Shown here one piece after another: positions 1 through 64,000 of a DNA stretch of 64,000 nucleotides (the first letter of the stretch is position 1; the number at the start of each line of letters is the position of its first letter). A model generated the notes under the pieces. That model saw only the letters and a list, made by a program, of their open reading frames with translations, ran no database searches and had not been told where the DNA came from. The translations under genes and the position numbers were made by a program. Origin of the DNA: Persicobacter psychrovividus (GTDB lineage: Bacteria; Bacteroidota; Bacteroidia; Cytophagales; Cyclobacteriaceae); assembly GCF_036492425.1 (NCBI RefSeq), contig NZ_AP025292.1, forward strand, positions 2,170,001 through 2,234,000, read 5' to 3'.

Positions 1-1526
1 AACACGGCGTGCCCCTGCACTTTTTTCAAATAAAAGGCTGTCAGGAAAATGCCCAAAATGGTGCCATAAAACAACGAACCGATAATATTTACCGCCTGAA
101 TCAGGTTTTCGAACATACTGGCGTAAGAAGCGAAGAGCAGCGCCACCACTCCCCAGCCAAAAGTAAACCAGCGCGATGCCTTCAGGTAATGGCTATCCGA
201 GCCATCTTTCTTGATATTCCTTTTGTAAATATCCACCAGGGTGGTAGAGCCCAGGGCGTTGAGTTCCGAAGCCGTCGAAGACATTGCTGCGGAGAAAATC
301 GCGGCAAGCAACAGGCCAATAATTCCATGGGGTAAATAGCGCATCACGAAAGTAATGAAGACGTAATCTGTATCGCGGGTTTCGGCCGTAGGTACTGCCG
401 CGGAAATCAGCTGAACCGCCTGCTCCCGCACCTGCTTCTCCTGCTCATTCACCGATTTAATCTGCGGAATATAATCAGGGTTCCTGTCCTGTTTAGCCCA
501 GTCGGTAACCAAGGCTTTTTTCTGCTGATATATTTGTTCATGGGACTGCTCCAATGCCTGAAAAGCCTCCTTCTGATCGGTCAGGTACACCTGTTCCACT
601 ACCGACTGATTGAAAAACAACGGTGCCTTTTCAAACTGAAAAAAGACAAATACCATCACCCCAATGAAGAGGATCAGAAACTGCATGGGAATTTTCAGGA
701 TACCATTCAGCAACAAGCCCAAACGACTCTCAGTAAGCGATTTCCCAGAAAGGTAACGCTGCACCTGCGACTGATCTGTGCCAAAATAACTCAGAAACAG
801 AAAGAAACCCCCGAGTACCCCCGACCAGATATTGTACCGGTCGTTAAGATCAAACTCCCAGGAAATCATTTCCATTTTATCGAGGTGCCCCGCCAGTGCC
901 ACCCCGTCGGAGAAGCTGAATTCCTGCGGCAACATCAACACGATCAATATGCCGGCAAGGACCATCCCGCCCATCATGATGGTCATTTGGTGCTGCTGCG
1001 TTTTACTCACCGCTTTTGTTCCACCAGAAACGGTATAGAAAATCACCAGCACGCCAATAATCAGATTGGTCTGAAAAAGGGGCCAATGCAATAAAGTCGA
1101 CAGGATGATAGAAGGAGCGTAAATCGTGATTCCGGCCGCCAGCCCCCGCTGAAACAAAAAGAGAAAAGCCGCCAGGGAACGTGTTTTTAAATCGAAACGC
1201 CCTTCAAGATACTCATATGCGGTGAAGACGTTCAGCTTGTAAAAGATGGGAATTGCGGTAACACAAAGGACCACCATAGCCAGTGGCATCCCGATATAAA
1301 ATTGCATAAACCGCATACCGTCGGCGTAAGCCTGCCCCGGAGTAGAGAGGAAGGTGATCGCACTCGCCTGCGTGGCCATAATCGAGATCCCGACGGTCCA
1401 CCACTTCAGCTCCTTATCGCCGAGTAAAAATCCCTGAATATTTTTGGCATTCTTGGTTTTCCAGATGCCATAGGTTACAATAGAAAAAATTGTCCCGATC
1501 AATACTACCCAATCCAGCCAATTCAT
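1..1526 (-). CDS. Sodium:solute symporter family protein, C-terminus cut by window edge
   Basis: Reading the minus strand from ATG at 1526 gives an open frame to the window edge (about 508 codons). It begins MNWLDWVVLIGTIF and continues through many hydrophobic helices with short charged loops. The stretch GFLLGDKELKWWTVGISIMA followed by ATQASAITFLSTPGQ is the typical N-terminal signature of sodium:solute symporters (SSS/SLC5), which use the sodium gradient to import small solutes. A later segment reads AAIFSAAMSSTASELNALGS, also typical of the family. A roughly 75-residue charged insertion, seen in many Bacteroidota members, lies before that segment. The substrate cannot be told. The start overlaps the stop of the 44-codon ORF upstream by ATGA, so the two are likely translationally coupled. 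Confidence 0.85.
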   Translation of the reverse strand, partial: MNWLDWVVLIGTIFSIVTYGIWKTKNAKNIQGFLLGDKELKWWTVGISIMATQASAITFLSTPGQAYADGMRFMQFYIGMPLAMVVLCVTAIPIFYKLNVFTAYEYLEGRFDLKTRSLAAFLFLFQRGLAAGITIYAPSIILSTLLHWPLFQTNLIIGVLVIFYTVSGGTKAVSKTQQHQMTIMMGGMVLAGILIVLMLPQEFSFSDGVALAGHLDKMEMISWEFDLNDRYNIWSGVLGGFFLFLSYFGTDQSQVQRYLSGKSLTESRLGLLLNGILKIPMQFLILFIGVMVFVFFQFEKAPLFFNQSVVEQVYLTDQKEAFQALEQSHEQIYQQKKALVTDWAKQDRNPDYIPQIKSVNEQEKQVREQAVQLISAAVPTAETRDTDYVFITFVMRYLPHGIIGLLLAAIFSAAMSSTASELNALGSTTLVDIYKRNIKKDGSDSHYLKASRWFTFGWGVVALLFASYASMFENLIQAVNIIGSLFYGTILGIFLTAFYLKKVQGHAV

Positions 1527-1657
1527 GATACCAATGACGATAAAAGGGTAAACAACAAGACATAAAAGATAAAGATCCCAATAGTGATCAGGTAGAGGTT
1601 AGTCCAGGTACCTGCTATGGGTGGTTTAGTATCATCGGGCTGATCCCAAAAATTCAT
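1523..1657 (-). CDS. Small membrane protein (44 aa) coupled to the symporter
   Basis: A 45-codon frame from ATG at 1657 to TGA at 1523-1525. The product starts MNFWDQPDDTKPPIAGTW and then has one strongly hydrophobic helix (about residues 21-43, NLYLITIGIFIFYVLLFTLL). Its TGA overlaps the ATG of the symporter by four bases (ATGA), a classic translational-coupling arrangement. Tiny one-helix proteins directly before symporters are common in Bacteroidota genomes and may be accessory subunits; this is inference. No clear Shine-Dalgarno is present. It is too short for many gene finders and may be missing in automatic annotation. Confidence 0.6.
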   Translation of the reverse strand: MNFWDQPDDTKPPIAGTWTNLYLITIGIFIFYVLLFTLLSSLVS

Positions 1658-1744
1658 AGGGGTTGTGTTAGGTTTTAAAAAAGGTTGTTGACTGCCAAAG
1701 CAGTAAAATTCTGAAAGATCAAATTACGCAAAGCATCAGCAGGG

Positions 1745-1780
1745 ACAAAAAAAACACGCTGAAAAAATGACTTCAGCGTG
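1745..1780 (-). terminator. Rho-independent terminator after dnaB
   Basis: Nine-base stem CACGCTGAA (1755-1763) / TTCAGCGTG (1772-1780) with an 8-nt loop. On the minus strand it is followed by a run of T (plus-strand A-run 1747-1754), directly downstream of the dnaB stop at 1803. Confidence 0.85.
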
Positions 1781-1802
1781 CTGGTGTTCCTGTTGGAATA
1801 TC

Positions 1803-3419
1803 TTAGAACGGTGGATTGGCACCGTTTTCTTCTTCTGGCGGAATATAATCCGGTGTTGGTGGTGTACCCAAAGAGGAAGGATCGTTGGCCTTGGACTGAA
1901 TGGTCATCACATTATTTTCAGAATCGAAAGTTGCAGTACCATCAGGTATGCGGGTCATGTTCTGAAAACCGCCCATGTCAAGGTCCTCAAATTTGGTATA
2001 CTTACCGATAAAGCGCAAAGGCACCGTATCCAAAGCGCCATTACGGTGCTTGGCAATAATTACCTCTCCCGTTCCCGAAGTTGGGTTACCGGCCTCATCC
2101 TGGGTAATACCATAATACTCCGGACGGTAAAGGAACATCACCATATCGGCATCCTGCTCAATCGCTCCAGATTCACGCAAATCGGAAAGCTGCGGACGTT
2201 TATCACCTCCACGGGTTTCCACCGCACGCGACAACTGCGAGAGTGCAATAACTGGCACATTCAGTTCCTTGGCCAAGCCTTTCAGTGCACGGGAAATCGA
2301 GGAAATCTCCTGCTCACGGTTTCCGCCACTTGCGGATTTAGCATCACCGGACATCAACTGCAAATAGTCAATGATGATGATCTGAATATCATGCTGTGCC
2401 TTCAAACGACGACATTTGGCGCGAAGCTCCAAAATCGACAAGGCAGGGGTATCATCAATAAAGATCGGGGCGTTGGTCAGGCGGTTGGTACGCTCCACAA
2501 GCTGCTCCCACTCAAAATCCTGCAACATTCCTTTTTTCAGCTTCTCGGACTCCAGCTCTGCTTCAGCGGAAATCAAACGATTCACCAGCTGAACATTCGA
2601 CATCTCGAGCGAGAAAATCGCTGCGGGTTTTTCAAAATCCACGGCGGCATTTCGCAGCACGGTCAATACAAAGGCCGTCTTACCCATCGCAGGACGGGCG
2701 GCAATAATCACCAAATCGGAAGGCTGCCAACCTGCCGTTACGCGGTCGAGTTGTGTCAGACCAGAAGGGACACCTGTCAGGCCATCTTTCAAGTGCTTTT
2801 TCGCTTCAAGCTCGGCAATTGCTTGCCCCATTACAGAACGCATATCGGCGACCGACTTGCGAATATTGGAGTTGGTAACCTCAAAAAGAGAGCGTTCGGT
2901 ATCGTCAAGCAACTGAAATACATCACGGGTTTCATCATAGGCTTCGGTCTGAATTTTCGAAGCCACCTGAATGAGTTCCCGCTTGATCGACTGCTCGGAA
3001 ATAATCCGGGCATGAAACTCCACATTGGCGGCATTGGAGGTTTTGGAAGTCAGCTTGGAGATGTATAAAGGGCCTCCCGCTTTTTCCAGATCACCATTTT
3101 TTCTCAGGCGGTTGGTCACCGTCATCAAATCTACCGGCTCTGCATCGTTAAACAGATCACGAATCGCCTTATAAACCAGCTTATGCGGTTCTTTATAGAA
3201 ACTCTCCGGACGCAGGATATCGATCACATTGGTCAATGCATCTTTCTCCAACATCAACGCACCCAAAACCACTTCTTCCAGCTCCGATGCTTGTGGAGGC
3301 AATTTCCCTCCGGCCATCGTGCTCGGCACCCGTGTTTTGGTAGGCATTTTACTTTCTGCTGGTCCCCCAGTTACAGGCAAGCGAAATGCTCCGGTTCCTT
3401 TTTCTTTATTCTCAGACAT
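1803..3419 (-). CDS. dnaB: Replicative DNA helicase DnaB
   Basis: Hexameric helicase that unwinds DNA ahead of the replisome. The 538-residue product has a Ser/Pro-rich N-terminal tail of about 40 residues, the DnaB N-terminal helical domain (about 45-150, with PPQASELEEVVLGALMLEKD), a linker, and the RecA-like C-terminal domain: Walker A in AARPAMGKTAF, Walker B in IIIIDYLQLMSG, and the QEISSISRALKGLAKELNVP and SDLRESGAIEQDAD motifs. Length is normal with no intein. The C-terminal tail (DYIPPEEENGANPPF) is acidic and proline-rich. A two-box Bacteroidota promoter lies about 95 bases upstream and a terminator follows the stop, so it appears monocistronic. Confidence 0.97.
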   Translation of the reverse strand: MSENKEKGTGAFRLPVTGGPAESKMPTKTRVPSTMAGGKLPPQASELEEVVLGALMLEKDALTNVIDILRPESFYKEPHKLVYKAIRDLFNDAEPVDLMTVTNRLRKNGDLEKAGGPLYISKLTSKTSNAANVEFHARIISEQSIKRELIQVASKIQTEAYDETRDVFQLLDDTERSLFEVTNSNIRKSVADMRSVMGQAIAELEAKKHLKDGLTGVPSGLTQLDRVTAGWQPSDLVIIAARPAMGKTAFVLTVLRNAAVDFEKPAAIFSLEMSNVQLVNRLISAEAELESEKLKKGMLQDFEWEQLVERTNRLTNAPIFIDDTPALSILELRAKCRRLKAQHDIQIIIIDYLQLMSGDAKSASGGNREQEISSISRALKGLAKELNVPVIALSQLSRAVETRGGDKRPQLSDLRESGAIEQDADMVMFLYRPEYYGITQDEAGNPTSGTGEVIIAKHRNGALDTVPLRFIGKYTKFEDLDMGGFQNMTRIPDGTATFDSENNVMTIQSKANDPSSLGTPPTPDYIPPEEENGANPPF

Positions 3420-3512
3420 ATATATTCGTGATAACGGCCTATTTGATTTTCAACTGTGTCTTATAGCACTGACAATAGCCATGCCACCCTAATTTCACAA
3501 TTAATAAGATCA

Positions 3513-3542
3513 CAAATATAAGGCATCCGATCCGAGAAACAA
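3513..3542 (-). promoter_or_regulatory. Promoter of dnaB (Bacteroidota type)
   Basis: On the minus strand: TTG (3540-3542), 19-nt spacer, TATATTTG (3513-3520), matching the phylum consensus TTG-N19-21-TAnnTTTG. It predicts a leader of roughly 85 nt before the dnaB start at 3419. Confidence 0.6.
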
Positions 3543-3618
3543 GCATAAGGCGGGCATCAATTCTTAATTTCCGTACACAAAAGTCGTCCCTGCCCTCAGG
3601 AGGAAAGCACTGCAATCC

Positions 3619-3649
3619 TTGGGGCGGCTTGAATAAATTTCTATTTTTG
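3619..3649 (+). promoter_or_regulatory. Promoter of mpl (Bacteroidota type)
   Basis: TTG (3619-3621), 20-nt spacer, TATTTTTG (3642-3649), 24 nt before the mpl ATG at 3674. Divergent from the dnaB promoter in the same 254-base gap. Confidence 0.6.
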
Positions 3650-3673
3650 TTCTCCTATTAAGTATCATTCCCC

Positions 3674-5044
3674 ATGGAAAATAACAACCCACTAAAAATA
3701 CACCTCATTGCAATGGGAGGGGCCATTATGCACAACCTCGCTATTGCACTAAAAAGGGCTGGGCACCTTGTCACGGGTTCCGATGACGAAATTTTTGACC
3801 CCGCACGTACCGCCCTTCAGCAGGAAGGCCTACTCCCTGACACCGAAGGCTGGAATGCCGAACGCATCAGTGAAGACCTCGACGCCATTATTCTGGGGAT
3901 GCATGCCCGTTCCGATAACCCGGAGCTCCAGAAAGCGGAAGCTTTGGGGCTCAAGATTTATTCCTTTCCGGAGTTTGTCTATGAGCAATCCCAGGACAAA
4001 AAGCGGGTGGTGATTGCTGGCAGCCACGGCAAAACGAGCATCACGGCCATGATTATGCACGTGCTGCGTTTCCATCAGCAGGATTTTGACTTTTTGGTGG
4101 GTGCCAAAGTTAAAGGTTTTGACCTTTCGGTGAAGCTCTCCGATGCGCCGGTCATTATTATCGAAGGCGATGAATACCTGAATTCTGCCCTTGACCGTGT
4201 ACCGAAATTCGTAAAATACCACCATCATATTGCACTGATCAGCGGTATTGCCTGGGATCATTTTAACGTGTTCCCAAAACTCGACGAATACATTGGGCTT
4301 TTTGAAACCCTTGCCGACCTCAGCCCGAAAGAGGGCGCGCTGATTTACAACTGCCAGGACCCTGAGGTCAACCGCATTGGACAAATGCCCCGTGCAGGCG
4401 TGGCACAAATCCCCTACCAGACGCATCCTTACGCTGTAAGGGAAGGGAAATCGTATCTGATGACCGAAGAAGGCGACGTTCCAGTAGCTATTATCGGTGC
4501 TCATAATATGGAAAATCTTGCTGGCGCCAAGGGTGTATGTCAGCAATTGGGCATTACTGATGTGCAGTTTTATGAAGCCATGCGCACTTTTGAAACGGCC
4601 AACAAACGACTGACCATTCTGAAATCCAGCGACGAACAGATCGTCTATCATGATTTCGCCCATTCGCCAAGTAAGGTAAAAGCCACAGCAAAAGCGGTAC
4701 AGGAACAGTTCCCTCAGCGCGCCATGCATACCATTCTGGAATTGCATACCTTCAGCTCGCTGAACAAGGATTTCCTGCCTCAGTACGCCGACGCTTTGGC
4801 TGGTATTGAAAATCCTGTGGTATTTGTCAATAAATCAGTCCTTGAACACAAGGGACTCCCTCCTATTTCAGAAAAAGACATCAAAAATGCCTTTGCTAAG
4901 GAGGACATTTGTTATCTTCAAGACCCCAAAGACCTTCAGGATAAAATCGAATCCTGGAGCCCCGAGGGTAACTTACTGATCATGACCTCAGGAAACCTTG
5001 GAGGCATCAACCTACAATCGATCGCTGACCGTTGGGTCAAGTAA
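3674..5044 (+). CDS. mpl: UDP-N-acetylmuramate:L-alanyl-gamma-D-glutamyl-meso-diaminopimelate ligase
   Basis: Mur-ligase family enzyme that joins recycled murein tripeptide to UDP-MurNAc, feeding peptidoglycan synthesis in the cytoplasm. The 456 residues show the MurC-like N-terminal Rossmann domain (IHLIAMGGAIMHNLAIALKR, then GSDDEIFDP), the ATP-binding P-loop AGSHGKTSITAM (about 115-126; Ser where most have Thr after GKT), the central-domain IIEGDEYLNSALD and a C-terminal ligase domain with YHDFAHSPSKVKAT. Glycine-rich MGGAIMHNLA favours Mpl over MurC. The start has a promoter 24 nt upstream. The next gene follows 20 bases after the stop, suggesting co-transcription. Confidence 0.92.
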   Translation: MENNNPLKIHLIAMGGAIMHNLAIALKRAGHLVTGSDDEIFDPARTALQQEGLLPDTEGWNAERISEDLDAIILGMHARSDNPELQKAEALGLKIYSFPEFVYEQSQDKKRVVIAGSHGKTSITAMIMHVLRFHQQDFDFLVGAKVKGFDLSVKLSDAPVIIIEGDEYLNSALDRVPKFVKYHHHIALISGIAWDHFNVFPKLDEYIGLFETLADLSPKEGALIYNCQDPEVNRIGQMPRAGVAQIPYQTHPYAVREGKSYLMTEEGDVPVAIIGAHNMENLAGAKGVCQQLGITDVQFYEAMRTFETANKRLTILKSSDEQIVYHDFAHSPSKVKATAKAVQEQFPQRAMHTILELHTFSSLNKDFLPQYADALAGIENPVVFVNKSVLEHKGLPPISEKDIKNAFAKEDICYLQDPKDLQDKIESWSPEGNLLIMTSGNLGGINLQSIADRWVK

Positions 5045-5064
5045 ACATTTTAAAGCAGCTTATC

Positions 5065-5877
5065 ATGAATTTAAAACTAAATAAACCCCTTGTATTTTTC
5101 GACCTTGAAACCACAGGGGTAAATGTCACTGGCGATCGTATCGTTGAATATGCCTTCATCAAGCAAAACCCTGATGGCAGCATCGACAAGCGCGTAAGCA
5201 AAGTCAATCCTGGTATTCCTATTCCTGTAGAAACCTCCATGATTCATGGCATTTACGATCAGGACGTCAAGGAAGCACCAACATTCAAGGACGTCGCCAG
5301 AGATTTGGCGCAATTCATGGAAGGTTGCGATTTGGGAGGCTTCAACATTGTTCGTTTTGATGTTCCCTTGTTGCTGGAAGAATTTAATCGCGTAGGCGTT
5401 GATTTTGACATCACCAAACGCAATTTGGTAGATGCCCAAAAACTTTTCCACCTGATGGAAAAACGCAACCTGACCGCTGCCTACAAGTTCTATTGTGGCA
5501 AAGATTTACAGGACGCCCACTCTGCGGAAGCCGACACCATCGCTACTTTGGAGGTTTTCAAGGCACAAATTCAAAAATACGAAGGGCAGGAAGCTTTCGA
5601 CATGAAAGGCAATTCGATTGGTACCATTGAAAACGACATGAAGGTGATCAATGAAATTGGCGCCAACAATCAGGTAGATTTGGCTGGACGAATGGTGTAC
5701 AGCGACGAAGGCGTGCCTTTGATTAACTTCGGAAAGCACAAAGGCAAACCCGTTGCACAGGTGTTGCGCAACGAACCAGCCTATTACGACTGGGTAATGC
5801 GTGGCGACTTCCCTCAGGATACCAAAAGACGCCTGACGCAGATCAAACTTGGCTTGCTGAAAAAAGGCAATCTATAA
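5065..5877 (+). CDS. 3'-5' exonuclease (DEDDh) with ExoX-like C-terminal domain
   Basis: ATG at 5065 gives a 270-residue protein beginning MNLKLNKPLVFFDLETTG; the longer TTG-initiated frame from 5032 would overlap mpl and adds nothing conserved. The DEDDh exonuclease fold is clear: ExoI motif FFDLETTG, the IHGI block, ExoII GFNIVRFDVPLL and ExoIII HSAEADTIAT. Such enzymes trim DNA or RNA 3' ends (DnaQ/RNase T superfamily). Residues about 220-262 (INFGKHKGKPVAQVL ... YYDWVM) form the small C-terminal domain also seen behind ExoX-type nucleases. Probably co-transcribed with mpl and closed by the terminator at 5931. The physiological substrate is not evident. Confidence 0.88.
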   Translation: MNLKLNKPLVFFDLETTGVNVTGDRIVEYAFIKQNPDGSIDKRVSKVNPGIPIPVETSMIHGIYDQDVKEAPTFKDVARDLAQFMEGCDLGGFNIVRFDVPLLLEEFNRVGVDFDITKRNLVDAQKLFHLMEKRNLTAAYKFYCGKDLQDAHSAEADTIATLEVFKAQIQKYEGQEAFDMKGNSIGTIENDMKVINEIGANNQVDLAGRMVYSDEGVPLINFGKHKGKPVAQVLRNEPAYYDWVMRGDFPQDTKRRLTQIKLGLLKKGNL

Positions 5878-5930
5878 ACCAATATGACTCTACTGCACCA
5901 AAAAATGCAGGCGAGTAACTTTAGGCTCAA

Positions 5931-5964
5931 AAACGGCTTCCTTGAAAAATGGAGCCGTTTTTTT
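5931..5964 (+). terminator. Rho-independent terminator after the exonuclease gene
   Basis: Stem AAACGGCT (5931-5938) / AGCCGTTT (5953-5960), possibly extended by CC/GG around a one-base bulge, followed by a T-run to 5964. Confidence 0.8.
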
Positions 5965-6051
5965 ATGTCCGCCTATTTTTGAAATTTTTCAGCAATTTCT
6001 TTCAAAGCTCCATAAATCCGCTTTTATTGAAGGCAAATAACACGCAGTATT

Positions 6052-6750
6052 ATGATCAAGGATGTATTAGGAATAGGCCTGAAGGAATATATGGCGGGAA
6101 ATGAAGAGGCCATGTTCTTTATTCACAACCAATTTGGCGAAGCGGACGAAATGCCGATCGCATCGTTTTTTGAACCTGAGGACGAGCTCACCGACCTGGA
6201 GTTTGTTGCACTCGAAACCTGCCGAGGCAGGGTACTTGATGTCGGTGCAGGGGCGGGGCGTTTTGCCCTCGGTTTGCAGAAGCGCAATCTCGAGGTGGTC
6301 GCTATTGATACCTCCGAAGGAGCTGTGGAAGTCATGAAACAACGTGGGGTAAAAGATGCCCGAGTAGCAGATATTTTTAATTTTAAGGAACAAAAATTCG
6401 ATACGATTCTTTTAATGATGAATGGTATTGGATTGGCGGAAACCATTGAGCAAATTTCCCTGCTGCTTGAAAAATTAAAGGGGATGCTTGATGACAGCGG
6501 AGAAATAATTTTCGATTCTTCGGATGTTGAGTACCTATATGACGATCAGGTAAAGCCTAAAGACCGTTATTATGGTGAAATCGATTTTCGTTTTCAATAT
6601 CAGAGTTTAAAAAGCGAATGGTTCAAATGGGTCTATGTAGATTTTGATACCATGAGTGAGATTGCCGACAAGTCGGGATTTTTCTGCGATTTGTTGATGC
6701 AAGATGAAAATGAACAATACCTGGCAAGCCTGACCCTGAAGCCAGATTAA
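6052..6750 (+). CDS. Class I SAM-dependent methyltransferase
   Basis: 232 residues with a Rossmann-type methyltransferase core at about 58-160: motif I LDVGAGAGRFALGLQ, the acidic end of strand 2 VVAIDTSEGAVEVMK, and the post-motif segment FDTILLMMNGIGLAE. These bind S-adenosylmethionine. The N-terminus (about 50 residues) and the C-terminal half give no substrate clue; the YYGEIDFRFQYQ strand resembles small-molecule methyltransferases. A -7-type box TATTTTTG lies at 5974-5981, 70 nt upstream. The ferredoxin-like gene begins nine bases after the stop, so the two probably form an operon. Confidence 0.8.
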   Translation: MIKDVLGIGLKEYMAGNEEAMFFIHNQFGEADEMPIASFFEPEDELTDLEFVALETCRGRVLDVGAGAGRFALGLQKRNLEVVAIDTSEGAVEVMKQRGVKDARVADIFNFKEQKFDTILLMMNGIGLAETIEQISLLLEKLKGMLDDSGEIIFDSSDVEYLYDDQVKPKDRYYGEIDFRFQYQSLKSEWFKWVYVDFDTMSEIADKSGFFCDLLMQDENEQYLASLTLKPD

Positions 6751-6759
6751 TTTTACCCT

Positions 6760-7086
6760 ATGAAAACACTCAAACCGAAAGGAGACGCCTTGTTCTTTTG
6801 CATGGGATCCCATTGTAAAGGCAAAAACGAAAAATTATTTGATTGGGCCAAGGAGAAAAAATCCTTCAAGCCTTTCCATATTCTTCAAATGAAATGCTCT
6901 GGCCACTGTGATGACAAGCCTGTCGTTTTTGATTCCAACAGTCAGCAATGGCTCGGAAAAATGAAAAAAGAAGACCTCAAGGCGATGGTCGAAACTCCTG
7001 AAGAAAAAGCGCCTTCAGAGAAAAAGAAGGACAAAAGTAAGGACAAGAGCAAAGAGAAAAAAAGTAAAGGCAAGGACAAGGCCTAA
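6760..7086 (+). CDS. Thioredoxin-like [2Fe-2S] ferredoxin with Lys-rich tail
   Basis: 108 residues. Cysteines occur as C-x4-C (FFCMGSHCKGK) and C-x3-C (MKCSGHCDDKP), the ligand spacing of thioredoxin-like [2Fe-2S] ferredoxins and of the NuoE subunit. The fold ends near residue 80; the remaining about 28 residues are almost entirely Lys, Glu, Ser and Asp (KKKDKSKDKSKEKKSK), a disordered tail not usual for the family. It is the second gene after the methyltransferase and may supply electrons to a partner not visible here; that role is inference. Confidence 0.7.
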   Translation: MKTLKPKGDALFFCMGSHCKGKNEKLFDWAKEKKSFKPFHILQMKCSGHCDDKPVVFDSNSQQWLGKMKKEDLKAMVETPEEKAPSEKKKDKSKDKSKEKKSKGKDKA

Positions 7087-7459
7087 AGGCTTCCTCCTTC
7101 TGGTTCGCCCACCGTTCATCAAGTCAGTGATTAATAAATACATCCGTATCGCCTTTCACTGAGCATTGATCGGTACATAAAGAGGCGCACAATAATCATT
7201 AGCGACGATTACTCAATAGCTGTTTTCAATTTTATTCCTGCTACCGCATGGAGGATCATCTGAAAGGCGGGTTGGGTGACCGTCGTTTTTTTTACCCAAC
7301 CGCTGAAAAAAACGCCTCCACTTTAATGCCCCGAAAACTGATGGCCAATGTTTGAATCATTCCGCCTAAAAATTTGACTCATTTTTTTTACCTTGCCCAT
7401 AGCATTATAATGCCCACACACCCTTGTGTGCTTACTTTTATTACCAACCACATTTTTTT
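7087..7459 (+). other. 373-base gap without a convincing gene
   Basis: No ORF of note on either strand. It holds an imperfect hairpin: GTTGGGT (7271-7277) pairs with ACCCAAC (7294-7300), extended past a bulge by GCG/CGC, with a T-rich loop and no following U-run, so a terminator is not supported. The last 80 bases are T-rich and contain a short hairpin-like ACACACCCTTGTGTGC; no clear TAnnTTTG box was found for the downstream gene. Confidence 0.4.
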
Positions 7460-8623
7460 ATGCGAACAGCAACCCAAATCGTACCTGAAACGCCACAGGA
7501 CACCGTGGCACCAAAGCCCCATAACAAACGGCTGACTTCCCTTGACATCTTTCGGGGGATCACCATGATGATGATGGTGCTTGTTAATAATCCTGGAGAC
7601 TGGAACAACATCTACTACCCTTTTGCGCATGCCCAATGGCACGGTTGCAGCATGACCGACCTGATCTTCCCCTTCTTTATTTTCATGATGGGGGTATCGA
7701 TGACTTTCAGTCTTAAAAAAGCCAAGGAGCAGCCAGAATTGCGCCCTCAGGCTTATAAAAAAGCGGGCATCCGCGCCATGAAGCTCATCGGTATTGGGTT
7801 ACTTTTGAACCTTTTGCCCTTTTTTGATTTTGCCCACTGGCGCTTCATGGGTGTTTTGCAGCGCATCGGTATTTTGTTCATCATCAGTGTGCCCCTGTTT
7901 TTTTCCCTCGACTGGAAGGGGCTCCTGCGACTGTCATCCATTATTCTGATTGGATATTACCTGTTGCTCACCCGACTGCCCATCCCTGGCATTGGTATGC
8001 CTGACCTGAATGCCTTTGATCAGAATATCGGTGCTTATGTAGATTTCAAACTGATGGGTGCACACCTTTGGGAGCACGCCAAAACGTGGGACCCCGAAGG
8101 ACTGATCAGCACCATTCCCGCCATCGTTACCGCCCTGAGTGGTATTTTGGCAGGACTCTGGATCGGCCATAAGAAAAGCACCCCTTACGCCTGTGTTACT
8201 GGCCTGATGGTGGCGGGTTTTATCCAGCTGATTGCTGGCGAATGGTTCGGCCTTGGTTTTCCCATCAATAAATCGCTATGGACGAGTTCGTTTGTTATCC
8301 TGACCAGTGGCTATGCCTGGCTGACCCTTGGGGCGCTTTACTGGTTATTGGATATTTACCGTTTTGAACACCGTGGCCTGACCTTCTTCAAAATTTTTGG
8401 TGTCAATGCCATCAGTGCATTTATTTTCTCCAATCTGCTGGTCAAATGCTTTGAAGCCTTCCCCGTGAATGGTCACAACCTGCTGAGCCTGCTTTACCAG
8501 TCGGCCTATATCTCATGGATGCCTGCCAAAACAGCCTCCCTCGCCTATGCGGTAACCCTCGTGTTGCTCAACGCCATCCCGATGTATTACCTGTACCGAA
8601 AAAACATTATTTTTAAGGTTTAA
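7460..8623 (+). CDS. DUF5009/NagX-type membrane acyltransferase
   Basis: ATG at 7460 (MRTATQIVPETPQ) is preferred over one 36 bases upstream because it leaves a normal cytoplasmic N-terminus; 387 residues. The core starts KRLTSLDIFRGITMMMMVLV followed by NNPGDW, the hallmark of the HGSNAT/NagX family (transmembrane acyltransferases related to heparan-alpha-glucosaminide N-acetyltransferase; bacterial members are linked to amino-sugar use). HAQWHGCSMTDLIFPFFIFM is also typical, including the likely catalytic His region. About ten hydrophobic helices can be counted. No sugar-catabolism genes sit beside it, so the acceptor is unknown. Confidence 0.8.
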   Translation: MRTATQIVPETPQDTVAPKPHNKRLTSLDIFRGITMMMMVLVNNPGDWNNIYYPFAHAQWHGCSMTDLIFPFFIFMMGVSMTFSLKKAKEQPELRPQAYKKAGIRAMKLIGIGLLLNLLPFFDFAHWRFMGVLQRIGILFIISVPLFFSLDWKGLLRLSSIILIGYYLLLTRLPIPGIGMPDLNAFDQNIGAYVDFKLMGAHLWEHAKTWDPEGLISTIPAIVTALSGILAGLWIGHKKSTPYACVTGLMVAGFIQLIAGEWFGLGFPINKSLWTSSFVILTSGYAWLTLGALYWLLDIYRFEHRGLTFFKIFGVNAISAFIFSNLLVKCFEAFPVNGHNLLSLLYQSAYISWMPAKTASLAYAVTLVLLNAIPMYYLYRKNIIFKV

Positions 8624-8660
8624 TAGTGGTATCGCCTTCAGGCCTGAAATACAATATCAA

Positions 8661-8728
8661 ATAAAAAAAAAGGCTGGTGATCAGTTCACGGAAAATTTAA
8701 ACATTCCCATTACTGTTCACCAGCCTTT
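8661..8728 (-). terminator. Terminator after the DUF4924 gene
   Basis: Twelve-base perfect stem AAAGGCTGGTGA (8669-8680) / TCACCAGCCTTT (8717-8728) with a 36-nt loop. On the minus strand a T-run follows (plus-strand A-run from 8663). It lies in the convergent gap and may also slow transcription coming from the left. Confidence 0.7.
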
Positions 8729-8754
8729 CCTGAAGACGCTTTCTTCCCATTTTC

Positions 8755-9279
8755 CTATAATTTCAGTGCTTTGAAGTTATAAGACAGGTACGCCAGCAAA
8801 TCACCGAACGCCTCCACATGCTTTTTGTCTTCTTCAGCAACAGGCTTGCCCGTCATTTTGCATAGCAGGTAGCCATAAACCCCATTAATACACACCTGAA
8901 TCGGGTTGGTTACTTTCCCTTCAGCCTTTTGCAAATACAGCTGAATGGATGGGCGAACGGCATTGAACAACTGCTGATATTCTTTATCCTCGGTCAGCAA
9001 TTTAAAGTGCAATTCAAGCACCTTGTCCACAATTTCCTGATTGGCTTTCAGATGCCCTTCCTGCTCCACACCTTCCGCTTTCATCTCGGCAATCAATTGT
9101 CTGAAATAAGTACGCTTCTCCTCCTTCTCCTCCTCAGAGATCGGAAAGTGCTTCACCACATACTCCTCAATTTCAGCCATATCAAACTGATAGGCACGCA
9201 CCAAATCTTCCATCTGATATTGGAAGATGATATATTCTGAAATATTATTTTCTCGTCTTTGCTTCGCGAAATTTTCCAT
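8755..9279 (-). CDS. DUF4924 family protein
   Basis: 174 residues, all predicted helical, no signal peptide. The start ENNISEYIIFQYQMEDLVRA and the conserved NGVYGYLLCKMTGKPV and DLLAYLSYNF stretches are what I recognise as the Bacteroidota-restricted DUF4924 family. The function is unknown; it is a soluble cytoplasmic protein of normal family length. A two-box promoter lies at 9297-9327 and a terminator follows, so it is probably transcribed alone. Confidence 0.8.
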   Translation of the reverse strand: MENFAKQRRENNISEYIIFQYQMEDLVRAYQFDMAEIEEYVVKHFPISEEEKEEKRTYFRQLIAEMKAEGVEQEGHLKANQEIVDKVLELHFKLLTEDKEYQQLFNAVRPSIQLYLQKAEGKVTNPIQVCINGVYGYLLCKMTGKPVAEEDKKHVEAFGDLLAYLSYNFKALKL

Positions 9280-9296
9280 ATACTTTGTTCTTTGCC

Positions 9297-9327
9297 CAAA
9301 AGTAAGGAAATGCAGGAATTATACCAA
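9297..9327 (-). promoter_or_regulatory. Promoter of the DUF4924 gene
   Basis: Minus strand: TTG (9325-9327), 20-nt spacer, TACTTTTG (9297-9304), 17 nt before the start at 9279. Confidence 0.55.
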
Positions 9328-9330
9328 TCA

Positions 9331-9361
9331 AAAAAATCCCCAAGCATTAGCTCAGGGATTT
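9331..9361 (-). terminator. Rho-independent terminator after otsAB
   Basis: Stem AAATCCC (9334-9340) / GGGATTT (9355-9361). On the minus strand the second arm continues into a run of T (plus A-run 9331-9336). It overlaps the -33 side of the DUF4924 promoter region. Confidence 0.75.
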
Positions 9362-9368
9362 TGATATT

Positions 9369-11591
9369 TTAAGAGTGTTCTTCTTTTGCTTTGGGCTCGC
9401 TTTTACTTTCGCTCGCCGACTTTTGAAATTCTTCCAACAAGCGGCGTACGGCGCGCTCATTCTCTACAAAATAAGTCGCTTCCGTCGATGCCCTGCCGAC
9501 TTTAACGGTATCCCCTTTATCGCCAATGGCAACAAAAGTATCTTCATCCGTCCAGTCGTCGCCAATAGCAAACAGGTAATCGTGGGTAAACTTGCGAAGG
9601 AAGCGGTTGGTTGCTTTTCCTTTATTAACATCGCTCGATTTTACCTCAATCACCATATCGCCTTCAAGCACCTGCAAATTCATGCCGTGGGTAATATAAC
9701 GCAGGTGGTTCACCAGCTCGCGGGCACGCAACTCCCCAAAGCCCTGTTCCGCCTTGCGGTAATGCCATGCAAGCGAGTAATCTTTTTCTTCAATAAATGA
9801 GCCTGGCGTTCTGTTCACGAAGGTGTCCATCACCAATCCCACAGCCTCTTTCCACTGCCCATTCATATTGCTGGCCTTCTTCCATTCCATGCCCTGATAT
9901 CGGTACCAGACCCCATGTTCTGCCACCAAATCTACCGGAAGGTGCCCCAGCCAGTTCCCCAGTGTTTCCCGGTCGCGACCACTGATGATCACCACACGAC
10001 CTTTACCATTTCCAATTTTGGTCAGCAAAGACAATAATTGACTGTCTGGCGTCGCTTTTTGCGGATCATGATGAAAGCCGGAGAGGGTACCATCATAATC
10101 CAGGAACAACATCGGCTCATTGGAATCATGATAACGGTGAACAAGATCCGTTCTGAGCTGCCCTTTCAGTGATTTCGCTCCGGCGGTTTTCTGGTCATCC
10201 TTAATGCCTTCAAGCTGCTCCAGGAACAATTTCACCCAGTGGTGGATATTATATCTTTTAATGGTCTGTTTCATGACAGCCATGTGCTGCTGCTGCACTT
10301 CCACTTCCATTTCCAGCGCATCCCTGATCGCATCAGACAATTGGTGGATGTCATTTGGATTAATGCGGATCGAATCCGAAAGTTCTTTGGAAGCACCTGC
10401 CATTTCCGAAAGAATAAGCACCCCTTTATTGTCGAGCTTACTGGCCACATATTCCTTGGCTACCAGGTTCATGCCATCGCGCATCGGTGTTACCAGTGCC
10501 ACATCGGCCATGCGGTAAAATGCCGACAGCGAGTGGATATCAAAAGAACGGTAGAAGTAATGAATAGGCTTCCAGTTGACGGTCCCGATTTTGGCATTGA
10601 TACGCCCAACGGCCAGATCAATTTCCTCTTTCAAAGCCCTGTATTTTGGTACAGTATCCCTTGAAGGTACCACAATCATGAACAGGGAAACCTCGCCAAT
10701 ATACTGCGGATTCAGATCAAAGAACATCTCTATTGCTTTGAGGCGGTTTGGAATTCCCTTGGAATAATCCAGACGGTCAATCGAAAGCATGACCTTGGTT
10801 TTGCCAATGCTGGTGCGGTAATCTACCTCCTGACTGAGGGTATCTGGGTGGCTTGCCATGCCCTCATATTTCTCAAAGTCAATCCCCATCGGGAAGGCGT
10901 CCACCGTAACAGTACGGTTACCGACCACTACCTGCGTTTGGTTGACTTTCATGCCTGCCAATCGCGACACAGAACTCAAAAAGTGACGCATATCGTCAAA
11001 AGTATGAAAGCCGACCAAATCAGCCCCCATCAGTCCCATCAGTAACTCACGGCGCCACGGAATGGCACGGAAGGTTTCAAAAGAGGGAAAAGGAATATGC
11101 TGAAAAAAGCCGATACTGATCTGTGGCAATTGATCGCGGAGCATTTGTGGCACCAGGAGCAATTGGTAATCGTGCACCCAAATGGTGTCATCTGGTCGGG
11201 CAATCTCAAGAATGGCATCACAGAATTTCTGATTGACCTTCTTATAGGACTCCCAGTGATTTTCATCAAAATTGGCGTAGGAAGGAAAATAGTGGAATAT
11301 AGGCCAGAGGGTTTCATTACTGAAGCCTTCATAAAATTCATGCACCTCTTCTTCGGTCAGATATACAGGTCGCATATTACCCGCTTTGAGTTGCTGATCG
11401 ACCACTTTGCGGTCGTTATCATTTTCTACGGCCAGGCCAGGCCAGCCGATCCACAAGTTATCTCCTTTTTTATAAACCGAACCAAGTCCTGTAGCCAAGC
11501 CCCCTTCACTTGTTGCAAATTGAAGCTGTTCATTGTCGTCTCTAAAGACCTTTAAGGGAAGTCGGTTAGATACAATAATTGTTCTACTCAT
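9369..11591 (-). CDS. Bifunctional trehalose-6-phosphate synthase/phosphatase (OtsA-OtsB fusion)
   Basis: 740 residues. About 1-465 is the GT20 synthase making trehalose-6-phosphate from UDP-glucose and glucose-6-phosphate: VSNRLPL, IGWPGLAV, HDYQLLLVPQMLR, QHIPFPSFETFR, DRLDYSKGIPNRLKA and TPMRDGMNLVAKEYVA. About 500-725 is the HAD-type phosphatase that releases trehalose: FLDYDGTLSGF (nucleophile Asp), ISGRDRETL and GDDWTDEDTF. The C-terminal 20 residues are Lys/Glu/Ser-rich. The fused order is like that of eukaryotic TPS proteins and many Bacteroidota. Trehalose is an osmolyte, fitting a saline or dry habitat. All key motifs look intact. Confidence 0.95.
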   Translation of the reverse strand: MSRTIIVSNRLPLKVFRDDNEQLQFATSEGGLATGLGSVYKKGDNLWIGWPGLAVENDNDRKVVDQQLKAGNMRPVYLTEEEVHEFYEGFSNETLWPIFHYFPSYANFDENHWESYKKVNQKFCDAILEIARPDDTIWVHDYQLLLVPQMLRDQLPQISIGFFQHIPFPSFETFRAIPWRRELLMGLMGADLVGFHTFDDMRHFLSSVSRLAGMKVNQTQVVVGNRTVTVDAFPMGIDFEKYEGMASHPDTLSQEVDYRTSIGKTKVMLSIDRLDYSKGIPNRLKAIEMFFDLNPQYIGEVSLFMIVVPSRDTVPKYRALKEEIDLAVGRINAKIGTVNWKPIHYFYRSFDIHSLSAFYRMADVALVTPMRDGMNLVAKEYVASKLDNKGVLILSEMAGASKELSDSIRINPNDIHQLSDAIRDALEMEVEVQQQHMAVMKQTIKRYNIHHWVKLFLEQLEGIKDDQKTAGAKSLKGQLRTDLVHRYHDSNEPMLFLDYDGTLSGFHHDPQKATPDSQLLSLLTKIGNGKGRVVIISGRDRETLGNWLGHLPVDLVAEHGVWYRYQGMEWKKASNMNGQWKEAVGLVMDTFVNRTPGSFIEEKDYSLAWHYRKAEQGFGELRARELVNHLRYITHGMNLQVLEGDMVIEVKSSDVNKGKATNRFLRKFTHDYLFAIGDDWTDEDTFVAIGDKGDTVKVGRASTEATYFVENERAVRRLLEEFQKSASESKSEPKAKEEHS

Positions 11592-12019
11592 GGTATGTAG
11601 GTTTTTATGTTGGGAAGCATTAGCGAATGGATATAAAGAATGTGCTTCCTCTTATTTGCTATTCTATTGTTGTCAATAAAATTAACAATTTCTGCGTAAA
11701 TATTCAATAATATGGGCATTCGTTGTGAATTTCGAGCCCCATTTGCCTAAAATTGACAATCATATTGACCAAACCGCCCTATTTAAAGACTTTTCACTAT
11801 TATCCTGAAAAAGGGCTACTGATCCCTTTTACCCCCCTCGGATCACAAGGCCCGGCCTTCTTTTTTGAGGCTTCGATACGGATATTTATGGAAAGGGGAA
11901 ATATTTAAAATCCACAATAATAATTGAACCCACTACTGAAATGAGCACACTATAAATTTAGTCCTGAATTCCTGAAATAAATCGGCGCTTAAATATTGAA
12001 AAGCCATTATCTTTGCGCT
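11592..12019. other. 428-base gap between divergent otsAB and the ion-channel gene
   Basis: AT-rich, no convincing ORF on either strand. It must carry both start regions: the channel promoter box is at 12008-12015; no TAnnTTTG was seen on the otsAB side, where TTGACA-like and TAGAAT-like pieces occur but are not convincing. No palindrome of note. Confidence 0.4.
12008..12015 (+). promoter_or_regulatory. -7 box of the ion-channel gene; mRNA probably leaderless
   Basis: TATCTTTG ends four bases before the ATG at 12020. With initiation about 5-8 nt after the box the transcript would begin at or next to the start codon. No TTG was seen at the -33 position. Confidence 0.55.
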
Positions 12020-12844
12020 ATGGAATCATCTACCTATTTCAACTTTTTCAGTGAGCGGAAAGTCCTTTTGATCATTTTGCTCAACTCAGCCACCATTTTC
12101 CTTCAAGGGTTCGAGCTCTCGAAGGCGTTCTCCTTTTGGCTAAACCATTTTGATAATTTTTTCACCATATATTTTGTCTTTGAACTCAGCAAAAACATCA
12201 AACAACAGGGGTTCAGCAACTTTTGGCAATCAGCCTGGAACCGATTCGATTTCGTGCTGGTCGCCCTCGCCTTACCCTCCTTGCTGTATTGGTTCGGGAG
12301 AGAAACAGGCAATCAGGGGCTGGATTTTTTACTAATCTTCAGAACGGCAAGGGTCTTTAAATTCATGCGCTTTTTCCGCTTTATTCCTGGTGTACAGTCA
12401 TTGCTCGCAGGCATTAACCGCGCACTGAAAGCCTCGGTGCTGGTGATTGTCACCTTCCTGATTTATAACTTCATAGTCGCCATTATTGCCTGCTCACTTT
12501 TTCAGGACCTCTCGCCAGAATATTTTGGCAACCCGCTCAGTGCGCTTTACAGCACCTTTAAAATTTTCACGGTAGAGGGCTGGTATGAAATTCCCGAAAG
12601 CATGATGGCCAACGGCAACCTTACCATTTTTCAGGAAGTGGGCATAAAGTTTTTCTTTATTGTGATTTTGCTCACGGGGGGAATCTTTGGTTTATCGCTT
12701 GTAAACTCCGTTTTTGTGGATGCCATGGTGATGGACAACAATGATGAACTTGAAGTGAAAGTTGATGACCTTAACAAAAAAATAGACCTGCTGACCGCAG
12801 AAATTCGTCAGCAACAAACCTCAAAATTTAGTCCACAAGAATAA
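12020..12844 (+). CDS. Voltage-gated-type cation channel (ion transport protein)
   Basis: ATG at 12020 (MESSTYFNFFSERK) gives 274 residues; an upstream ATG is rejected because the promoter box overlaps that region. Six membrane segments: S1-S3 in about 15-100, S4 around 110-125 with positives at every third position (FRTARVFKFMRFFRF), S5, a re-entrant pore loop and S6. The filter sequence FKIFTVEGWYEIP fits the T-x-E-x-W pattern of bacterial sodium channels (TLESW) and calcium-channel repeat I (TMEGW); a Glu is present, so selectivity for Na or Ca cannot be told. A C-terminal coiled coil (NDELEVKVDDLNKKIDLLTA) would hold the tetramer together, as in BacNav channels. Stop overlaps the next start. 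Confidence 0.88.
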   Translation: MESSTYFNFFSERKVLLIILLNSATIFLQGFELSKAFSFWLNHFDNFFTIYFVFELSKNIKQQGFSNFWQSAWNRFDFVLVALALPSLLYWFGRETGNQGLDFLLIFRTARVFKFMRFFRFIPGVQSLLAGINRALKASVLVIVTFLIYNFIVAIIACSLFQDLSPEYFGNPLSALYSTFKIFTVEGWYEIPESMMANGNLTIFQEVGIKFFFIVILLTGGIFGLSLVNSVFVDAMVMDNNDELEVKVDDLNKKIDLLTAEIRQQQTSKFSPQE

Positions 12845-13182
12845 TGCAAACAGAACAACTAAACCACCTGCTAACACAGCCCCAATTCAACTTCGGGCAG
12901 TTTATCGCATTCATTGACCAGCACTACCAATATCAACCAACGGCTTTCAGGAATGGGGATTTACAAAATGATGCTGGCCAAAATGAAGGCTCTTGCAAAC
13001 TATTTTTCTTCGCCAAACTGCATCAGCTTTCCGCCGAAAAAACACTGAAGTGCTTCGGCGAACATTATGCGACCGTTTTGGACACTCCCGAAGGAGACAG
13101 CCATCAGAATATTCGCAACTTCATGAAACACAGCTGGGAGGGCATCCAGTTTAATGGCATCGCCCTTTCCGAAAAATCATAA
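12844..13182 (+). CDS. HopJ type III effector family protein
   Basis: 112 residues. The block QNEGSCKLFFFAKLHQLS then CFGEHYATVL and HQNIRNFMKHSWEGIQF is the diagnostic core of the HopJ family (PF08888). Despite the name, members occur widely in free-living bacteria without type III secretion and their role is unknown; no secretion signal is seen here. It is translationally coupled to the channel gene by TAATG (stop and start share one base), which suggests matched amounts of the two proteins. It ends two bases before the convergent glycosylase gene. Confidence 0.85.
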   Translation: MQTEQLNHLLTQPQFNFGQFIAFIDQHYQYQPTAFRNGDLQNDAGQNEGSCKLFFFAKLHQLSAEKTLKCFGEHYATVLDTPEGDSHQNIRNFMKHSWEGIQFNGIALSEKS

Positions 13183-13184
13183 TA

Positions 13185-13799
13185 CTACAATTGCTTTCCA
13201 TGCTCGTGCCAATCGATCAGGTATTTCACCGCCAGGGAAACCTGATCGCCCCAGGCACTGGAAATTTCCAGTATCCGCTGCTCAAAATTGTCGTTGGGAG
13301 CGATATCATATAGGTTCTCCACCACAATCGCCAGGTCACGGTCATGAATCGGGTTAATATTCGGAAGCCCAAGCGTATATAAGAGGATCATTTCAGTACA
13401 GTGCTCCCCCACCCCGTTAATTTTCGAAAAATGGCCCCGCAGTTCCTGCTCCGTCATGGTGAGCCAGGACAAATCCGGATTCATTTTCCAATAGGCAGCC
13501 ACATTTTGTGTTGTTTGCCGGCGCTCATCAGTAACCCGTCCAGTACGAAGGGCTTTCTTCTCGAACGCTTCATATTTATCCACGGTCAGGTTCGACATCC
13601 TCGCCTCATCAAGCAGCTGATCAAACAAACCTCCACGGCTTCGGTAATGAATGATCCCCTCCAACACACAGCTCAATAAGTCATGGAATACATTTTTTGT
13701 GCTGTGCACCTGCGGCAGCGGTAACCGCTCCACAATACGGCACAGGATAGGATCAGCCTTGAAATAGATTTTGGGGTCAAAATTTGTTTGGTCAGTCAT
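13185..13799 (-). CDS. HhH-GPD superfamily DNA glycosylase
   Basis: 204 residues, close to the size of short AlkA/endonuclease III-type glycosylases. The helix-hairpin-helix is INGVGEHCTEMILLY and is followed by the G/P-D loop LPNINPIHDRDLAIVV, where the second Asp would be the catalytic residue. There are no four-cysteine iron-sulfur ligands, so an AlkA-like 3-methyladenine or similar base-excision activity is more likely than endonuclease III. Convergent with HopJ with only two bases between. Specificity is not certain. Confidence 0.75.
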   Translation of the reverse strand: MTDQTNFDPKIYFKADPILCRIVERLPLPQVHSTKNVFHDLLSCVLEGIIHYRSRGGLFDQLLDEARMSNLTVDKYEAFEKKALRTGRVTDERRQTTQNVAAYWKMNPDLSWLTMTEQELRGHFSKINGVGEHCTEMILLYTLGLPNINPIHDRDLAIVVENLYDIAPNDNFEQRILEISSAWGDQVSLAVKYLIDWHEHGKQL

Positions 13800-13910
13800 A
13801 TTGATAAAGTTATTCTAAAACGCGCATCATAGCAGCGCAAAACCACGCTCCTACCTGTTAGAATACCTTTGAAGGCCGATTTGTTTGTAGCTACCAAAGC
13901 ACTGACGGAC

Positions 13911-13947
13911 AAAAAAAAGGTTTCACCCATTTTACTGATGAAACCTT
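13911..13947 (-). terminator. Rho-independent terminator after the GNAT gene
   Basis: Stem AAGGTTTCA (13917-13925) / TGAAACCTT (13939-13947); on the minus strand a run of eight T follows. Confidence 0.85.
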
Positions 13948-13966
13948 ACTGAATATATGTATTTGC

Positions 13967-14443
13967 TTAATTCAATCTTTTAACGAACGTCACCTTATCT
14001 TCTCCTTGCTGATAAAAATCCCGAATGACGGCCTCCTGTAAATAACCACATTGATAGTAGAAAGATCGCGTCGCTTTGAATTCGTCCAGGCCTGAAGTGT
14101 CCACCAGCAACAGGCGTACACCGCGCTTCTGCAGTTCTGCCTCAATATGGGCCAATACCGAACGGCCGATGCCCTGCCCCTGCCGATCTGCATGAACGGC
14201 GATCAAAAACAAATTCCAGGTACCTTCGGTCATTTTTTCTGGTGCGCAATAGGCCACAAAAGAAGGTCCATCCTGATCGCCTGTCAGCCACAGGCACTCT
14301 TCCTGTTGTGCGAAATAGGGGGCGATCATTTCCTCGATCATTTCAGAGGGAAACAGCTCACTACTGTCAATTACTGCTTTTAAATTCGACACATCAGCAG
14401 GCACTACCGCCCTGACAGCATATGGCTTAATCTCTTCTATCAT
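13967..14443 (-). CDS. GNAT family N-acetyltransferase
   Basis: 158 residues with the GNAT fold: acetyl-CoA binding motif A in DRQGQGIGRSVLAHIEAELQ (Q/R-x-x-G-x-G/A), a preceding strand FLIAVH and motif B near FYYQCGYLQEA. Transfers an acetyl group from acetyl-CoA to an amine; the substrate is unknown. LLLVDTSGLDEFKATRSFY is typical of the small stand-alone acetyltransferases found in many bacteria. No partner gene is adjacent; terminator at 13911. Confidence 0.85.
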   Translation of the reverse strand: MIEEIKPYAVRAVVPADVSNLKAVIDSSELFPSEMIEEMIAPYFAQQEECLWLTGDQDGPSFVAYCAPEKMTEGTWNLFLIAVHADRQGQGIGRSVLAHIEAELQKRGVRLLLVDTSGLDEFKATRSFYYQCGYLQEAVIRDFYQQGEDKVTFVKRLN

Positions 14444-14593
14444 GATTAGTGGGGTTCAGTTAAAATTAGTTTGTAATGCAGGATCATAATTCGATTTAAA
14501 ATACAATATGCTAATTTTAAATGTAAAACGGATTAATATTCACATGAATTGAAAGCCGCAACCCAAGAGATTCGCAACAAAAAAAATAAAACA

Positions 14594-14743
14594 TCAGTGT
14601 TCGCGAAACACCACCAGGTGGTGTATCAGACAACTCAGCGAAATGGCAAACACGACCACCGCCATGAACAACTGATCAAATGCCAATAAGCCACTCCCAG
14701 CAATGACACCTATGATACCAATACAAAAATATCTCTTAACCAT
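14594..14743 (-). CDS. Possible 49-residue membrane protein
   Basis: ATG at 14743 to TGA at 14594. The product begins MVKRYFCIGIIGVIAGSGLL and has two hydrophobic stretches separated by FDQLF, ending in HHLVVFREH, so positive residues flank the helices. It lies in an otherwise gene-free 770-base stretch. I see no Shine-Dalgarno and no phylum promoter box, so it could also be chance; the hydrophobic pattern and clean ends are the only support. Confidence 0.35.
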   Translation of the reverse strand: MVKRYFCIGIIGVIAGSGLLAFDQLFMAVVVFAISLSCLIHHLVVFREH

Positions 14744-15015
14744 ACAATTAATATACCGAATAATACAATAACATCCTAAGTTACTATAACTGTTATAACA
14801 ATTAGTATGATTATAAATGTAAGAATAACAACTATATATAGGTTATATCACAAAATAAGGAGAATAGACCTGCCTATTTAGCCGTAATATGTCAATTGAA
14901 GCGCAAAAAAAGATAAAATAAAAAATTCGGAAACGAACAATCAGCATAGAAATATAACAAGCCTAAGTTTTGTGCAACTGTTGGATGTCCACCGCCTCCA
15001 CCGATGCATAGGGAC

Positions 15016-15038
15016 TTTTCGGACATCGTGTCCGAAAA
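15016..15038. repeat. Perfect 10-bp palindrome with 3-nt centre
   Basis: TTTTCGGACA (15016-15025), TCG, TGTCCGAAAA (15029-15038). No U-run follows in either direction, so it is not a plain terminator; it could be an operator or a structured transcript element. It is about 180 bases beyond the tRNA-Arg gene, past that gene's terminator. Confidence 0.5.
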
Positions 15039-15154
15039 AAGGTAATCTATGGATAAAATATTAAACAATCATGGAGGGCTGAAGTGGTAGAAGTCAGTCG
15101 CTCCTTGCGTTACAGACAGCGACTCAATACCAAACCTTCGCCCTTTACCATAAA

Positions 15155-15190
15155 GCAAAAAAAGCCCCCCACGCATTGTGAGAGGCTTTT
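15155..15190 (-). terminator. Terminator after tRNA-Arg
   Basis: On the minus strand AAAGCCTCTC (15180-15189) pairs with GGGGGGCTTT region (15162-15170) using two G-T pairs, followed by a T-run (plus A-run 15157-15163). Confidence 0.7.
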
Positions 15191-15214
15191 CACGCCTTAG
15201 AGGCGCTTCCCTTG

Positions 15215-15286
15215 TGACCCTATTTAGAATCGAACTAAAATCTTAGGCTCCGGAAACCCACGTACTATCCATTGTACTATAGGGCC
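15215..15286 (-). tRNA. tRNA-Arg (anticodon CCG)
   Basis: 72 nt folding as a cloverleaf: acceptor GGCCCTA/TAGGGTC plus discriminator A, D-stem GTAC/GTAC, anticodon stem TGGGT/GCCTA around loop TTCCGGA (anticodon CCG, reads CGG), T-stem TTTAG/CTAAA around TTCGATT. The 3' CCA is not encoded and must be added after transcription. A TATATTTG box sits on the minus strand at 15303-15310 and a terminator follows. Confidence 0.92.
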
Positions 15287-15302
15287 ATGTCATTTGGGAA
15301 TG

Positions 15303-15310
15303 CAAATATA
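15303..15310 (-). promoter_or_regulatory. -7 box of tRNA-Arg
   Basis: TATATTTG on the minus strand, 16 nt before the mature 5' end. No TTG at the expected distance. Confidence 0.45.
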
Positions 15311-15421
15311 AGCAGGAAATTGATTATTAAAAGGCTCTTGATGGACTTTTTAAACAGAACTGACGGGCGGCAAACGCAAGTCTTTGAATATAAGAATTTT
15401 CTGATGGAACTTTTTTTTCGC

Positions 15422-16681
15422 TTAATATTTAGTCTGTACTGCTCGTAAAAAGAAGATCGAAGCGACTGTCAGGACGACGCCGATCATGCCTGCCTGTGCG
15501 TAATGCTGATATTGCCCTGTGGCCGACTGGCTAACGATAAAACCCACGGCAAACGAAGCTGAAGCACTTGCAAGCTGTTGTACAGAGGCCCGAACGCCCA
15601 TAAAACTCCCGCGCTGCGCTGGCTTGGCGGTCCCTAATATTAATGCATTCGCGGGAATACTTCTTCCCCCAACAACAAAAAACAAGGTGGTTACCAACAA
15701 CACCTGCCACAAAGGCACCGCCGACATATTGGTGATTTCTATCAGTGGAATGGTGGTCAGCAAAGCAAAAATCGCGAAAATACGGAACTTCCCAAACCGG
15801 TCAGAAAGGCGGCCAATCCACGGGGAGGTAAAGACGGTCATCAGCCCGCCGCAAAAGTAAATCCAGGTCAGCTGTTGCTCTGCAATCCCAACGTTTGCAA
15901 CCATATAAGGTGCCAAAAATGGGATGATAAAAAAATGCCCCGAAAACATGAAAAATGCCCCCAGCAAACCATTCCGCTGATCGGCATCACGGCCAATCTC
16001 CCGCAGTTGTGCGAACACTGCCGTACCAGCCTGTGCAGTAATGTGCCCACGCATCACCGGCAAAAAACGATAGAGGCAAACCAACAATATTAAACCCAGC
16101 CCAAAAATAGCAAAGAAGGGCACGCGCCAGCTGTAAGTTACCCCAAAGTACAAGCCAAAGGGAACGCCCAGTGCTGATGCCGAGGAAAAACCCATCATCA
16201 GTAAACCTATTCCCCGCCCCCGTTTTTCTATGGCGACCACATCGCCCACAATAGCAAAAAGCAAGGCATTGATCACCCCGCCAAAAAGCCCCGTAAATGC
16301 CCGTGCCAACACAAGCTGCAAGTAGCTGTCGGCAAAAGCACAGCAAAGGGTGCCGAGTAAAAATCCTGAATACAATACCATCAGAAAATCCCTTCGGCCA
16401 TATTTATCAATATAAAATATCGCAACAAAACCTGACAGCGCCGCGGCAAAAGTGTAAGCGGAAATCACCGTACTCCACTGCCCCGGACTCAGCGAAAAGA
16501 GCATGCTCAGTTCATGACCCAAGGGCATCATGACCATAAAGTCAAGGACGTTGGTAAAACTCACGGCTGCCAAGAGCAGTAACAGTATTTTTTCCTGCGT
16601 ATTGAATGTGGAGGTTGGTATTGAGGTTGAGGCCATAATATGGGATTTGATCACCTCTTCAGAGGGACGATTTACAGGCAA
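15422..16681 (-). CDS. MFS transporter (drug/sugar efflux type)
   Basis: 419 residues, about twelve membrane helices. The A-motif region between helices 2 and 3 reads YIDKYGRRDFLMVLYSG (D-x-x-GRR), typical of the major facilitator superfamily, and LARAFTGLFGGVINALLFAI fits the drug:H+ antiporter motif B. The second-half A-motif WIGRLSDRFGKFRIFAI is also present. Proton-driven export of an unknown small molecule is likely. An alternative start is Met16 (16636), which would shorten a polar N-terminus. No regulator is adjacent. Confidence 0.85.
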   Translation of the reverse strand: MPVNRPSEEVIKSHIMASTSIPTSTFNTQEKILLLLLAAVSFTNVLDFMVMMPLGHELSMLFSLSPGQWSTVISAYTFAAALSGFVAIFYIDKYGRRDFLMVLYSGFLLGTLCCAFADSYLQLVLARAFTGLFGGVINALLFAIVGDVVAIEKRGRGIGLLMMGFSSASALGVPFGLYFGVTYSWRVPFFAIFGLGLILLVCLYRFLPVMRGHITAQAGTAVFAQLREIGRDADQRNGLLGAFFMFSGHFFIIPFLAPYMVANVGIAEQQLTWIYFCGGLMTVFTSPWIGRLSDRFGKFRIFAIFALLTTIPLIEITNMSAVPLWQVLLVTTLFFVVGGRSIPANALILGTAKPAQRGSFMGVRASVQQLASASASFAVGFIVSQSATGQYQHYAQAGMIGVVLTVASIFFLRAVQTKY

Positions 16682-16762
16682 TGATGGCGGTTATAATTTC
16701 AGATAAGCCGACCGTTTTTCAGCCGAATCACTACATGTAACCATCAGTTGATCACTGCCTTT

Positions 16763-17482
16763 TTATTGAATATTCCATTCGAAATCAGCGCGGAACAATG
16801 CGTTCCAATCCTCTTTCTCCGCAATATGGTCCACCGCATTCTCGCGCACCACTGCCAAAAAATCATCGCGGTCAATCATTTTTGCCCCGATCGAAAACAG
16901 GTGATCGGTATGGTACTGGCAATCAACAAACTCAAAGCCTCGCTCTTCCAAATTCTTACACAAATGAATGAAACCGAATTTTGACGCATTGCTTTTTCTG
17001 CTGAACATTGACTCCCCAAAAAACACCTTCCCCATCGCCATGCCATAAAGGCCACCAACAAGTTCTTCACCATCCCATACCTCCACAGAATGCACAAAGC
17101 CCAATGTGCGTAACTCCGCAAAAGAATCTTTGTATTCCTGGGTAATCCAGGTACCGTCCTGCCCTTCACGCTTAATGGTTTCACAACCCTCAATCACGGC
17201 CATCAGGTCCTGATCGTAGGTTACCCGATACTTCCGAGCACGCAAAAGCTGGCGCATACTTTTCTTAATGCGCACCTGCGATGGAAAAACCACACAGCGG
17301 GGATCGGGGCACCACCACATGGGCTCCATGTTTGGATCATACCACGGAAAAATTCCTTCGCCATAAGCGGTAATCAACCGATCTACCGCCAAATCGCCTC
17401 CAATAGCCAACACGCCTGACTCATGCGCCAGCTCCCCTGGAGGAAATGTTCGTTCGTTTTTATCAATAAAAAAAATTCCCAT
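16763..17482 (-). CDS. aat: Leucyl/phenylalanyl-tRNA--protein transferase
   Basis: Adds Leu or Phe from charged tRNA to proteins with N-terminal Arg or Lys, marking them for ClpAP (bacterial N-end rule). The 239 residues match the family length. Diagnostic blocks: FPPGELAHESGVLAIGGDL, AYGEGIFPWYDPNMEPMWWC, PDPRCVVFP, and GLYGMAMGKVFFGESMFSR. No defect is seen. The promoter box at 17487-17494 lies so close that the mRNA is probably leaderless. Confidence 0.96.
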   Translation of the reverse strand: MGIFFIDKNERTFPPGELAHESGVLAIGGDLAVDRLITAYGEGIFPWYDPNMEPMWWCPDPRCVVFPSQVRIKKSMRQLLRARKYRVTYDQDLMAVIEGCETIKREGQDGTWITQEYKDSFAELRTLGFVHSVEVWDGEELVGGLYGMAMGKVFFGESMFSRKSNASKFGFIHLCKNLEERGFEFVDCQYHTDHLFSIGAKMIDRDDFLAVVRENAVDHIAEKEDWNALFRADFEWNIQ

Positions 17483-17486
17483 GCCA

Positions 17487-17494
17487 CAAAGATA
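17487..17494 (-). promoter_or_regulatory. -7 box of aat; mRNA probably leaderless
   Basis: TATCTTTG on the minus strand, four bases before the ATG at 17482; the same box and spacing as at the ion-channel gene. Confidence 0.55.
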
Positions 17495-17567
17495 AGCCTT
17501 TTGACTTCTTCTTGTTTTTAAGTTAAAAAAAATGCTAACTTTTATTTTTCAACCACCCCTCCAACCA

Positions 17568-18275
17568 ATGAACTACGACCAAGTATTTGAAGCCCTGGAA
17601 CAATTCGGCAGCGAACAAACCAGAAAAGTCCTGCGTCGGCACGGTGCCAAAGCACCATTTTTTGGCGTCAAGGTTCAGGACCTGAAGAAAATTCAAAAAA
17701 AGATAAAGCGCAACCATTCCCTTGCCCTGGACTTGTACGCCAGTGGCAATTCCGATGCCATGTACCTGGCGGGACTCATTGCTGAACCCCAAAAAATGAG
17801 CCGCGAACAGCTACAGCAATGGGCTGAACAAGCCTATTGGTATATGCTCAGTGAATATTGCGTTGCGCCAGTAACTTCCGCAAGCCCTTTTGCCATGGAG
17901 CTGGCTGAAGAATGGATCGAGGCGCAAAAAGAACATTTACAGGCTGCAGGCTGGACGACCTACGCCAACTACCTGAGCTTTCAGGCCGATAGCGAGATTG
18001 ACCTTGACCGCGTCCAAGAACTGATTCAGCTTGCGGAGCAAAGGGTTCACCTAAAAGACAACCGCGCGGCTTATGCGATGAATAATTTTGTGATTGCCGC
18101 AGGAACTTTTTGTGCGCCATTGTTCGATACGGCACTAAAGGTGGGAGCGCAAATTGGTAAGGTGAAAGTCAATATGGGGGAAACCAGCTGTAAGGTGCCC
18201 GAGATCGTCCCTTACCTTTTAAAGGTGAAAGCGCGGGACAAAGTCGGCAAAAAAACTAAACGTCCAAACGGTTGA
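17568..18275 (+). CDS. DNA alkylation repair protein (AlkD-like HEAT repeat)
   Basis: ATG at 17568 (MNYDQVFEALEQFG) gives 235 residues; an ATG 36 bases upstream precedes a non-conserved stretch. FFGVKVQDLKKIQKKIKRNH and YLAGLIAEPQKMSREQLQQW match the start of the PF08713 family, whose HEAT-like helical repeats cradle alkylated DNA (AlkD) . The C-terminus is basic (KVKARDKVGKKTKRP). Not all family members are active glycosylases, so the call is at family level. It is divergent from aat with an 85-base gap. Confidence 0.82.
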   Translation: MNYDQVFEALEQFGSEQTRKVLRRHGAKAPFFGVKVQDLKKIQKKIKRNHSLALDLYASGNSDAMYLAGLIAEPQKMSREQLQQWAEQAYWYMLSEYCVAPVTSASPFAMELAEEWIEAQKEHLQAAGWTTYANYLSFQADSEIDLDRVQELIQLAEQRVHLKDNRAAYAMNNFVIAAGTFCAPLFDTALKVGAQIGKVKVNMGETSCKVPEIVPYLLKVKARDKVGKKTKRPNG

Positions 18276-18367
18276 TATTTACCGCACTTAAATATCGATG
18301 CTGATAATTTCGATCAATTGATTTATTTTTTCCTGCAGAAATCAATCCGATTTTTATCATTTTTACT

Positions 18368-18375
18368 TAGCTTTG
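18368..18375 (+). promoter_or_regulatory. -7 box before the 128-aa gene; probably leaderless
   Basis: TAGCTTTG ends seven bases before the ATG at 18383, so transcription should start at or beside the start codon. Confidence 0.5.
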
Positions 18376-18382
18376 CAGGCAA

Positions 18383-18769
18383 ATGCTCAACATCTTCCGA
18401 TCATATCGTTTTATGCGCCTGATGGCGTGGACGACCGCATTGATTCTGTTTAACTTCAGTATCGATGTGGACGACAGCTCGCTATGCGAAGAAATTAAGC
18501 ATTCGGAATTCTATGCCTTGCAGGAAAGGGAAAGTTTCGTCGAGCTATTCACCTGTCTTTTTCTTGGTGAGGAAGCCTCAAAAAGCTTCCCCGACAATCC
18601 CTTTGCGACCACCAAGGCAAAAATCATCAAACAGCTTCAGATCAATGTGCCCTTTGACCTCCAGCCGAAAGGTGGAGAGCTGATTTTGGGTAATCAACAA
18701 ACCCTGTGGGTCAATGAATATTCCGACCCCGATGGCAGTTTGCCATCTCCTCCCCCCAGGCGGGCTTAA
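18383..18769 (+). CDS. Hypothetical protein with one N-terminal membrane helix
   Basis: 128 residues, not recognised. The N-terminus MLNIFRSYRFMRLMAWTTAL then ILFNFSI looks like a signal anchor or cleavable signal. The rest is mixed and acidic, with two cysteines (SSLCEEIKH and LFTCLFLG), and ends in a proline-rich SLPSPPPRRA. A good promoter box immediately before the ATG and clean reading frame support a real gene. Nothing nearby indicates a role. Confidence 0.6.
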   Translation: MLNIFRSYRFMRLMAWTTALILFNFSIDVDDSSLCEEIKHSEFYALQERESFVELFTCLFLGEEASKSFPDNPFATTKAKIIKQLQINVPFDLQPKGGELILGNQQTLWVNEYSDPDGSLPSPPPRRA

Positions 18770-19168
18770 TGCTTTTCCCCCTCACTCCCAAACACCGCTG
18801 ATAAGGTAGCATTATAAAATGTACGGGTAATTATTTGTCTACAGTTTACGCAGATTTCCACTGATAAAATCATGGGTTATCTTGAATCTGTTTTCACAGG
18901 GCAGCTGCGCCAGTAGTTGCTTTCAAGACGGTTCCGCAAGCTGTACCGATACACTTATAGGTGTATCCGAGCAATGCACTTTTGATGATTTGAGCAGGCA
19001 CATCGGTCAGCTCCTACCGCCGTCAAATGTAATTTCGCAGGACAACCCCAATTCATGGCCATAATACTTCACCATTATTATGGAATACCCCCTATCATCA
19101 CGGTCACCTATTTATGCTTTTTAAATTTAAAGTAAGGGCATTTCTATGTCCATTCAAAAAGCAATGTT
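18770..19168. other. 399-base gap before the porin gene, with one hairpin repeat
   Basis: No gene I can support; a 60-codon frame at 18882-19064 is Cys/Ser-rich and unconvincing. The clearest structure is the hairpin GATACAC (18948-18954) / GTGTATC (18961-18967), a member of the repeat family also found at 56481. Confidence 0.4.
18948..18976. repeat. Dispersed hairpin repeat, copy 1 (GATACAC family)
   Basis: Seven-base perfect stem with a 6-nt loop followed by CGAGCAATG. It matches 56481-56507 at most positions, including the flank after the stem. Confidence 0.55.
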
Positions 19169-20428
19169 ATGAAAAATCTAATGACAATCATGGCCCTATT
19201 TTTCGCCATGACTACCCCACTATATACTTACGCGCAGGAAAATGAGGAACCTCAAAAACTTATCGAGGCGCTTACCTACGAGAAACAACCGGGCTTTGCC
19301 AATGCCTCTTCCAAGATTTTCACCTCAGAGCGCAAGTTTACTATCAGTGGATTCGGCGAGGTAAATTATGTCAATTTTCAGGGATCCAAAGACAAGAGTT
19401 CCGAAGATATGGAGCTTTTCTACTCCAACCTGTTCCGCACAGGCATCTGGCTGGGTTATAAATTTACCGACCGCATTATTTTGGTTGGAGAACTTCAGAC
19501 AGAATACCTCACCGACCAATTTCAGCAGGGGGAATTTGCTTTCGCCTACGAACTGGTGCTCGATTTCCTGATCAACAACAATTTCAATCTGCGGTTTGGT
19601 AATTACCCAATGGGTATTGGCTGGGTGAATCAGAATGATGAGCCGATCGGTTTTAAGTCGGTCAATCGCCCTGAAGTAGAACGGCTGATTATCCCAACGG
19701 CATGGATGGAATTCGGATTGCTGGCCTACGGGTATGCACTGCCTAAACTGGAATATGCCTTCGGTGTAACCAATGGTTTTAACGGTCCAAATTTTTCCTC
19801 TGGCACCTGGATCAGAAATGGCAGAAACCACAACATGTTCGAAAGACCTTCCTCCTATGCCTTCAATGGTAAATTACAATATGGCGACGAAGACGATTTC
19901 CTAATCGGTGTTTCTGGTTATTATGGCGACGCCTCCAAAGGATACACTTTCAGCACCGAAGACCATAACCCTTATGCAGGTGAAAAGCTTAACTCAAACC
20001 TCGGAATGCTGTCTGCTCACGGAATTTACAAAGTGGGGAATTTGGAGCTTTTCGGACTGATGGCCAAGGGATGGCTCTCAGGAACAGAACAGCTATTTCA
20101 GATCCATCAGGAAATTCTTGGTGCTGAAACCTTCGGATATTATGCGCAGGCGGCTTATGATATCCTGCCATTTTTCAATCAGAATACCGAATGGAAACTG
20201 CCCCTATTTGTTCGTTATGAACGCTTGAATACCCATCAGAAAATCCATCAGGACTTGCAGGGATTAGATTACCCTTTTGCGAAAAATGACCTGGAAGTGG
20301 TGACCGTGGGATTCAATGCGCAGCCGAAAAAGAGTATCGTACTTAAAGCCAACTATCAAATCAGAAAAAACTTTGCGGGCATTGAAGAACCCAATCAGGT
20401 AGAGCTGGGTGTAGGATTTATTTTTTAA
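19169..20428 (+). CDS. Outer-membrane porin-like beta-barrel protein
   Basis: 419 residues with a signal peptide (MKNLMTIMALFFAMTTPLY, cleavage probably after YAQ). The remainder alternates polar and aromatic/hydrophobic residues in many short strands (FTISGFGEVNYVNF, GIWLGYKFTDRIILVGELQT, LNLRFGNYPMG) and ends in Phe (GVGFIF), the usual C-terminal signal for BAM-dependent insertion. This is the pattern of phosphate-selective-porin-like proteins of Bacteroidota; the solute is unknown. It stands alone; no promoter box was found in the 399-base gap upstream. Confidence 0.75.
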   Translation: MKNLMTIMALFFAMTTPLYTYAQENEEPQKLIEALTYEKQPGFANASSKIFTSERKFTISGFGEVNYVNFQGSKDKSSEDMELFYSNLFRTGIWLGYKFTDRIILVGELQTEYLTDQFQQGEFAFAYELVLDFLINNNFNLRFGNYPMGIGWVNQNDEPIGFKSVNRPEVERLIIPTAWMEFGLLAYGYALPKLEYAFGVTNGFNGPNFSSGTWIRNGRNHNMFERPSSYAFNGKLQYGDEDDFLIGVSGYYGDASKGYTFSTEDHNPYAGEKLNSNLGMLSAHGIYKVGNLELFGLMAKGWLSGTEQLFQIHQEILGAETFGYYAQAAYDILPFFNQNTEWKLPLFVRYERLNTHQKIHQDLQGLDYPFAKNDLEVVTVGFNAQPKKSIVLKANYQIRKNFAGIEEPNQVELGVGFIF

Positions 20429-20551
20429 ATCTTAACTTTAGAGAAAGGATGGGCAATGAGGCTTATTTTTGTGTCATTGCCCCCAATTTAACCACCTTTC
20501 ACAATAGCAAAAGAATGATTATATTGGTATTATACAAGATGTATCATACTG

Positions 20552-20917
20552 ATGGACAACAACAAAGAGATTGCGGCACTGCTGAATACCTGGGAACAAA
20601 CCTACAAAAAAGGGCAGCTGACCTTATGGATATTTCTTGCCCTGAAAGAGGATCAAAAATATGTGGAGGAGATTAAATCCTTTATTGAGGAAAAATCCCA
20701 CCAAACCATCCGCTGCGAAGAGCAAAGCATTTACAGAAATCTGAGAAAATATCAACAGCTTGGGGTGGTGGATTTTGAAACCCAAAAAGGAAACAAAGGG
20801 CCTGACAGAAAATATTATTACCTCACCGTCATGGGGCATCAACTCACCGATACCTTCATCGACCGCAACATCCGATTGTTTTTTTCAGCAGAAATGATGC
20901 AGCTCCTCAACCAATAA
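20552..20917 (+). CDS. PadR-type winged-helix transcriptional regulator
   Basis: 121 residues. The helix-turn-helix and wing are visible in EEQSIYRNLRKYQQLGVVDF followed by NKGPDRKYYYLTVMGHQL, where G-P-D/x-R-K-Y-Y-x-L-T is the PadR wing signature. N-terminal helices (KKGQLTLWIFLALKEDQKY) also fit. PadR proteins usually repress genes for stress or efflux; the target is unknown, the porin gene upstream and the flippase downstream being only neighbours. A TATTTTTG box lies 80 bases upstream (20464-20471). Confidence 0.78.
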   Translation: MDNNKEIAALLNTWEQTYKKGQLTLWIFLALKEDQKYVEEIKSFIEEKSHQTIRCEEQSIYRNLRKYQQLGVVDFETQKGNKGPDRKYYYLTVMGHQLTDTFIDRNIRLFFSAEMMQLLNQ

Positions 20918-20983
20918 AACCACCCCTACTGACCGTCGTTTTGTCGGCAACCGCAGAAGCATGAAGCTTAAAAAAGGCATAAA

Positions 20984-21016
20984 AAAACCTCCCTGGATTG
21001 TCTCCAAGAAGGTTTT
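20984..21016. terminator. Bidirectional terminator between convergent genes
   Basis: Stem AAAACCT (20984-20990) / AGGTTTT (21010-21016). T-runs follow on both strands (plus 21019-21026; minus from the A-run at 20981-20987), serving the PadR-type gene and the 96-aa gene. Confidence 0.7.
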
Positions 21017-21041
21017 GTATTTTTTTAAAGCGCTACCCTTT

Positions 21042-21332
21042 TTAGGCCGCAAGCTTCATTGATTTAATTTCATTTACAGGTCCAAAGGCTTTCGCGCGGA
21101 TAACTTTCTTTCCTTTCAACAATTGTACTTCAACAGGCATGAATTTTTTCTCTGCAGTAGTTTTAAGTACTTTTTGGAAATATGCCGTAGCAGCTTCCAC
21201 CTCTCCTTTGCCGAACTTTTCTTTACTGCCCATTACTTTCACAGGCTGCGCAGGAATAACGTGATACATTTTTACAACCACCGAATATTCTGGCTGAAAG
21301 CTCTTAAAGAAGTTTTTAATAAAATTTTTCAT
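21042..21332 (-). CDS. Hypothetical protein, 96 aa
   Basis: Not recognised. Basic, soluble product (many Lys and Val), starting MKNFIKNFFKSFQPEYSVVV and ending EIKSMKLAA; predicted mixed alpha/beta. No cysteines, no signal peptide. Proper start and terminator support a real gene. Its neighbours give no functional hint. Confidence 0.6.
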   Translation of the reverse strand: MKNFIKNFFKSFQPEYSVVVKMYHVIPAQPVKVMGSKEKFGKGEVEAATAYFQKVLKTTAEKKFMPVEVQLLKGKKVIRAKAFGPVNEIKSMKLAA

Positions 21333-21506
21333 ACAATCCGTTTTTGTTGATCTTAACTTAGTAGCACACTTAAAAGATCAAATAAAAAAATTCAATCAAG
21401 GGTGAAGCTAACAAATAAGTGAGTGAAATCGCAATTAATTAATGATTTAATTTAATCCCAAGCCAAAACTTACACTCGTTTTTCGATACTCCATATTGAT
21501 ATTTGA

Positions 21507-22973
21507 CTATTGCTGTCGGAGCACATAACGACGGTGAAATCTATTGATATCCATTGAAACTCCCGAAATAATCGCACCAACATATAAAACTGTGGTGATC
21601 ATCACCCCCCGCAATGTAAATAATACCAGCCATTGCATTTGAGGAAGAAGCAAAACAAGAGCATAAGCGATGAAGGGAAAGGGCAAAAAGTACAAGGTGT
21701 TTTTCGTAAAGGGCTGAAAATGCCATTCATGTAATATTAACCTGAACTTGAGCAGGTTGTAAATCAACATCGAGAGGAAAGTCGCACAGGCCGCACCAGC
21801 AATTCCAAAAGCAGGGATCATCAGTAGGTTGGTCACTACCAGTAAAAAGGCCAGAACCACCGTAAAGTAAGTTACCCACTTATATTTTGGCGACTGAAGA
21901 ATAATCTCGCTATTGAGGCCAAAGATCATATCGACCACCTTGCTCAAGCCTACCCAAAAGACCACCATGGCGCCCGCCTTATAAATTTCGGAGTTGGGCA
22001 TCAGCTGATATACGACATCAATGTTGCACCAAATCCCCAGAAACAACCATGAGGCCACTACCGCCAGTATTCCCGTAGTTTGCTGATACAGCTTTTCAAT
22101 TCCCTCGAAATCATCCGATTTAAAAGCCTTTGAGATCAACGGTATGGCAATCTGGGAAATAGCCCTTCGGGGAATCTCTATCACCGTACCTATAAAAAAC
22201 GCTATCACATACACCCCGAGAGCATCCAGACCAATCATGCTGCTGATCATCAGGCTGTCCACCTTCGTAGAGACCAAAGCGCCTGCTGAAGACAAAATGA
22301 CAAACCACGCAAAATGCAACATGGGCTTTCGTTCCGATACTGGAGGCAAAACTTTCCCCTGCCAGTTCAGCCATCCTTTTAGCTGCGCATAAATGATCAG
22401 CAAAAGCACAGCCACCGCATAAGCACCTACCAGGCCATACATCAGTTCATGAAAACCAATCCACGACAACGCCACGCCGCCAATAAGCAAGCTCAGGGAA
22501 ATCCTCAGAAAAACTTCCTTGGTAAAAGCAGAAAAAACGATATTCAGATTTGCCCGATAAAACGACTCCATCATCAGCTGGTAGATCATCAAGATCATCA
22601 GTACAGGCACAAGGTAAAAGTAAGGCATCATCTCTGGATTAACGCCCATCAGAAGGCGCGCCCAGTAATCTGGAGCAAGCCAAAAGAAACAAAGGAACAA
22701 GCCAATCAGCGGCAAGGGATAGAGCAAAGCGAATTTGGGAATCGACATCGGCTGCTTCCTCAGCGTAGGAATAAACCGGTCAAGGACTGTCGGCAGGCCA
22801 AACTGCAGAAAGGACGCCAGTAACATGCCCAGATCCTGCAACAGACGCACCATGCCTATTTGGTCGGGAGCCAAAACCTTTGGCATGAAATACAAAAAAT
22901 TCAGGGCGCCAAAAATCACCCCGAAGTATGTCATCAAGGAGGCTCGAACCCCTTGCTTCACTACAATCCCCAT
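21507..22973 (-). CDS. Polysaccharide flippase (MATE/Wzx-type)
   Basis: 488 residues with about 14 hydrophobic helices and the N-terminal pattern GVRASLMTYFGVIFGALNFL then LAPDQIGMVRLLQDL, typical of the oligosaccharide flippase / polysaccharide biosynthesis family that moves lipid-linked sugars across the inner membrane. ALVSTKVDSLMISSMIGLDALGVY is the conserved mid-protein block. No glycosyltransferases are nearby, which is common for this orphan member in Bacteroidota. Two-box promoter at 22996-23025. Confidence 0.82.
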   Translation of the reverse strand: MGIVVKQGVRASLMTYFGVIFGALNFLYFMPKVLAPDQIGMVRLLQDLGMLLASFLQFGLPTVLDRFIPTLRKQPMSIPKFALLYPLPLIGLFLCFFWLAPDYWARLLMGVNPEMMPYFYLVPVLMILMIYQLMMESFYRANLNIVFSAFTKEVFLRISLSLLIGGVALSWIGFHELMYGLVGAYAVAVLLLIIYAQLKGWLNWQGKVLPPVSERKPMLHFAWFVILSSAGALVSTKVDSLMISSMIGLDALGVYVIAFFIGTVIEIPRRAISQIAIPLISKAFKSDDFEGIEKLYQQTTGILAVVASWLFLGIWCNIDVVYQLMPNSEIYKAGAMVVFWVGLSKVVDMIFGLNSEIILQSPKYKWVTYFTVVLAFLLVVTNLLMIPAFGIAGAACATFLSMLIYNLLKFRLILHEWHFQPFTKNTLYFLPFPFIAYALVLLLPQMQWLVLFTLRGVMITTVLYVGAIISGVSMDINRFHRRYVLRQQ

Positions 22974-22995
22974 AAAAGCTTGATAAAATAAAGGC

Positions 22996-23025
22996 CAAAG
23001 TTACAAAGGGTACTTGAATTGCCAA
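22996..23025 (-). promoter_or_regulatory. Promoter of the flippase gene
   Basis: Minus strand: TTG (23023-23025), 19-nt spacer, TAACTTTG (22996-23003), giving a leader of about 15 nt before the ATG at 22973. Confidence 0.6.
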
Positions 23026-23233
23026 TCTTTTCGGTGGCTTCCCTTTTAAAATTTTATTCTTTTCGTCCCAAAAAAACATCTTACCGCAAAAAATACACTT
23101 CCACCGATTCGCTTAGATTACAACAAAAGAAAACACCATAACCACTATAAATCAACTACTTAACCACACTTTTGAAGCCTTAGACATTGTAAAAGTTCAG
23201 AAAACTTGAATCCCCAAATCTGTCTACGGTTTC

Positions 23234-23241
23234 TATTTTTG
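23234..23241 (+). promoter_or_regulatory. -7 box of the ilv operon leader transcript
   Basis: TATTTTTG, 37 bases before the leader ATG at 23279. A TTG at 23206-23208 is 25 nt away, longer than usual, so only the -7 box is claimed. Confidence 0.45.
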
Positions 23242-23278
23242 AATCATACTAAACGACGGGAAAAGCAATCTAATCAAA

Positions 23279-23440
23279 ATGGTACAAGCCAATCAACCAT
23301 ATTCCACTTCTAACTTGCCAATGCTTACTGGCGAAAACGTCCTGCGCATTCGTGAGCAGCTGTCGGTGGAGATTAGCGTCATTTTTTTGCTTCAAGTCAG
23401 TGTAATTTCAGCGATCGTCGTCATCTGCTCTTTGGTATAA
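23279..23440 (+). CDS. Branched-chain amino-acid leader peptide (53 aa) of the ilv operon
   Basis: ATG at 23279, TAA at 23438-23440. The first 29 residues are ordinary (MVQANQPYSTSNLPMLTGEN...). The last 24 residues contain 16 Val, Ile or Leu (VEISVIFLLQVSVISAIVVI then CSLV), encoded by mixed ATT, ATC, GTC, GTA, GTG, TTG and CTT codons. Three of the four branched-chain enzymes' products are thus sensed by the same ribosome. Its end overlaps one arm of the RNA structures described for 23396-23490, and ilvD begins 85 bases after the stop. This matches the logic of leader peptides such as IlvL, though the peptide is longer than the enterobacterial one. Confidence 0.72.
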   Translation: MVQANQPYSTSNLPMLTGENVLRIREQLSVEISVIFLLQVSVISAIVVICSLV

Positions 23441-23490
23441 GGCACTGACGAACAAGATGATCATTTCCGCTGAATAATTACCAAAGAGCA
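23396..23490 (+). promoter_or_regulatory. Alternative RNA hairpins in the ilv leader (putative attenuator)
   Basis: Fold A: GTCAGTG (23396-23402) pairs with CACTGAC (23443-23449), or TTCAGCG (23407-23413) pairs with CGCTGAA (23468-23474) with a nearby GTCATCT/AGATGAT helix. Fold B: TGCTCTTTGGTA (23426-23437) pairs perfectly with TACCAAAGAGCA (23479-23490). Arm one of fold B lies inside the loop of fold A and arm two outside it, so A and B exclude each other. The 5' arms all lie within the Ile/Val/Leu codon run, so ribosome position would choose between them. No U-run follows fold B, so a classical intrinsic terminator is not seen; Rho or translation control are possible. Confidence 0.6.
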
Positions 23491-23525
23491 CGCTTGATTC
23501 ACGCATTATTTCACAATTCTCCTTT

Positions 23526-25205
23526 ATGAATACATATAAAAAATATAGTCATCTGGTAACCACAGACGACAACCAGCCCGCCGCACAAGCCATGCACTAC
23601 GCCCTTGGCCTGACAGAAGAAGAGTTAGCTAAACCATTTATCGGAATTGCCTCCACAGGTTACGAGGGCAACCCTTGTAATATGCACCTGAATGATTTGG
23701 CCAAAGATGTTAAGAAAGGCACCAAAGATGCTGATCTTGTAGGATTGATTTTCAACACTATCGGTGTTTCCGATGGTATTTCAATGGGAACCCCTGGAAT
23801 GCGCTACTCTTTGCCTTCGAGGGATGTTATTGCCGACTCCATAGAAACAGTGGTAAACGCACAAGCCTATGACGGTGTCGTTACCGTAGTGGGTTGCGAT
23901 AAAAATATGCCTGGCGGACTGATGGGACTTATTCGCCTGAACCGCCCTTCGATCCTGATGTATGGCGGAACGATCGCCTCAGGGAAACACAATGGGGAGA
24001 AACTCGATATTGTTTCTGCCTTTGAAGCCTGGGGAAAGAAAGTCGCGGGAACCATTACCGAAGCGGAATACAAAGCCATTGTACAGAAAGCCTGCAACGG
24101 CGCTGGAGCATGTGGCGGAATGTACACCGCAAACACCATGTCATCGGCGATTGAAGCACTGGGAATGTCATTGCCTTTCAACGCCTCGATTCCTGCACAA
24201 AGCCCACTCAAAAAAGAGGAAGCTGTAAGAGCAGGTCAACTGATGCGCAACCTGATTGAAAAAGACATCAAGCCATCAGATATCCTGACAAAAAAATCTT
24301 TCGAGAACGCTTTCCGCCTGACCTTGATTATGGGCGGGTCCACCAATGCGGTTTTACACCTATTGGCATTAGCCGACACCGCGGATATCGCTTTCGACCT
24401 TGAGGATATGCAACGCCTTTCAGATGAAACGCCTTTCCTTGCAGACCTTAAACCTTCAGGAAAATACCTGATGGAAGACCTGCACGAGATCGGTGGTACG
24501 CCAGCGGTCATGCGTTTGCTACTCGACAAAGGTCTTTTGCATGGCGACTGTATGACCATCACAGGAAAAACCGTTGCCGAAAATCTTCAGGACGCACCAC
24601 GCCTTCCAGAAGATCAAAAAATAATCATGAACTGGGACGAACCGATCAAAGCCTCTGGTCACCTTCAAATCCTGAAGGGGAATTTGGCACCTGAAGGTTC
24701 GGTTGCAAAAATAACAGGTAAAGAGGGATTGTCCTTCTCGGGTACCGCCCGTGTTTTTGAGGGTGAATTCGATGCCAATGATGGCATTGCCAAAGGCACT
24801 GTCAAGAAAGGCGATGTGGTTGTCATTCGTTACGAAGGACCACAGGGAGGCCCTGGGATGCCTGAAATGTTAAAGCCAACTGCCGCCATTATGGGAGCTG
24901 GATTGGGTAATGATGTGGCCCTGATCACCGACGGGCGTTTCTCTGGAGGAACACACGGATTTGTCGTGGGCCACATCACACCAGAAGCGCAAGTCGGCGG
25001 ACCTATTGCCTTGATTGAGGAAGGCGACAAAATTACCATTGACGCAGAAAGTAACTTGCTCACGCTCCATATCTCTGACGAGGAGATGGCGCAAAGAAAG
25101 GAAAAATGGGTTGTGCCAGCATTGAAAAAGACGCGCGGAACTTTATATAAATATGCCAAAAATGTAGCCACAGCCTCTAAAGGTTGTGTTACCGATCGCT
25201 TTTAA
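23526..25205 (+). CDS. ilvD: Dihydroxy-acid dehydratase
   Basis: Dehydrates 2,3-dihydroxy-3-methylvalerate or -isovalerate in isoleucine and valine synthesis. 559 residues, full length. The three cluster cysteines are visible in [23 protein letters not shown] and [17 protein letters not shown]; the C-terminal block reads [15 protein letters not shown]. First enzyme gene of the operon; its leader carries the putative attenuator. ilvB follows after 12 bases. Confidence 0.97.
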
Positions 25206-25217
25206 ACTGATAGCATT

Positions 25218-26939
25218 ATGGAGACTGAAAATCAAACAACAACGCAGAGAATAAGCGGTGCTGATGCCTTTGTAAAAGCGTTGGTATATGAAGGTGTCGA
25301 TACCATTTTTGGTTACCCTGGCGGTGCAAATATGCCCATTTATGATGCCATTTACCGTGCGGAAGGCGAGGTAACCCACCTTATGGGAAGACACGAGCAG
25401 GGTGCTATTCATGCTGCTCAGGGCTATGCCCGCGCCTCAGGAAAATGCGGTGTGGTACTGGCCACTTCAGGCCCAGGCGCTACCAATATCATTACTGGTA
25501 TTGCTGATGCCATGATCGACTCCACCCCTTTGGTGTGTTTCACAGGTCAGGTGCCTTACAACCTTATCGGTACCGATGCCTTTCAGGAGTGCGACATTAC
25601 AGGAATTTCGATGCCCTGTACCAAATGGAACTATCAGATTAAAGATGCTGATGATATTGCCGAGATTATTGCCAAGGCTTTCTACATCGCACGATCTGGA
25701 CGACCAGGACCAGTACTGATCGACATCACGAAAAATGCGCAGTTTCAGGAAACAGATTTTAAATATCAGGCTTGCGAGATCATCAACAGCTATATCCCGA
25801 AACCACAACTTAATGAAAGCGCTGTGGCGGCAGCAATTGCCACCATACGCACTGCCGAGAAACCTTTCCTTATCTGGGGACAGGGCGTTATTCTCTCGGA
25901 AGCGGAACAGGCACTGAAGGACTTTTTGGACAAAACACAAATCCCTTCCGCCTCTACCCTTTTGGGCTTGTCGGCACTGCCTTCTGACCACCCCACCTAT
26001 ACTGGAATGGTCGGCATGCACGGTAACTATGCGCCCAACAAGCTCACCAACTCCTGCGATGTACTGATCGCTGTCGGGATGCGTTTTGATGACCGGGTAA
26101 CTGGCAACACCGCAACTTACGCGACACAGGCCAAGGTGATTCATATTGAGCTTGACCCTGCGGAGATTGATAAAAACATCCCTGCAACCATCCCTGTAAA
26201 TGCCGATGCCAAAGAGGCTCTTTCGGCCATCAGCGCAGGATTAGATGCACAGTCGAAAGACAAATACGCCAGCTGGTATGCTGAATTTGATGCCTTCTAT
26301 CAGGAGGAGAAAAATGAGGTAATTTTGCCTGAGGTAGCACCCGAAGGCGATCAGCTGACCATGGCGCAGGTGGTAGAAAATATTGCCAAAACCTTTCATC
26401 GTGACGCCATCATTGTATCTGATGTAGGGCAACACCAGATGAAGGCAGCAAGGTACAGCGCGTTCAACAAAAGCCGTTCACACATTACCTCTGGCGGCCT
26501 CGGAACAATGGGCTTCAGTCTGCCTGCCGCAATTGGCGCCAAAGTTGCCTGCCCTGAGCGTGAGGTGGTGGCCATTATTGGCGACGGTGGTTTCCAGATG
26601 ACCCTTCAGGAATTAGGGATGATTCTCGATTATAATATTGCCGTGAAAATTGTGGTACTCAACAACGAGTTCCTCGGCATGGTACGCCAATGGCAAGAGC
26701 TGTTCTTCGACAACCGTTACGCAAGTACGCCACTGAAGAACCCTGACTTTGTCAAGCTCGCAGAGTCCTACGGCATTACCTCCCTGAAAATTGACCATAA
26801 GTCGGCATTGAATGATGCCCTGGCTCAGCTTCGGGATCACCAGTCGGCCATGTTCCTGGAGTGCATGGTTGTCAAAGAAGAAAATGTATTTCCGATGATC
26901 GCCTCTGGCGCCACGGTAACAGATATAAGGTTAAAATAA
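25218..26939 (+). CDS. ilvB: Acetolactate synthase, large (catalytic) subunit
   Basis: ThDP- and FAD-dependent enzyme that condenses pyruvate with pyruvate or 2-oxobutyrate, first common step of valine and isoleucine synthesis. 573 residues: FGYPGGANMPIYDAIY with the following RHEQGAIHAAQGYARASG (catalytic Glu region), ATSGPGATNIITGIADA, the FAD-domain GMRFDDRVTG, and the ThDP motif start GDGGFQMTLQELGMIL with NNEFLGMVRQWQELFF. Complete. The regulatory subunit ilvN begins five bases after its stop. Confidence 0.97.
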   Translation: METENQTTTQRISGADAFVKALVYEGVDTIFGYPGGANMPIYDAIYRAEGEVTHLMGRHEQGAIHAAQGYARASGKCGVVLATSGPGATNIITGIADAMIDSTPLVCFTGQVPYNLIGTDAFQECDITGISMPCTKWNYQIKDADDIAEIIAKAFYIARSGRPGPVLIDITKNAQFQETDFKYQACEIINSYIPKPQLNESAVAAAIATIRTAEKPFLIWGQGVILSEAEQALKDFLDKTQIPSASTLLGLSALPSDHPTYTGMVGMHGNYAPNKLTNSCDVLIAVGMRFDDRVTGNTATYATQAKVIHIELDPAEIDKNIPATIPVNADAKEALSAISAGLDAQSKDKYASWYAEFDAFYQEEKNEVILPEVAPEGDQLTMAQVVENIAKTFHRDAIIVSDVGQHQMKAARYSAFNKSRSHITSGGLGTMGFSLPAAIGAKVACPEREVVAIIGDGGFQMTLQELGMILDYNIAVKIVVLNNEFLGMVRQWQELFFDNRYASTPLKNPDFVKLAESYGITSLKIDHKSALNDALAQLRDHQSAMFLECMVVKEENVFPMIASGATVTDIRLK

Positions 26940-26944
26940 AGTTC

Positions 26945-27502
26945 ATGACTATGGTTAAGCAAGTGCCACTCAACGAAGAGTTCACCATCTCGATATTCAC
27001 CGAAAACGCTATTGGTCTGCTCGCAAGGATAACCAATCAGTTCACCAAACGCCACATCAACATTGAAGCGTTGAATGTGTCGCAGTCGGAAGTAGAAGGT
27101 GTTCACCGCTTTACGATCGTTGTCAATACAACGCCTCGTCAGGTGGATCTGATCACCAAACAAATAGAAAAGCAAGTGGATGTTTACCGATGCTTCTACC
27201 ACAAAGCAGAAGAAACCATTCACCAGGAAATTGCCCTTTACAAATTGCCAACATCAGTATTGAAAAATGGCATTGAGGTCGAGGACATTATCCGACGGGA
27301 GGCAGCGCGTATTTTATCGATTGAAGAGCATTTCTTCGTGATCGAAAAAACAGGTTACCGCAAAGAAACCACCCGACTTTTTGAAGAACTAAAAAAGTTC
27401 AATGTTACTGAATTTGTCCGCTCGGGAAGGGTATCGATTACCAAACCGATGGACGAACTGAAGGAACACATTCAGGAAGTAAAGGCCAAAGCGGCCGTAT
27501 AA
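26945..27502 (+). CDS. ilvN: Acetolactate synthase, small (regulatory) subunit
   Basis: ATG at 26945 (MTMVKQVPLNEEFT; the Met at 26951 is equally possible) gives 185 residues and avoids overlap with ilvB. An ACT domain spans about 12-85: FTISIFTENAIGLLARITNQ then INIEALNVSQSEVEG, which binds valine for feedback control. The C-terminal domain activates the large subunit. Slightly longer than the minimal small subunit, as in many bacteria. Confidence 0.93.
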   Translation: MTMVKQVPLNEEFTISIFTENAIGLLARITNQFTKRHINIEALNVSQSEVEGVHRFTIVVNTTPRQVDLITKQIEKQVDVYRCFYHKAEETIHQEIALYKLPTSVLKNGIEVEDIIRREAARILSIEEHFFVIEKTGYRKETTRLFEELKKFNVTEFVRSGRVSITKPMDELKEHIQEVKAKAAV

Positions 27503-27622
27503 CGACACCTCTTTGATCTCGGGAAACATTCCCCGGTGATCATTTAAAATGTACGGGCATTGGAGACAGTGCCCCTACTCCATAAAATAAATCTAATATC
27601 AAACGAAATAAAAAATAACATT

Positions 27623-28681
27623 ATGGCAATCATCAATTTTGGCGGCGTAGAAGAAAATGTAGTAACACGTGAAGAGTTTCCTTTGGAAAAAGCGCGTGAG
27701 GTCATGTCATCAGAAACCATCGCTGTGATCGGTTACGGTGTACAGGGTCCTGGTCAGTCTTTAAACCTGAAAGATAATGGTTTCAATGTGATCATTGGAC
27801 AGCGTCAGGGTTCAGCATCATGGGACAAAGCCGTTGCTGATGGCTGGGTACCAGGAGAGACACTTTTCTCTATCGAAGAAGCGCTTGAGCGCGGAACAAT
27901 CATCCAGTATTTATTGTCTGATGCAGGTCAGATTGCCGTTTGGCCAACTGTAAAAGCTGCTTTGAAACCAGGTAAAACACTTTACTTCTCACACGGTTTT
28001 GGTGCTACTTATGCAGAGCGTACAGGTATTGTTCCTCCTAAAGATGTAGATGTAATTTTGGTCGCTCCAAAAGGTTCTGGTACTTCATTGCGTCGTATGT
28101 TCTTGGAAGGACGTGGATTGAACTCTTCATTTGCAATCTTCCAGGATGCTACAGGTAAAGCACGTGAAAAAGTGGTTGCTTTAGGTATTGGTGTAGGTTC
28201 AGGATATTTGTTCGAAACTACTTTCAAAAAAGAAGTTTACTCTGATTTAACAGGTGAGCGTGGTACTTTGATGGGTGCTATTCAGGGAATTTTTGCCGCT
28301 CAGTACGATGTATTGCGTAAGGCAGGACACAGCCCTTCTGAAGCATTCAACGAGACGGTAGAAGAATTGACACAATCATTGATGCCATTGGTTGCTGAAA
28401 ACGGTATGGACTGGATGTACGCAAACTGTTCAACAACCGCTCAGCGTGGTGCTTTGGATTGGTGGAAGAAATTCCGTGATGCAACACAGCCTGTATTCCA
28501 GGAATTGTATGATGAAGTTGCTTGTGGTAATGAAGCACAGCGTTCAATCGATGCAAACTCGAAAGACGATTACCGTGTAGGTTTGGAAGCAGAATTGAAA
28601 GAGCTTCAGGATTCTGAAATGTGGCGTGCAGGTGCTGCTGTTCGTAAATTGCGTCCAGAGTCTGAAAAAGTAGAGGCATAA
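27623..28681 (+). CDS. ilvC: Ketol-acid reductoisomerase
   Basis: ATG at 27623 (MAIINFGGVEENVVTREEFP) gives 352 residues; an in-frame upstream start would add an unconserved stretch. NADPH-dependent isomerisation and reduction of acetolactate. The Rossmann motif is AVIGYGVQGPGQSLNLKDNG, followed by IGQRQGSASW at the phosphate-binding loop, and the catalytic region contains LTGERGTLMGAIQGIF and VEELTQSLMPLVAENGM. Codon use differs from ilvD/B/N: almost all Gly, Ala, Val and Arg codons end in T or A, typical of a highly expressed or separately acquired gene. A 120-base gap after ilvN contains a small hairpin GGGCATT/AGTGCCC. Confidence 0.96.
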   Translation: MAIINFGGVEENVVTREEFPLEKAREVMSSETIAVIGYGVQGPGQSLNLKDNGFNVIIGQRQGSASWDKAVADGWVPGETLFSIEEALERGTIIQYLLSDAGQIAVWPTVKAALKPGKTLYFSHGFGATYAERTGIVPPKDVDVILVAPKGSGTSLRRMFLEGRGLNSSFAIFQDATGKAREKVVALGIGVGSGYLFETTFKKEVYSDLTGERGTLMGAIQGIFAAQYDVLRKAGHSPSEAFNETVEELTQSLMPLVAENGMDWMYANCSTTAQRGALDWWKKFRDATQPVFQELYDEVACGNEAQRSIDANSKDDYRVGLEAELKELQDSEMWRAGAAVRKLRPESEKVEA

Positions 28682-28722
28682 GCCCTTACCTTTGAAACAA
28701 TCAATCATCTAATAATTTTGAG

Positions 28723-28754
28723 AGCCACCTACTTTAAGGTGGCTTTTCTTTTTT
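28723..28754 (+). terminator. Terminator of the ilv operon
   Basis: Stem AGCCACCT (28723-28730) / AGGTGGCT (28737-28744), 6-nt loop, followed by a T-rich tail with one C, to 28754. Confidence 0.85.
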
Positions 28755-28763
28755 GGGTGCCCT

Positions 28764-29519
28764 TTAGGCTTCTTCTTCCTTAATATAATCAGCAAGAAAT
28801 TCGCGCATCAGCTTTGTATCCGCCTCAAGATCACGAACCAGTTTACCCTTCTCATCGCAACGGAAATCGGCATAAGGTACATCAATAATGGCAATCCCTT
28901 CTTTGGCCAGCGTTGTTCGCTTGCGCTGATCGTACATCGCGCGTTGCTCGCCTCTTGTTACGCCACTAACCGTCATTCTTGTCGATTTAAACTCGATCGG
29001 TTGTTTCTCAATAAATTCAATGGCCATATTCAGCTCTTCGTAATAAGCATCAATAGGCAGGGCTGTACGCGATTTTCCATCTTTATGGTAATCTCCCAAC
29101 AGGAAGCTGAACTTATGCTGCGAAGAAGCTTCTTTTCCAAGCAATTCGTTGGCAATATTCACCAGGTAAAACCCATCGGTAATCACCTGAAGCAACTTAT
29201 CTTCTTTCTTCACCTCTTTAGGCTCCTTACGCACACCTGCAGGAGAAGAGAAGGTTTTTCCTTCACGCACCAGGTACCAATAAGTGGCATCTTCATGGCG
29301 GTCGGCGTAAATCGCAGGAATCTGCTGAAGCTCTCCTTGCTTGTCCAGGGCTTTCAATACCTTACGGAAAGGCATCCCTTTTTTTACATCTTTAGCAAAT
29401 ACACCCGCCTGAACCATATCAGGCATGATTAATTTCACAGGGATTGAATTAGCCTCAGGATGTTGTTCAAAGTAGGTCGCAATTACTGCGTTAATCTTTT
29501 CTATTTGACTTGTCGTCAT
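28764..29519 (-). CDS. Conserved protein, possible PD-(D/E)XK nuclease fold
   Basis: 251 residues. The N-terminal half (about 1-110) has a helical, winged-helix-like pattern ending at a Lys/Glu-rich linker (KEPKEVKKEDK). The C-terminal half reads LPIDAYYEELNMAIEFIEKQ and later YDQRKRTTLAKEGIAIIDVP, resembling the D...E-x-x-hairpin and the helix-strand of restriction-endonuclease-fold proteins, but the catalytic Lys is not clear. Not known as an annotated family to me. Single gene, convergent with the ilv operon; promoter at 29645-29675. Confidence 0.5.
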   Translation of the reverse strand: MTTSQIEKINAVIATYFEQHPEANSIPVKLIMPDMVQAGVFAKDVKKGMPFRKVLKALDKQGELQQIPAIYADRHEDATYWYLVREGKTFSSPAGVRKEPKEVKKEDKLLQVITDGFYLVNIANELLGKEASSQHKFSFLLGDYHKDGKSRTALPIDAYYEELNMAIEFIEKQPIEFKSTRMTVSGVTRGEQRAMYDQRKRTTLAKEGIAIIDVPYADFRCDEKGKLVRDLEADTKLMREFLADYIKEEEA

Positions 29520-29810
29520 ATCAGTTTTTCTTATTTATGCTCACTCTACAGCGGCTTAATGCTGCCTATTGCCTGTATATAACTGTTCAGAAGGTAAAAA
29601 GTATGCCTCGCAACGTGAATATCTCTGACAATAAAACAAGCCCGCAAAGGTAGCCATAGGAATCCGCTTGACCAAACAGCCCATCGTTTATCTAAAATGA
29701 ATTATTGACAAACCGACGGCCCCTCCTCATTTTTATGCTTCACCATAGCCACTGCCAGCGTTGCTATTATGCCCTTCGTGGAGATCCCCAAGCAGGAGCA
29801 TTTTTGGCAC
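29520..29810. other. 291-base gap; promoter only
   Basis: No gene seen. A promoter for the minus-strand nuclease-fold gene is at 29645-29675. The rest (29676-29810) shows nothing I can name. Confidence 0.35.
29645..29675 (-). promoter_or_regulatory. Promoter of the nuclease-fold gene
   Basis: Minus strand: TTG (29673-29675), 20-nt spacer, TACCTTTG (29645-29652), implying a leader of about 115-120 nt before the ATG at 29519. Confidence 0.5.
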
Positions 29811-29845
29811 AAAAAAAAAGCCCATACCAAAACGGTAAAGGCTTT
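29811..29845 (-). terminator. Terminator after the first lipoprotein gene
   Basis: Stem AAAGCC (29817-29822) / GGCTTT (29840-29845) with internal ACC/GGT pairing, followed on the minus strand by a T-run. Confidence 0.7.
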
Positions 29846-29867
29846 CTACATATTTAGGAACTAAAAT

Positions 29868-30749
29868 TTAGTTTTTCACTTTTCCTGTTACAGTAACAGT
29901 CGTACCCGCAGTTGCTGTTTTTACATCTGCACGGGTAATGTTGATCATGAAGTAATCGTCGCCTTTTTTAGTCGCAATCACCAAGTCATAATCTTTACTT
30001 TCGCTCACGCTTACATCACGGAAATCGTCCATATCGTCAGCAGCGTCTACAGCTGCCATCAATGCTTCTACAGAAGTGATATTTTCATAATCCTCTGCCG
30101 ATAATTTCACTAATTTATCAGCATCTTTTTTGATGATCGCTGATGTATTAGTGTTTGATGTCCAGGCAAGGCCGTAAGCATCCAAACCTGTTGCGTCTGC
30201 TCCACCAGAACGCTCCGCTTTAAAATCAGCCTCTTCCAATGGCGTAGCAGTCTGCACCATGAATTCCACTTTTGCTGTTTTCACACCAGTAGAACCCGAA
30301 CCGATCAAAGATTTATCGCTGATCGAAATCATAAATTCCATTTTACCATCGTTATCCAATGCCTCGTCAATATCATTTTGACTTACAGTGTAATTTACCG
30401 TGTAAGCCACCTGCTTGTCGTTGGTATAAACATACTCATCACCAGCACGAAGATTTTTCAAGGTTTTATCTCCACTGTCATCTTTCTCGGTGTCAATGAT
30501 ATTTTCCACTGACAGCTCAGCATAATCCACTGGTCCACTCACTTCAAAAGTGCGTAGATTTTTGTCTGTTGAAGTCAAAAGTGCTGTAAAGGAAATTTTT
30601 TGGCCAGATACCACGTAATCGTCAGTGCTCTGTGTTGTTTTGATATTCAAAGAGTTACTCTCCGAAGGCAAAATGTCTTCTGTTTCACCACAGGAAGTCA
30701 ACACACCAACCATGAATAAAGCTAATGTTGCGTAAAATAAATTTTTCAT
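29868..30749 (-). CDS. Lipoprotein with paralog at 35147 (two-domain, uncharacterised)
   Basis: ATG at 30749 gives 293 residues with a lipoprotein signal (MKNLFYATLALFMVGVLTSC, lipidated Cys at 20). An N-terminal domain contains ISFTALLTSTDKNLRTFEVS, then a Ser/Gly/Asp-rich part, a segment rich in acidic residues (DDMDDFRDVSVSESKDYDL) and a C-terminal strand-rich tail. The block resembles ISISMDLTSTDRNLRSFSIK of the gene at 35147, so they are paralogs about 4.4 kb apart on the same strand. It probably sits at the outer membrane or periplasm. Function unknown. Confidence 0.7.
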   Translation of the reverse strand: MKNLFYATLALFMVGVLTSCGETEDILPSESNSLNIKTTQSTDDYVVSGQKISFTALLTSTDKNLRTFEVSGPVDYAELSVENIIDTEKDDSGDKTLKNLRAGDEYVYTNDKQVAYTVNYTVSQNDIDEALDNDGKMEFMISISDKSLIGSGSTGVKTAKVEFMVQTATPLEEADFKAERSGGADATGLDAYGLAWTSNTNTSAIIKKDADKLVKLSAEDYENITSVEALMAAVDAADDMDDFRDVSVSESKDYDLVIATKKGDDYFMINITRADVKTATAGTTVTVTGKVKN

Positions 30750-30778
30750 AATAAAAATTAGGTTCATGAATTCGTCCG

Positions 30779-30786
30779 CAAAAGTA
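30779..30786 (-). promoter_or_regulatory. -7 box of the first lipoprotein gene
   Basis: TACTTTTG on the minus strand, 30 nt before the ATG at 30749; no TTG at the usual distance. Confidence 0.4.
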
Positions 30787-30963
30787 TTATTTTATTCAGT
30801 AAACTCCATGACTATGATTGCAAAATCATTAAAAAAACAACAACAAAAACTTAACTCCCTATATGGCAAGTAATTACAAAATCAAGACAACACTTATCGT
30901 TAATTATATATTTATATATATTATTTATAAATATATTCAATTAGTGATATTATTTCTAAATCG

Positions 30964-30997
30964 TAAAAAAACCACATGATGAAGAATCATGTGGTTT
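30964..30997 (-). terminator. Terminator after the second lipoprotein gene
   Basis: Perfect 12-bp stem AAACCACATGAT (30969-30980) / ATCATGTGGTTT (30986-30997), 5-nt loop, minus-strand T-run. Confidence 0.9.
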
Positions 30998-31020
30998 TCT
31001 CTTTATAACAATTTAATACC

Positions 31021-31539
31021 TTATGGTAATACTGTTACAGGCACTTCATAAGTTTTCTCGAAACCTGCACGGTCACGCACTTTGATATCGATATTGTAAT
31101 ACGTCTTCTCTTCACGACGAGCGACAGCATTCTCACGAATAAGCTGATTCAAATCAAAATTGAATTCTGATTCTTCAAAAATGCTCGGGATAAACATATT
31201 TTTGATATTCGTCTTATCATATTTCCCCAATCCCAACGCTCTCAGAGATTGCCCTTGATTAAACTCAGCATCTTTTCCTGGGTGAATAGAGATAGATTTC
31301 ACATCTGTATCACGGCGAGAATCCTCACGGTACAATTCAACAGTCATGCCGTCAAATGCCGTTGTGGCCTTCAGGTGAAAACGCGCATTGAAATCAGAAG
31401 ATCCTGTATGGAACGTAATTCCTTTGTTCAAATTAAAATCGATACCACTCAATTCAACATTGGAATCTGGGCCGCTCTCACATGAGGTCATTCCAAATAC
31501 TGCCGAAAAAGCCAAAAATAGTAGGAGTAAATTTTTCAT
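31021..31539 (-). CDS. Short lipoprotein, uncharacterised
   Basis: 172 residues; signal MKNLLLLFLAFSAVFGMTSC, lipidated Cys at about 20. The mature part is a beta-rich sequence (FDGMTVELYREDSRR, YYNIDIKVRDRAGFEKTYEV) that looks like a single immunoglobulin-like sandwich. Not a clear paralog of the 29868/35147 pair, but shares their lipoprotein layout and lies in the same group beside the propeller sensor. It probably acts at the cell surface. Confidence 0.65.
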   Translation of the reverse strand: MKNLLLLFLAFSAVFGMTSCESGPDSNVELSGIDFNLNKGITFHTGSSDFNARFHLKATTAFDGMTVELYREDSRRDTDVKSISIHPGKDAEFNQGQSLRALGLGKYDKTNIKNMFIPSIFEESEFNFDLNQLIRENAVARREEKTYYNIDIKVRDRAGFEKTYEVPVTVLP

Positions 31540-31838
31540 TCTTTAAGTAATGGTTAGTTTACCCTCATAAAAACAACATTAATGCCAATAATTGTTCATT
31601 TAATTCATACTCATGAAAATACAATTCACCTCTTTCTAAAAAAATACAAAAATAAAGCGCTGATGTTCAACCTATTGAGACCACACCACTTGACGGTTTT
31701 TCATTTCAAAATCTGTAACACAAACCCCCGAAAGGTCAATCATCAGCGGAGGGTTGGTGAATATTTCAACTTCATATCACATTTTTTGATGGGCAAAATT
31801 GTTCATTTCACCGAGCACCCCACTACTGATGAGGCGTC

Positions 31839-34800
31839 TTATTGACTCATCAGCTGCGCCTCAAGTTCTTTAATTTGTCGCTCGCTGGCTTCTTGTGTTG
31901 CCTGCAATTCTTCGAGGTTCTGTCTCAATTCTTCTTCTCGCTGTAAGAGTTCCTGAGCTTGTTGCTGACTGACAGAAAATAATTTCTCGGTCTGCTCACC
32001 CATCTGCACTGCATTAATCCTCATGGCCATCATCTCCACCATACGCTCCAGCAAGTTGATCTGTAACGCACTCAATGGCTCGAAAAATCCAAGCTCCAAA
32101 ACCCCCACAACAATTTCCTCATAGCGAATCGGATAAAGGTACAGCGCACCGGTCTTTACGCTTCCCAAGCCGGAAGAAATCGTCTGAAAATAATCCTCAG
32201 GGAGGTCTAAAAATGTTTTGGCTTCGGCATCCACAAAAGTAGCACCTACCACCCCCTCACCTACTGATAGCGTACGTCCCGACTTTTCCGCCCCATAGGT
32301 TCCTGCGGCATAAAGTTGCTCCTGGTCCATTGCTTTCAGGTAAATCACCCCAAGCGGACAAGAAAGGCTTTCTGCCAATCGTCGAAGGATTCCCTGACAT
32401 AGTTTATCAACCGCATTTCTGTTGCTATTCAATACCTTCGACAGCGCACTCAGCTCCCCCTCAATCCATCTTTCATCGGCTTCAGCAGCATATTTCTCTT
32501 CCAGCATTCGTTTTTGTTCAGCTACATCCGCTACAGCTTTGGCAACTTTACGCTCCAGCAAAATTTTCGCTTGCCTTTCTCTTTTTATCCTGTACCTGAA
32601 GCCTAAAACTACTGCGGTGATCATGAATAGAAGCACCGACAAGCGAAACCATACCGCATTATAAAATAATGGCCTAACCTTAATGCCCAACTGACGCTCG
32701 CGGCCCCATAACCCATCTGAATTTGCCGCTTTTAGTCGAAAAACGTACTCCCCTGCCGCTAAATTACTGTAGGTTACACTCGATTGCCCTTTTTTAGCCA
32801 CCCGCCAATCTTCATCGAAACCTTCGAGCATGAAATCCACCCGGCTTCTTTCAGGAGATAACGTTTGCAAGGCTGTAAAACTGATTTCAAGTAAATTCTG
32901 TGATTCTTTGATGTTAAGATCGCTCAGGTAAAATGGATCGACCGTGGCGATTTGGGTCCCTCCTGAAATAGGCTGACCCGCCCGCAGCGGCGCCCCCATA
33001 ATGCTAATATCATTAATCACTGCCACTGCCCCGAGGGTATTTTTCTGAATGTCTTTCGGGTTAAAAACCGTCATTCCTTCAGTACCACTAAAAATCATTG
33101 TGCCGTCCTTTCGCTGATAATGTCCTCCCCAGAAATACTCATCGCCCTGAGTACCATCCTGCTTGCCAAAAATCAGCATTTCTTGATTGTCTTGCTGATA
33201 AGACACCAAACCTTCTGTTGTAGAAAACCACAAACGCTGCTGAGCATCTTCATGCACACCAAGCACCAAATTTGATGGTGCGCCCTGCGATTCATTCAGC
33301 TGCCAAATTACTTTGCCCTGAGGAGTCATCTCAAAAATTCCCGCACCAAAGGTCGCCACCACCAAGTTGGATCGGCTGTTTTTTGTCATGGCCGTGATTC
33401 TGTTATCAGGAATATCAGTGGGGTCTGAATCATCTATTGACTTATAATTTACCGCCTTTTCCAACAGGCCATCATCCCCAATATGTACGCAACTGATACC
33501 GTCCCAAGTCCCCAGCCAAGCGCGTTTGTTTTCAAAAATTATTGTGGCAGCTTGCACACGATTATCCGCAATTCTGATGTCGCCCGTTTCAGAGGTGTAA
33601 TTGATAAAGGAAAAATCCTGTGGATTGAAAAGTGACAAACCGCCACTGGTCGCCAGCCACAAATAACCATTAGGCCCATAACATACATCCTGTACTTCAT
33701 CATGAGGTATCGCACTGTTGTGGGTGGTGTAATGCGCAATCAGTCGCCCTTTATCCAAATCATAAAGCCCAAGACCTTCACCAAAAAGTGCCAGCCAAAC
33801 CTTGTTATCCTCGGCAGGTAATACCTTATAAACCGAACTTGGCACATGACTAAAATGTGTATCAGCATACGTCTTCGAGGCAAAACGGGTAAAACCCATA
33901 TGCCCTACATATCCAAACCAAAGGTTTCCATCCTCATCTTCAGCATACCCACGCACAATGTTATGCTTCAGCACGCCACCCTTGGCACGGAAAGAACGGA
34001 AATCCCTGCCCTTAGCCCATTTATTTATGCCACCATAACGTGTACCGATCCACATGGCGCCCAGCTCGTCTTTAAAAAAAGATACAATGTCATCATCCGA
34101 CAAATCATAAATCCCCTCGCCTTTGCTGATTTGTTCCATAGAACCATCTGCTTTTTCAATGAACACCCCGAGCTCGCTACCAATCCATAATTCGCCATCA
34201 AAAATTGCTAAACTGGAAATTTGATTCATCGAACCGCGGGTTGGAAGTTGCAGGGCTTTAAAAGAAGAGGACGCCCTATCAAGCATAAAAACACGATCCC
34301 CAGAATTGGCGTAGAGCCGCCCTTCCTCAGCGTGGTAGGCCAGTGCCCACACAGGCTTCCCCTGCACCCCCATCAGGCTCACTACCGAAGAAGGAATGTG
34401 GTAACGGTAAACACCCTGTGAGGTCGCCAGCAATAACACCTCATCGGACTGTGGAATAATTTCATAAATCAACAGGTCTTCTGTGCCTGCTATAAGTCGG
34501 GCTTGCTTTTCCTTCTTCTGAAACAGATAAAGTCCCTCTTCTGAACCAACGAGCACGCTTTGCCCATCGAGCACCCTAACATCTGTCAGTACAATTTTAC
34601 CAAGAGTATAATGTGATAGGGTATCTTGTTCAAAAGATAAATAAGAAAGGAACCCCCGATTCGTAGTCAGCCAAATACCCTGATCCTGATCTACCGCCAA
34701 GCCATTTATATAATTATCCATGAGGCCCTGTTGTGGGTCCTCGCCAGTACGGTAAGTTTGAAACTGACGGCCATCGAAGCGGCTTAGGCCATTTTGGGTA

Positions 34801-34982
34801 CCCAGCCATAAATAGCCCCTCGAATCTTTGGTAATTGCATTAACAGTATTGTGCGCTAAGCCCTCTACAGTACTGTAATGATTGAATATTCGTTTATTTG
34901 AATAGGCTGAAAAAATAGCCGAAAAAATAAGGGTCAGCACCATCGCTATTCGACCCAAAAAAGTAATTTTACGCATACGCAT
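31839..34982 (-). CDS. Two-component-type propeller sensor with GAF domain and no kinase
   Basis: 1047 residues. N-terminal membrane helix (about 9-27), then a large periplasmic beta-propeller of repeats such as SRGYLWLGTQNGLSRFDG, GYLWLATSGGLSLFN and EDGNLWFGYVGH, a Y_Y_Y domain (about 685-760, LNLKESQ.. DFMLEGFDEDW), a membrane helix at about 770-790 (AVWFRLSVLLFMITAVVLGF), a coiled coil, a GAF domain (about 860-990) and a final coiled coil ending in LEEL.QATQEASERQIKEL. Regular members continue with PAS or histidine-kinase domains; here no H-box or ATPase is seen and the stop is clean. The final coiled coil resembles the linker that normally precedes further sensor modules. Confidence 0.82.
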   Translation of the reverse strand: MRMRKITFLGRIAMVLTLIFSAIFSAYSNKRIFNHYSTVEGLAHNTVNAITKDSRGYLWLGTQNGLSRFDGRQFQTYRTGEDPQQGLMDNYINGLAVDQDQGIWLTTNRGFLSYLSFEQDTLSHYTLGKIVLTDVRVLDGQSVLVGSEEGLYLFQKKEKQARLIAGTEDLLIYEIIPQSDEVLLLATSQGVYRYHIPSSVVSLMGVQGKPVWALAYHAEEGRLYANSGDRVFMLDRASSSFKALQLPTRGSMNQISSLAIFDGELWIGSELGVFIEKADGSMEQISKGEGIYDLSDDDIVSFFKDELGAMWIGTRYGGINKWAKGRDFRSFRAKGGVLKHNIVRGYAEDEDGNLWFGYVGHMGFTRFASKTYADTHFSHVPSSVYKVLPAEDNKVWLALFGEGLGLYDLDKGRLIAHYTTHNSAIPHDEVQDVCYGPNGYLWLATSGGLSLFNPQDFSFINYTSETGDIRIADNRVQAATIIFENKRAWLGTWDGISCVHIGDDGLLEKAVNYKSIDDSDPTDIPDNRITAMTKNSRSNLVVATFGAGIFEMTPQGKVIWQLNESQGAPSNLVLGVHEDAQQRLWFSTTEGLVSYQQDNQEMLIFGKQDGTQGDEYFWGGHYQRKDGTMIFSGTEGMTVFNPKDIQKNTLGAVAVINDISIMGAPLRAGQPISGGTQIATVDPFYLSDLNIKESQNLLEISFTALQTLSPERSRVDFMLEGFDEDWRVAKKGQSSVTYSNLAAGEYVFRLKAANSDGLWGRERQLGIKVRPLFYNAVWFRLSVLLFMITAVVLGFRYRIKRERQAKILLERKVAKAVADVAEQKRMLEEKYAAEADERWIEGELSALSKVLNSNRNAVDKLCQGILRRLAESLSCPLGVIYLKAMDQEQLYAAGTYGAEKSGRTLSVGEGVVGATFVDAEAKTFLDLPEDYFQTISSGLGSVKTGALYLYPIRYEEIVVGVLELGFFEPLSALQINLLERMVEMMAMRINAVQMGEQTEKLFSVSQQQAQELLQREEELRQNLEELQATQEASERQIKELEAQLMSQ

Positions 34983-35090
34983 ATAGGGTTGATGAAATAA
35001 GGATGAAATTATGATAATTATAAATCATTAAAAAGAAACCCCCTAATCATTAACAACTATCAATTCCGCAAACGATTTCGGTACCCCAAA

Positions 35091-35125
35091 TAAAAAAAGG
35101 CGATTGACTTTACATCAACCGCCTT
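35091..35125 (-). terminator. Terminator after the third lipoprotein gene
   Basis: Stem AAGGCGATTGA (35097-35107) / TCAACCGCCTT (35115-35125) with one G-T pair; minus-strand T-run follows. Confidence 0.8.
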
Positions 35126-35146
35126 CCATATACCGCAATCTTATTT

Positions 35147-36022
35147 TTACATTTTCCCGATCAGCTTATATTCTATTTTCGCCACATTGTTTCCTGGAGA
35201 AAAAGTTAAGGCTGTGAACTGAACAACAGAAAAGTTGTTGTCATCCTTTTTAACAATTAAATATACAGGCTTAAAATTACTATCGGCCTCAACTTTCGTT
35301 TCTGAAACCTTACTACCACCATCATAAGCGTTCATTGCCGCATTATATGAATCTTCATTAGCTGCTGTTACCGCATCATAAACGGCCTTATCAACCACGA
35401 CCATATCCTCGGATTCAAATACCATAAAGTCACCTTCTGAGGTGGTGCTGTTGTTTTTATACTTGATGCCTGCGTCCTCATTTTCATTTTTGCCATCACT
35501 TTGCGATGAACCTGTATAAACCAAATCTGCCGTTTCTGCTGCTGCAAAAGTAAACTGTGGAACGGTGAAACTTGCCGTTGTTTTGGTCTCGCCATCCCTA
35601 TCGGTCAAGGTAAATTCGTAAGTCAGCATGCCGTCACCCGCTCTTGCATCTTCAATATCCTGATTAGACACCGTATATTCCATGGTGTATTTTACAGACT
35701 TATTATTGATCTGATCATAAGAATCTCCTGGACGGATTCCTTCGAGATTATCATCGCTGTCAGTATCCAAAATATCTTCATAAGCCTGGGTTATGCCAGG
35801 CCCTTTGATGGAGAAAGAACGCAAATTTCGATCGGTAGAGGTCAGGTCCATGGAAATGGAGATCACCTGGCCTGCAGAAACCGCAGCGCCCTCCACGGGA
35901 TCCTGATTGGTGATCATGATTTTCAGGGTGTCTGATTCAGGTAACATATCATCATCACTTGAACAGGCCACGCCCACAAGCAACAACAATAAAAGCCAGC
36001 TTCTTTGTAATAAGAATTTCAT
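35147..36022 (-). CDS. Lipoprotein, paralog of the 29868 gene
   Basis: 291 residues; signal MKFLLQRSWLLLLLLVGVAC, lipidated Cys at about 20, followed by an acidic SSDDDMLPESD. The domain ISISMDLTSTDRNLRSFSIK with DILDTDSDD and YTMEYTVSNQDIEDARAGDG matches the same regions of the 29868 gene (ISFTALLTSTDKNLRTF..., VNYTVSQNDIDEAL...). The C-terminal half differs (VVDKAVYDAVTAANEDSYNA). It lies just upstream of the propeller sensor on the same strand, so a shared surface role is possible but unproven. Confidence 0.72.
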   Translation of the reverse strand: MKFLLQRSWLLLLLLVGVACSSDDDMLPESDTLKIMITNQDPVEGAAVSAGQVISISMDLTSTDRNLRSFSIKGPGITQAYEDILDTDSDDNLEGIRPGDSYDQINNKSVKYTMEYTVSNQDIEDARAGDGMLTYEFTLTDRDGETKTTASFTVPQFTFAAAETADLVYTGSSQSDGKNENEDAGIKYKNNSTTSEGDFMVFESEDMVVVDKAVYDAVTAANEDSYNAAMNAYDGGSKVSETKVEADSNFKPVYLIVKKDDNNFSVVQFTALTFSPGNNVAKIEYKLIGKM

Positions 36023-36124
36023 AAGTGGTTTTTTTTAGAGATTAAAAGGTGTTTAATCCTTTAAAAAACGCTACTCTGATCCTGCCGTTATTCTGTTCAT
36101 CATTTAATCGGCACGTAAATCCAC

Positions 36125-36155
36125 AAAAAAAGCACGAGCCTAAGACCCGTGCTTT
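36125..36155 (-). terminator. Terminator of valS
   Basis: Stem AAAGCACG (36129-36136) / CGTGCTTT (36148-36155), minus-strand T-run. Confidence 0.85.
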
Positions 36156-36185
36156 AAAGTATATTATCAGGATATATTACCTATA

Positions 36186-38804
36186 TCACCCCAAATTTTT
36201 CAGTGCTTCTTCCAAAGTTTTGATCTTCATTTCAGCATCTTCTTTCTTTTTCGTTTCTGATGCTACAACAGCCTCAGGCGCATTGTTCACGAAACGCTCA
36301 TTAGAAAGCTTTTTCATAACAGAATTCAAGAAACCTTTGGTGTATTCCAATTCTTTCGTGATGTTTTCTTTCTCTGCTTCAACATCAATCTGACCTTCCA
36401 TTGGAATGAAGAATTCGTCATTCTTAATACGGAAAGAGGTCGCATTGGCAGGCGCTTCAGCAACGTAATCGATCACCTCAATATTGGCCAATTTCTGGAT
36501 CATCCCTTCGAAAGCTTTGTAATCTGCTTCCGCACCTTTGATGCTCAAGTTGAACGTTTCTTTAGGGCTGATACCTTTAGAAGAACGTACGTTACGGATC
36601 TGAGAAATCACATCGAAAGCGTTTTGCGTCGCAGCGATCATGGTCTCATCAAATGCACCACCTTTTGGCCATTGTGCAATGATTAGGGCGTCCTCAGCTT
36701 TACGATCCGCCATTTGGTGCCATAGCTCTTCGGTCAGGAATGGCATGAATGGGTGAAGGATTTTCACTACCTCTTCAAAGATTTCGATCGTTGCATTATA
36801 AGTCGCACGGTCGATAGGCTCACCGTAAGTAGGCTTGATCAACTCCAAATACCAAGAACAGAAGTCAGACCATACCAATTTGTAAGCCGCCATCAATGCA
36901 TCCTGGATACGGAATTTCTCGAAGTGATCTTCGATCTCCGCCAATACCTGATTCATACGGCCACGGAACCAATTGATGGTTGCTGAATGATCTGCAGTGA
37001 TCTCATCAGAAACCTCCAAACCTTTCACCAATCGGAAAGCATTCCAGATTTTGTTGGCGAAGTTACGTCCCTGCTCTACAAGCTTGATATCAAACAGCAA
37101 ATCATTTCCTGCTGAAGCGGAAAACAAAATTCCTGAACGAACACCATCAGCACCATACTGCGCGATCAGGTCCAAAGGATCTGGAGAGTTACCCAAAGAT
37201 TTGGACATCTTGCGGCGTTTCTCATCACGGACGATGCCCGTCAGGTAAACATTTTTGAAAGGAATCTCACCCTTGAATTCTGTACCCGCCATGATCATAC
37301 GTGCTACCCAGAAGAACAAAATGTCTGGACCCGTCACCAAGTCATTGGTTGGATAATAATATTTGATGTCCTCGTTTTCAGGATTTTTGAAACCGTCGAA
37401 AACAGAGATTGGCCACAACCAAGAGCTGAACCAGGTATCCAATACATCTTCGTCTTGCGTCAAGTCCGCAGCCGTCAATGCAGGATTGATCTCCTGTGCT
37501 TTCACCAAAGCTTCCTCAGCGGTTTCCGCTACCACCACTTTACCGTCTGGCAAGTAGTAAGCAGGAATTTGCTGACCCCACCAAAGCTGACGAGAGATAC
37601 ACCAATCGTGTACATTCTCCATCCAGTGACGGTAAGTATTTTTAAATTTCGGTGGGTGCAACTGAATATCATCAGACATTACGGCATCCAAAGCTGGCTT
37701 CGCCAAATCTTGCATTTTCAGGAACCACTGCGTAGAGATTCTTGGCTCGATCACGGCATCCGTACGCTCAGAGAAACCTACCTTGTTGGTGTAGTCTTCC
37801 TCTTTCACCAACTGACCCATAGCATCCAACTCTTTGGCGATTTTCTTACGAACAACAAAGCGATCTTCACCTACGAAGAATTGTGCTGATTCGCTCATCG
37901 AACCGTCTTCACTGATCACATCGATGGTCTCCAAATTGTGCTTCATGCCCAATTCGTAGTCATTCACATCGTGTGCAGGTGTTACTTTCAAACAACCTGT
38001 ACCGAATTCTACATCCACGTACTCATCCTCGATGATCGGAATAGAACGGTTCACCATCGGAACGATCACACGCTTGCCTTTCAAGTGCTGGAAGCGCTCA
38101 TCCGTTGGGTTGATACAGATCGCAGAGTCACCCAAAATAGTCTCAGGACGAGTCGTCGCGATTGTAACGAATTCATTCTCCATGCCTTCAACGGCATACT
38201 TCACATAGTACAATTTCGATTGTACTTCACGGTGAATTACCTCGTCATCAGACAAAGCAGTCTTACCGACTGGATCCCAGTTTACCATGCGGATCCCGCG
38301 GTAGATCATGCCCTTGTTGTACAAGTTCACGAACACTTCGATCACGGCAGCAGAAAGGTCTTCTTCCATCGTGAAACGTGTACGGTCCCAGTCACATGAA
38401 GCACCCAATTTCTCCAACTGCTTCAGGATGATTCCGCCATATTTTTCTTTCCACTCAAAAGCATGCTCCAAGAACTGCTCACGAGTAATGTCTGACTTTT
38501 TGATGCCCTGCTCCGCCAAAAGCTTCACTACTTTGGCCTCAGTAGCAATCGATGCGTGGTCGGTACCAGGTACCCAACAAGCATTTTTGCCTTCCATACG
38601 CTTCTTACGGATCAATACATCCTGAATCGTATTGTTAAGCATGTGCCCCATGTGCAACACCCCCGTTACGTTCGGTGGTGGGATCACGATAGAATACGGC
38701 TCTTTTTCTGGATCAGGCTTGGAGGCAAAGAACTTGTTCTCCATCCAATACTGATACCACTTATCCTCTACTTCTGAAGGATTATATTTTGTTGATAAAG
38801 TCAT
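36186..38804 (-). CDS. valS: Valyl-tRNA synthetase
   Basis: 872 residues, normal length for the class I enzyme that charges tRNA-Val. HIGH motif in [15 protein letters not shown], the editing (CP1) domain in about 170-340 with [18 protein letters not shown]-type sequence, KMSKSLGN catalytic loop and a C-terminal coiled coil (about 805-870, [17 protein letters not shown]...). No defect is seen. A single -7 box lies at 38854-38861. Valine-charging capacity sits about 7 kb from the valine synthesis operon but with many unrelated genes between. Confidence 0.98.
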
Positions 38805-38853
38805 GGTAAACTGTTTTTTATCTTCGGTCGAAAATAATATTTTTCGCAGTCTG

Positions 38854-38861
38854 CAAATTTA
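38854..38861 (-). promoter_or_regulatory. -7 box of valS
   Basis: TAAATTTG on the minus strand, 50 nt before the ATG at 38804. Confidence 0.4.
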
Positions 38862-38935
38862 GGAAAATTTTGGAGATGCTGCGGTCTTTTTGATCATGAT
38901 TTTTTATCCGAGATCGGAGGGGTGCTTGGTTTTTA

Positions 38936-39057
38936 GACCATGATTTACATGATTAAAAGGATTAGCATGATTTTCTTTTTGCCTTGATTATTGTTATTGA
39001 GAATAATCATCACTGTAATTCAAAAAAAATCCTTTTAATCTCACTAATCTGTGGACA
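38936..39057. repeat. Dispersed repeat region, CATGATTTAC/GATTAAAAGGATT family
   Basis: GACCATGATTTACATGATT (38936-38954) continues into GATTAAAAGGATT (38951-38963), which is the exact inverse of AATCCTTTTAATC at 39028-39040 (13-bp inverted repeat, 64 bases apart). After it comes CTAATCTGTGGACAATA (39043-39059 or so). Shorter relatives occur at 46830-46867 (lacks one 9-10 base unit), 48100-48115 and 39557-39590. Confidence 0.6.
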
Positions 39058-39091
39058 ATAAAAAATAATACGGTATTTATAGGCCAAACCA

Positions 39092-39460
39092 TTACCGTTT
39101 TGAATTCAGCACCTTAATCAAAATGACCGACGCAACAACAAGGCAGAAGGGAATTACGATCAGCATCATCGGTAAACCATAGCCCAATGGATCAGCAATA
39201 TAAATATCGCCCAAAACAGCAAATAACATCATGAACACATACACCACACGAACCCATAACCATTCAGGCGTTTGTCGGTTCTGAAAAAACAAACCTGGAA
39301 GCACCGCAATACTTCCAATCAAAATTGCCTGCGCCATTTCAATGGTTTTATCATCGCCCGTAGCGGCCATCCCATTCACATATAAATACCTGAAAAAGAA
39401 CAAAATCCCGACAAGAAACCCCAATAAACCTACCCACTTTGCCAACTTCGATTTTTCCAT
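39092..39460 (-). CDS. Membrane protein, uncharacterised
   Basis: 122 residues with four hydrophobic helices (GLLGFLVGILFFFRYLYV; AQAILIGSIAVLPGLFF; WVRVVYVFMMLFAVLG; MMLIVIPFCLVVASVILI). Charged N-terminus MEKSKLAKW and C-terminus LNSKR. Not recognised. It precedes the PH-domain array on the same strand and has a similar AT-rich composition, so it may belong with it. Confidence 0.6.
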   Translation of the reverse strand: MEKSKLAKWVGLLGFLVGILFFFRYLYVNGMAATGDDKTIEMAQAILIGSIAVLPGLFFQNRQTPEWLWVRVVYVFMMLFAVLGDIYIADPLGYGLPMMLIVIPFCLVVASVILIKVLNSKR

Positions 39461-39556
39461 TATTCCTAAAATTATAATTCACAAAAAAGCACAACATGGT
39501 GGTTGTGCGACGAAGGGGCAAGTTATTATTTTTTAGCGGAAGTTTTATTTTTTCAC

Positions 39557-39590
39557 CCACAGATGACACAGATTTGCACAGATTGATTTT
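39557..39590. repeat. Short CACAGAT-type dispersed repeat
   Basis: CACCCACAGATGACACAGAT then TTGCACAGATTGATTTT: three spaced copies of ACAGAT. Similar CTGTGGACAATA strings occur at 39049-39061 and 48099-48112 (reverse orientation). Confidence 0.45.
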
Positions 39591-39624
39591 GGGGAAAAGG
39601 TTCACTCTATTTTTTTATCCCACC

Positions 39625-39641
39625 GCGAGAGTCTCTCTCGT
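39625..39641. repeat. Short hairpin GCGAGAG/CTCTCGT
   Basis: Seven-base stem with TCT loop (one G-T pair), within CACCGCGAGAGTCTCTCTCG. The 3-nt-loop design resembles the CAAGCG family. Confidence 0.45.
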
Positions 39642-39668
39642 GATAGCAAACTAAGTATTTTGTACCTG

Positions 39669-39701
39669 TCGGTACGGACGTTGCATGCAACGTCCCTACA
39701 A
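39669..39701. repeat. Dispersed palindrome family A, copy 1
   Basis: 33 bases identical to 51132-51164. Core GGACGTTGCATGCAACGTCC (39676-39695) is a perfect 20-base palindrome, flanked by GGTAC on one side and CTACAA on the other. Confidence 0.75.
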
Positions 39702-39721
39702 CCCAGTAAACCTCCTCCACC

Positions 39722-40173
39722 TTAGAGAAAATCAACACGTATCTGAGGATTAACCTCCAGTAACCCCCTCACCAAACCCTCCACATCTTTAGGCGAGATA
39801 TAAATCTTTTCATCTTCCCCATAAAAAATCTCCAATCGATCAAAATGACAGGCAGGCGCAATATGTCTTGAATAATTCTTTTTGATCTCCTTAATCTCAG
39901 AAATAGGTATAGTCCACTTTTTAAAGAGGGTAAAAACCACCAATTTCTTCCCTTCTATTTGGTATTGGATATGTGTAAGAATAAAAAAAATAATGACAGA
40001 AGTTGCTCCATAAATTGCAGGACCTAAAGACCGTACCCATCAAACTGACTCAGAATCAACACCATTAAAACACCCCACGCAAACCAAGGAACAATGCCGA
40101 AAAGCCACCAATTCACTTTAGTTCGAATGCTTTTCGGTATCGTCTTTAACACATGTTTAGTATTCTGACTCAT
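39722..40173 (-). pseudogene. Frameshifted PH-domain membrane protein
   Basis: A 49-codon frame from ATG at 40173 ends in TAG at 40024-40026. It encodes SIRTKVNWWLFGIVPWFAWG, clearly homologous to the start of the next genes. A second frame is open from about 40039 to 39722 and supplies the rest: a second membrane segment (GPAIYGATSVIIFFILTH), then a PH domain with DEKIYISPKDVEGL and NPQIRV. The two frames overlap at about 40026-40039 and join seamlessly if one base is removed, so this is one gene broken by a single-base frameshift (or sequencing error). The first frame's 11-base gap to the neighbour fits an operon. Confidence 0.75.
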
Positions 40174-40184
40174 ATTTTGCGAGC

Positions 40185-40595
40185 TTATTTGGTCATTATT
40201 TTGATTTGTGGGTTAATCTCAACCAATTGATCGAGGAAGACTTTCTCTTTCCGTGGTGAGATCATCAATTTTTCACCATTCTTAAAGTCAATCTCCAAAC
40301 GCTTGGGGGACAGTGCAGGAGCAGTCAGCACACTATTTTTTGGTCTAATCTGACCAATATCACGGATCAATAATTCTTTGTAAAACCACCAACCCGATTT
40401 CACGCTCAGCTTACCGTTCCCAATTTTATAAAAAGTCGAATAATACCAATAGCCATGAATACAAATCATGGAAGCAACAAACACCAACCACGGCCATCTA
40501 ATTTCCCATCCAGACACATCTCCATAAAACCCGATAAACAAGGGCATCATTATGGCAAAGAAAAGCCAATAATTTATTTTGGAACGGAAAATCAT
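40185..40595 (-). CDS. PH-domain membrane protein, array copy 2
   Basis: 136 residues. Two N-terminal helices (KINYWLFFAIMMPLFIGFYG; WPWLVFVASMICIHGYWYY) then a bacterial PH domain (about 60-136) with KIGNGKLSVKSGWWFYKELL, IDFKNGEKLMISPRKEKVFL and NPQIKI. This is the DUF304/bacterial PH layout: a small beta-barrel at the membrane face, role usually unknown. Four bases separate it from copy 3, so they are one transcript. Confidence 0.72.
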   Translation of the reverse strand: MIFRSKINYWLFFAIMMPLFIGFYGDVSGWEIRWPWLVFVASMICIHGYWYYSTFYKIGNGKLSVKSGWWFYKELLIRDIGQIRPKNSVLTAPALSPKRLEIDFKNGEKLMISPRKEKVFLDQLVEINPQIKIMTK

Positions 40596-40598
40596 TTT

Positions 40599-41021
40599 TC
40601 AAGACATATTTAAAGATTCATGAACCTCCACCTTCGGATTAACCCTCAGGATCTCATCAATAAAAGCTTTTCTATTTTTAGGAGAGATAATCACCCCTTC
40701 ATACTTGCCATACTTCACCTCGATCCGATCAAAAGAACAAGCGGGTGAACTCATCATATTGTAGGTCTTTTTGATTGACTGGATTTTGTCAATGGAGATT
40801 TCCTTTCGCATTAAGATACCACAAGTAACAATCAATTGCTGTTCGTCCAACCAATATTTGGTACTCAACAATACATATAAAACGAAAAGGATAGTGGCCA
40901 TATCAATGCTGAAAACTACCCAAAAAGCTCCATCGTTGGTTCCTCCCAAAAAGGAGATCCCAAACAACAACAGGAATATTGGCCCGAAAAACCACCAGTC
41001 TATTTTGGAGCGAAATTGCAT
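40599..41021 (-). CDS. PH-domain membrane protein, array copy 3
   Basis: 140 residues: IDWWFFGPIFLLLFGISFLG and a second helix (WVVFSIDMATILFVLYVLL), then the PH domain with YWLDEQQLIVTCGILMRKEI, EVKYGKYEGVIISPKNRKAF and NPKVEV. The pattern matches copies 1 and 2 closely (FRSKI-x-W-x-F start, ISPK-R box). Thirty bases downstream of copy 4. Confidence 0.72.
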   Translation of the reverse strand: MQFRSKIDWWFFGPIFLLLFGISFLGGTNDGAFWVVFSIDMATILFVLYVLLSTKYWLDEQQLIVTCGILMRKEISIDKIQSIKKTYNMMSSPACSFDRIEVKYGKYEGVIISPKNRKAFIDEILRVNPKVEVHESLNMS

Positions 41022-41051
41022 TTGTGTTGATCGTTAGTTAATCCTTAAAAA

Positions 41052-41450
41052 TTAAACCGCTATGCTCACATTCTTACCTTTTAATGCCTCAATAAAATCT
41101 TGCTCTTTGGAAGGGTAAATCTTTAACGTATCGTATGTATTGTACTTCACTTCAAGATGGTGTCCCCCAAACATAGCGTGGTTTTCTATCACTGTAAGGG
41201 CATTGATGTCGTTTAAATTGACTTCTTTTGCTTTAAAGGGACCCATCGTTACCATTAATTTCCCATCAGCCACTTTATATTTTATACCAAAGCTTTGCGA
41301 TAGCGCGATGATAACAAAAAGAGAAATAAAGACATTGAAATACCATGGTCCTTCTTCCTGAAAAAATAAGGCTATATAAGCAACACTTAACACCAAACGG
41401 AACCAATCGCCTTTTGTGATTTTCTTGGAGAACTTTTTCATAGGAGACAT
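41052..41450 (-). CDS. PH-domain membrane protein, array copy 4 (divergent)
   Basis: 132 residues. Basic start MSPMKKFSKKITKGDWFRLV, helices LVLSVAYIALFFQEEG and YFNVFISLFVIIALSQ, then a PH-like domain: YKVADGKLMVTMGPFKAKEV, YDTLKIYPSKEQDFIEAL. More distant from copies 1-3 but with the same domain order and operon position. It would be the first gene of the array. No TAnnTTTG box was seen before it. Confidence 0.66.
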   Translation of the reverse strand: MSPMKKFSKKITKGDWFRLVLSVAYIALFFQEEGPWYFNVFISLFVIIALSQSFGIKYKVADGKLMVTMGPFKAKEVNLNDINALTVIENHAMFGGHHLEVKYNTYDTLKIYPSKEQDFIEALKGKNVSIAV

Positions 41451-41658
41451 AAGTTAATAGCTATAAATTACTTTTAAAATACAAATAAACACACCAATAA
41501 CAAAATATCGAAATGAGCAATATTTTAGGAGATCAAAAAAGTACATCGGATTAAAACCCGGAACTATTGAAAAATGTACCTTCGGCACGCAAGTCCTGAA
41601 AGGGCTTTTTATAAAAGACATGGAATTCATGCCAAGGAAAAGCCCATCGCGCTAAAAA

Positions 41659-41690
41659 ACAAAAAAGCACATCGATTGCTCAATGTGCTT
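41659..41690 (-). terminator. Terminator after the ECF sigma gene
   Basis: Stem AAGCACA (41665-41671) / TGTGCTT (41684-41690), minus-strand T-run. Confidence 0.75.
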
Positions 41691-41697
41691 CCATATC

Positions 41698-42279
41698 TTA
41701 GTCGTTCAACAACTGCTCGGCCATATAGCGTTTGAGCCAAGCACGGGCGACTGTCCAATCGACCTCCACGGTACGTTTGGAGACCCCCAAAGCCGTTGCG
41801 ATTTCTTCCATTTTCATATCAGCAAAGAACTTCATCTCTACAACTTTGGCCTGACGCTCATGCACCAATTCCAGTTCTTTCAAAGCCTCTTCAATCGCTA
41901 ACAGTTGATCGCCTTCTTCCTCACGGATGTTCACCGCCTTGTCCAGCTCTACTTTTGTATAATCACCTCCACGTTTCAAAGCGTGCTTTTTTCGGGCATG
42001 CTGAATCAAAATTCGACGGATTGCCTGCGCACCAACAGCAAAAAAGTGGGCACGAGATTTCCAATCGATATGATCCTGACCGATCAAGCTCATAAAAGCC
42101 TCATTCACCAAAATGGTAGGTTGCAGGGTATGATCAGCGCGTTCACGACGATACAGACTTTCTGCTATTTGGTGCATTTGGCTAAACACCATCTCGTAAA
42201 GCCTCCCAGCATCAAAGTCCTCAGCTCCATCCTTGGCCAAATTCAATAATTGAGTAACTTCTTGTTGTTGCTCGCTCAT
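41698..42279 (-). CDS. ECF sigma factor (PF07638-type)
   Basis: 193 residues with sigma-70 region 2 (about 25-95: HQIAESLYRRERADHTLQPT, NEAFMSLIGQD, AIRRILIQHARKKHA) and region 4 (about 130-190: RQAKVVEMKFFADMKMEEIA, ALGVSKRTVEVDWTVARAWL). The HTLQPTxLVNEA motif marks the PF07638 ECF group, which is common in Planctomycetes and occurs in some Bacteroidota. No anti-sigma gene is next to it. It directs RNA polymerase to unknown promoters; the PH array downstream on the same strand is a possible but unproven target. Confidence 0.85.
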   Translation of the reverse strand: MSEQQQEVTQLLNLAKDGAEDFDAGRLYEMVFSQMHQIAESLYRRERADHTLQPTILVNEAFMSLIGQDHIDWKSRAHFFAVGAQAIRRILIQHARKKHALKRGGDYTKVELDKAVNIREEEGDQLLAIEEALKELELVHERQAKVVEMKFFADMKMEEIATALGVSKRTVEVDWTVARAWLKRYMAEQLLND

Positions 42280-42464
42280 AGTTGTATCATCAAGTTTAGG
42301 TTCTTCATTCTATTGTTAACAATAATGGTTTCAGATCGGTGCAACACCTTTTTTTCATCAAAAAACCATTAATTAGGAAAGGTAACGGATTCCGAGTGGA
42401 TCTGAAAATAAAGCGCGGGAAAATCGATAGAATTTCTTTGAGTGCAGAACGGATATTAGATGTT

Positions 42465-42492
42465 GAGATTATTTTGATAGCTGTACGGATGC
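42465..42492. repeat. Dispersed repeat family F, copy near the ECF sigma gene
   Basis: 28 bases ending TGATAGCTGTACGGATGC. It matches the reverse complement of 56682-56709 with three mismatches. Confidence 0.6.
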
Positions 42493-42520
42493 GATAAATC
42501 AGGCCTTATTTGAAATGCTT

Positions 42521-42554
42521 GTAGAGACGTTATTCTTAACGACTCCCGTCACAA
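42521..42554. repeat. Family B palindrome, inverted copy
   Basis: GTAGAGACGTTA then TTCT then TAACGACTC: stem GAG-A-CGTTA / TAACG-A-CTC with one A-A mismatch. Reverse orientation relative to the copy at 42592; the two share outer ends GTAGAGACGT / ACGTCTCTAC, so together they form a 100-base inverted pair. Confidence 0.6.
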
Positions 42555-42591
42555 TTTGAATAAATAGAATGGAAAACCTGAAAGACCACCA

Positions 42592-42625
42592 TTGTGTTAG
42601 ACGTAAATAATTACGTCTCTACAGG
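42592..42625. repeat. Family B palindrome, direct copy
   Basis: Begins TTGTGTTAGACG and ends CGTCTCTACAGG. Stem AGACGTAA / TTACGTCT with loop ATAA. The copy at 56619 has AGACGTTA / TAACGTCT, so both arms changed together. Confidence 0.65.
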
Positions 42626-42647
42626 ATATTGATGACATTACTCAACC

Positions 42648-43337
42648 TCACCAATCAATCACCTCCTTATCCCTGAAAAACTTCCCCGAAGGCCCACCAC
42701 TTGGCAATTGCGACAGCCAGACGATCGTTTCGGCCCCTTCTGCCACAGAGCGCGTCGCCGAGCTTCCGCCCATATCCGTCCTTACCCATCCAGGGCATAC
42801 GGCATTAATCAGAATATCCGAGGCATTGATTTGATTATTGAATTGAACCGTCAGCGCATTCAGGGCAATCTTGCTCAAGGAATAGCCAGGCGTTCCGCCT
42901 GTTTGGCTCGACCATGCGCCTGCTCCACTGCTGACATTCACAATACGACCATATCCGCTTTTCTGCATCAATGGCAAAAAAGTCTGAATCATCTCCCAAA
43001 CCCCAAACAGATTGGTATCAAAAGTATCCTTGACAGTGGATAAATCGGCATTGACCACATTTTGCCAAGTATCATAATTGATGCCCGCATTGTTCACCAA
43101 AATATCCAAACAACCATGTTTCTGCTCGATGACCTTCAAACAATTTTGGATCGAAGTGCTGTCGGTAACATCCAACTGCACCACTTCCATATTTTTAGGG
43201 TCTGACAATTTAGCCAAAGCCTCCTCTCCTTTTTTCAAATCCCTACTGCCTAAAAATACGGTATGTCCCTGCTCGGCCAACTGTCGGGCAACCTCGTGCC
43301 CGATGCCTTTATTTGCTCCTGTTACTAATGCGATCAT
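42648..43337 (-). CDS. Short-chain dehydrogenase/reductase (SDR)
   Basis: 229 residues. NAD(P) Rossmann motif VTGANKGIGHEVARQLAEQG, NNAGINYD, the catalytic Ser block NVSSGAGAWSSQTGG and Tyr/Lys YSLSKIALNALTVQF are all present. The VCPGWVRTDMGGSSATRSV segment is typical of the carbonyl-reductase-like group. Oxidises or reduces an unknown carbonyl compound. It is followed on the same strand by DUF1697 and a secreted Hint protein with no obvious functional link. Confidence 0.9.
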   Translation of the reverse strand: MIALVTGANKGIGHEVARQLAEQGHTVFLGSRDLKKGEEALAKLSDPKNMEVVQLDVTDSTSIQNCLKVIEQKHGCLDILVNNAGINYDTWQNVVNADLSTVKDTFDTNLFGVWEMIQTFLPLMQKSGYGRIVNVSSGAGAWSSQTGGTPGYSLSKIALNALTVQFNNQINASDILINAVCPGWVRTDMGGSSATRSVAEGAETIVWLSQLPSGGPSGKFFRDKEVIDW

Positions 43338-43421
43338 GAATAGTAAATTATTTGTTTACTCCTTTGTTTGATAACCCCCAGCCATCAACCCAATAATTGG
43401 CACCCGTACCTAAGGAACACA

Positions 43422-43958
43422 TCAGCACATTTTGCTAAGTTCCACCAACTTCAGCACCGTTTTCCAATTCCGTGTCGTAGCCCCCACCTTTAGCTTTTTC
43501 TCAAAAAAATTATTGGACATTTTAGTTTTGTGATATGCCCCTGCACAATATAAATACACCTCTTGTCCCGCAACATGGAATTGATCAGGCTCAAAATTAT
43601 GTACCAATGCTTCTTCTATTTGTGTAGCCATCGGTACTTCTTTTAGAAAGACCAAATGTAACTGTGCGATTTCGGCATCCTTCACAAATGGATTATGCTC
43701 GACAATCCCTTCCATTTCTTGTGAAGTCCGAATTATCACGGGCACATCAAAGCCAAAATGTGCTTTGATCGCCTTCTCCAACTCAATTTCCAATTCAGCA
43801 TTCGAACGATCCGACATAAAAAGCACATTTCCTGACTGAATATAGGTTTTCACATCCGTCCAACCCAAACCTTCACAAACAGATCGAAGGTCTGCCATCA
43901 GTATTTTCCTCTTGCCTCCTACATTGATGCCTCGGAGGATAGCGATTTTTTTGGTCAT
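43422..43958 (-). CDS. DUF1697 family protein
   Basis: 178 residues. The start MTKKIAILRGINVGGKRKIL and TYIQSGNVLFMSDRSNAELE match the small DUF1697 family (alpha/beta protein, function unknown, widespread in bacteria). Ends ATTRNWKTVLKLVELSKMC, also typical. Cytoplasmic, no signal peptide. Twelve bases from the Hint gene, so it may be co-transcribed. Confidence 0.85.
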   Translation of the reverse strand: MTKKIAILRGINVGGKRKILMADLRSVCEGLGWTDVKTYIQSGNVLFMSDRSNAELEIELEKAIKAHFGFDVPVIIRTSQEMEGIVEHNPFVKDAEIAQLHLVFLKEVPMATQIEEALVHNFEPDQFHVAGQEVYLYCAGAYHKTKMSNNFFEKKLKVGATTRNWKTVLKLVELSKMC

Positions 43959-43970
43959 GACAGATAAAAA

Positions 43971-45215
43971 TTACTTTGTACTCAAGCCCGAATGATCAAG
44001 TTCTTCAACACCAACGATCAACCCATTGGCGATAAAGTTATCTCCATCACTTAATTTTGAGATCGTATAGGTTTCCTGTTGCCCCTCCAAATATTGGATC
44101 TTCACCAATTTTTGAGTTCCATATGAAGATATAAACTCATCTCCAACGGCTATCTGATCAATATATTCGAACCCCTTATATTGTTTGGATTGATACGGAT
44201 TTAGCGATGCCCAACCTTTTCCTCGAACTTTAAAAGGGTGATCTTTAGTTGCTGTCACTGTTAGACCACTCTCAAACTGATAAGTAACCAACCCACAATG
44301 CCTCACTTTTTCTAACTGTAAAACCTTAGCCGACTTCAATTTCCTTTCTTCAGAATCCATGTACTGAACAAGATCCCCAACTTTTAAAGCTTCAATATTC
44401 TTGGTCGAGTGTTCGGTTATTTGAATCTTCGTTCCTTTTGCAAAACAATGAACATCCAAGCCATCAAAATATATCTCAGAAATAGCAACATCATCATATT
44501 TCAGTCCTTTATAAACTTCCATGATTTCAAATTTAAGCTTCCAATCAGGCTTCTTCTCCAATGCTCCCCAATCTTCTCTACCACTATTTCCTATTGGATC
44601 TACAGCGAAGGTCTGCTCTCCTCGAACATCCTGCAAATTCAAGATGGCATAAGGCTCATCATCAAGATAGACTTTCAATTTTTTCACACGAGAATTATTT
44701 TCCCATGCCATCTCACTTTTCACATAACCATTGACAACAATAATTTTATTAATTCTTGGTGATGTTGCGTCAAAAGTATATTCCAAATATTCTCCAACCC
44801 CATAACCATCAACCCCTTCTACCCAAGCATTTTTATAGTTCAAATCATGTGCATTGGAAGGTTCATAATTAATTTCACTTTGTGATTTCAGAAAGCTTGA
44901 CCCTGTAATTTTTTTTGGTCCCTGAGCTCCACAATACCAACTACAGCCTGCTAAAACATCCCAATATCCGTCCCTTGCTTCTTCATAATTACGAACCACA
45001 TATTGCTCAGCTTCAGAGAAATTTTCAAACTTTTCTCCTTTGACCAATCCCTCGGTAATTCGCTTATAAATCTTTTCCTTAAGCGCATACTCTTTCTCTC
45101 CTTCCTCATTTAATTCAATTGGTGATATTTCTAATGGACTTAATTCCTGAATCTCCTGTGATAATGCGGATATTGATAAAAAAATAAAGGCTACGATTGA
45201 AAACTGTTTCATCAT
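43971..45215 (-). CDS. Secreted protein with NADase-type glycan-binding and Hint domains
   Basis: ATG at 45215 (or 45212) gives a signal peptide MMKQFSIVAFIFLSISALSQ; the longer frame to 45335 overlaps selO and is rejected. 414 residues. Residues about 85-270 look like the NADase-type glycan-binding fold (NAHDLNYKNAWVEGVDGYGV, VNGYVKSEMAWENNSRVKKL, YDDVAISEIYFDG). About 272-405 is a Hint domain beginning with Cys (HCFAKGTKIQITEHSTKNIE), with TATKDHPFKVRGKGWASLN and ending NFIANGLIV. Hint modules are autoprocessing or transpeptidating units; the first Cys is in place. Composition is AT-rich compared with its neighbours. Confidence 0.75.
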   Translation of the reverse strand: MMKQFSIVAFIFLSISALSQEIQELSPLEISPIELNEEGEKEYALKEKIYKRITEGLVKGEKFENFSEAEQYVVRNYEEARDGYWDVLAGCSWYCGAQGPKKITGSSFLKSQSEINYEPSNAHDLNYKNAWVEGVDGYGVGEYLEYTFDATSPRINKIIVVNGYVKSEMAWENNSRVKKLKVYLDDEPYAILNLQDVRGEQTFAVDPIGNSGREDWGALEKKPDWKLKFEIMEVYKGLKYDDVAISEIYFDGLDVHCFAKGTKIQITEHSTKNIEALKVGDLVQYMDSEERKLKSAKVLQLEKVRHCGLVTYQFESGLTVTATKDHPFKVRGKGWASLNPYQSKQYKGFEYIDQIAVGDEFISSYGTQKLVKIQYLEGQQETYTISKLSDGDNFIANGLIVGVEELDHSGLSTK

Positions 45216-45238
45216 TTCAGAAATTGGTTTCTTTAAAA

Positions 45239-45246
45239 CAAAAATA
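45239..45246 (-). promoter_or_regulatory. -7 box of the Hint-protein gene
   Basis: TATTTTTG on the minus strand, 24 nt before the ATG at 45215. Confidence 0.4.
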
Positions 45247-45249
45247 CGC

Positions 45250-45263
45250 CAAGGCATGCCTTG
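45250..45263. repeat. 14-base perfect palindrome
   Basis: CAAGGCATGCCTTG, directly upstream of the Hint-gene promoter box. It has the same GCATGC centre as the family A palindromes. Confidence 0.45.
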
Positions 45264-45291
45264 ACGCTCCATGATCAATGTTGATTTAACA

Positions 45292-46716
45292 TCACGTCCC
45301 ACAAAATGTCTGATAACCGCTATCAATCCCCCCATCCATCACCTCAAACCGAACACCTTCGGGATGCTCTCCATAAGGTTGCGACAAACGCTCCATCAAC
45401 TCATTGAACGGTTGCATATCGCCTTCCACGGCGGAATTCAATGCATTTTCAACCCAATGATTTCGGGGAATGATGTTCGGGTTGTACTTTTTCATCCAAG
45501 ATTTATCGGGAGAAAAACGGTGCCAATCCTCCTTCCATTGTTTAAAATCTTCTGCTTGAAACAAGGGCGTGTCAAGATCCCGATCTTCATGCAATGCCAA
45601 GAAGGTTTGGGTATAATCCGCTTTGTACTTTTCCATTAAAGCCAACAGGCGGTCAACCAAAGACTTGTCCTTATCTTCGACCTGCCTCAATCCTAATTTA
45701 CCGAACATCATTTGAGTCCATTTTTGAGAGAATTTAGCCTTAAAGCCATCAATCACTTTTTGTGCCTTTTCTATGGATTGGTCTTCATCATCGGCGATCA
45801 ATGGCAAGAGCGCATTGGCAAAGGCGACGATATTCCACAAAGCAATATTGGGCTGATTTCCATAGGCATACCGACCCTGCGTATCAATCGAACTGAAAAC
45901 CGTTTTCGGGTCATAGGCATTCATGAAAGCACATGGCCCATAGTCTATCGTTTCGCCCGCAATACTCATATTATCCGTGTTCATCACCCCATGGATGAAG
46001 CCCACCCGCATCCAATCGACGATCAAGTCAATCTGCTGATCCATCACGGTTTCAAGCAATCCAAGCGTCGGATTTTCAGCATTTTTCAGGTCGGGATAAT
46101 GTCGATCAATGGTATAATCAATCAATGCCTGAAGCTCTTCTAAAGTGCGGACATTTCGGGCATATTCGAAGGTCCCAACCCGCAGATGACTGCCTGCAAC
46201 TCGGGTCAAAATAGCTCCATCATGATGCTCTCCACGGAACACTTTTTCACCCGTAGCTACCACTGCCAAGCTACGGGTGGTCGGGATGCCCAAATGATGC
46301 ATCGCCTCACTAATCAGGTATTCGCGCAACATGGAATAGAGCGTCGCTCGTCCATCACCCTGACGGGAATAAGGCGTCCGACCTGCGCCCTTCAACTGAA
46401 TATCCACTCGTTTTTGATCGGGCGTAACCTGTTCTCCCAACAAGATCGCACGGCCATCACCCAACATCGTGAAATGTCCAAATTGATGCCCCGCATAGGC
46501 TTGTGCCAAAGGCTGAGCCCCTGCAATCAATTGGTTTCCTGATAGGTATTCAGCAATAGAGGTTTGAAAATTAAGCCCTAATGTATCGGCTAATTTCTCA
46601 TTATAAAGCACTGTTTTTGGGGCGGCAACAGGCACAGGCGATTGAAAGCTATAAAAAGAAGCGGGAAGATTTTTATAGGTATTTTCCAGATGGAATTTGT
46701 GGTCGGTGGTAGGCAT
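45292..46716 (-). CDS. selO: Protein adenylyltransferase SelO
   Basis: 474 residues (E. coli YdiU has 478). SelO is a pseudokinase-fold enzyme that transfers AMP from ATP to protein Ser/Thr/Tyr. Nucleotide-binding and catalytic blocks are visible: GHQFGHFTMLGDGRAILLGE, GRTPYSRQGDGRATLYSMLR, EKVFRGEHHDGAILTRVA, FIHGVMNTDNMSIAGETIDY then GPCAFMNAYDP. The C-terminal SYQTFCGT-type end with a late Cys is also typical. A stress-related role in redox balance is known for the family. Confidence 0.93.
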   Translation of the reverse strand: MPTTDHKFHLENTYKNLPASFYSFQSPVPVAAPKTVLYNEKLADTLGLNFQTSIAEYLSGNQLIAGAQPLAQAYAGHQFGHFTMLGDGRAILLGEQVTPDQKRVDIQLKGAGRTPYSRQGDGRATLYSMLREYLISEAMHHLGIPTTRSLAVVATGEKVFRGEHHDGAILTRVAGSHLRVGTFEYARNVRTLEELQALIDYTIDRHYPDLKNAENPTLGLLETVMDQQIDLIVDWMRVGFIHGVMNTDNMSIAGETIDYGPCAFMNAYDPKTVFSSIDTQGRYAYGNQPNIALWNIVAFANALLPLIADDEDQSIEKAQKVIDGFKAKFSQKWTQMMFGKLGLRQVEDKDKSLVDRLLALMEKYKADYTQTFLALHEDRDLDTPLFQAEDFKQWKEDWHRFSPDKSWMKKYNPNIIPRNHWVENALNSAVEGDMQPFNELMERLSQPYGEHPEGVRFEVMDGGIDSGYQTFCGT

Positions 46717-46781
46717 TTTAAGGTTTTGGTTTTATGGTATATTAAAGATAGGGAAATTTTCCATAAACCTCATACCTGTCT

Positions 46782-46809
46782 TTGGTTCAAGCGTCTCGCT
46801 TGGATCAAA
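46782..46809. repeat. Family C (CAAGCG) hairpin, copy 1
   Basis: TTGGTTCAAGCGTCTCGCTT then GGATCAAA: stem CAAGCG/CGCTTG with TCT loop. It is the reverse-orientation partner of the copy at 46921. Confidence 0.65.
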
Positions 46810-46829
46810 GTAATTTGTGCAGTGTTAAG

Positions 46830-46867
46830 GACCATGATTAAAAGGATTACCATGATTTTCTTATTTT
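46830..46867. repeat. GATTAAAAGGATT family, short copy
   Basis: GACCATGATTAAAAGGATTA then CCATGATTTTCTTATTT. Compared with 38936 it lacks one 9-base unit. Confidence 0.55.
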
Positions 46868-46920
46868 ACAGTAGGTGTTGATATTAACAGTAACCTTAAT
46901 CCATAATAAATTGCTATCCA

Positions 46921-46956
46921 TTTTTTAGTCCAAGCGAGACGCTTGAACTAAAAAAT
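46921..46956. repeat. Family C hairpin, copy 2 (long stem)
   Basis: TTTTTTAGTC then CAAGCG-AGA-CGCTTG then AACTAAAAAA: a nearly perfect 16-bp stem with one C-A mismatch. Confidence 0.65.
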
Positions 46957-46967
46957 ACTTCCATACT

Positions 46968-48068
46968 TTACCTCAACCGTTCCCCAATCCTCATGGCAAT
47001 TGATGTTCCCACAAAAACATTATAATCCCTCAAATTATTTTCCTTCTCAAAAATCATATCCCTGCTTTGCAACCAGCGTCCTTCCAACCGACAGATAATG
47101 TGATCACTCGGCAAATAATCGATATTGAACGATAGCCCTGCGGTTTGAAAACCATCGGGGGAAATGGAAGAAATAATCACTTCCTTTTCATCATAAAAAT
47201 ACTCGCCACGCACCGCCATCTGCCATTTTTCATGCAGACGATATTGAGCAATCAGCGTCGGCACCCACCAAATATGATAGTCCTCACTACCCTTTTCTTG
47301 TTGTTGAATACCGATATCAAAGCCTGTGGTCAAGGAGAATTTCGACCAATGAAACTGTAAATAAAGATCATTGAAATACCGCATCCGTCGTTCGGCATCA
47401 GGGAAATCAGAACCGATAAAAGTGCTCCAATTCACCATCACTTTCTTCGAAAATTGATATTGTACCTGCGTACCGAAAGACGGCAAGGAATTGCCTTCCA
47501 CCCGGGTGATTCTCTGCCAACCATTGACCACCAATCCCGCCAAAGTCAATCGCTCGGTAGGGTTAAACGTCAGCTTGACGCCTGTCAGAAAATAGGGAGA
47601 GTTCTCCGCCGACAAAGAACGTGTCATCGTCGGGTTGTCCATCGCAAAAGGGTTTTCAAAACCAATATGTGAAGGCATAATGCCCGCATCCAGCCAAAGG
47701 CTGTTTTTGTTATTCAAAGAAATCCCAACATTGGCTTCAAAGACATTTTTCAGCAAATCCTGTTCCGCCGCATAGTTATCCTGCGGATAGGTTCCTGCCT
47801 GAACCGCCAGCTTTGCCCGATACTTCTCATGGTCTAAATCCACCCGAATCAGCCCCATATTCACATTGAACTCATTATGCCGATTGTGATTAAAGAAGAA
47901 AGGCTGTCGGACTCCCCCTTCGGGTTCATTGAAGTCATAAACATAAAAGCTTTCCGCATAAGCCCCGAGGGTCAGCTGATAGCTTTGTGGTTCATCTTGT
48001 GCTTTTGCTTCGAGGAATGAAATACACAGGAGCAATAAGAGGAGAAGGTGTCGGCGGGTTGGGGTCAT
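46968..48068 (-). CDS. Outer-membrane porin-type beta-barrel protein
   Basis: 366 residues. Signal peptide with a long Leu run (MTPTRRHLLLLLLLCISFLE, cleaved about AKA-QDE). The mature part has alternating strands (YQLTLGAYAESFYVYDF, FNVNMGLIRVDLDHEKYRAK, LWLDAGIMPSHIGFENPFAM) and ends IAMRIGERLR. The pattern fits the BBP2/porin-like family of Bacteroidota. It lies downstream of the TonB receptor on the same strand, so it may help import the same solute. Confidence 0.7.
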   Translation of the reverse strand: MTPTRRHLLLLLLLCISFLEAKAQDEPQSYQLTLGAYAESFYVYDFNEPEGGVRQPFFFNHNRHNEFNVNMGLIRVDLDHEKYRAKLAVQAGTYPQDNYAAEQDLLKNVFEANVGISLNNKNSLWLDAGIMPSHIGFENPFAMDNPTMTRSLSAENSPYFLTGVKLTFNPTERLTLAGLVVNGWQRITRVEGNSLPSFGTQVQYQFSKKVMVNWSTFIGSDFPDAERRMRYFNDLYLQFHWSKFSLTTGFDIGIQQQEKGSEDYHIWWVPTLIAQYRLHEKWQMAVRGEYFYDEKEVIISSISPDGFQTAGLSFNIDYLPSDHIICRLEGRWLQSRDMIFEKENNLRDYNVFVGTSIAMRIGERLR

Positions 48069-48098
48069 CGAGTATAAAAATTAGGCTGTTGTTTATAT

Positions 48099-48112
48099 TG
48101 TCCACAGATTAT
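48099..48112. repeat. Partial copy of the CTGTGGACAATA repeat
   Basis: TATTGTCCACAGAT is the reverse complement of the ATCTGTGGACAATA string near 39049. Confidence 0.45.
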
Positions 48113-48258
48113 TTATTGCATTGAAAATCAATCGCATCTCATTCTAATTAAAGTGAAATTTGATCGAAGGTTTTGTATTTCAATAACAATTGCCTGTTAA
48201 AACCACTCACCCCATTGAAGCACAGTACCAAACCATTTTAATGGTTTTCTGTATGGTA

Positions 48259-48327
48259 GCCCATTGCTTTAGCTGTGGGCAAGGATAGATTTTAGACAGG
48301 ACATGCCGTAGCTCCACAGCATGCCCT
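48259..48327. repeat. Two hairpins beyond the porin gene
   Basis: First: GCCCAT (48259-48264) / GTGGGC (48275-48280) with extra GC pairing. Second: AGGACATGC (48298-48306) / GCATGCCCT (48319-48327), nine pairs with one G-T. They lie just after the TonB-receptor stop and could form a transcript 3' structure. Confidence 0.45.
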
Positions 48328-48348
48328 GGTATTACAATAATGGAAATA

Positions 48349-50568
48349 TCACGGCACACGGAACCGCATCCCCACATAAAATTCCCGTCCACGGGTCGGG
48401 CCCCAAACCGAGCTCGTATCGAAATAAGGGCCAAAAGGATCCTGCCAACCCACAATCGGCTGTTTCTGACGAAAATCAAAAATATTCTCGCAACCACCAT
48501 AAAACTCAAATTGCTTGAAATTGTAGGTGAACTGCATATTGACCGTCGTGAAAGGGTCCGAATAATCGGGGCGCTGAAACTCCACAGGATTACTTTGGGT
48601 GTTGGGCAATCGCTGTCGATCATACCAATGAATATTCATATCGATATGATATTTTTGGGATAAAGGTTTATATCCGAGCGTGGTAACCGTCTTGTGTTGT
48701 GGGTTGAAAGGTAACGCCACTTTTTCGCCTTCAATCTCTCGGTACACATCTAAATAGCGGTAGCCCGTTTTGAACTCAAACTGTTGCCATAGCTTGACGA
48801 AAAATTCCAGCTGAAAGGCATTGCTCACGCTTTTGCCGTCAAAGTTTTCAATCCGTGCTTCGGTCGGCGAACTGTCGTAATCGGGAAAGATCTGATTATT
48901 GAAATCCGTTCGGTAAAGGTCTGCACTGACAAAACCCGACGCTTGATCATTCTCGAATTTTTGAGTAAAATTAAGCCCTGTATTCAATGCCTGTTCAGGT
49001 TTCAGATCTGAAGCGAAGATAACATTTCGAGAGCTTGCCAACAGGTTGATGTTCTCACTGAAAATATTCGCCGTACGCCATCCTGTCCCTACATTCGCAC
49101 GGATCACACTGTTTGGTGAAACATCATATTTCAACAGCGTGCGAGGCGTAAATAGCCAACCAAATTGATTGTGATGATCCATCCGAACACCTGCCAACCA
49201 CGTCAATTTCCCATCAAACAACTTCAGTGTATTTTCGATAAATCCCCCTGCAATATGTTCATCCTTCAGATACTGACCGTCATAGGTTCGGTTCAAGGTA
49301 TTGTCAGTAAAAGCGATTTGCTCTGACAAATTCAGATGTCGGTAGCTGAAGCCTGTCTTTAGTGAATGGTCCGCATAATTCAACTCATATTGAATATTTC
49401 CATAGAAATTGGTTTGTTGAGCATCATATTTTACCGTTCCGAAATAGGCATTTTGATCCTGATAAAAGCTCGACGCCATCAACACAAAATGATGTTGGTC
49501 ATTCAATCGAAACCCTGTTTTTGTCCAAACCTCGGGCTGTTGCATATTCACCAACTGACCATAAACAGCCGTACTTCCCTGATCTGTTTTTTCGTTGAAA
49601 TTCACCTGACCACCGACCCGCTGTTCGTCCACATAGCGCAGACCTACCCGACTATGCCACCCCCAATCACGCTCATTGCCATACTGCAAATCATTGGAAA
49701 TCAAATAACGACGGATTTTGGGAACATCTAAAAACTGATCCCCATCTCGATCAAAATCATTCGCAGGAAAAACCGCATGAACCGCCGTCAGATTGCTCCA
49801 CTTGCCTTTCTTCAAGCTAAAATGCGTATTCAACTGTTTTTCAGAAAAGCTATTGACATAGGCATTGAAGAAAAATTTGTCCGACTCTGAAGGTTTCAGG
49901 GTCGCCACATTGATCTGCCCGCTGATGCTTTCAAAACCTTGTAGAACACTGTTCGCTCCCTTGGATATCGAGATATTTTCGACCAACGTCCCAGGAATAC
50001 TGCTGATGCCATAGGTATAACTCAAACCTTGAATCATCGGTAGCCCATTGACCAACACTTGATTGTAAACCCCTGAAAGTCCTAAAATACGCAACTCCTT
50101 GGCATTGGTCACCACATTGGTCGTTTGGGGCTGAATGGCGATCTGCGTCTCGAAGCAACCCGCCAAATCACAACAAGCCGATTTACCCAACTCCGTTCGG
50201 GTGATCTGTTGCGTTTTGATTGGCGTCAGGTTGGACATGATCACCCCATCCCGCTGCTCGGAAACCACCACTTCATCCAAAACCTTGGAGGCCTGTAATT
50301 GAAAACTCACCGACTTTTGATTGCTGATCGTGATTGTATCGGCAAAATAGCCCATATAGGTCGCCACCAGCTTTTGATGCGATGGGTCGATCGATTTTAT
50401 CGAAAATTGACCATGTTCATCGGTCATGGTGCCCGTGGTGGTATTGAGCCAAAACACGCTCGCACCCACCAAAGGCTGTCGATTTTTATCAGTAACCGTC
50501 CCCTCGATCGCCTGCGCAAACAAAACATAAGGGCACAACAAACTGACAATGAATAAGAATTTTTTCAT
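48349..50568 (-). CDS. TonB-dependent receptor, probable metal uptake
   Basis: ATG at 50568 gives a signal peptide MKKFLFIVSLLCPYVLFAQ and 739 residues. An N-terminal carboxypeptidase-like domain (EGTVTDKNRQPLVGASVFWL) is followed by a TonB plug with the cysteine motif LGKSACCDLAGCFET, GVYNQVLVNGLPMIQGL and a large beta-barrel ending FYVGMRFRVP. The Cys-Cys plug motif is found in receptors that sit beside HMA-like proteins and is linked to copper or other soft-metal uptake; this is inference. The HMA-like gene and a Cys/His-rich small protein are just upstream. Confidence 0.85.
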   Translation of the reverse strand: MKKFLFIVSLLCPYVLFAQAIEGTVTDKNRQPLVGASVFWLNTTTGTMTDEHGQFSIKSIDPSHQKLVATYMGYFADTITISNQKSVSFQLQASKVLDEVVVSEQRDGVIMSNLTPIKTQQITRTELGKSACCDLAGCFETQIAIQPQTTNVVTNAKELRILGLSGVYNQVLVNGLPMIQGLSYTYGISSIPGTLVENISISKGANSVLQGFESISGQINVATLKPSESDKFFFNAYVNSFSEKQLNTHFSLKKGKWSNLTAVHAVFPANDFDRDGDQFLDVPKIRRYLISNDLQYGNERDWGWHSRVGLRYVDEQRVGGQVNFNEKTDQGSTAVYGQLVNMQQPEVWTKTGFRLNDQHHFVLMASSFYQDQNAYFGTVKYDAQQTNFYGNIQYELNYADHSLKTGFSYRHLNLSEQIAFTDNTLNRTYDGQYLKDEHIAGGFIENTLKLFDGKLTWLAGVRMDHHNQFGWLFTPRTLLKYDVSPNSVIRANVGTGWRTANIFSENINLLASSRNVIFASDLKPEQALNTGLNFTQKFENDQASGFVSADLYRTDFNNQIFPDYDSSPTEARIENFDGKSVSNAFQLEFFVKLWQQFEFKTGYRYLDVYREIEGEKVALPFNPQHKTVTTLGYKPLSQKYHIDMNIHWYDRQRLPNTQSNPVEFQRPDYSDPFTTVNMQFTYNFKQFEFYGGCENIFDFRQKQPIVGWQDPFGPYFDTSSVWGPTRGREFYVGMRFRVP

Positions 50569-50606
50569 TGTTGAAAAGATTGGAAAGGAAAAGGGTGCGA
50601 GATAAA

Positions 50607-50637
50607 TTTGGTTCAAGCGTCCCGTTTGGATCAAATT
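50607..50637. repeat. Family C hairpin, copy 3
   Basis: TTTGGTTCAAGCGTCCCGTT then TGGATCAAATTC: the CAAGCG stem with one G-T pair and a TCC loop. Confidence 0.6.
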
Positions 50638-50652
50638 CAAAATCGCATTCCA

Positions 50653-50679
50653 TAGTCCAAGCGGGACGCTTGAACTAAG
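50653..50679. repeat. Family C hairpin, copy 4
   Basis: TAGTCCAAGCGGGACGCTTG then AACTAAG: inverted partner of copy 3 at a distance of about 20 bases. Confidence 0.6.
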
Positions 50680-50705
50680 AAAAATACCCTATGCTTTACA
50701 TAAAT

Positions 50706-51047
50706 TTATTGCTTAACCTTATAAGGGCGATCGTTCGGGTTTTTACAACCACTGGTGTTCTGAATCACCGCATTGATTTGTTTTTCGCTCACTACCGCAG
50801 GATCAAAAGTGATTTCAAAAGTAGAAGTAGGACCCGATTTTACGGCTTTGCAAGAGCTCACCCCTTCCAATCCTTCCACATTATTGGCGATCGTTTTCAG
50901 ATCTGAGGAACAGGTAACACCCTTTACTTTGGTCTTAATGGTTTTAGTGCTCTCGGCTACTTTTTCGATAAGGTTGGTAGAGGAGGCAAAGGTATTCGCA
51001 GGAAAAGCGAACAATAGGGCGATGATGCAAATATTGAAATATTTCAT
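50706..51047 (-). CDS. HMA-like periplasmic metal-binding protein
   Basis: 113 residues; signal peptide MKYFNICIIALLFAFPANTF. The mature domain reads KTIKTKVKGVTCSSDLKTIA, GVSSCKAVKSGPTSTFEITF and ends GCKNPNDRPYKVKQ, the ferredoxin-like fold of heavy-metal-associated domains. The canonical C-x-x-C metal site is only half present (TCSSD), while other Cys (SSCK, GCK) remain. Such proteins in Bacteroidota stand next to CC-motif TonB receptors. Metal role is inferred. Confidence 0.7.
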   Translation of the reverse strand: MKYFNICIIALLFAFPANTFASSTNLIEKVAESTKTIKTKVKGVTCSSDLKTIANNVEGLEGVSSCKAVKSGPTSTFEITFDPAVVSEKQINAVIQNTSGCKNPNDRPYKVKQ

Positions 51048-51131
51048 TTTTTCTGATTTTTGTTGGTTGATCGTTTCGTTGGCTGAATGCCGAAACGGTT
51101 AGAATTGCCCATAAATTATTGAATGTACATC

Positions 51132-51164
51132 TCGGTACGGACGTTGCATGCAACGTCCCTACAA
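51132..51164. repeat. Dispersed palindrome family A, copy 2
   Basis: Identical over 33 bases to 39669-39701, same orientation, located between the HMA-like and the Cys/His-rich genes. Confidence 0.75.
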
Positions 51165-51204
51165 TAGCATTTTGGACACACAAGATTTTCGTGCTGAGGC
51201 GAAA

Positions 51205-51552
51205 TCAACCAAGCTTGGGCGGTTGCCAAAAATCAGGAAAGAATTGAGAAAAAAGAGTGGGAACCAATCCCTTCAATTCATCAGTAGGCATCAAAAGTTC
51301 TTCAAACCGAAAAATCGAAAGTTCTGAAAAAAAGAACGGGCAACAGGAACAGCATACATGGAAAGGGTTGCAAACACCTGGGCTTTCCTCTTGATGATGA
51401 TCCGCTGAATCGTTATCAGATCCTGTTTGACATTCACTTACGCCCCCACAGCATTCCACCTGCACATCTGATGCAGAATTTTCGGCATAGGCCATTGGAT
51501 TTCCCGAAAGAAACAAAGTCGTGAGGGTCAATATGTAAATGAGGATCTTCAT
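51205..51552 (-). CDS. Small Cys/His-rich secreted protein (DUF6660-like)
   Basis: 115 residues; signal MKILIYILTLTTLFLSGNPM. The mature part has many cysteines and acidic/His residues: VECCGGVSECQTGSDNDSAD, HHQEESPGVCNPFHVCCSCC, then PFFFSEL. This layout matches small metal-handling proteins next to copper receptors in Bacteroidota (DUF6660-like; recalled, not searched). It probably binds metal in the periplasm. Good two-box promoter at 51562-51593. Confidence 0.6.
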   Translation of the reverse strand: MKILIYILTLTTLFLSGNPMAYAENSASDVQVECCGGVSECQTGSDNDSADHHQEESPGVCNPFHVCCSCCPFFFSELSIFRFEELLMPTDELKGLVPTLFSQFFPDFWQPPKLG

Positions 51553-51561
51553 TTGCTAATG

Positions 51562-51593
51562 CAAATTTAATGAAGATCGGGGAATTATTGCAA
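51562..51593 (-). promoter_or_regulatory. Promoter of the Cys/His-rich gene
   Basis: Minus strand: TTG (51591-51593), 21-nt spacer, TAAATTTG (51562-51569), only nine bases from the ATG at 51552. May drive the whole metal group (51552 to 46968). Confidence 0.55.
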
Positions 51594-51621
51594 GGGGAAG
51601 TGATTTTTAGATGTGATAACA

Positions 51622-51993
51622 TTAGATATAATTTTCAATCCAATAACTATAATCAGCCAAAATCTGCCCCTCCTTTGATGCTTGATCTAAGGCTTGAAAT
51701 TCGAAAAGCTGTAAAGAAAATACTTTACCTGACGCTACACTCCTTACCTCAGCAAACAAATTTGAACATTGCTCAACATTGTTATCAAAACCGATTAACT
51801 CAAAAACTTGTCTTCCATTAGGCGTATCAGCCCCATAATCTGAATATAAAAAATCCCACGCTACACCTGTTACTTTCAATGGTAATTTTACATTCTTTTT
51901 AATGTACTCCAGATATTTTATCAAAGTGCCCGTTGAAACAACCAATGAACTATCTTGAATTATTTCGGAAATTCTTATTTCTTCTTCCTCCAT
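51622..51993 (-). CDS. Hypothetical acidic protein, 123 aa
   Basis: Acidic N-terminus (MEEEEIRISEIIQDSSLVVS), then YLEYIKKNVKLPLKVTGVAW, a mixed beta region VFELIGFDNNVEQCSNLFAE and C-terminal ILADYSYWIENYI. It faintly resembles small calcium-binding or immunity-type proteins with a C-terminal YWI motif, but I cannot assign it. AT-rich, like the next gene, suggesting recent arrival of both. Confidence 0.55.
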   Translation of the reverse strand: MEEEEIRISEIIQDSSLVVSTGTLIKYLEYIKKNVKLPLKVTGVAWDFLYSDYGADTPNGRQVFELIGFDNNVEQCSNLFAEVRSVASGKVFSLQLFEFQALDQASKEGQILADYSYWIENYI

Positions 51994-52031
51994 ATTTTTT
52001 CCAAATATTTAATACTGCCTTAGTTCCATTA

Positions 52032-52508
52032 TTACTCCAAAATCCTAAGATAAATCAGCCTATTTTCTTTTTCCTTTATTGTTATGATCTCCCAAATGGG
52101 CTTATGCCCCTTTTTACTTGGGCGAAATGACTGATACTCGACACCTCTTATATCATCATAAGTTGCTGTAAATTGTATTTCTTTCTCAGAATATCTTGGC
52201 TTACCCGATCTAATATCAAACATTTCAGGGGCATCCTTTATATAGTTTGGAGAACTCAAAAAACGACTCATTAACCTTTCTTTATCTTCCGCTGAGATTT
52301 CCAATTCAAATTGATGAGAATAATCCATTAAACTTGAAACATCATTATATTCCAATTCAAAATCATGTAACAACTCAATATTATGTTCAGCCAAACAAGC
52401 CTTAACATCAGACTTAAAAAATAAATAATCTTCAATAAATAATGCAAAAACAACCAATGTGATGATCAGAACCATTAGGTTGGAAGTAAATTTCACTGCT
52501 TTTTTCAT
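52032..52508 (-). CDS. Hypothetical membrane-anchored protein, 158 aa
   Basis: ATG at 52508 (MKKAVKFTSNLMVLIITLVV) gives a single N-terminal helix and a soluble domain, probably outside the membrane: EYNDVSSLMDYSHQFELEIS, FDIRSGKPRYSEKEIQFTAT, EKENRLIYLRILE. Not recognised. AT-rich. Forms a pair with the 123-aa gene, 38 bases apart. Confidence 0.55.
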   Translation of the reverse strand: MKKAVKFTSNLMVLIITLVVFALFIEDYLFFKSDVKACLAEHNIELLHDFELEYNDVSSLMDYSHQFELEISAEDKERLMSRFLSSPNYIKDAPEMFDIRSGKPRYSEKEIQFTATYDDIRGVEYQSFRPSKKGHKPIWEIITIKEKENRLIYLRILE

Positions 52509-52563
52509 GAAATCCAGGTATAAAAAATCCAAAAATAACACTTATAAGATAATAAAATTTAGA

Positions 52564-52596
52564 ACAAAAAAAGAGGCCATCCACCGACAGCCTCTT
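52564..52596 (-). terminator. Terminator of the YfhO-family gene
   Basis: Stem AAGAGGC (52571-52577) / GCCTCTT (52590-52596), minus-strand T-run. Confidence 0.8.
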
Positions 52597-52618
52597 CTTT
52601 CTCAACACATTAATATTC

Positions 52619-55042
52619 TTATTTCAAAACACCCTCTTCTTCCGCAACGGCTTCAGGCTGTTTAAATTCTTTGAAACAAGCAAATCCAATCAACAACACT
52701 GTCAAAATCGAGCAAACCAAACCGATAGGCTCACCGATGGCGTAGCTTGGTGGGTTGAAGGCAAACTTGATCGTGTGCTTTCCTGCAGGAATCATCATTG
52801 CGCGCAAAACATAGTTGGCACGGAAGTGTGGTGTTTCCTGTCCGTCGATCGTTGCCGACCAACCAGGCTGATAGTACATTTCACTGAATACCGCCAAGGC
52901 TTCTGAACTGCTGTTCGACTCATAAGTCATGTGCATTGGGTGGTATTCGGTCAGCTTGATGCTCGATGCAGGATCAAATTTATAATCGGTTTTCACCACA
53001 TCAGCAAAGCGTTGATCGACGATGGCTTCTTGTTTTGGATTGATATTATCCAGTGCTTTCATCTCGGCATCGGCATTGGCAACGATCTTAACGGTCGGCA
53101 CAAACCAGGCATGTCCACAAGCCTGAGGGTTTACCTGCACTTGTGGCTGTTTGGTTTTCTGATCAGGAACGATGAAATATTTGGTGTTGAGCATGTTCAA
53201 AACGCCCATATTATTTTTGGCAATTTGTCCTTCGATCAGTTCCTGATAACGTCCGAGTTTGATCGCGCTATATCCGCCAATAGATTTATGGTGATAGGAC
53301 GTTACACCATCGTTGAATGTGTTGGTCGCCAAATTGAACACCCTGAAATCAGGATCTTTGTCGGTATTGATCTGCTGATCAATTGGCGTTGGCGCAAACA
53401 ACTGACGCGTATAAGCCTTCACATCTTTGAAATCATCAGCATTCAAATAGCGTAAGCCCACGCCAACCAAATCAAACAACATCAGCACACATAAACCGCC
53501 TGTAACGATTTTAACAGACAATTTCTCTACGGCCAGAGCCCACAGGCCTGCACCTGTCAAAAGAATTAAAATCAAGGAACGGAAAGCATCTCCACGCAAC
53601 AAAGACGCGCGATCATCCTGAATGGCGGTGATCAACCAGGCAGGCAAGCCCATTGAACCATCTTTCGGCCCACGGAACGACATCATGGCACTGGCCACAA
53701 TCGCCAACAGGCACAATCCACCTACGACGATGGTCGTATTTTTCAACCCTTTGATGAAATCAGTTTTGGAGATCTGACCGTCCAAAAAGCGTTGGATGGC
53801 CAAAACACCCAAGAAAGGGAAGATCAACTGTGCGATCGAAAGAATCATGGTGACCGATCGGAATTTGTTGTAAAGCGGCACAACATAAAAGAAGAAGTCG
53901 CTTAACAAAGGGAAGTTTTTACCCATCGACAGGAAGATCGACAGCAAAGCCAACACCACGGCCCACCATTTTAAAGATCCTTTGATGGTGAATAATCCCA
54001 ACACAAAAAGGAACACCACAATCGCCCCGAAGTAAACAGGACCTGCTGTAAATGGCTGATCGCCCCAATACATCGGCAAGGCGTTCACAAACTGATCGGC
54101 CTGCGCACGCGGCACCTGATTTTTGATCAGTGTCTGATAGGTTTCAGAATCTTTAGATAACGATTCATGTGAGCTTCCGCCATAGAAATAAGGGATCAAA
54201 GTGGTGATCGGCTCGATCACGCCGTTGCTCCATGCGAACACATAATCCTTGTCCAGTCCACCGCCTTCGTGTTGTTTGGCGGTCAATTCGGATGTTCCAC
54301 GAGTTGTCGATGGTGCCAAATTCGCTGTGGACCACAAGCGAACCACATTGGAGCCAATCGCCAACATCGCTGCCACAACCAAGAAAACGGAAGGCTTGAT
54401 GAAAGCAGCCCATTGCTTGCTACGAATCGCTTTAACCAACTCCACAATACCAATCCCGAGGATCATGTACAGCAAATAATAGTTGATCTGAATATGTCCG
54501 TAGTAAACCTGCATTCCCAAAAAGAAGGCCGTCATGGCCGCACCCGACCAGTATTTACCACGATAGGTCATGAATACCCCTGCCAAAACAGGTGCCATAT
54601 AAACCATGTCATAAACCTTGTTTATATGCCCCGCCTCGAGGCTAATCAGGCTAAAGGTGGAAAAAGCATAGGCAGCAGCACCTGCAAAAGACAGCCAGGG
54701 GTTCACGCCAAAACTGACCAGCAGGATATAAAAACCCACAAAACCCAGAAACACCAAAAGCGCCGAATCTGGAAAAAGGGCCTTTATGCCCACATGCACT
54801 TTCTGAAAGAGGTTCTGCTCCGAGCTCATGAAGTTGGGCATGCCACCGAAAGAACTGTTAGTCCACAGGATTTCCTCCCCATTTTTACTGTACAGTTCAG
54901 ACTCATGGGCGGCCCCTTTGAACTGTATCACATCGGATTGTAAAAGTTCTTTTCCACTGAGCGTTGGCCCGAAGTAGATTAAGGTAATGATCAAAAATGC
55001 CCCCACCGATAGCAGGTGTGGCCAAAGCTTATTCCAATTCAT
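52619..55042 (-). CDS. YfhO family membrane protein
   Basis: ATG at 55042 (MNWNKLWPHLLSVGAFLIIT) gives 807 residues; an upstream ATG adds no conserved part. About twelve to thirteen membrane helices, with an early extracytoplasmic loop FGPTLSGKELLQSDVIQFKG that recalls glycosyltransferases of the GT-C type, and the conserved LSFAGAAAYAFSTFSLISLE. A C-terminal soluble region (about 620-770) contains YQPGWSATIDGQETPHFRAN. YfhO proteins act in cell-envelope glycan or lipoteichoic-acid modification in other phyla; here the substrate is unknown. Confidence 0.88.
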   Translation of the reverse strand: MNWNKLWPHLLSVGAFLIITLIYFGPTLSGKELLQSDVIQFKGAAHESELYSKNGEEILWTNSSFGGMPNFMSSEQNLFQKVHVGIKALFPDSALLVFLGFVGFYILLVSFGVNPWLSFAGAAAYAFSTFSLISLEAGHINKVYDMVYMAPVLAGVFMTYRGKYWSGAAMTAFFLGMQVYYGHIQINYYLLYMILGIGIVELVKAIRSKQWAAFIKPSVFLVVAAMLAIGSNVVRLWSTANLAPSTTRGTSELTAKQHEGGGLDKDYVFAWSNGVIEPITTLIPYFYGGSSHESLSKDSETYQTLIKNQVPRAQADQFVNALPMYWGDQPFTAGPVYFGAIVVFLFVLGLFTIKGSLKWWAVVLALLSIFLSMGKNFPLLSDFFFYVVPLYNKFRSVTMILSIAQLIFPFLGVLAIQRFLDGQISKTDFIKGLKNTTIVVGGLCLLAIVASAMMSFRGPKDGSMGLPAWLITAIQDDRASLLRGDAFRSLILILLTGAGLWALAVEKLSVKIVTGGLCVLMLFDLVGVGLRYLNADDFKDVKAYTRQLFAPTPIDQQINTDKDPDFRVFNLATNTFNDGVTSYHHKSIGGYSAIKLGRYQELIEGQIAKNNMGVLNMLNTKYFIVPDQKTKQPQVQVNPQACGHAWFVPTVKIVANADAEMKALDNINPKQEAIVDQRFADVVKTDYKFDPASSIKLTEYHPMHMTYESNSSSEALAVFSEMYYQPGWSATIDGQETPHFRANYVLRAMMIPAGKHTIKFAFNPPSYAIGEPIGLVCSILTVLLIGFACFKEFKQPEAVAEEEGVLK

Positions 55043-55233
55043 CGAAAAATGGTCAATTGTTAAAGTTATATTTTTTCCTCCGTCAAGAAGTCGGTTTTTC
55101 AATCAGCTAAGATAAAGACCTTCCCACGAAAAGCGGAATAGATCATCAATTTATTCCGCAAACTACCTTATAATATCATAGAATCAGTTTCAATGACTGA
55201 CAAAAATCAGCTAAAGAGCCAAATTTTTTAACT

Positions 55234-55241
55234 TAACTTTG
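55234..55241 (+). promoter_or_regulatory. -7 box of pfkA
   Basis: TAACTTTG, 72 bases before the ATG at 55314; no TTG at the expected position. Confidence 0.4.
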
Positions 55242-55313
55242 ATATCGGTTTAATACCATGAACTTATATAGACATCATCCCATTTTTAGTTATTGCTTAG
55301 TAAATAATATCCC

Positions 55314-56285
55314 ATGAAAAAAATAGCAGTTCTTACCTCAGGAGGAGATGCGCCAGGCATGAATGCGGCGCTAAGGGCGGTAGTGCGTGCAGCCACTTAC
55401 TACGGTATGGAGGTCTATGGCGTGAAGCGAGGCTTTGACGGACTCATTCAGGGTGATATATATAAAATGAAGTCCTACTCGGTGAGTAATATTATCTCTT
55501 TGGGGGGCACCATCCTGAAAACTGCCCGAAGTGTGGAATTCCACTCCAAAGAAGGGCGCGACAAAGCTTTTGAACACCTGCGAAGCAGGGATATCGAAGG
55601 GCTTGTGGTGATTGGTGGCGACGGTACCATGAATGCCTGCTTGCGCTTTTCCGAAGCCTACAGTTTTCCAGTGGTGGGGATTCCGGGCACCATTAACAAC
55701 GACCTTTATGGCACAGATTTCACGATTGGTTTCGATACGGCAGTCAACACTGCCCTGGATGCTATCGATAAAATCCGTGACACCGCCAACTCCCATGACC
55801 GCATTTTCTTTGTGGAAGTGATGGGACGCGATGCAGGATACATTGCGATTCAGACGGGTATCGGTGGCGGGGCTGAATTGGTGATGGTCCCTGAAACAGA
55901 GACCTCGATTCAGGATGTCATCTCTACCCTTCAAGCAGGTTGGGACCGTTCAAAAAGCGCCTCTATTGTGGTTACCGCTGAAGGCAATGCCGAGGGCTCA
56001 GCACTGGATATTGCGCAGAAGGTAAAGGAGCACATCAACAATAAAGACATCAAAATCACGACCCTGGGGCATATTCAGCGTGGCGGAGCACCTTCAGCTT
56101 TCGATAGAATATTGTCCTCGCGTCTTGGGCTCGCTGCTGTGGAAGCGTTGAGGAATGGCAATCATGGTAAAATGGTTGGCATTATCAAAGATGAGATCAG
56201 CTATACCGACTTTAAAACCGCCATTGAAACACCAAAGCCCCTGAACGAGGAATTGGTACGGTTGGTGGAGATTTTGAATAGTTAG
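55314..56285 (+). CDS. pfkA: 6-phosphofructokinase
   Basis: 323 residues, length of the bacterial ATP-type enzyme of glycolysis. ATP site TSGGDAPGMNAALRAVVRAA and VIGGDGTMNACLRF; substrate-side block VEVMGRDAGYIAIQTGIGGG and the late GHIQRGGAPSAFDR. In E. coli the catalytic base is Asp127 in PGTIDND; here the codons at 55687-55704 read GGC ACC ATT AAC AAC GAC, i.e. GTINND, so the base is Asn while Asp129 is kept. This may mean a weak enzyme, a changed base, or another phosphoryl donor; the rest looks intact. Confidence 0.85.
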   Translation: MKKIAVLTSGGDAPGMNAALRAVVRAATYYGMEVYGVKRGFDGLIQGDIYKMKSYSVSNIISLGGTILKTARSVEFHSKEGRDKAFEHLRSRDIEGLVVIGGDGTMNACLRFSEAYSFPVVGIPGTINNDLYGTDFTIGFDTAVNTALDAIDKIRDTANSHDRIFFVEVMGRDAGYIAIQTGIGGGAELVMVPETETSIQDVISTLQAGWDRSKSASIVVTAEGNAEGSALDIAQKVKEHINNKDIKITTLGHIQRGGAPSAFDRILSSRLGLAAVEALRNGNHGKMVGIIKDEISYTDFKTAIETPKPLNEELVRLVEILNS

Positions 56286-56480
56286 CCCATTATTCTGCCC
56301 ACAGGCTAAGTGATTTAATAAGAAATCTACTAAAGTAAAGATAATCCCGAAGGGATGAAATAACTTAGCCCGGGGCTGTTGCCTAACCATAAATTGATTT
56401 TGTCCCACGAAATTTTATTTCGTCACTGTATGGGCTGACCTGTGTGTCTGCCCGAATCATCATAAATTTTGTGTGGTTTG

Positions 56481-56507
56481 GATACACACATAGGTGCATC
56501 CGCAATG
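56481..56507. repeat. Dispersed hairpin repeat, copy 2 (GATACAC family)
   Basis: GATACACACATAGGTGCATC then CGCAATG; matches 18948-18976 with a few changes, keeping a foldable stem on the minus strand by a G-T pair. Confidence 0.55.
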
Positions 56508-56618
56508 TCATTAAGTTAAGGATTTTGGGCTGACTCAGGTGTAAATTTGAAATGCATGTAAAGGCATAATTCATTATGTCTCACGTAACCATTTGAATTA
56601 ATCCAAGAAAAATCAGCG

Positions 56619-56653
56619 TTGTGTTAGACGTTAAAAATAACGTCTCTACGGGG
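56619..56653. repeat. Family B palindrome, copy 3
   Basis: TTGTGTTAGACGTTAAAAAT then AACGTCTCTACGGGG. Stem AGACGTTA / TAACGTCT, loop AAAA. Compare 42592. Confidence 0.65.
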
Positions 56654-56681
56654 TAAGGTGCTTAACTTAATGACATTGGGT

Positions 56682-56709
56682 GCATCCGTACAGTTATCAG
56701 AATAATCTT
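56682..56709. repeat. Dispersed repeat family F, copy 2
   Basis: GCATCCGTACAGTTATCAGA then ATAATCTT; reverse complement of 42465-42492 with three mismatches in 28. Confidence 0.6.
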
Positions 56710-56747
56710 TTGCGCTAAATTCAAAGAATTTCGTTATGCAACCGCCG

Positions 56748-57731
56748 CTATTCCTTGACTTCACCTTTCAGGTGCTCCCGAATCAGAGCAACGATTCCCG
56801 CTTCATCCTCAGGATGAAACCAATGAAACTCCTCATCCTTCTTAAAATAAGTCAGTTGGCGTTTAGCATATCGTCGGGTGTTTCGCTTTAAAAGGCGTAT
56901 AGCCTCTTCCCGATCATATTGCCCATCCATATAATCAAAAACCTCTTTATACCCTACCGTCTGCAGTGCATTCACCTCCCGATAGGGCAACAAACGCTCC
57001 ACCTCCTCAAACAGGCCTTGTTCAATCATGATGTCCACACGGCGATTAATTCGGTCGTATAATTCCTCACGCTCCCGTTCCAAACCGATTTTCAGCATTT
57101 TAAAAGGACGGGCATCCAGCTTGTTTTTTCTGTAAAAAGACATCGGCTGACCACTTACCCGAAAAACTTCCACGGCACGCATCACGCGCTGTGGGTTTTG
57201 CAAGTCCACTTCATCAGCATAGGCAGGATCATTGGCCCACAGTTCTTTGACCAAAAACTCCAGGCCCTTTTCTTCATAATCGGCAATCACCTGCGCACGA
57301 ACAGCTTCAGGCGTTTTGGGCATATCATCAAAACCCTCCACTAAGCCCTTGATATAAAGCGTGCTTCCGCCCGTGGCAATTACGGTATCATGAGTGGCAA
57401 ATAAAGTTTTCGCCTTGGCCAGGGCATCGAGCTCAAAACGCCCAGCACTGTAAGGGGTATCCACCGACATATGATCGACAAAATGATGTACCACACCATC
57501 CATCTCCTCCACGGTAGGCTTTGCGGTTCCTATTGCCATTTCCTTAAAAAACTGTCGTGAATCAGCACTGATGATCTCCGTACCGAATAGCTGCGCTAAA
57601 GTAACACAAAGCGCCGTTTTCCCAACAGCTGTTGGCCCAACAATGACCACCAATAATTTATCTTCCATTAATTCCTTCGCCATATAAGCTGCAAGTTCGT
57701 GATTCTTGACCGATATTTCAACGCCCATCAC
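56748..57731 (-). CDS. miaA: tRNA dimethylallyltransferase
   Basis: 327 residues. Adds a dimethylallyl group to A37 of tRNAs reading UNN codons. P-loop LVVIVGPTAVGKTALCVTLA, IISADSRQFFKEMAIGTAKP, the substrate loop HHFVDHMSVDTPYSAGRFEL, ATGGSTLYIKGLVEG and the C-terminal KRNTRRYAKRQLTYFKKDEE. Complete. Start choice is uncertain: Met1, Met2, Met17 or Met22 (MEDKLLVVIVG) would all keep the P-loop. Ends close to the repeat-rich gap. Confidence 0.95.
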   Translation of the reverse strand: MMGVEISVKNHELAAYMAKELMEDKLLVVIVGPTAVGKTALCVTLAQLFGTEIISADSRQFFKEMAIGTAKPTVEEMDGVVHHFVDHMSVDTPYSAGRFELDALAKAKTLFATHDTVIATGGSTLYIKGLVEGFDDMPKTPEAVRAQVIADYEEKGLEFLVKELWANDPAYADEVDLQNPQRVMRAVEVFRVSGQPMSFYRKNKLDARPFKMLKIGLEREREELYDRINRRVDIMIEQGLFEEVERLLPYREVNALQTVGYKEVFDYMDGQYDREEAIRLLKRNTRRYAKRQLTYFKKDEEFHWFHPEDEAGIVALIREHLKGEVKE

Positions 57732-57831
57732 TAAAAGGAGATAATCGGCCTGATAGTTTTCAGATTCATTTCGAGAGTGCTAATTTTTTTCTAATTTACC
57801 CTTCAATTCCATTGAAAAAACCCATCATGCT

Positions 57832-60800
57832 ATGATTGGAGACCATAAATCCCTGTCCCATAAATCAAAGGACGAGCTTATTGAAGAGTTGGTAAGGCTG
57901 AAAGAAAGCGGCAACTCGCAAATTCAGTTGCTGGTGCAGGAAGCCAGCACCGCTGCCATTGTAGTTAACACCAGCGGGGAGATCAAGGCTTCCAATGATG
58001 CCTGCCTTGCCCTGTTTGACGTCAATGAAAAAAGTGAAATTGAGCAAAGTGAGCTCTTCACCAAAATCGTCAACTACAAACAGAAACAGCAAAACATCCT
58101 CAAGCACAGCCTCGCTTATTCAGGAGGAATTACCGTGGCCATCCCCCACCATGACGGCAAAGATTTATGCTCCATCCTGGTGTCCTTGTCCACCATTAAT
58201 TTCGGGGTGGCGCAGTGGATTTTTGTAAAACTGACCAAGGAGAACAACCAGCCCAACCTCGACCTTCCGAGTTCGGCGGTGATGACCCGAAAAACCAACG
58301 ACTACGACAACGTTTACAGCTTTGATGAGGAGTGGCAAAACTTCTCGGGAATTCCGAGCGATCAGCTGATAAAAGAATGGGTGGACCTGATTCATCCCGA
58401 TGATTTTCTCGAGGTACGCTCTAAGATGAAGCAAGCCCTCAGCAACAGAAAAAATTATCGCCTGGATTACCGCCTGAAAAATAAATGGGGAAAATATATT
58501 ATGGTCCAGGAAACGGGAATTCCCCGCTACCCTGAGGACGATGTTTTCTCTGGATTCATCATCGCGACCATCCCCCGCGAGATCAGTTCAAGCTCAGTAT
58601 TATCAAGCACCGTAGGGGCACTTGGCCCGATGATCGTCAATGTTACCCCCGACGGGTTCATCCTGAGTTGCAACCATACTTTTGCCAATGCTTTCCAATT
58701 AAATGCACAACAGCTTTTCGGCCGAAAACTCAACCAGTTCATCGTGCCGAAAAATATGGATCCCAAAACAACTTTCAGGAAACAGTATTACCCTGAAAGC
58801 CTCCATGAATTTGACCCTATCCATTGCAAGGCCGTCGAGAGCCAGTTTTCACACATTGAGCTCGACTTTTTCCGTGTGCCTGGCAAGATCAACAGCCGCA
58901 CTAATTTAATCACCCTCGTTTCCACCTCCATCCAACAAAAGGAGGAAAGCCCGAGAAAAACCAAACAGACCCTGCGTTATCATGTGCTCGATGACCTCGA
59001 CGAGATGATCGGCTTTCTGGATCTCAACGGAAACTTCGAGTATGTAAACATCTCCCTTGCCCGCTCCCTCGCCCGGCCGCAGCACAAGGTAAGGGGAATT
59101 TCACTGATGAGCATTGTCGGGCAACAAGCACCAGAGTTGCGCAAAAAACTCGAGCAGCTCATTTTGAAAGGAGATAAGGATTTCACCATTTCCCTTGAGA
59201 TACAGACCAGTGGAAAAAATCACGAAATTTTCCACTGCACCTTTTCTTTGCTGAAAGATCAGGAGGGACCTTATAGTATTAAATTGGCCGTGCGCCCATT
59301 GGAAGCATCCTACCTGCTCAACCGTGCGCAGGAAATCTTTCAGCGCCTGCCCATCTGGATGCGTAATATCGACCAGGACAGCAAATGGTTCCCTTCCATT
59401 GCGGTAAACATGCGGTCCCTAATCCTTTTTGATTACGCTTGCCTTCAGCTGATCACCACCGAAAATCAGCCTGGAGCGCTCTTCGAATGGCAAGCACGGG
59501 CAGATTTCGAAGACATTAACCTGCCCGAAACCCTCATCAAGGGAATCATGCCCAACACGCACCCTTCATTTTTGGAGGAGGAACGTTTTAAGCATTTGGA
59601 TTTCGGGGGTACCGTACCAAAGCACATCGTTCACCTACCGCTGCAATGGTCAGGAGAAACGATCGGCCACCTGTTGCTCATCAACCGCTTTGAATCCACC
59701 AAATACAGCTTGAAGGATTTGCTGATCCTGGAAATTATTGCCCCAGCGATTGCACAAGCGATTACCGACAAGGAGAAAGAGCTGCCGTATAGTGCCAAAC
59801 TCACCGCCCACCGGCCGCCTGTACTTTCTGCCATTCTGGATATGGAGGCCAATATTATCGAAGCCTCTGACAAGTACACTGAATTTTGGCAGGAACACCA
59901 GAAAACTACCCACACGGGACAAAGTTGCCCAGAAAAAAATCAGCTACTGATAGATGGTGACTGGCAGAAAATCTGGGGAAAAGTGTGTAAGGGGGAGGCT
60001 CAAACCGCAGAGTTTTTCCAGGTACAGCCCAATAAGAACAAGACCCAGTTTATGGTCATGACCTTCATTCCGCGCAAAAACCAGCAGCAGGTGGAGCTTA
60101 TTTTGCAGGACTATACCGATCAGAAAAAAGAACAGCTGAGCCTGACACTCAATGAGCGCAAATACCGAAAAATATTCGAACGATCGCCCGATGTATATTT
60201 CAGGTGCAACCTCAGGGGCAAGGTGACCATGGTTTCCCCGAGTGCGCTCGAAGTAATGGGCTACACCCCTGCCGACCTGATAGGGAAAAATGTTGGTGAC
60301 TTTTACCTCTACAAAGGTACTGCCCGCCATTTTGAAGAAAGCCTGCTACGCCAGAAACAGATTGCCAATGAGCCTGTTTTTGTTATTCAGAAATCTGGAC
60401 GGCCAATTTATTGCTTTCTCCACCTGAGGTATATTAAAAATGAAAATGGCCCGCTGGAACTCGAAGGTTACCTTAGGGATATGAGTGAGCTCAACAAAAC
60501 ACAGGAAAAACTGCGCAATACCATCAAGGCCAAAGACAACTTCCTTTCCAATATGAGCCATGAAATTCGGACGCCGATGAACGGTATTATTGGGATGGTG
60601 GACCTGATCGAGGACACCCACCTGACCGAGGAACAGTCCGAATACGTGGATGCCCTGCGCAAGTCCTCACAAACGCTGATGGAAATCCTGAATGACATTC
60701 TCGACCTGTCTAAAATTCAGTCAGGAAGAATGGAGCTTCGCCCTGCGCCAAAAAACATCCGCGAAACGATCACCAAACTGTTCAACCTCTTCAGCCCTCA

Positions 60801-62058
60801 GGCAGAGAACAAAGGCGTGGATTTTGAATATATCATCGACGAAAATGTTCCTGAACACTTGCTGATCGACGAAACGAGGCTATTGCAGATCCTTTCCAAC
60901 CTGACCGCCAATGCCCTCAAATTCACCGAAGCCAAAGGGTTCATTAATATCTATTTAAAGGTCGAAGAGCAGAAAGCGCAGGTTTACAAGTTACGCATCG
61001 AAGTGAAGGATTCTGGAATTGGCATTGACCCCACCTACCACAACAGCCTCTTTCAGGCTTTTGAACAAGGCGACCACAGCACCACGAAAACATTCTCTGG
61101 TGCAGGCCTGGGGCTCACCATTTGCCGAAAATTATGCAGGCTTATGAATGGGGAAATCAATGTAAACTCCATGCTGGGGCTGGGCAGTACGTTCTGGTTC
61201 ACCTTTGAGGCGGGCATCCCTCAGCAGGAACACGAACCGCTGATCAGGAACCTGAAAAAAGAACTGGTAACAGACTCCCTGAGCAACATCGCTTTTACAC
61301 CATCGATTTTATTGGTGGACGATAATTTTATCAATAGAAAGGTTGCTTCGGAAATATTACTGAAAGCAGGTTGCAAAGTGCTGACGGCTGAAAGCGGACA
61401 AGAAGCCATTGAAAAGGTACAGCAAAATAGCTTTGATTTGGTGTTTATGGACATCCAGATGCCACAGATGGACGGGGTACAAACCACCAAAAACATCAAG
61501 GCCCTTGGACTGAAAAATTGTCCGCCGATCATTGCCATGACCGCCTACGCCCTCGAAAATGACCGACAGCGGTTTATCAAGGAAGGGCTCGACGATTACC
61601 TGGCCAAACCGATACGCGCACAGGAAATTATTCAGAAAGTGAAAGAATATGCCCCTGCCTTATCAGAAAAAAAGACCATTGAGCCAAAAATAATCAAAGA
61701 AAAGAGCAGTGCTTTAAACAAAGCGATCGTAGATCAGCTTTATGATATTGGCGGATATGAATTGATTGCGGAAGTATATGAAAATTTCGATTTGGAAACA
61801 AAGGAGTTATTATCTGAAGCAACTATTTTTGCACAAAATCAAGAATATAAAAATATTTTAGGTAATTTGCATACCCTTAAAGGAAATGCCGCCACTTTAG
61901 GGGTCGATCAGCTTGCTGAGAAAGTGAAAAATACAGAACAAACACTAAAAAAATCACCATATTCGAAACTAAATCAAGATTTGGAGGAAATAGGCAAACT
62001 ATTTGATAGGTTTAGTAGTGAATATAAGAGTTTCTTAGATACTTATAAAAATCAATAA
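57832..62058 (+). CDS. Hybrid sensor histidine kinase, multi-PAS, GAF, receiver and HPt
   Basis: 1408 residues, no membrane segment, so cytoplasmic sensor. In order: short coiled coil; at least three to four PAS-type modules (about 33-140, 162-255 with WVDLIHPDDF, 266-370, 386-480); a GAF-like region (about 500-650); two more PAS modules (about 663-760 and 778-900); HisKA with the phospho-His in MSHEIRTPMNGIIGMVDLIE (His910); ATPase (LLQILSNLTANALKFTEAKG, GAGLGLTICRKLCRLMNGEI); receiver with DLVFMDIQMPQMDG (Asp1207); and a C-terminal HPt with LHTLKGNAATLGVDQLAEKV (His1347). All parts for His-Asp-His relay are in one chain. The last about 120 residues and the next gene are visibly AT-richer than the rest. 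Confidence 0.9.
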   Translation: MIGDHKSLSHKSKDELIEELVRLKESGNSQIQLLVQEASTAAIVVNTSGEIKASNDACLALFDVNEKSEIEQSELFTKIVNYKQKQQNILKHSLAYSGGITVAIPHHDGKDLCSILVSLSTINFGVAQWIFVKLTKENNQPNLDLPSSAVMTRKTNDYDNVYSFDEEWQNFSGIPSDQLIKEWVDLIHPDDFLEVRSKMKQALSNRKNYRLDYRLKNKWGKYIMVQETGIPRYPEDDVFSGFIIATIPREISSSSVLSSTVGALGPMIVNVTPDGFILSCNHTFANAFQLNAQQLFGRKLNQFIVPKNMDPKTTFRKQYYPESLHEFDPIHCKAVESQFSHIELDFFRVPGKINSRTNLITLVSTSIQQKEESPRKTKQTLRYHVLDDLDEMIGFLDLNGNFEYVNISLARSLARPQHKVRGISLMSIVGQQAPELRKKLEQLILKGDKDFTISLEIQTSGKNHEIFHCTFSLLKDQEGPYSIKLAVRPLEASYLLNRAQEIFQRLPIWMRNIDQDSKWFPSIAVNMRSLILFDYACLQLITTENQPGALFEWQARADFEDINLPETLIKGIMPNTHPSFLEEERFKHLDFGGTVPKHIVHLPLQWSGETIGHLLLINRFESTKYSLKDLLILEIIAPAIAQAITDKEKELPYSAKLTAHRPPVLSAILDMEANIIEASDKYTEFWQEHQKTTHTGQSCPEKNQLLIDGDWQKIWGKVCKGEAQTAEFFQVQPNKNKTQFMVMTFIPRKNQQQVELILQDYTDQKKEQLSLTLNERKYRKIFERSPDVYFRCNLRGKVTMVSPSALEVMGYTPADLIGKNVGDFYLYKGTARHFEESLLRQKQIANEPVFVIQKSGRPIYCFLHLRYIKNENGPLELEGYLRDMSELNKTQEKLRNTIKAKDNFLSNMSHEIRTPMNGIIGMVDLIEDTHLTEEQSEYVDALRKSSQTLMEILNDILDLSKIQSGRMELRPAPKNIRETITKLFNLFSPQAENKGVDFEYIIDENVPEHLLIDETRLLQILSNLTANALKFTEAKGFINIYLKVEEQKAQVYKLRIEVKDSGIGIDPTYHNSLFQAFEQGDHSTTKTFSGAGLGLTICRKLCRLMNGEINVNSMLGLGSTFWFTFEAGIPQQEHEPLIRNLKKELVTDSLSNIAFTPSILLVDDNFINRKVASEILLKAGCKVLTAESGQEAIEKVQQNSFDLVFMDIQMPQMDGVQTTKNIKALGLKNCPPIIAMTAYALENDRQRFIKEGLDDYLAKPIRAQEIIQKVKEYAPALSEKKTIEPKIIKEKSSALNKAIVDQLYDIGGYELIAEVYENFDLETKELLSEATIFAQNQEYKNILGNLHTLKGNAATLGVDQLAEKVKNTEQTLKKSPYSKLNQDLEEIGKLFDRFSSEYKSFLDTYKNQ

Positions 62059-62060
62059 AA

Positions 62061-62435
62061 ATGGCCGATAAAAAGAAGGTGTTAATTGCTGAAGACAGTT
62101 CAGTAATACAAACTCTAACAAAAAAAATCCTACTTATCCAAAACTACGACATTGACTCTGCAAAAAACGGCAAGCAAGTTATGGATAAGGTCGCTAAGAA
62201 AGATTATGATGTGATATTGATGGATATCAATATGCCACAAATGGATGGTATGCAATGCGCCAAGGCTATCCGTGACCAAGGTAATCAAGTGCCGATTGTT
62301 GCGATTACAGGAAATGCACGAAATTATACAATGGAGGATTTTAAATCCGTAGGTATTAATGACTTTTTACCTAAGCCGTTAGATTTTGACGCTTTGGTTG
62401 AAACCGTTAAGAAATACACCCTTGGGAATAAATAA
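62061..62435 (+). CDS. CheY-like response regulator, receiver only
   Basis: 124 residues: acidic pocket VLIAEDSSVIQTLTKK, phospho-Asp in YDVILMDINMPQMDGM, Thr in AITGNARNYT and Lys in DFLPKPLDFDAL. No output domain, so it acts by protein contact or passes phosphate on. It starts two bases after the kinase stop and is the natural final acceptor of the HPt phosphate. Terminator at 62454. Confidence 0.93.
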   Translation: MADKKKVLIAEDSSVIQTLTKKILLIQNYDIDSAKNGKQVMDKVAKKDYDVILMDINMPQMDGMQCAKAIRDQGNQVPIVAITGNARNYTMEDFKSVGINDFLPKPLDFDALVETVKKYTLGNK

Positions 62436-62453
62436 GCAAACTATACGCTCAGA

Positions 62454-62488
62454 AAGGCAATGCAGGTAAAGCATTGCCTTTTTTTTTG
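62454..62488 (+). terminator. Terminator after the response regulator
   Basis: Perfect 10-bp stem AAGGCAATGC (62454-62463) / GCATTGCCTT (62471-62480), 7-nt loop, then a T-run to 62488. Confidence 0.92.
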
Positions 62489-62536
62489 CTTAAAAACTCC
62501 TTATTTTTCGCCTTTATCAATCCCCCCAGCTATTGC

Positions 62537-62806
62537 ATGACTGTTAGATATACTAAAAACTTCCTTTCGCAACTCGAGGACATCTTTGCGGAATCAGCCT
62601 ACACCTTAAGGTTTGAAAAAGGGCAGTTTAAATCCGGCTGGTGCTTGCTCCATCAAAAAGGCGTTGTTATCGTAAACAAATTCTACCCACTCGAAGGGCG
62701 CATCAACTGCCTGTTACAGATCTTGCGCGAGCTCCCGATTGATCAACAGGAGCTCTCCCCGGCGAGCAGGCAATTATTTCAAAACATACTGGCACAGCCG
62801 GTGTAA
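62537..62806 (+). CDS. Conserved hypothetical protein, 89 aa
   Basis: ATG at 62537 (MTVRYTKNFLSQLEDIFAES) is chosen; the frame can be opened 63 bases upstream only inside the terminator region. The sequence YTLRFEKGQFKSGWCLLHQK then GVVIVNKFYPLEGRINCLLQ looks like a small alpha/beta protein and seems conserved in Bacteroidota, next to the same kind of hydrolase. Function unknown. Confidence 0.65.
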   Translation: MTVRYTKNFLSQLEDIFAESAYTLRFEKGQFKSGWCLLHQKGVVIVNKFYPLEGRINCLLQILRELPIDQQELSPASRQLFQNILAQPV

Positions 62807-62817
62807 CTTCAATCCAT

Positions 62818-63576
62818 ATGAAAATCACCTTTTTAGGCACAGGCACCTCCCAGGGAGTACCGATCATCAATTGCGACTGTCAGGTATGCTCCTCCCTCGA
62901 TTTCCGTGACAAACGACTGCGATGTTCCGTTCATATCGAAACTGAAGACACCCATATTATTATCGACACCGGGCCCGACTTCCGCCAGCAAGTGCTCCGC
63001 GAACGTATCCCCGACCTCGACGCTGTACTGCTTACCCACGAACATAAAGACCATATTGCTGGCCTTGACGACATCCGCGGCTATAATTTTTCATTGAATA
63101 AAAGCATTGATGTATTCGGCAGGGACCAGGTGATTGAACGCCTGAAAATTGAGTTCCCCTATGCATTTGAAGGGAATTATGTCGGTAAGCCCAAAATCAA
63201 TACGCACACCCTCAACGGCAAACCTTTCCATATTGGCAATACCAAAGTGGTTCCCATCGATGGGCTGCATGGGGAAATGCCTTGTTTTGGGTTCAGGATC
63301 AACGACTTCACCTACATCACCGACATGAACCAGTTGCCAGAAACGGAATGGCCGAAAATCGCTGGCAGTAAAATACTGGTGCTGAATGCACTTCACCACC
63401 AGCCACACTACTCGCATTTCACGCTGAAAGAAGCACTGGAACTGGCGAAAAACCTGGGCGTCAAAGAAACATACTTTACCCATATGAGTCACCATATGGG
63501 TTTGCACAGCAGTGTGAACGCTGGCCTCCCAATGGGCATCAATTTAGCCTACGATGGGCTGAAGCTCCATTTATAA
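62818..63576 (+). CDS. Metallo-beta-lactamase-fold hydrolase (PhnP-like)
   Basis: 252 residues. MKITFLGTGTSQGVPIINCD with a C-x-C-x2-C cluster (CDCQVCSSLD), then VHIETEDTHIIIDTGPDFRQ and the metal motif LTHEHKDHIAGLDDIRGYNF (H-x-H-x-D-H). Also ITDMNQLPETEWPKI and THMSHHMG. This pattern is typical of phosphoribosyl cyclic phosphodiesterase-like (PhnP) proteins, which also hydrolyse cyclic nucleotides; no phosphonate genes are near. Eleven bases after the preceding gene, so one operon with it. Confidence 0.88.
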   Translation: MKITFLGTGTSQGVPIINCDCQVCSSLDFRDKRLRCSVHIETEDTHIIIDTGPDFRQQVLRERIPDLDAVLLTHEHKDHIAGLDDIRGYNFSLNKSIDVFGRDQVIERLKIEFPYAFEGNYVGKPKINTHTLNGKPFHIGNTKVVPIDGLHGEMPCFGFRINDFTYITDMNQLPETEWPKIAGSKILVLNALHHQPHYSHFTLKEALELAKNLGVKETYFTHMSHHMGLHSSVNAGLPMGINLAYDGLKLHL

Positions 63577-63594
63577 CCTTTAAAATCAAGTATT

Positions 63595-64000
63595 TTGCAT
63601 AATAATTATTACTTCATTCACCGACTCTCTCAGCACCTTGACCAACTACTCAAAGGATGGAAAATTGGCGCTTGTTTCAGTCAGGCCAAAGATGAGCTGA
63701 TCATTGGCTTTTTTAATAACACGCGGGAAATTTACTGCAGGGCCAACCTGGCACCTGAGGTATCCACCCTTTCCTTTCCGCAGGATTATGCACGCTCCAA
63801 AAAAAACACAGTCACCCTATTCCAGGAAATTCTCGACCACGAAATTCAGCAGGTAGAATGCCTGGACAATGAACGTTCGTTCATCATTAAGCTGGAGCAG
63901 GATTATGAGCTGCTGTTCAAGCTTCATGGGTCGCAGGCCAACATTTTGCTTTTTCAAAATGGTGAACGCGTCGCCATTTTCAGAAATAATATTTCCAAAG
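63595..64000 (+). CDS. NFACT-family protein, N-terminal part, cut by window edge
   Basis: Open in the frame that follows the metallohydrolase stop, with TTG at 63595 as the only good start: (M)HNNYYFIHRLSQHLDQLLKG, the usual MHNNYYF start of the family. Then GACFSQAKDELIIGFFNNTR, STLSFPQDYARSKKNTVTLF and FKLHGSQANILLFQNGE. This is the N-terminal NFACT domain of the fibronectin-binding-protein/RqcH-like family, linked to ribosome rescue. No ATG is available, so an ATG-only search would miss or misplace the start. Confidence 0.8.
   Translation, partial: MHNNYYFIHRLSQHLDQLLKGWKIGACFSQAKDELIIGFFNNTREIYCRANLAPEVSTLSFPQDYARSKKNTVTLFQEILDHEIQQVECLDNERSFIIKLEQDYELLFKLHGSQANILLFQNGERVAIFRNNISK

Follow-up and report, generated by a model that had tools for sequence, protein, structure and literature searches.

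The textbook switch known as leader-peptide attenuation depends on an intrinsic terminator. The ilv operon of Persicobacter psychrovividus, examined here within a 64,000-nucleotide stretch of the genome (the window), raises the question of what kind of switch a leader peptide could form where no such terminator is visible, since a preliminary description of this DNA had proposed an attenuator with an Ile/Val/Leu-rich leader peptide before ilvD and, seeing no U-run, had left its mechanism in doubt. The operon and the features discussed below are collected in Table 1; the ilvN ORF as listed begins at a GTG within ilvB, and its true start probably lies further in. Because the gene upstream of the leader is divergent, the operon promoter is expected within the intervening 305 nt. 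An octamer matching TAnnTTTG, which we take to be a −7-like promoter element from this consensus, has a counterpart at the aligned place in a sister species of the same genus (G001); no −33 TTG was found at the usual spacing from it. Given this element, transcription would start about 30 nt upstream of the leader ATG. Across 262 bases at the leader region, another assembly of the species is identical. Of 12 kb from the second contig of the sister, 64% matches a plasmid of Persicobacter sp. JZB09 at 95.8%; two stretches of the P. psychrovividus genome gave no match of this sort.

Table 1. Features at the P. psychrovividus ilv leader and operon (positions in the window) and upstream loci of one kind of his leader
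Feature	Position	Strand	Remarks
Divergent gene with polysaccharide-biosynthesis domain	21507-22973	−	Pfam; upstream of leader
Putative −7-like promoter element	23234..23241	+	TATTTTTG (TAnnTTTG); TACTTTTG at the aligned place in the sister (pairwise alignment)
Leader ORF	23279..23440	+	53 codons plus TAA; peptide MVQANQPYSTSNLPMLTGENVLRIREQLSVEISVIFLLQVSVISAIVVICSLV; A at −3
Alternative fold	23407..23474	+	23407-23412/23469-23474, 23413-23419/23456-23462 and 23420-23423/23446-23449; −20.0 kcal/mol
BCAA run A-I-V-V-I (A-V-V-V-I in the sister)	23411..23425	+	Conserved, likely stalling codons (codon comparison with the sister); directly 5′ of the stem
Stem, 5′ arm	23426..23437	+	TGCTCTTTGGTA; codons C-S-L-V; stop codon next (23438-23440)
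Stem, 3′ arm	23479..23490	+	TACCAAAGAGCA; ends 35 nt before the ilvD ATG
ilvD, dihydroxy-acid dehydratase	23526..25205	+	Pfam PF00920, PF24877
ilvB, acetolactate synthase large subunit	25218..26939	+	Pfam TPP_enzyme N, M, C; name inferred from the operon
ilvN, acetolactate synthase small subunit	26861..27502	+	Pfam PF10369, PF22629
ilvC, ketol-acid reductoisomerase	27560..28681	+	Pfam PF01450, PF07991
Ordinary terminator at operon end	28724..28743	+	Hairpin with U-run
Stop-in-loop his leaders (15)	L180, L188, L190, L192, L193, L194, L198, L199, L202, L214, L225, L236, L240, L249, L253		Upstream of hisG

The 53-codon ORF announced in the preliminary description is present before the operon, short and rich in codons for the end products of the pathway, with a spacer of 85 nt between its stop codon and ilvD. 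Ile, Val and Leu make up 15 of its last 24 residues; the earlier count of 16 requires a stretch of 26 residues, but the density itself is far above chance (binomial P = 3.7e-5 against a background of 22.9% in the window). None of the 13,463 24-aa windows in the 28 large ORFs reached 15 such residues and, among the 577 ATG ORFs of 24–70 aa in the window, 15 in 24 occurred only in the leader ORF, from two of its ATGs. GTC accounts for five of the nine Val codons of the leader, and CTC for none of its seven Leu codons. The ORF had no Pfam match, and the leader region had no covariance-model match in Rfam at the gathering threshold or at E up to 1, T-box and other Rfam leaders included; across 13 loci comprising his, trp and ilv leaders, Rfam matched only a tRNA.

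The end of the leader would fold in two ways. Its last four codons form one arm of a perfect 12-bp stem, as had been noticed before, and no stem of this length arose when the region was dinucleotide-shuffled 300 times or in any of 2000 shuffled spacers. The whole leader was no more stable than its shuffles (z 0.55 and −0.77). When growing prefixes of the RNA were folded, the alternative fold appeared first (−20.0 kcal/mol) and was then displaced by the stem (−21.7 to −25.0 kcal/mol), so that the two mutually exclusive foldings of the preliminary description are borne out by prediction in P. psychrovividus. A third element was considered and set aside: a candidate conserved region 1 (CTTGCCAA, near codon 13) could pair with the 5′ arm in P. 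psychrovividus and in the sister alike, but a shared word of eight letters arose in 40 of 500 shuffles.

Conservation was assessed across two species only, P. psychrovividus and its sister, whose IlvD proteins are 89% identical. The sister leader likewise has 53 codons. Its N-terminal half is poorly conserved relative to that of P. psychrovividus, and at the C-terminal end 8 of 14 residues are identical (AIVVICSLV here, AVVVIRSLA in the sister); all four Val codons of the sister leader are GTC. The stem recurs there as CGCTCTTTGGCA/TGCCAAAGAGAT, with 10 bp, the two outermost pairs being lost, and the whole-leader alignment reveals one compensatory pair, U-A to C-G, between the two species. None of 2000 shuffled sister spacers yielded the 10-bp stem, and a 10-bp stem anywhere arose in 3 of 300 whole-region shuffles. 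The distance from the core of the 3′ arm (CCAAAGAG) to the ATG is also kept, at 37 nt here and 38 nt in the sister. Since the 8-mer common to both spacers is by itself not significant (reached in 69 of 500), the case for the stem rests on complementarity; when the spacers are aligned alone the 3′ arms do not line up, whereas the whole-leader alignment does bring them together. Thus, in the alignment of related leaders that the preliminary description had called for, here of two species, the ORF, the C-terminal run of branched-chain amino acids (BCAA) and the stem with its compensatory pair are conserved, but the second fold is not: in the sister the fold that competes with the stem reaches −10.2 to −11.7 kcal/mol, against −22.8 for the stem.

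No terminator-like site was found on the operon strand between positions 22500 and 24500, the four sites found all being on the opposite strand, and the sister leader likewise gave none on the operon strand, which bears out the missing U-run and supports the doubt that it had cast on the mechanism. From the stem into ilvD the RNA is predicted to be nearly unfolded in the two species (−2.0 and −1.4 kcal/mol). Moreover, 279 and 287 of 300 shuffles paired with the 3′ arm at least as well as the actual downstream RNA, and because this arm pairs so poorly downstream, no region 4 was found in either species. The locus therefore departs from a classical attenuator on two counts: no intrinsic terminator with a U-run was detected before the first gene and, in place of exclusive terminator and antiterminator folds, there is an unconserved second fold and a stem, neither of them terminator-like. 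The spacer has a modest excess of C over G (21 C and 13 G here; 22 C and 11 G in the sister). Ordinary terminators do occur in this organism, at the end of the ilv operon and in the trp leader, where AAAGGCTTGCTGTTCATCCGAACGGTAAGCCTTT and a U-run come after MKTTTGHIHAWYWHLYITKMNSPVMP; the sister has a counterpart. Upstream of trpE in the genus (L169 and L168), the Trp leader has its Trp codons (HAWYWH, HTAWWWH) together with a terminator bearing a U-run, a canonical layout. The regions upstream of leuA showed no conserved leader, and no Phe-rich leader was seen among the ATG ORFs in the 350 nt upstream of pheA of the genus.

With the leader peptide as query, tblastn at E 0.01 matched two of 295 family genomes, both of P. 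psychrovividus, and nothing beyond the species; the sister leader, too, escaped it. Upstream DNA of ilvD was compared instead at 148 distinct loci, 70 from the genus, family and order (drawn from 79 genomes with a match) and 78 from named GTDB genomes (drawn from 80 loci; L092 and L097 were left out as duplicate or too short), the latter mostly Flavobacteriia and other Bacteroidota with some bins bearing foreign names. The pattern sought was a BCAA-rich ORF and, 20–140 nt behind it, a hairpin with a U-run, called with a custom script. It occurred at 53 of the 148 loci on the forward strand (28/70 and 25/78) and, as a gauge of the noise of the script, at 9 of 148 (3 and 6) on the reverse strand, loci being counted without correction for relatedness. 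Limiting the ORF to ATG starts and at most 40 aa left 49 forward and 3 reverse matches. BCAA-rich ORFs alone were uninformative (82 forward and 75 reverse, of 148). As ilvE or another gene lies directly upstream of ilvD at many of the 148 loci, the fraction of 53/148 is probably low for ilvD promoters. Examples of leaders with a terminator are MPILVVITIIVIIVIVQWRG (L045), MSLLVSILSIVVVLIVVPTPAYG (L030) and MNSFTNIILISIIIITVPIW (L003). The 52 leaders with a terminator that were examined further are typically short (median 20 aa), and the segment around their stop codon pairs with the 5′ arm of the terminator, as expected of a classical antiterminator (mean longest run 8.0, against 5.3 when shuffled; p ≤ 0.05 for 27 of the 52 leaders). 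By position, the Persicobacter stem thus roughly matches the place that the antiterminator would take in these relatives. Judged by this pattern, attenuators of the classical form are widespread upstream of ilvD in the phylum; the Persicobacter version is related to them by position and content. Of the 82 BCAA-rich ORFs on the forward strand, the other 29, both Persicobacter leaders among them, had no terminator call; most of these look like chance, as the reverse strand carried such an ORF at 75 of the 148 loci, and other terminator-less ilvD leaders may exist.

Codon usage links the leaders further. Of the 167 Val codons in the 49 leaders, 79 are GTC, compared to 143 of 1328 in the ilvD genes that follow them (the loci are related, and no P value should be read at face value) and 127 of 909 in the large ORFs of the window; for Leu, CTC makes up 23 of 95 codons in the leaders and 109 of 1609 in their ilvD genes. 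This strong preference for GTC and CTC in the 49 leaders suggests that particular isoacceptor tRNAs are sensed. Together, the sister leader, the phylum-wide pattern of ORF and terminator and the preference for GTC strongly support the earlier proposal of a BCAA leader peptide before ilvD. At two ilvD loci (L051 and L057), two successive U-run hairpins lie between the BCAA leader and ilvD, where tandem attenuation is possible.

A parallel is found upstream of hisG. In the genus, the his leader too is long (43 and 38 aa), and the hairpin at its end is kept with a compensatory pair, as judged by eye from the alignment; in P. psychrovividus (L155) this hairpin (−10.6 kcal/mol, tail TTAATTTA) is a weak terminator candidate, and in the sister no terminator was called. 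Upstream regions were fetched for 72 of 84 genomes with HisG and 70 were examined, two being dropped for lack of a usable start. A His-rich leader was present in 48 of the 70, with a terminator call, some of them weak, in 19 of these 48. The last leader codons pair over at least 6 bp with the bases just past the stop in 17 of the 48 his leaders, compared to 2 of the 52 ilv leaders with a terminator, and 15 of these 17 end in HHSS, HHSL or HHLS (in L202 with one codon more), with the stop codon in the loop. Stem variants keep their pairing (ATTCCTCC/GGAGGAAT, ATCTCTC/GAGAGAT, ATTCCCT/GGGGAAT). Terminators were called in 1 of these 15 leaders (L194, weak and inside the leader) versus 18 of the other 33, that of P. 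psychrovividus included (Fisher P 0.0016, with loci uncorrected for relatedness). Among the relatives sampled, his leaders thus come in two kinds. Several of the stop-in-loop loci share further blocks before hisG (ACATATCGCCC, GGCTGTTGGTAT and AAACGTATATTGCAT). A small ORF between the his leader and hisG was also considered and discarded, being open, by eye, in one locus and not in others.

How the ilv leader might act was approached by setting a ribosome at chosen codons, masking all RNA behind it and predicting the folding of the remainder. In P. psychrovividus, the predicted probability of the stem is 0.54 with no ribosome, 0.01–0.13 for stalls at codons 1–31, 0.37 at codon 37, and 0.91, 0.99 and 1.00 at codons 34, 40 and 43 respectively; a ribosome at codon 46 or later masks the 5′ arm. 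In the sister, the stem is predicted at 0.96–1.00 for ribosome positions up to codon 43. We propose, giving it an even chance, that the leader senses ribosome progress and tunes ilvD-ilvB-ilvN-ilvC to charged Val, Ile and Leu tRNA, with the stem as the on state and Rho as the most likely agent of the off step. The 53-codon leader would be translated while RNA polymerase moves on. With BCAA plentiful, the ribosome would reach the stop codon and cover the last four codons, blocking the stem, and the spacer would stay open, so that transcription would end, most likely via Rho. With BCAA scarce, a ribosome stalled on the upstream BCAA codons would let the antiterminator-like stem form and the operon be transcribed. 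The on state is assigned to the stem because its position resembles that of the antiterminator in relatives, and Rho would be the likeliest agent because the open spacer, richer in C than in G, is one that the stem would partly fold away. Counting against this polarity, early stalls (codons 1–31) disfavour the stem in P. psychrovividus. The DNA itself presents a leader, its conservation, a stem with a compensatory change and no detectable intrinsic terminator; from these we infer the stalling, the on state, control of transcription rather than translation and the part of Rho.

The opposite polarity is an unlikely but serious rival, in which the stem would be the off structure, as a pause or in connection with Rho: a ribosome stalled at AVVVI would mask the 5′ arm and turn the operon on, and quick passage would let the stem form. 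AVVVI, the best conserved part of the peptide, abuts the 5′ arm, stalls from codon 46 on mask that arm, and the terminator-less his leaders of relatives share the layout of His codons followed by a stem of the last codons; yet the stem is placed like the antiterminator of relatives, and severe starvation would presumably stop ribosomes at earlier BCAA codons, leaving the arm free. Rather improbable is a translational switch in which the stem governs access of ribosomes to the ilvD start. Leader peptides of antibiotic-induced genes work by translational attenuation, and a switch of this type would agree with the failure to find a terminator and with the conserved distance from arm to ATG (37 and 38 nt). 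In Flavobacterium johnsoniae, moreover, initiation is tuned by mRNA structure, according to the available part of one report (PMC6847099). Against it, the 20 nt before ilvD (−20 to −1) are predicted to be unpaired at 0.61–0.80 here and 0.53–0.66 in the sister over all ribosome positions, so that in neither species would the start be sequestered in one of the folds and it would be about as open with the stem as without it; nor did we find a good pairing partner near the ATG or conserved sequence just before it. The ribosome-blocked start that the preliminary description had listed among possible mechanisms thus gains no support from the predicted folding.

A degenerate terminator missed by the scans, which would make this an ordinary intrinsic attenuator, would suit the prevalence of U-run terminators among relatives (53/148), but we hold it very improbable: none was called on the operon strand at the leader of either species, the RNA past the stem is predicted to be open in both, and the operon end and the trp leader show that the organism has normal terminators. 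Nor do we give much credit to the ORF as a small functional protein or a chance ORF. Its hydrophobic tail does, by eye, suit a membrane helix, but the last 24 residues carry four charges in the sister versus one in P. psychrovividus, the N-terminal half is poorly conserved and Pfam gave no match; and the BCAA density and the stem exceed what chance would produce. Returning to the proposed ribosome-sensing leader, we tentatively suggest, at slightly less than an even chance, that it belongs to a class of amino-acid leader switches in Bacteroidota that dispense with an intrinsic terminator, where the last codons before the stop would serve as one arm of a stem and Rho or another factor would set the outcome. 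The Persicobacter ilvD leader would be the BCAA form of this class; its commoner form would be the his leaders that close with ..VHHFHHSS-stop and hold the stop codon in the loop of the hairpin.

Among known systems, the ilvGMEDA and leu operons of Escherichia coli have leader-peptide attenuators with a 3:4 terminator. The Persicobacter leader resembles them in its BCAA-rich peptide before BCAA genes, in the stem overlapping the leader end and in the exclusive folds, but is longer, and no 3:4 terminator or U-run was found. With the ilvD leaders of other Bacteroidota (L003, L026, L030, L045 and others) it shares the BCAA leader, the GTC preference and a leader-end segment whose partner starts mostly 20–45 nt past the stop (38 nt in P. 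psychrovividus and 47 nt in the sister), and it differs from them in having 53 codons and no detected terminator, compared to a median of 20 aa and a U-run terminator. By content, conservation and relatives, the Persicobacter ilvD leader thus reads as a leader-peptide attenuator, and it fails the classical, terminator-based test.

In Staphylococcus aureus, a leader peptide with Ile and Leu codons also precedes ilvD but, unlike in Persicobacter, a poly-U terminator lies 52 nt past the leader stop, as given in the accessible part of that report (PMC5794164). Within the same phylum, the Flavobacterium psychrophilum study, in the portion available, describes 'strong clues' that amino-acid operons are preceded by leader-peptide attenuators, as well as conserved structured hisG and pheA leaders without an Rfam match, and ilv does not appear in its main text (PMC9723704); for Bacteroides, short ORFs reminiscent of leader peptides are mentioned in the available text (PMC7366714). 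As far as the accessible text goes, the E. coli topAI uORF offers a likeness in that translation of the leader influences premature Rho termination but, unlike the Persicobacter leader, it is an antibiotic sensor and acts directly on translation (PMC12121999). In the available parts of the open-access literature, nothing was found among the matches listed on ilvD leaders in Bacteroidota or on terminator-less amino-acid leaders there. Leader-peptide attenuation is therefore known in the phylum, and a terminator-less form was not found described in the open-access matches listed.

Within one genus, then, the trp leader keeps its terminator, none was found for the ilv leader, and that of the his leader is weak at best. 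This arrangement lets control of an operon by a stalled ribosome without an intrinsic terminator be tested in a phylum, Bacteroidota, that naturally lacks Shine-Dalgarno sequences. For annotation, searches relying on U-run terminators would miss leader switches of this kind. Two minor observations fall outside these leaders. Upstream of a PF00800 gene in another genome (L206, G045), a Phe/Tyr-rich leader (MKQMMINNASFYFYYYFFECRKGLQE) is followed, by eye, by a hairpin with a U-run. In addition, P. psychrovividus IlvD is 72–74% identical (best segment) to proteins of Flavobacteriaceae such as Tenacibaculum and Meridianimaribacter and 59–70% identical to those of the family members listed outside its own genus; being closer to Flavobacteriaceae than to its own family, it may reflect transfer of the operon.
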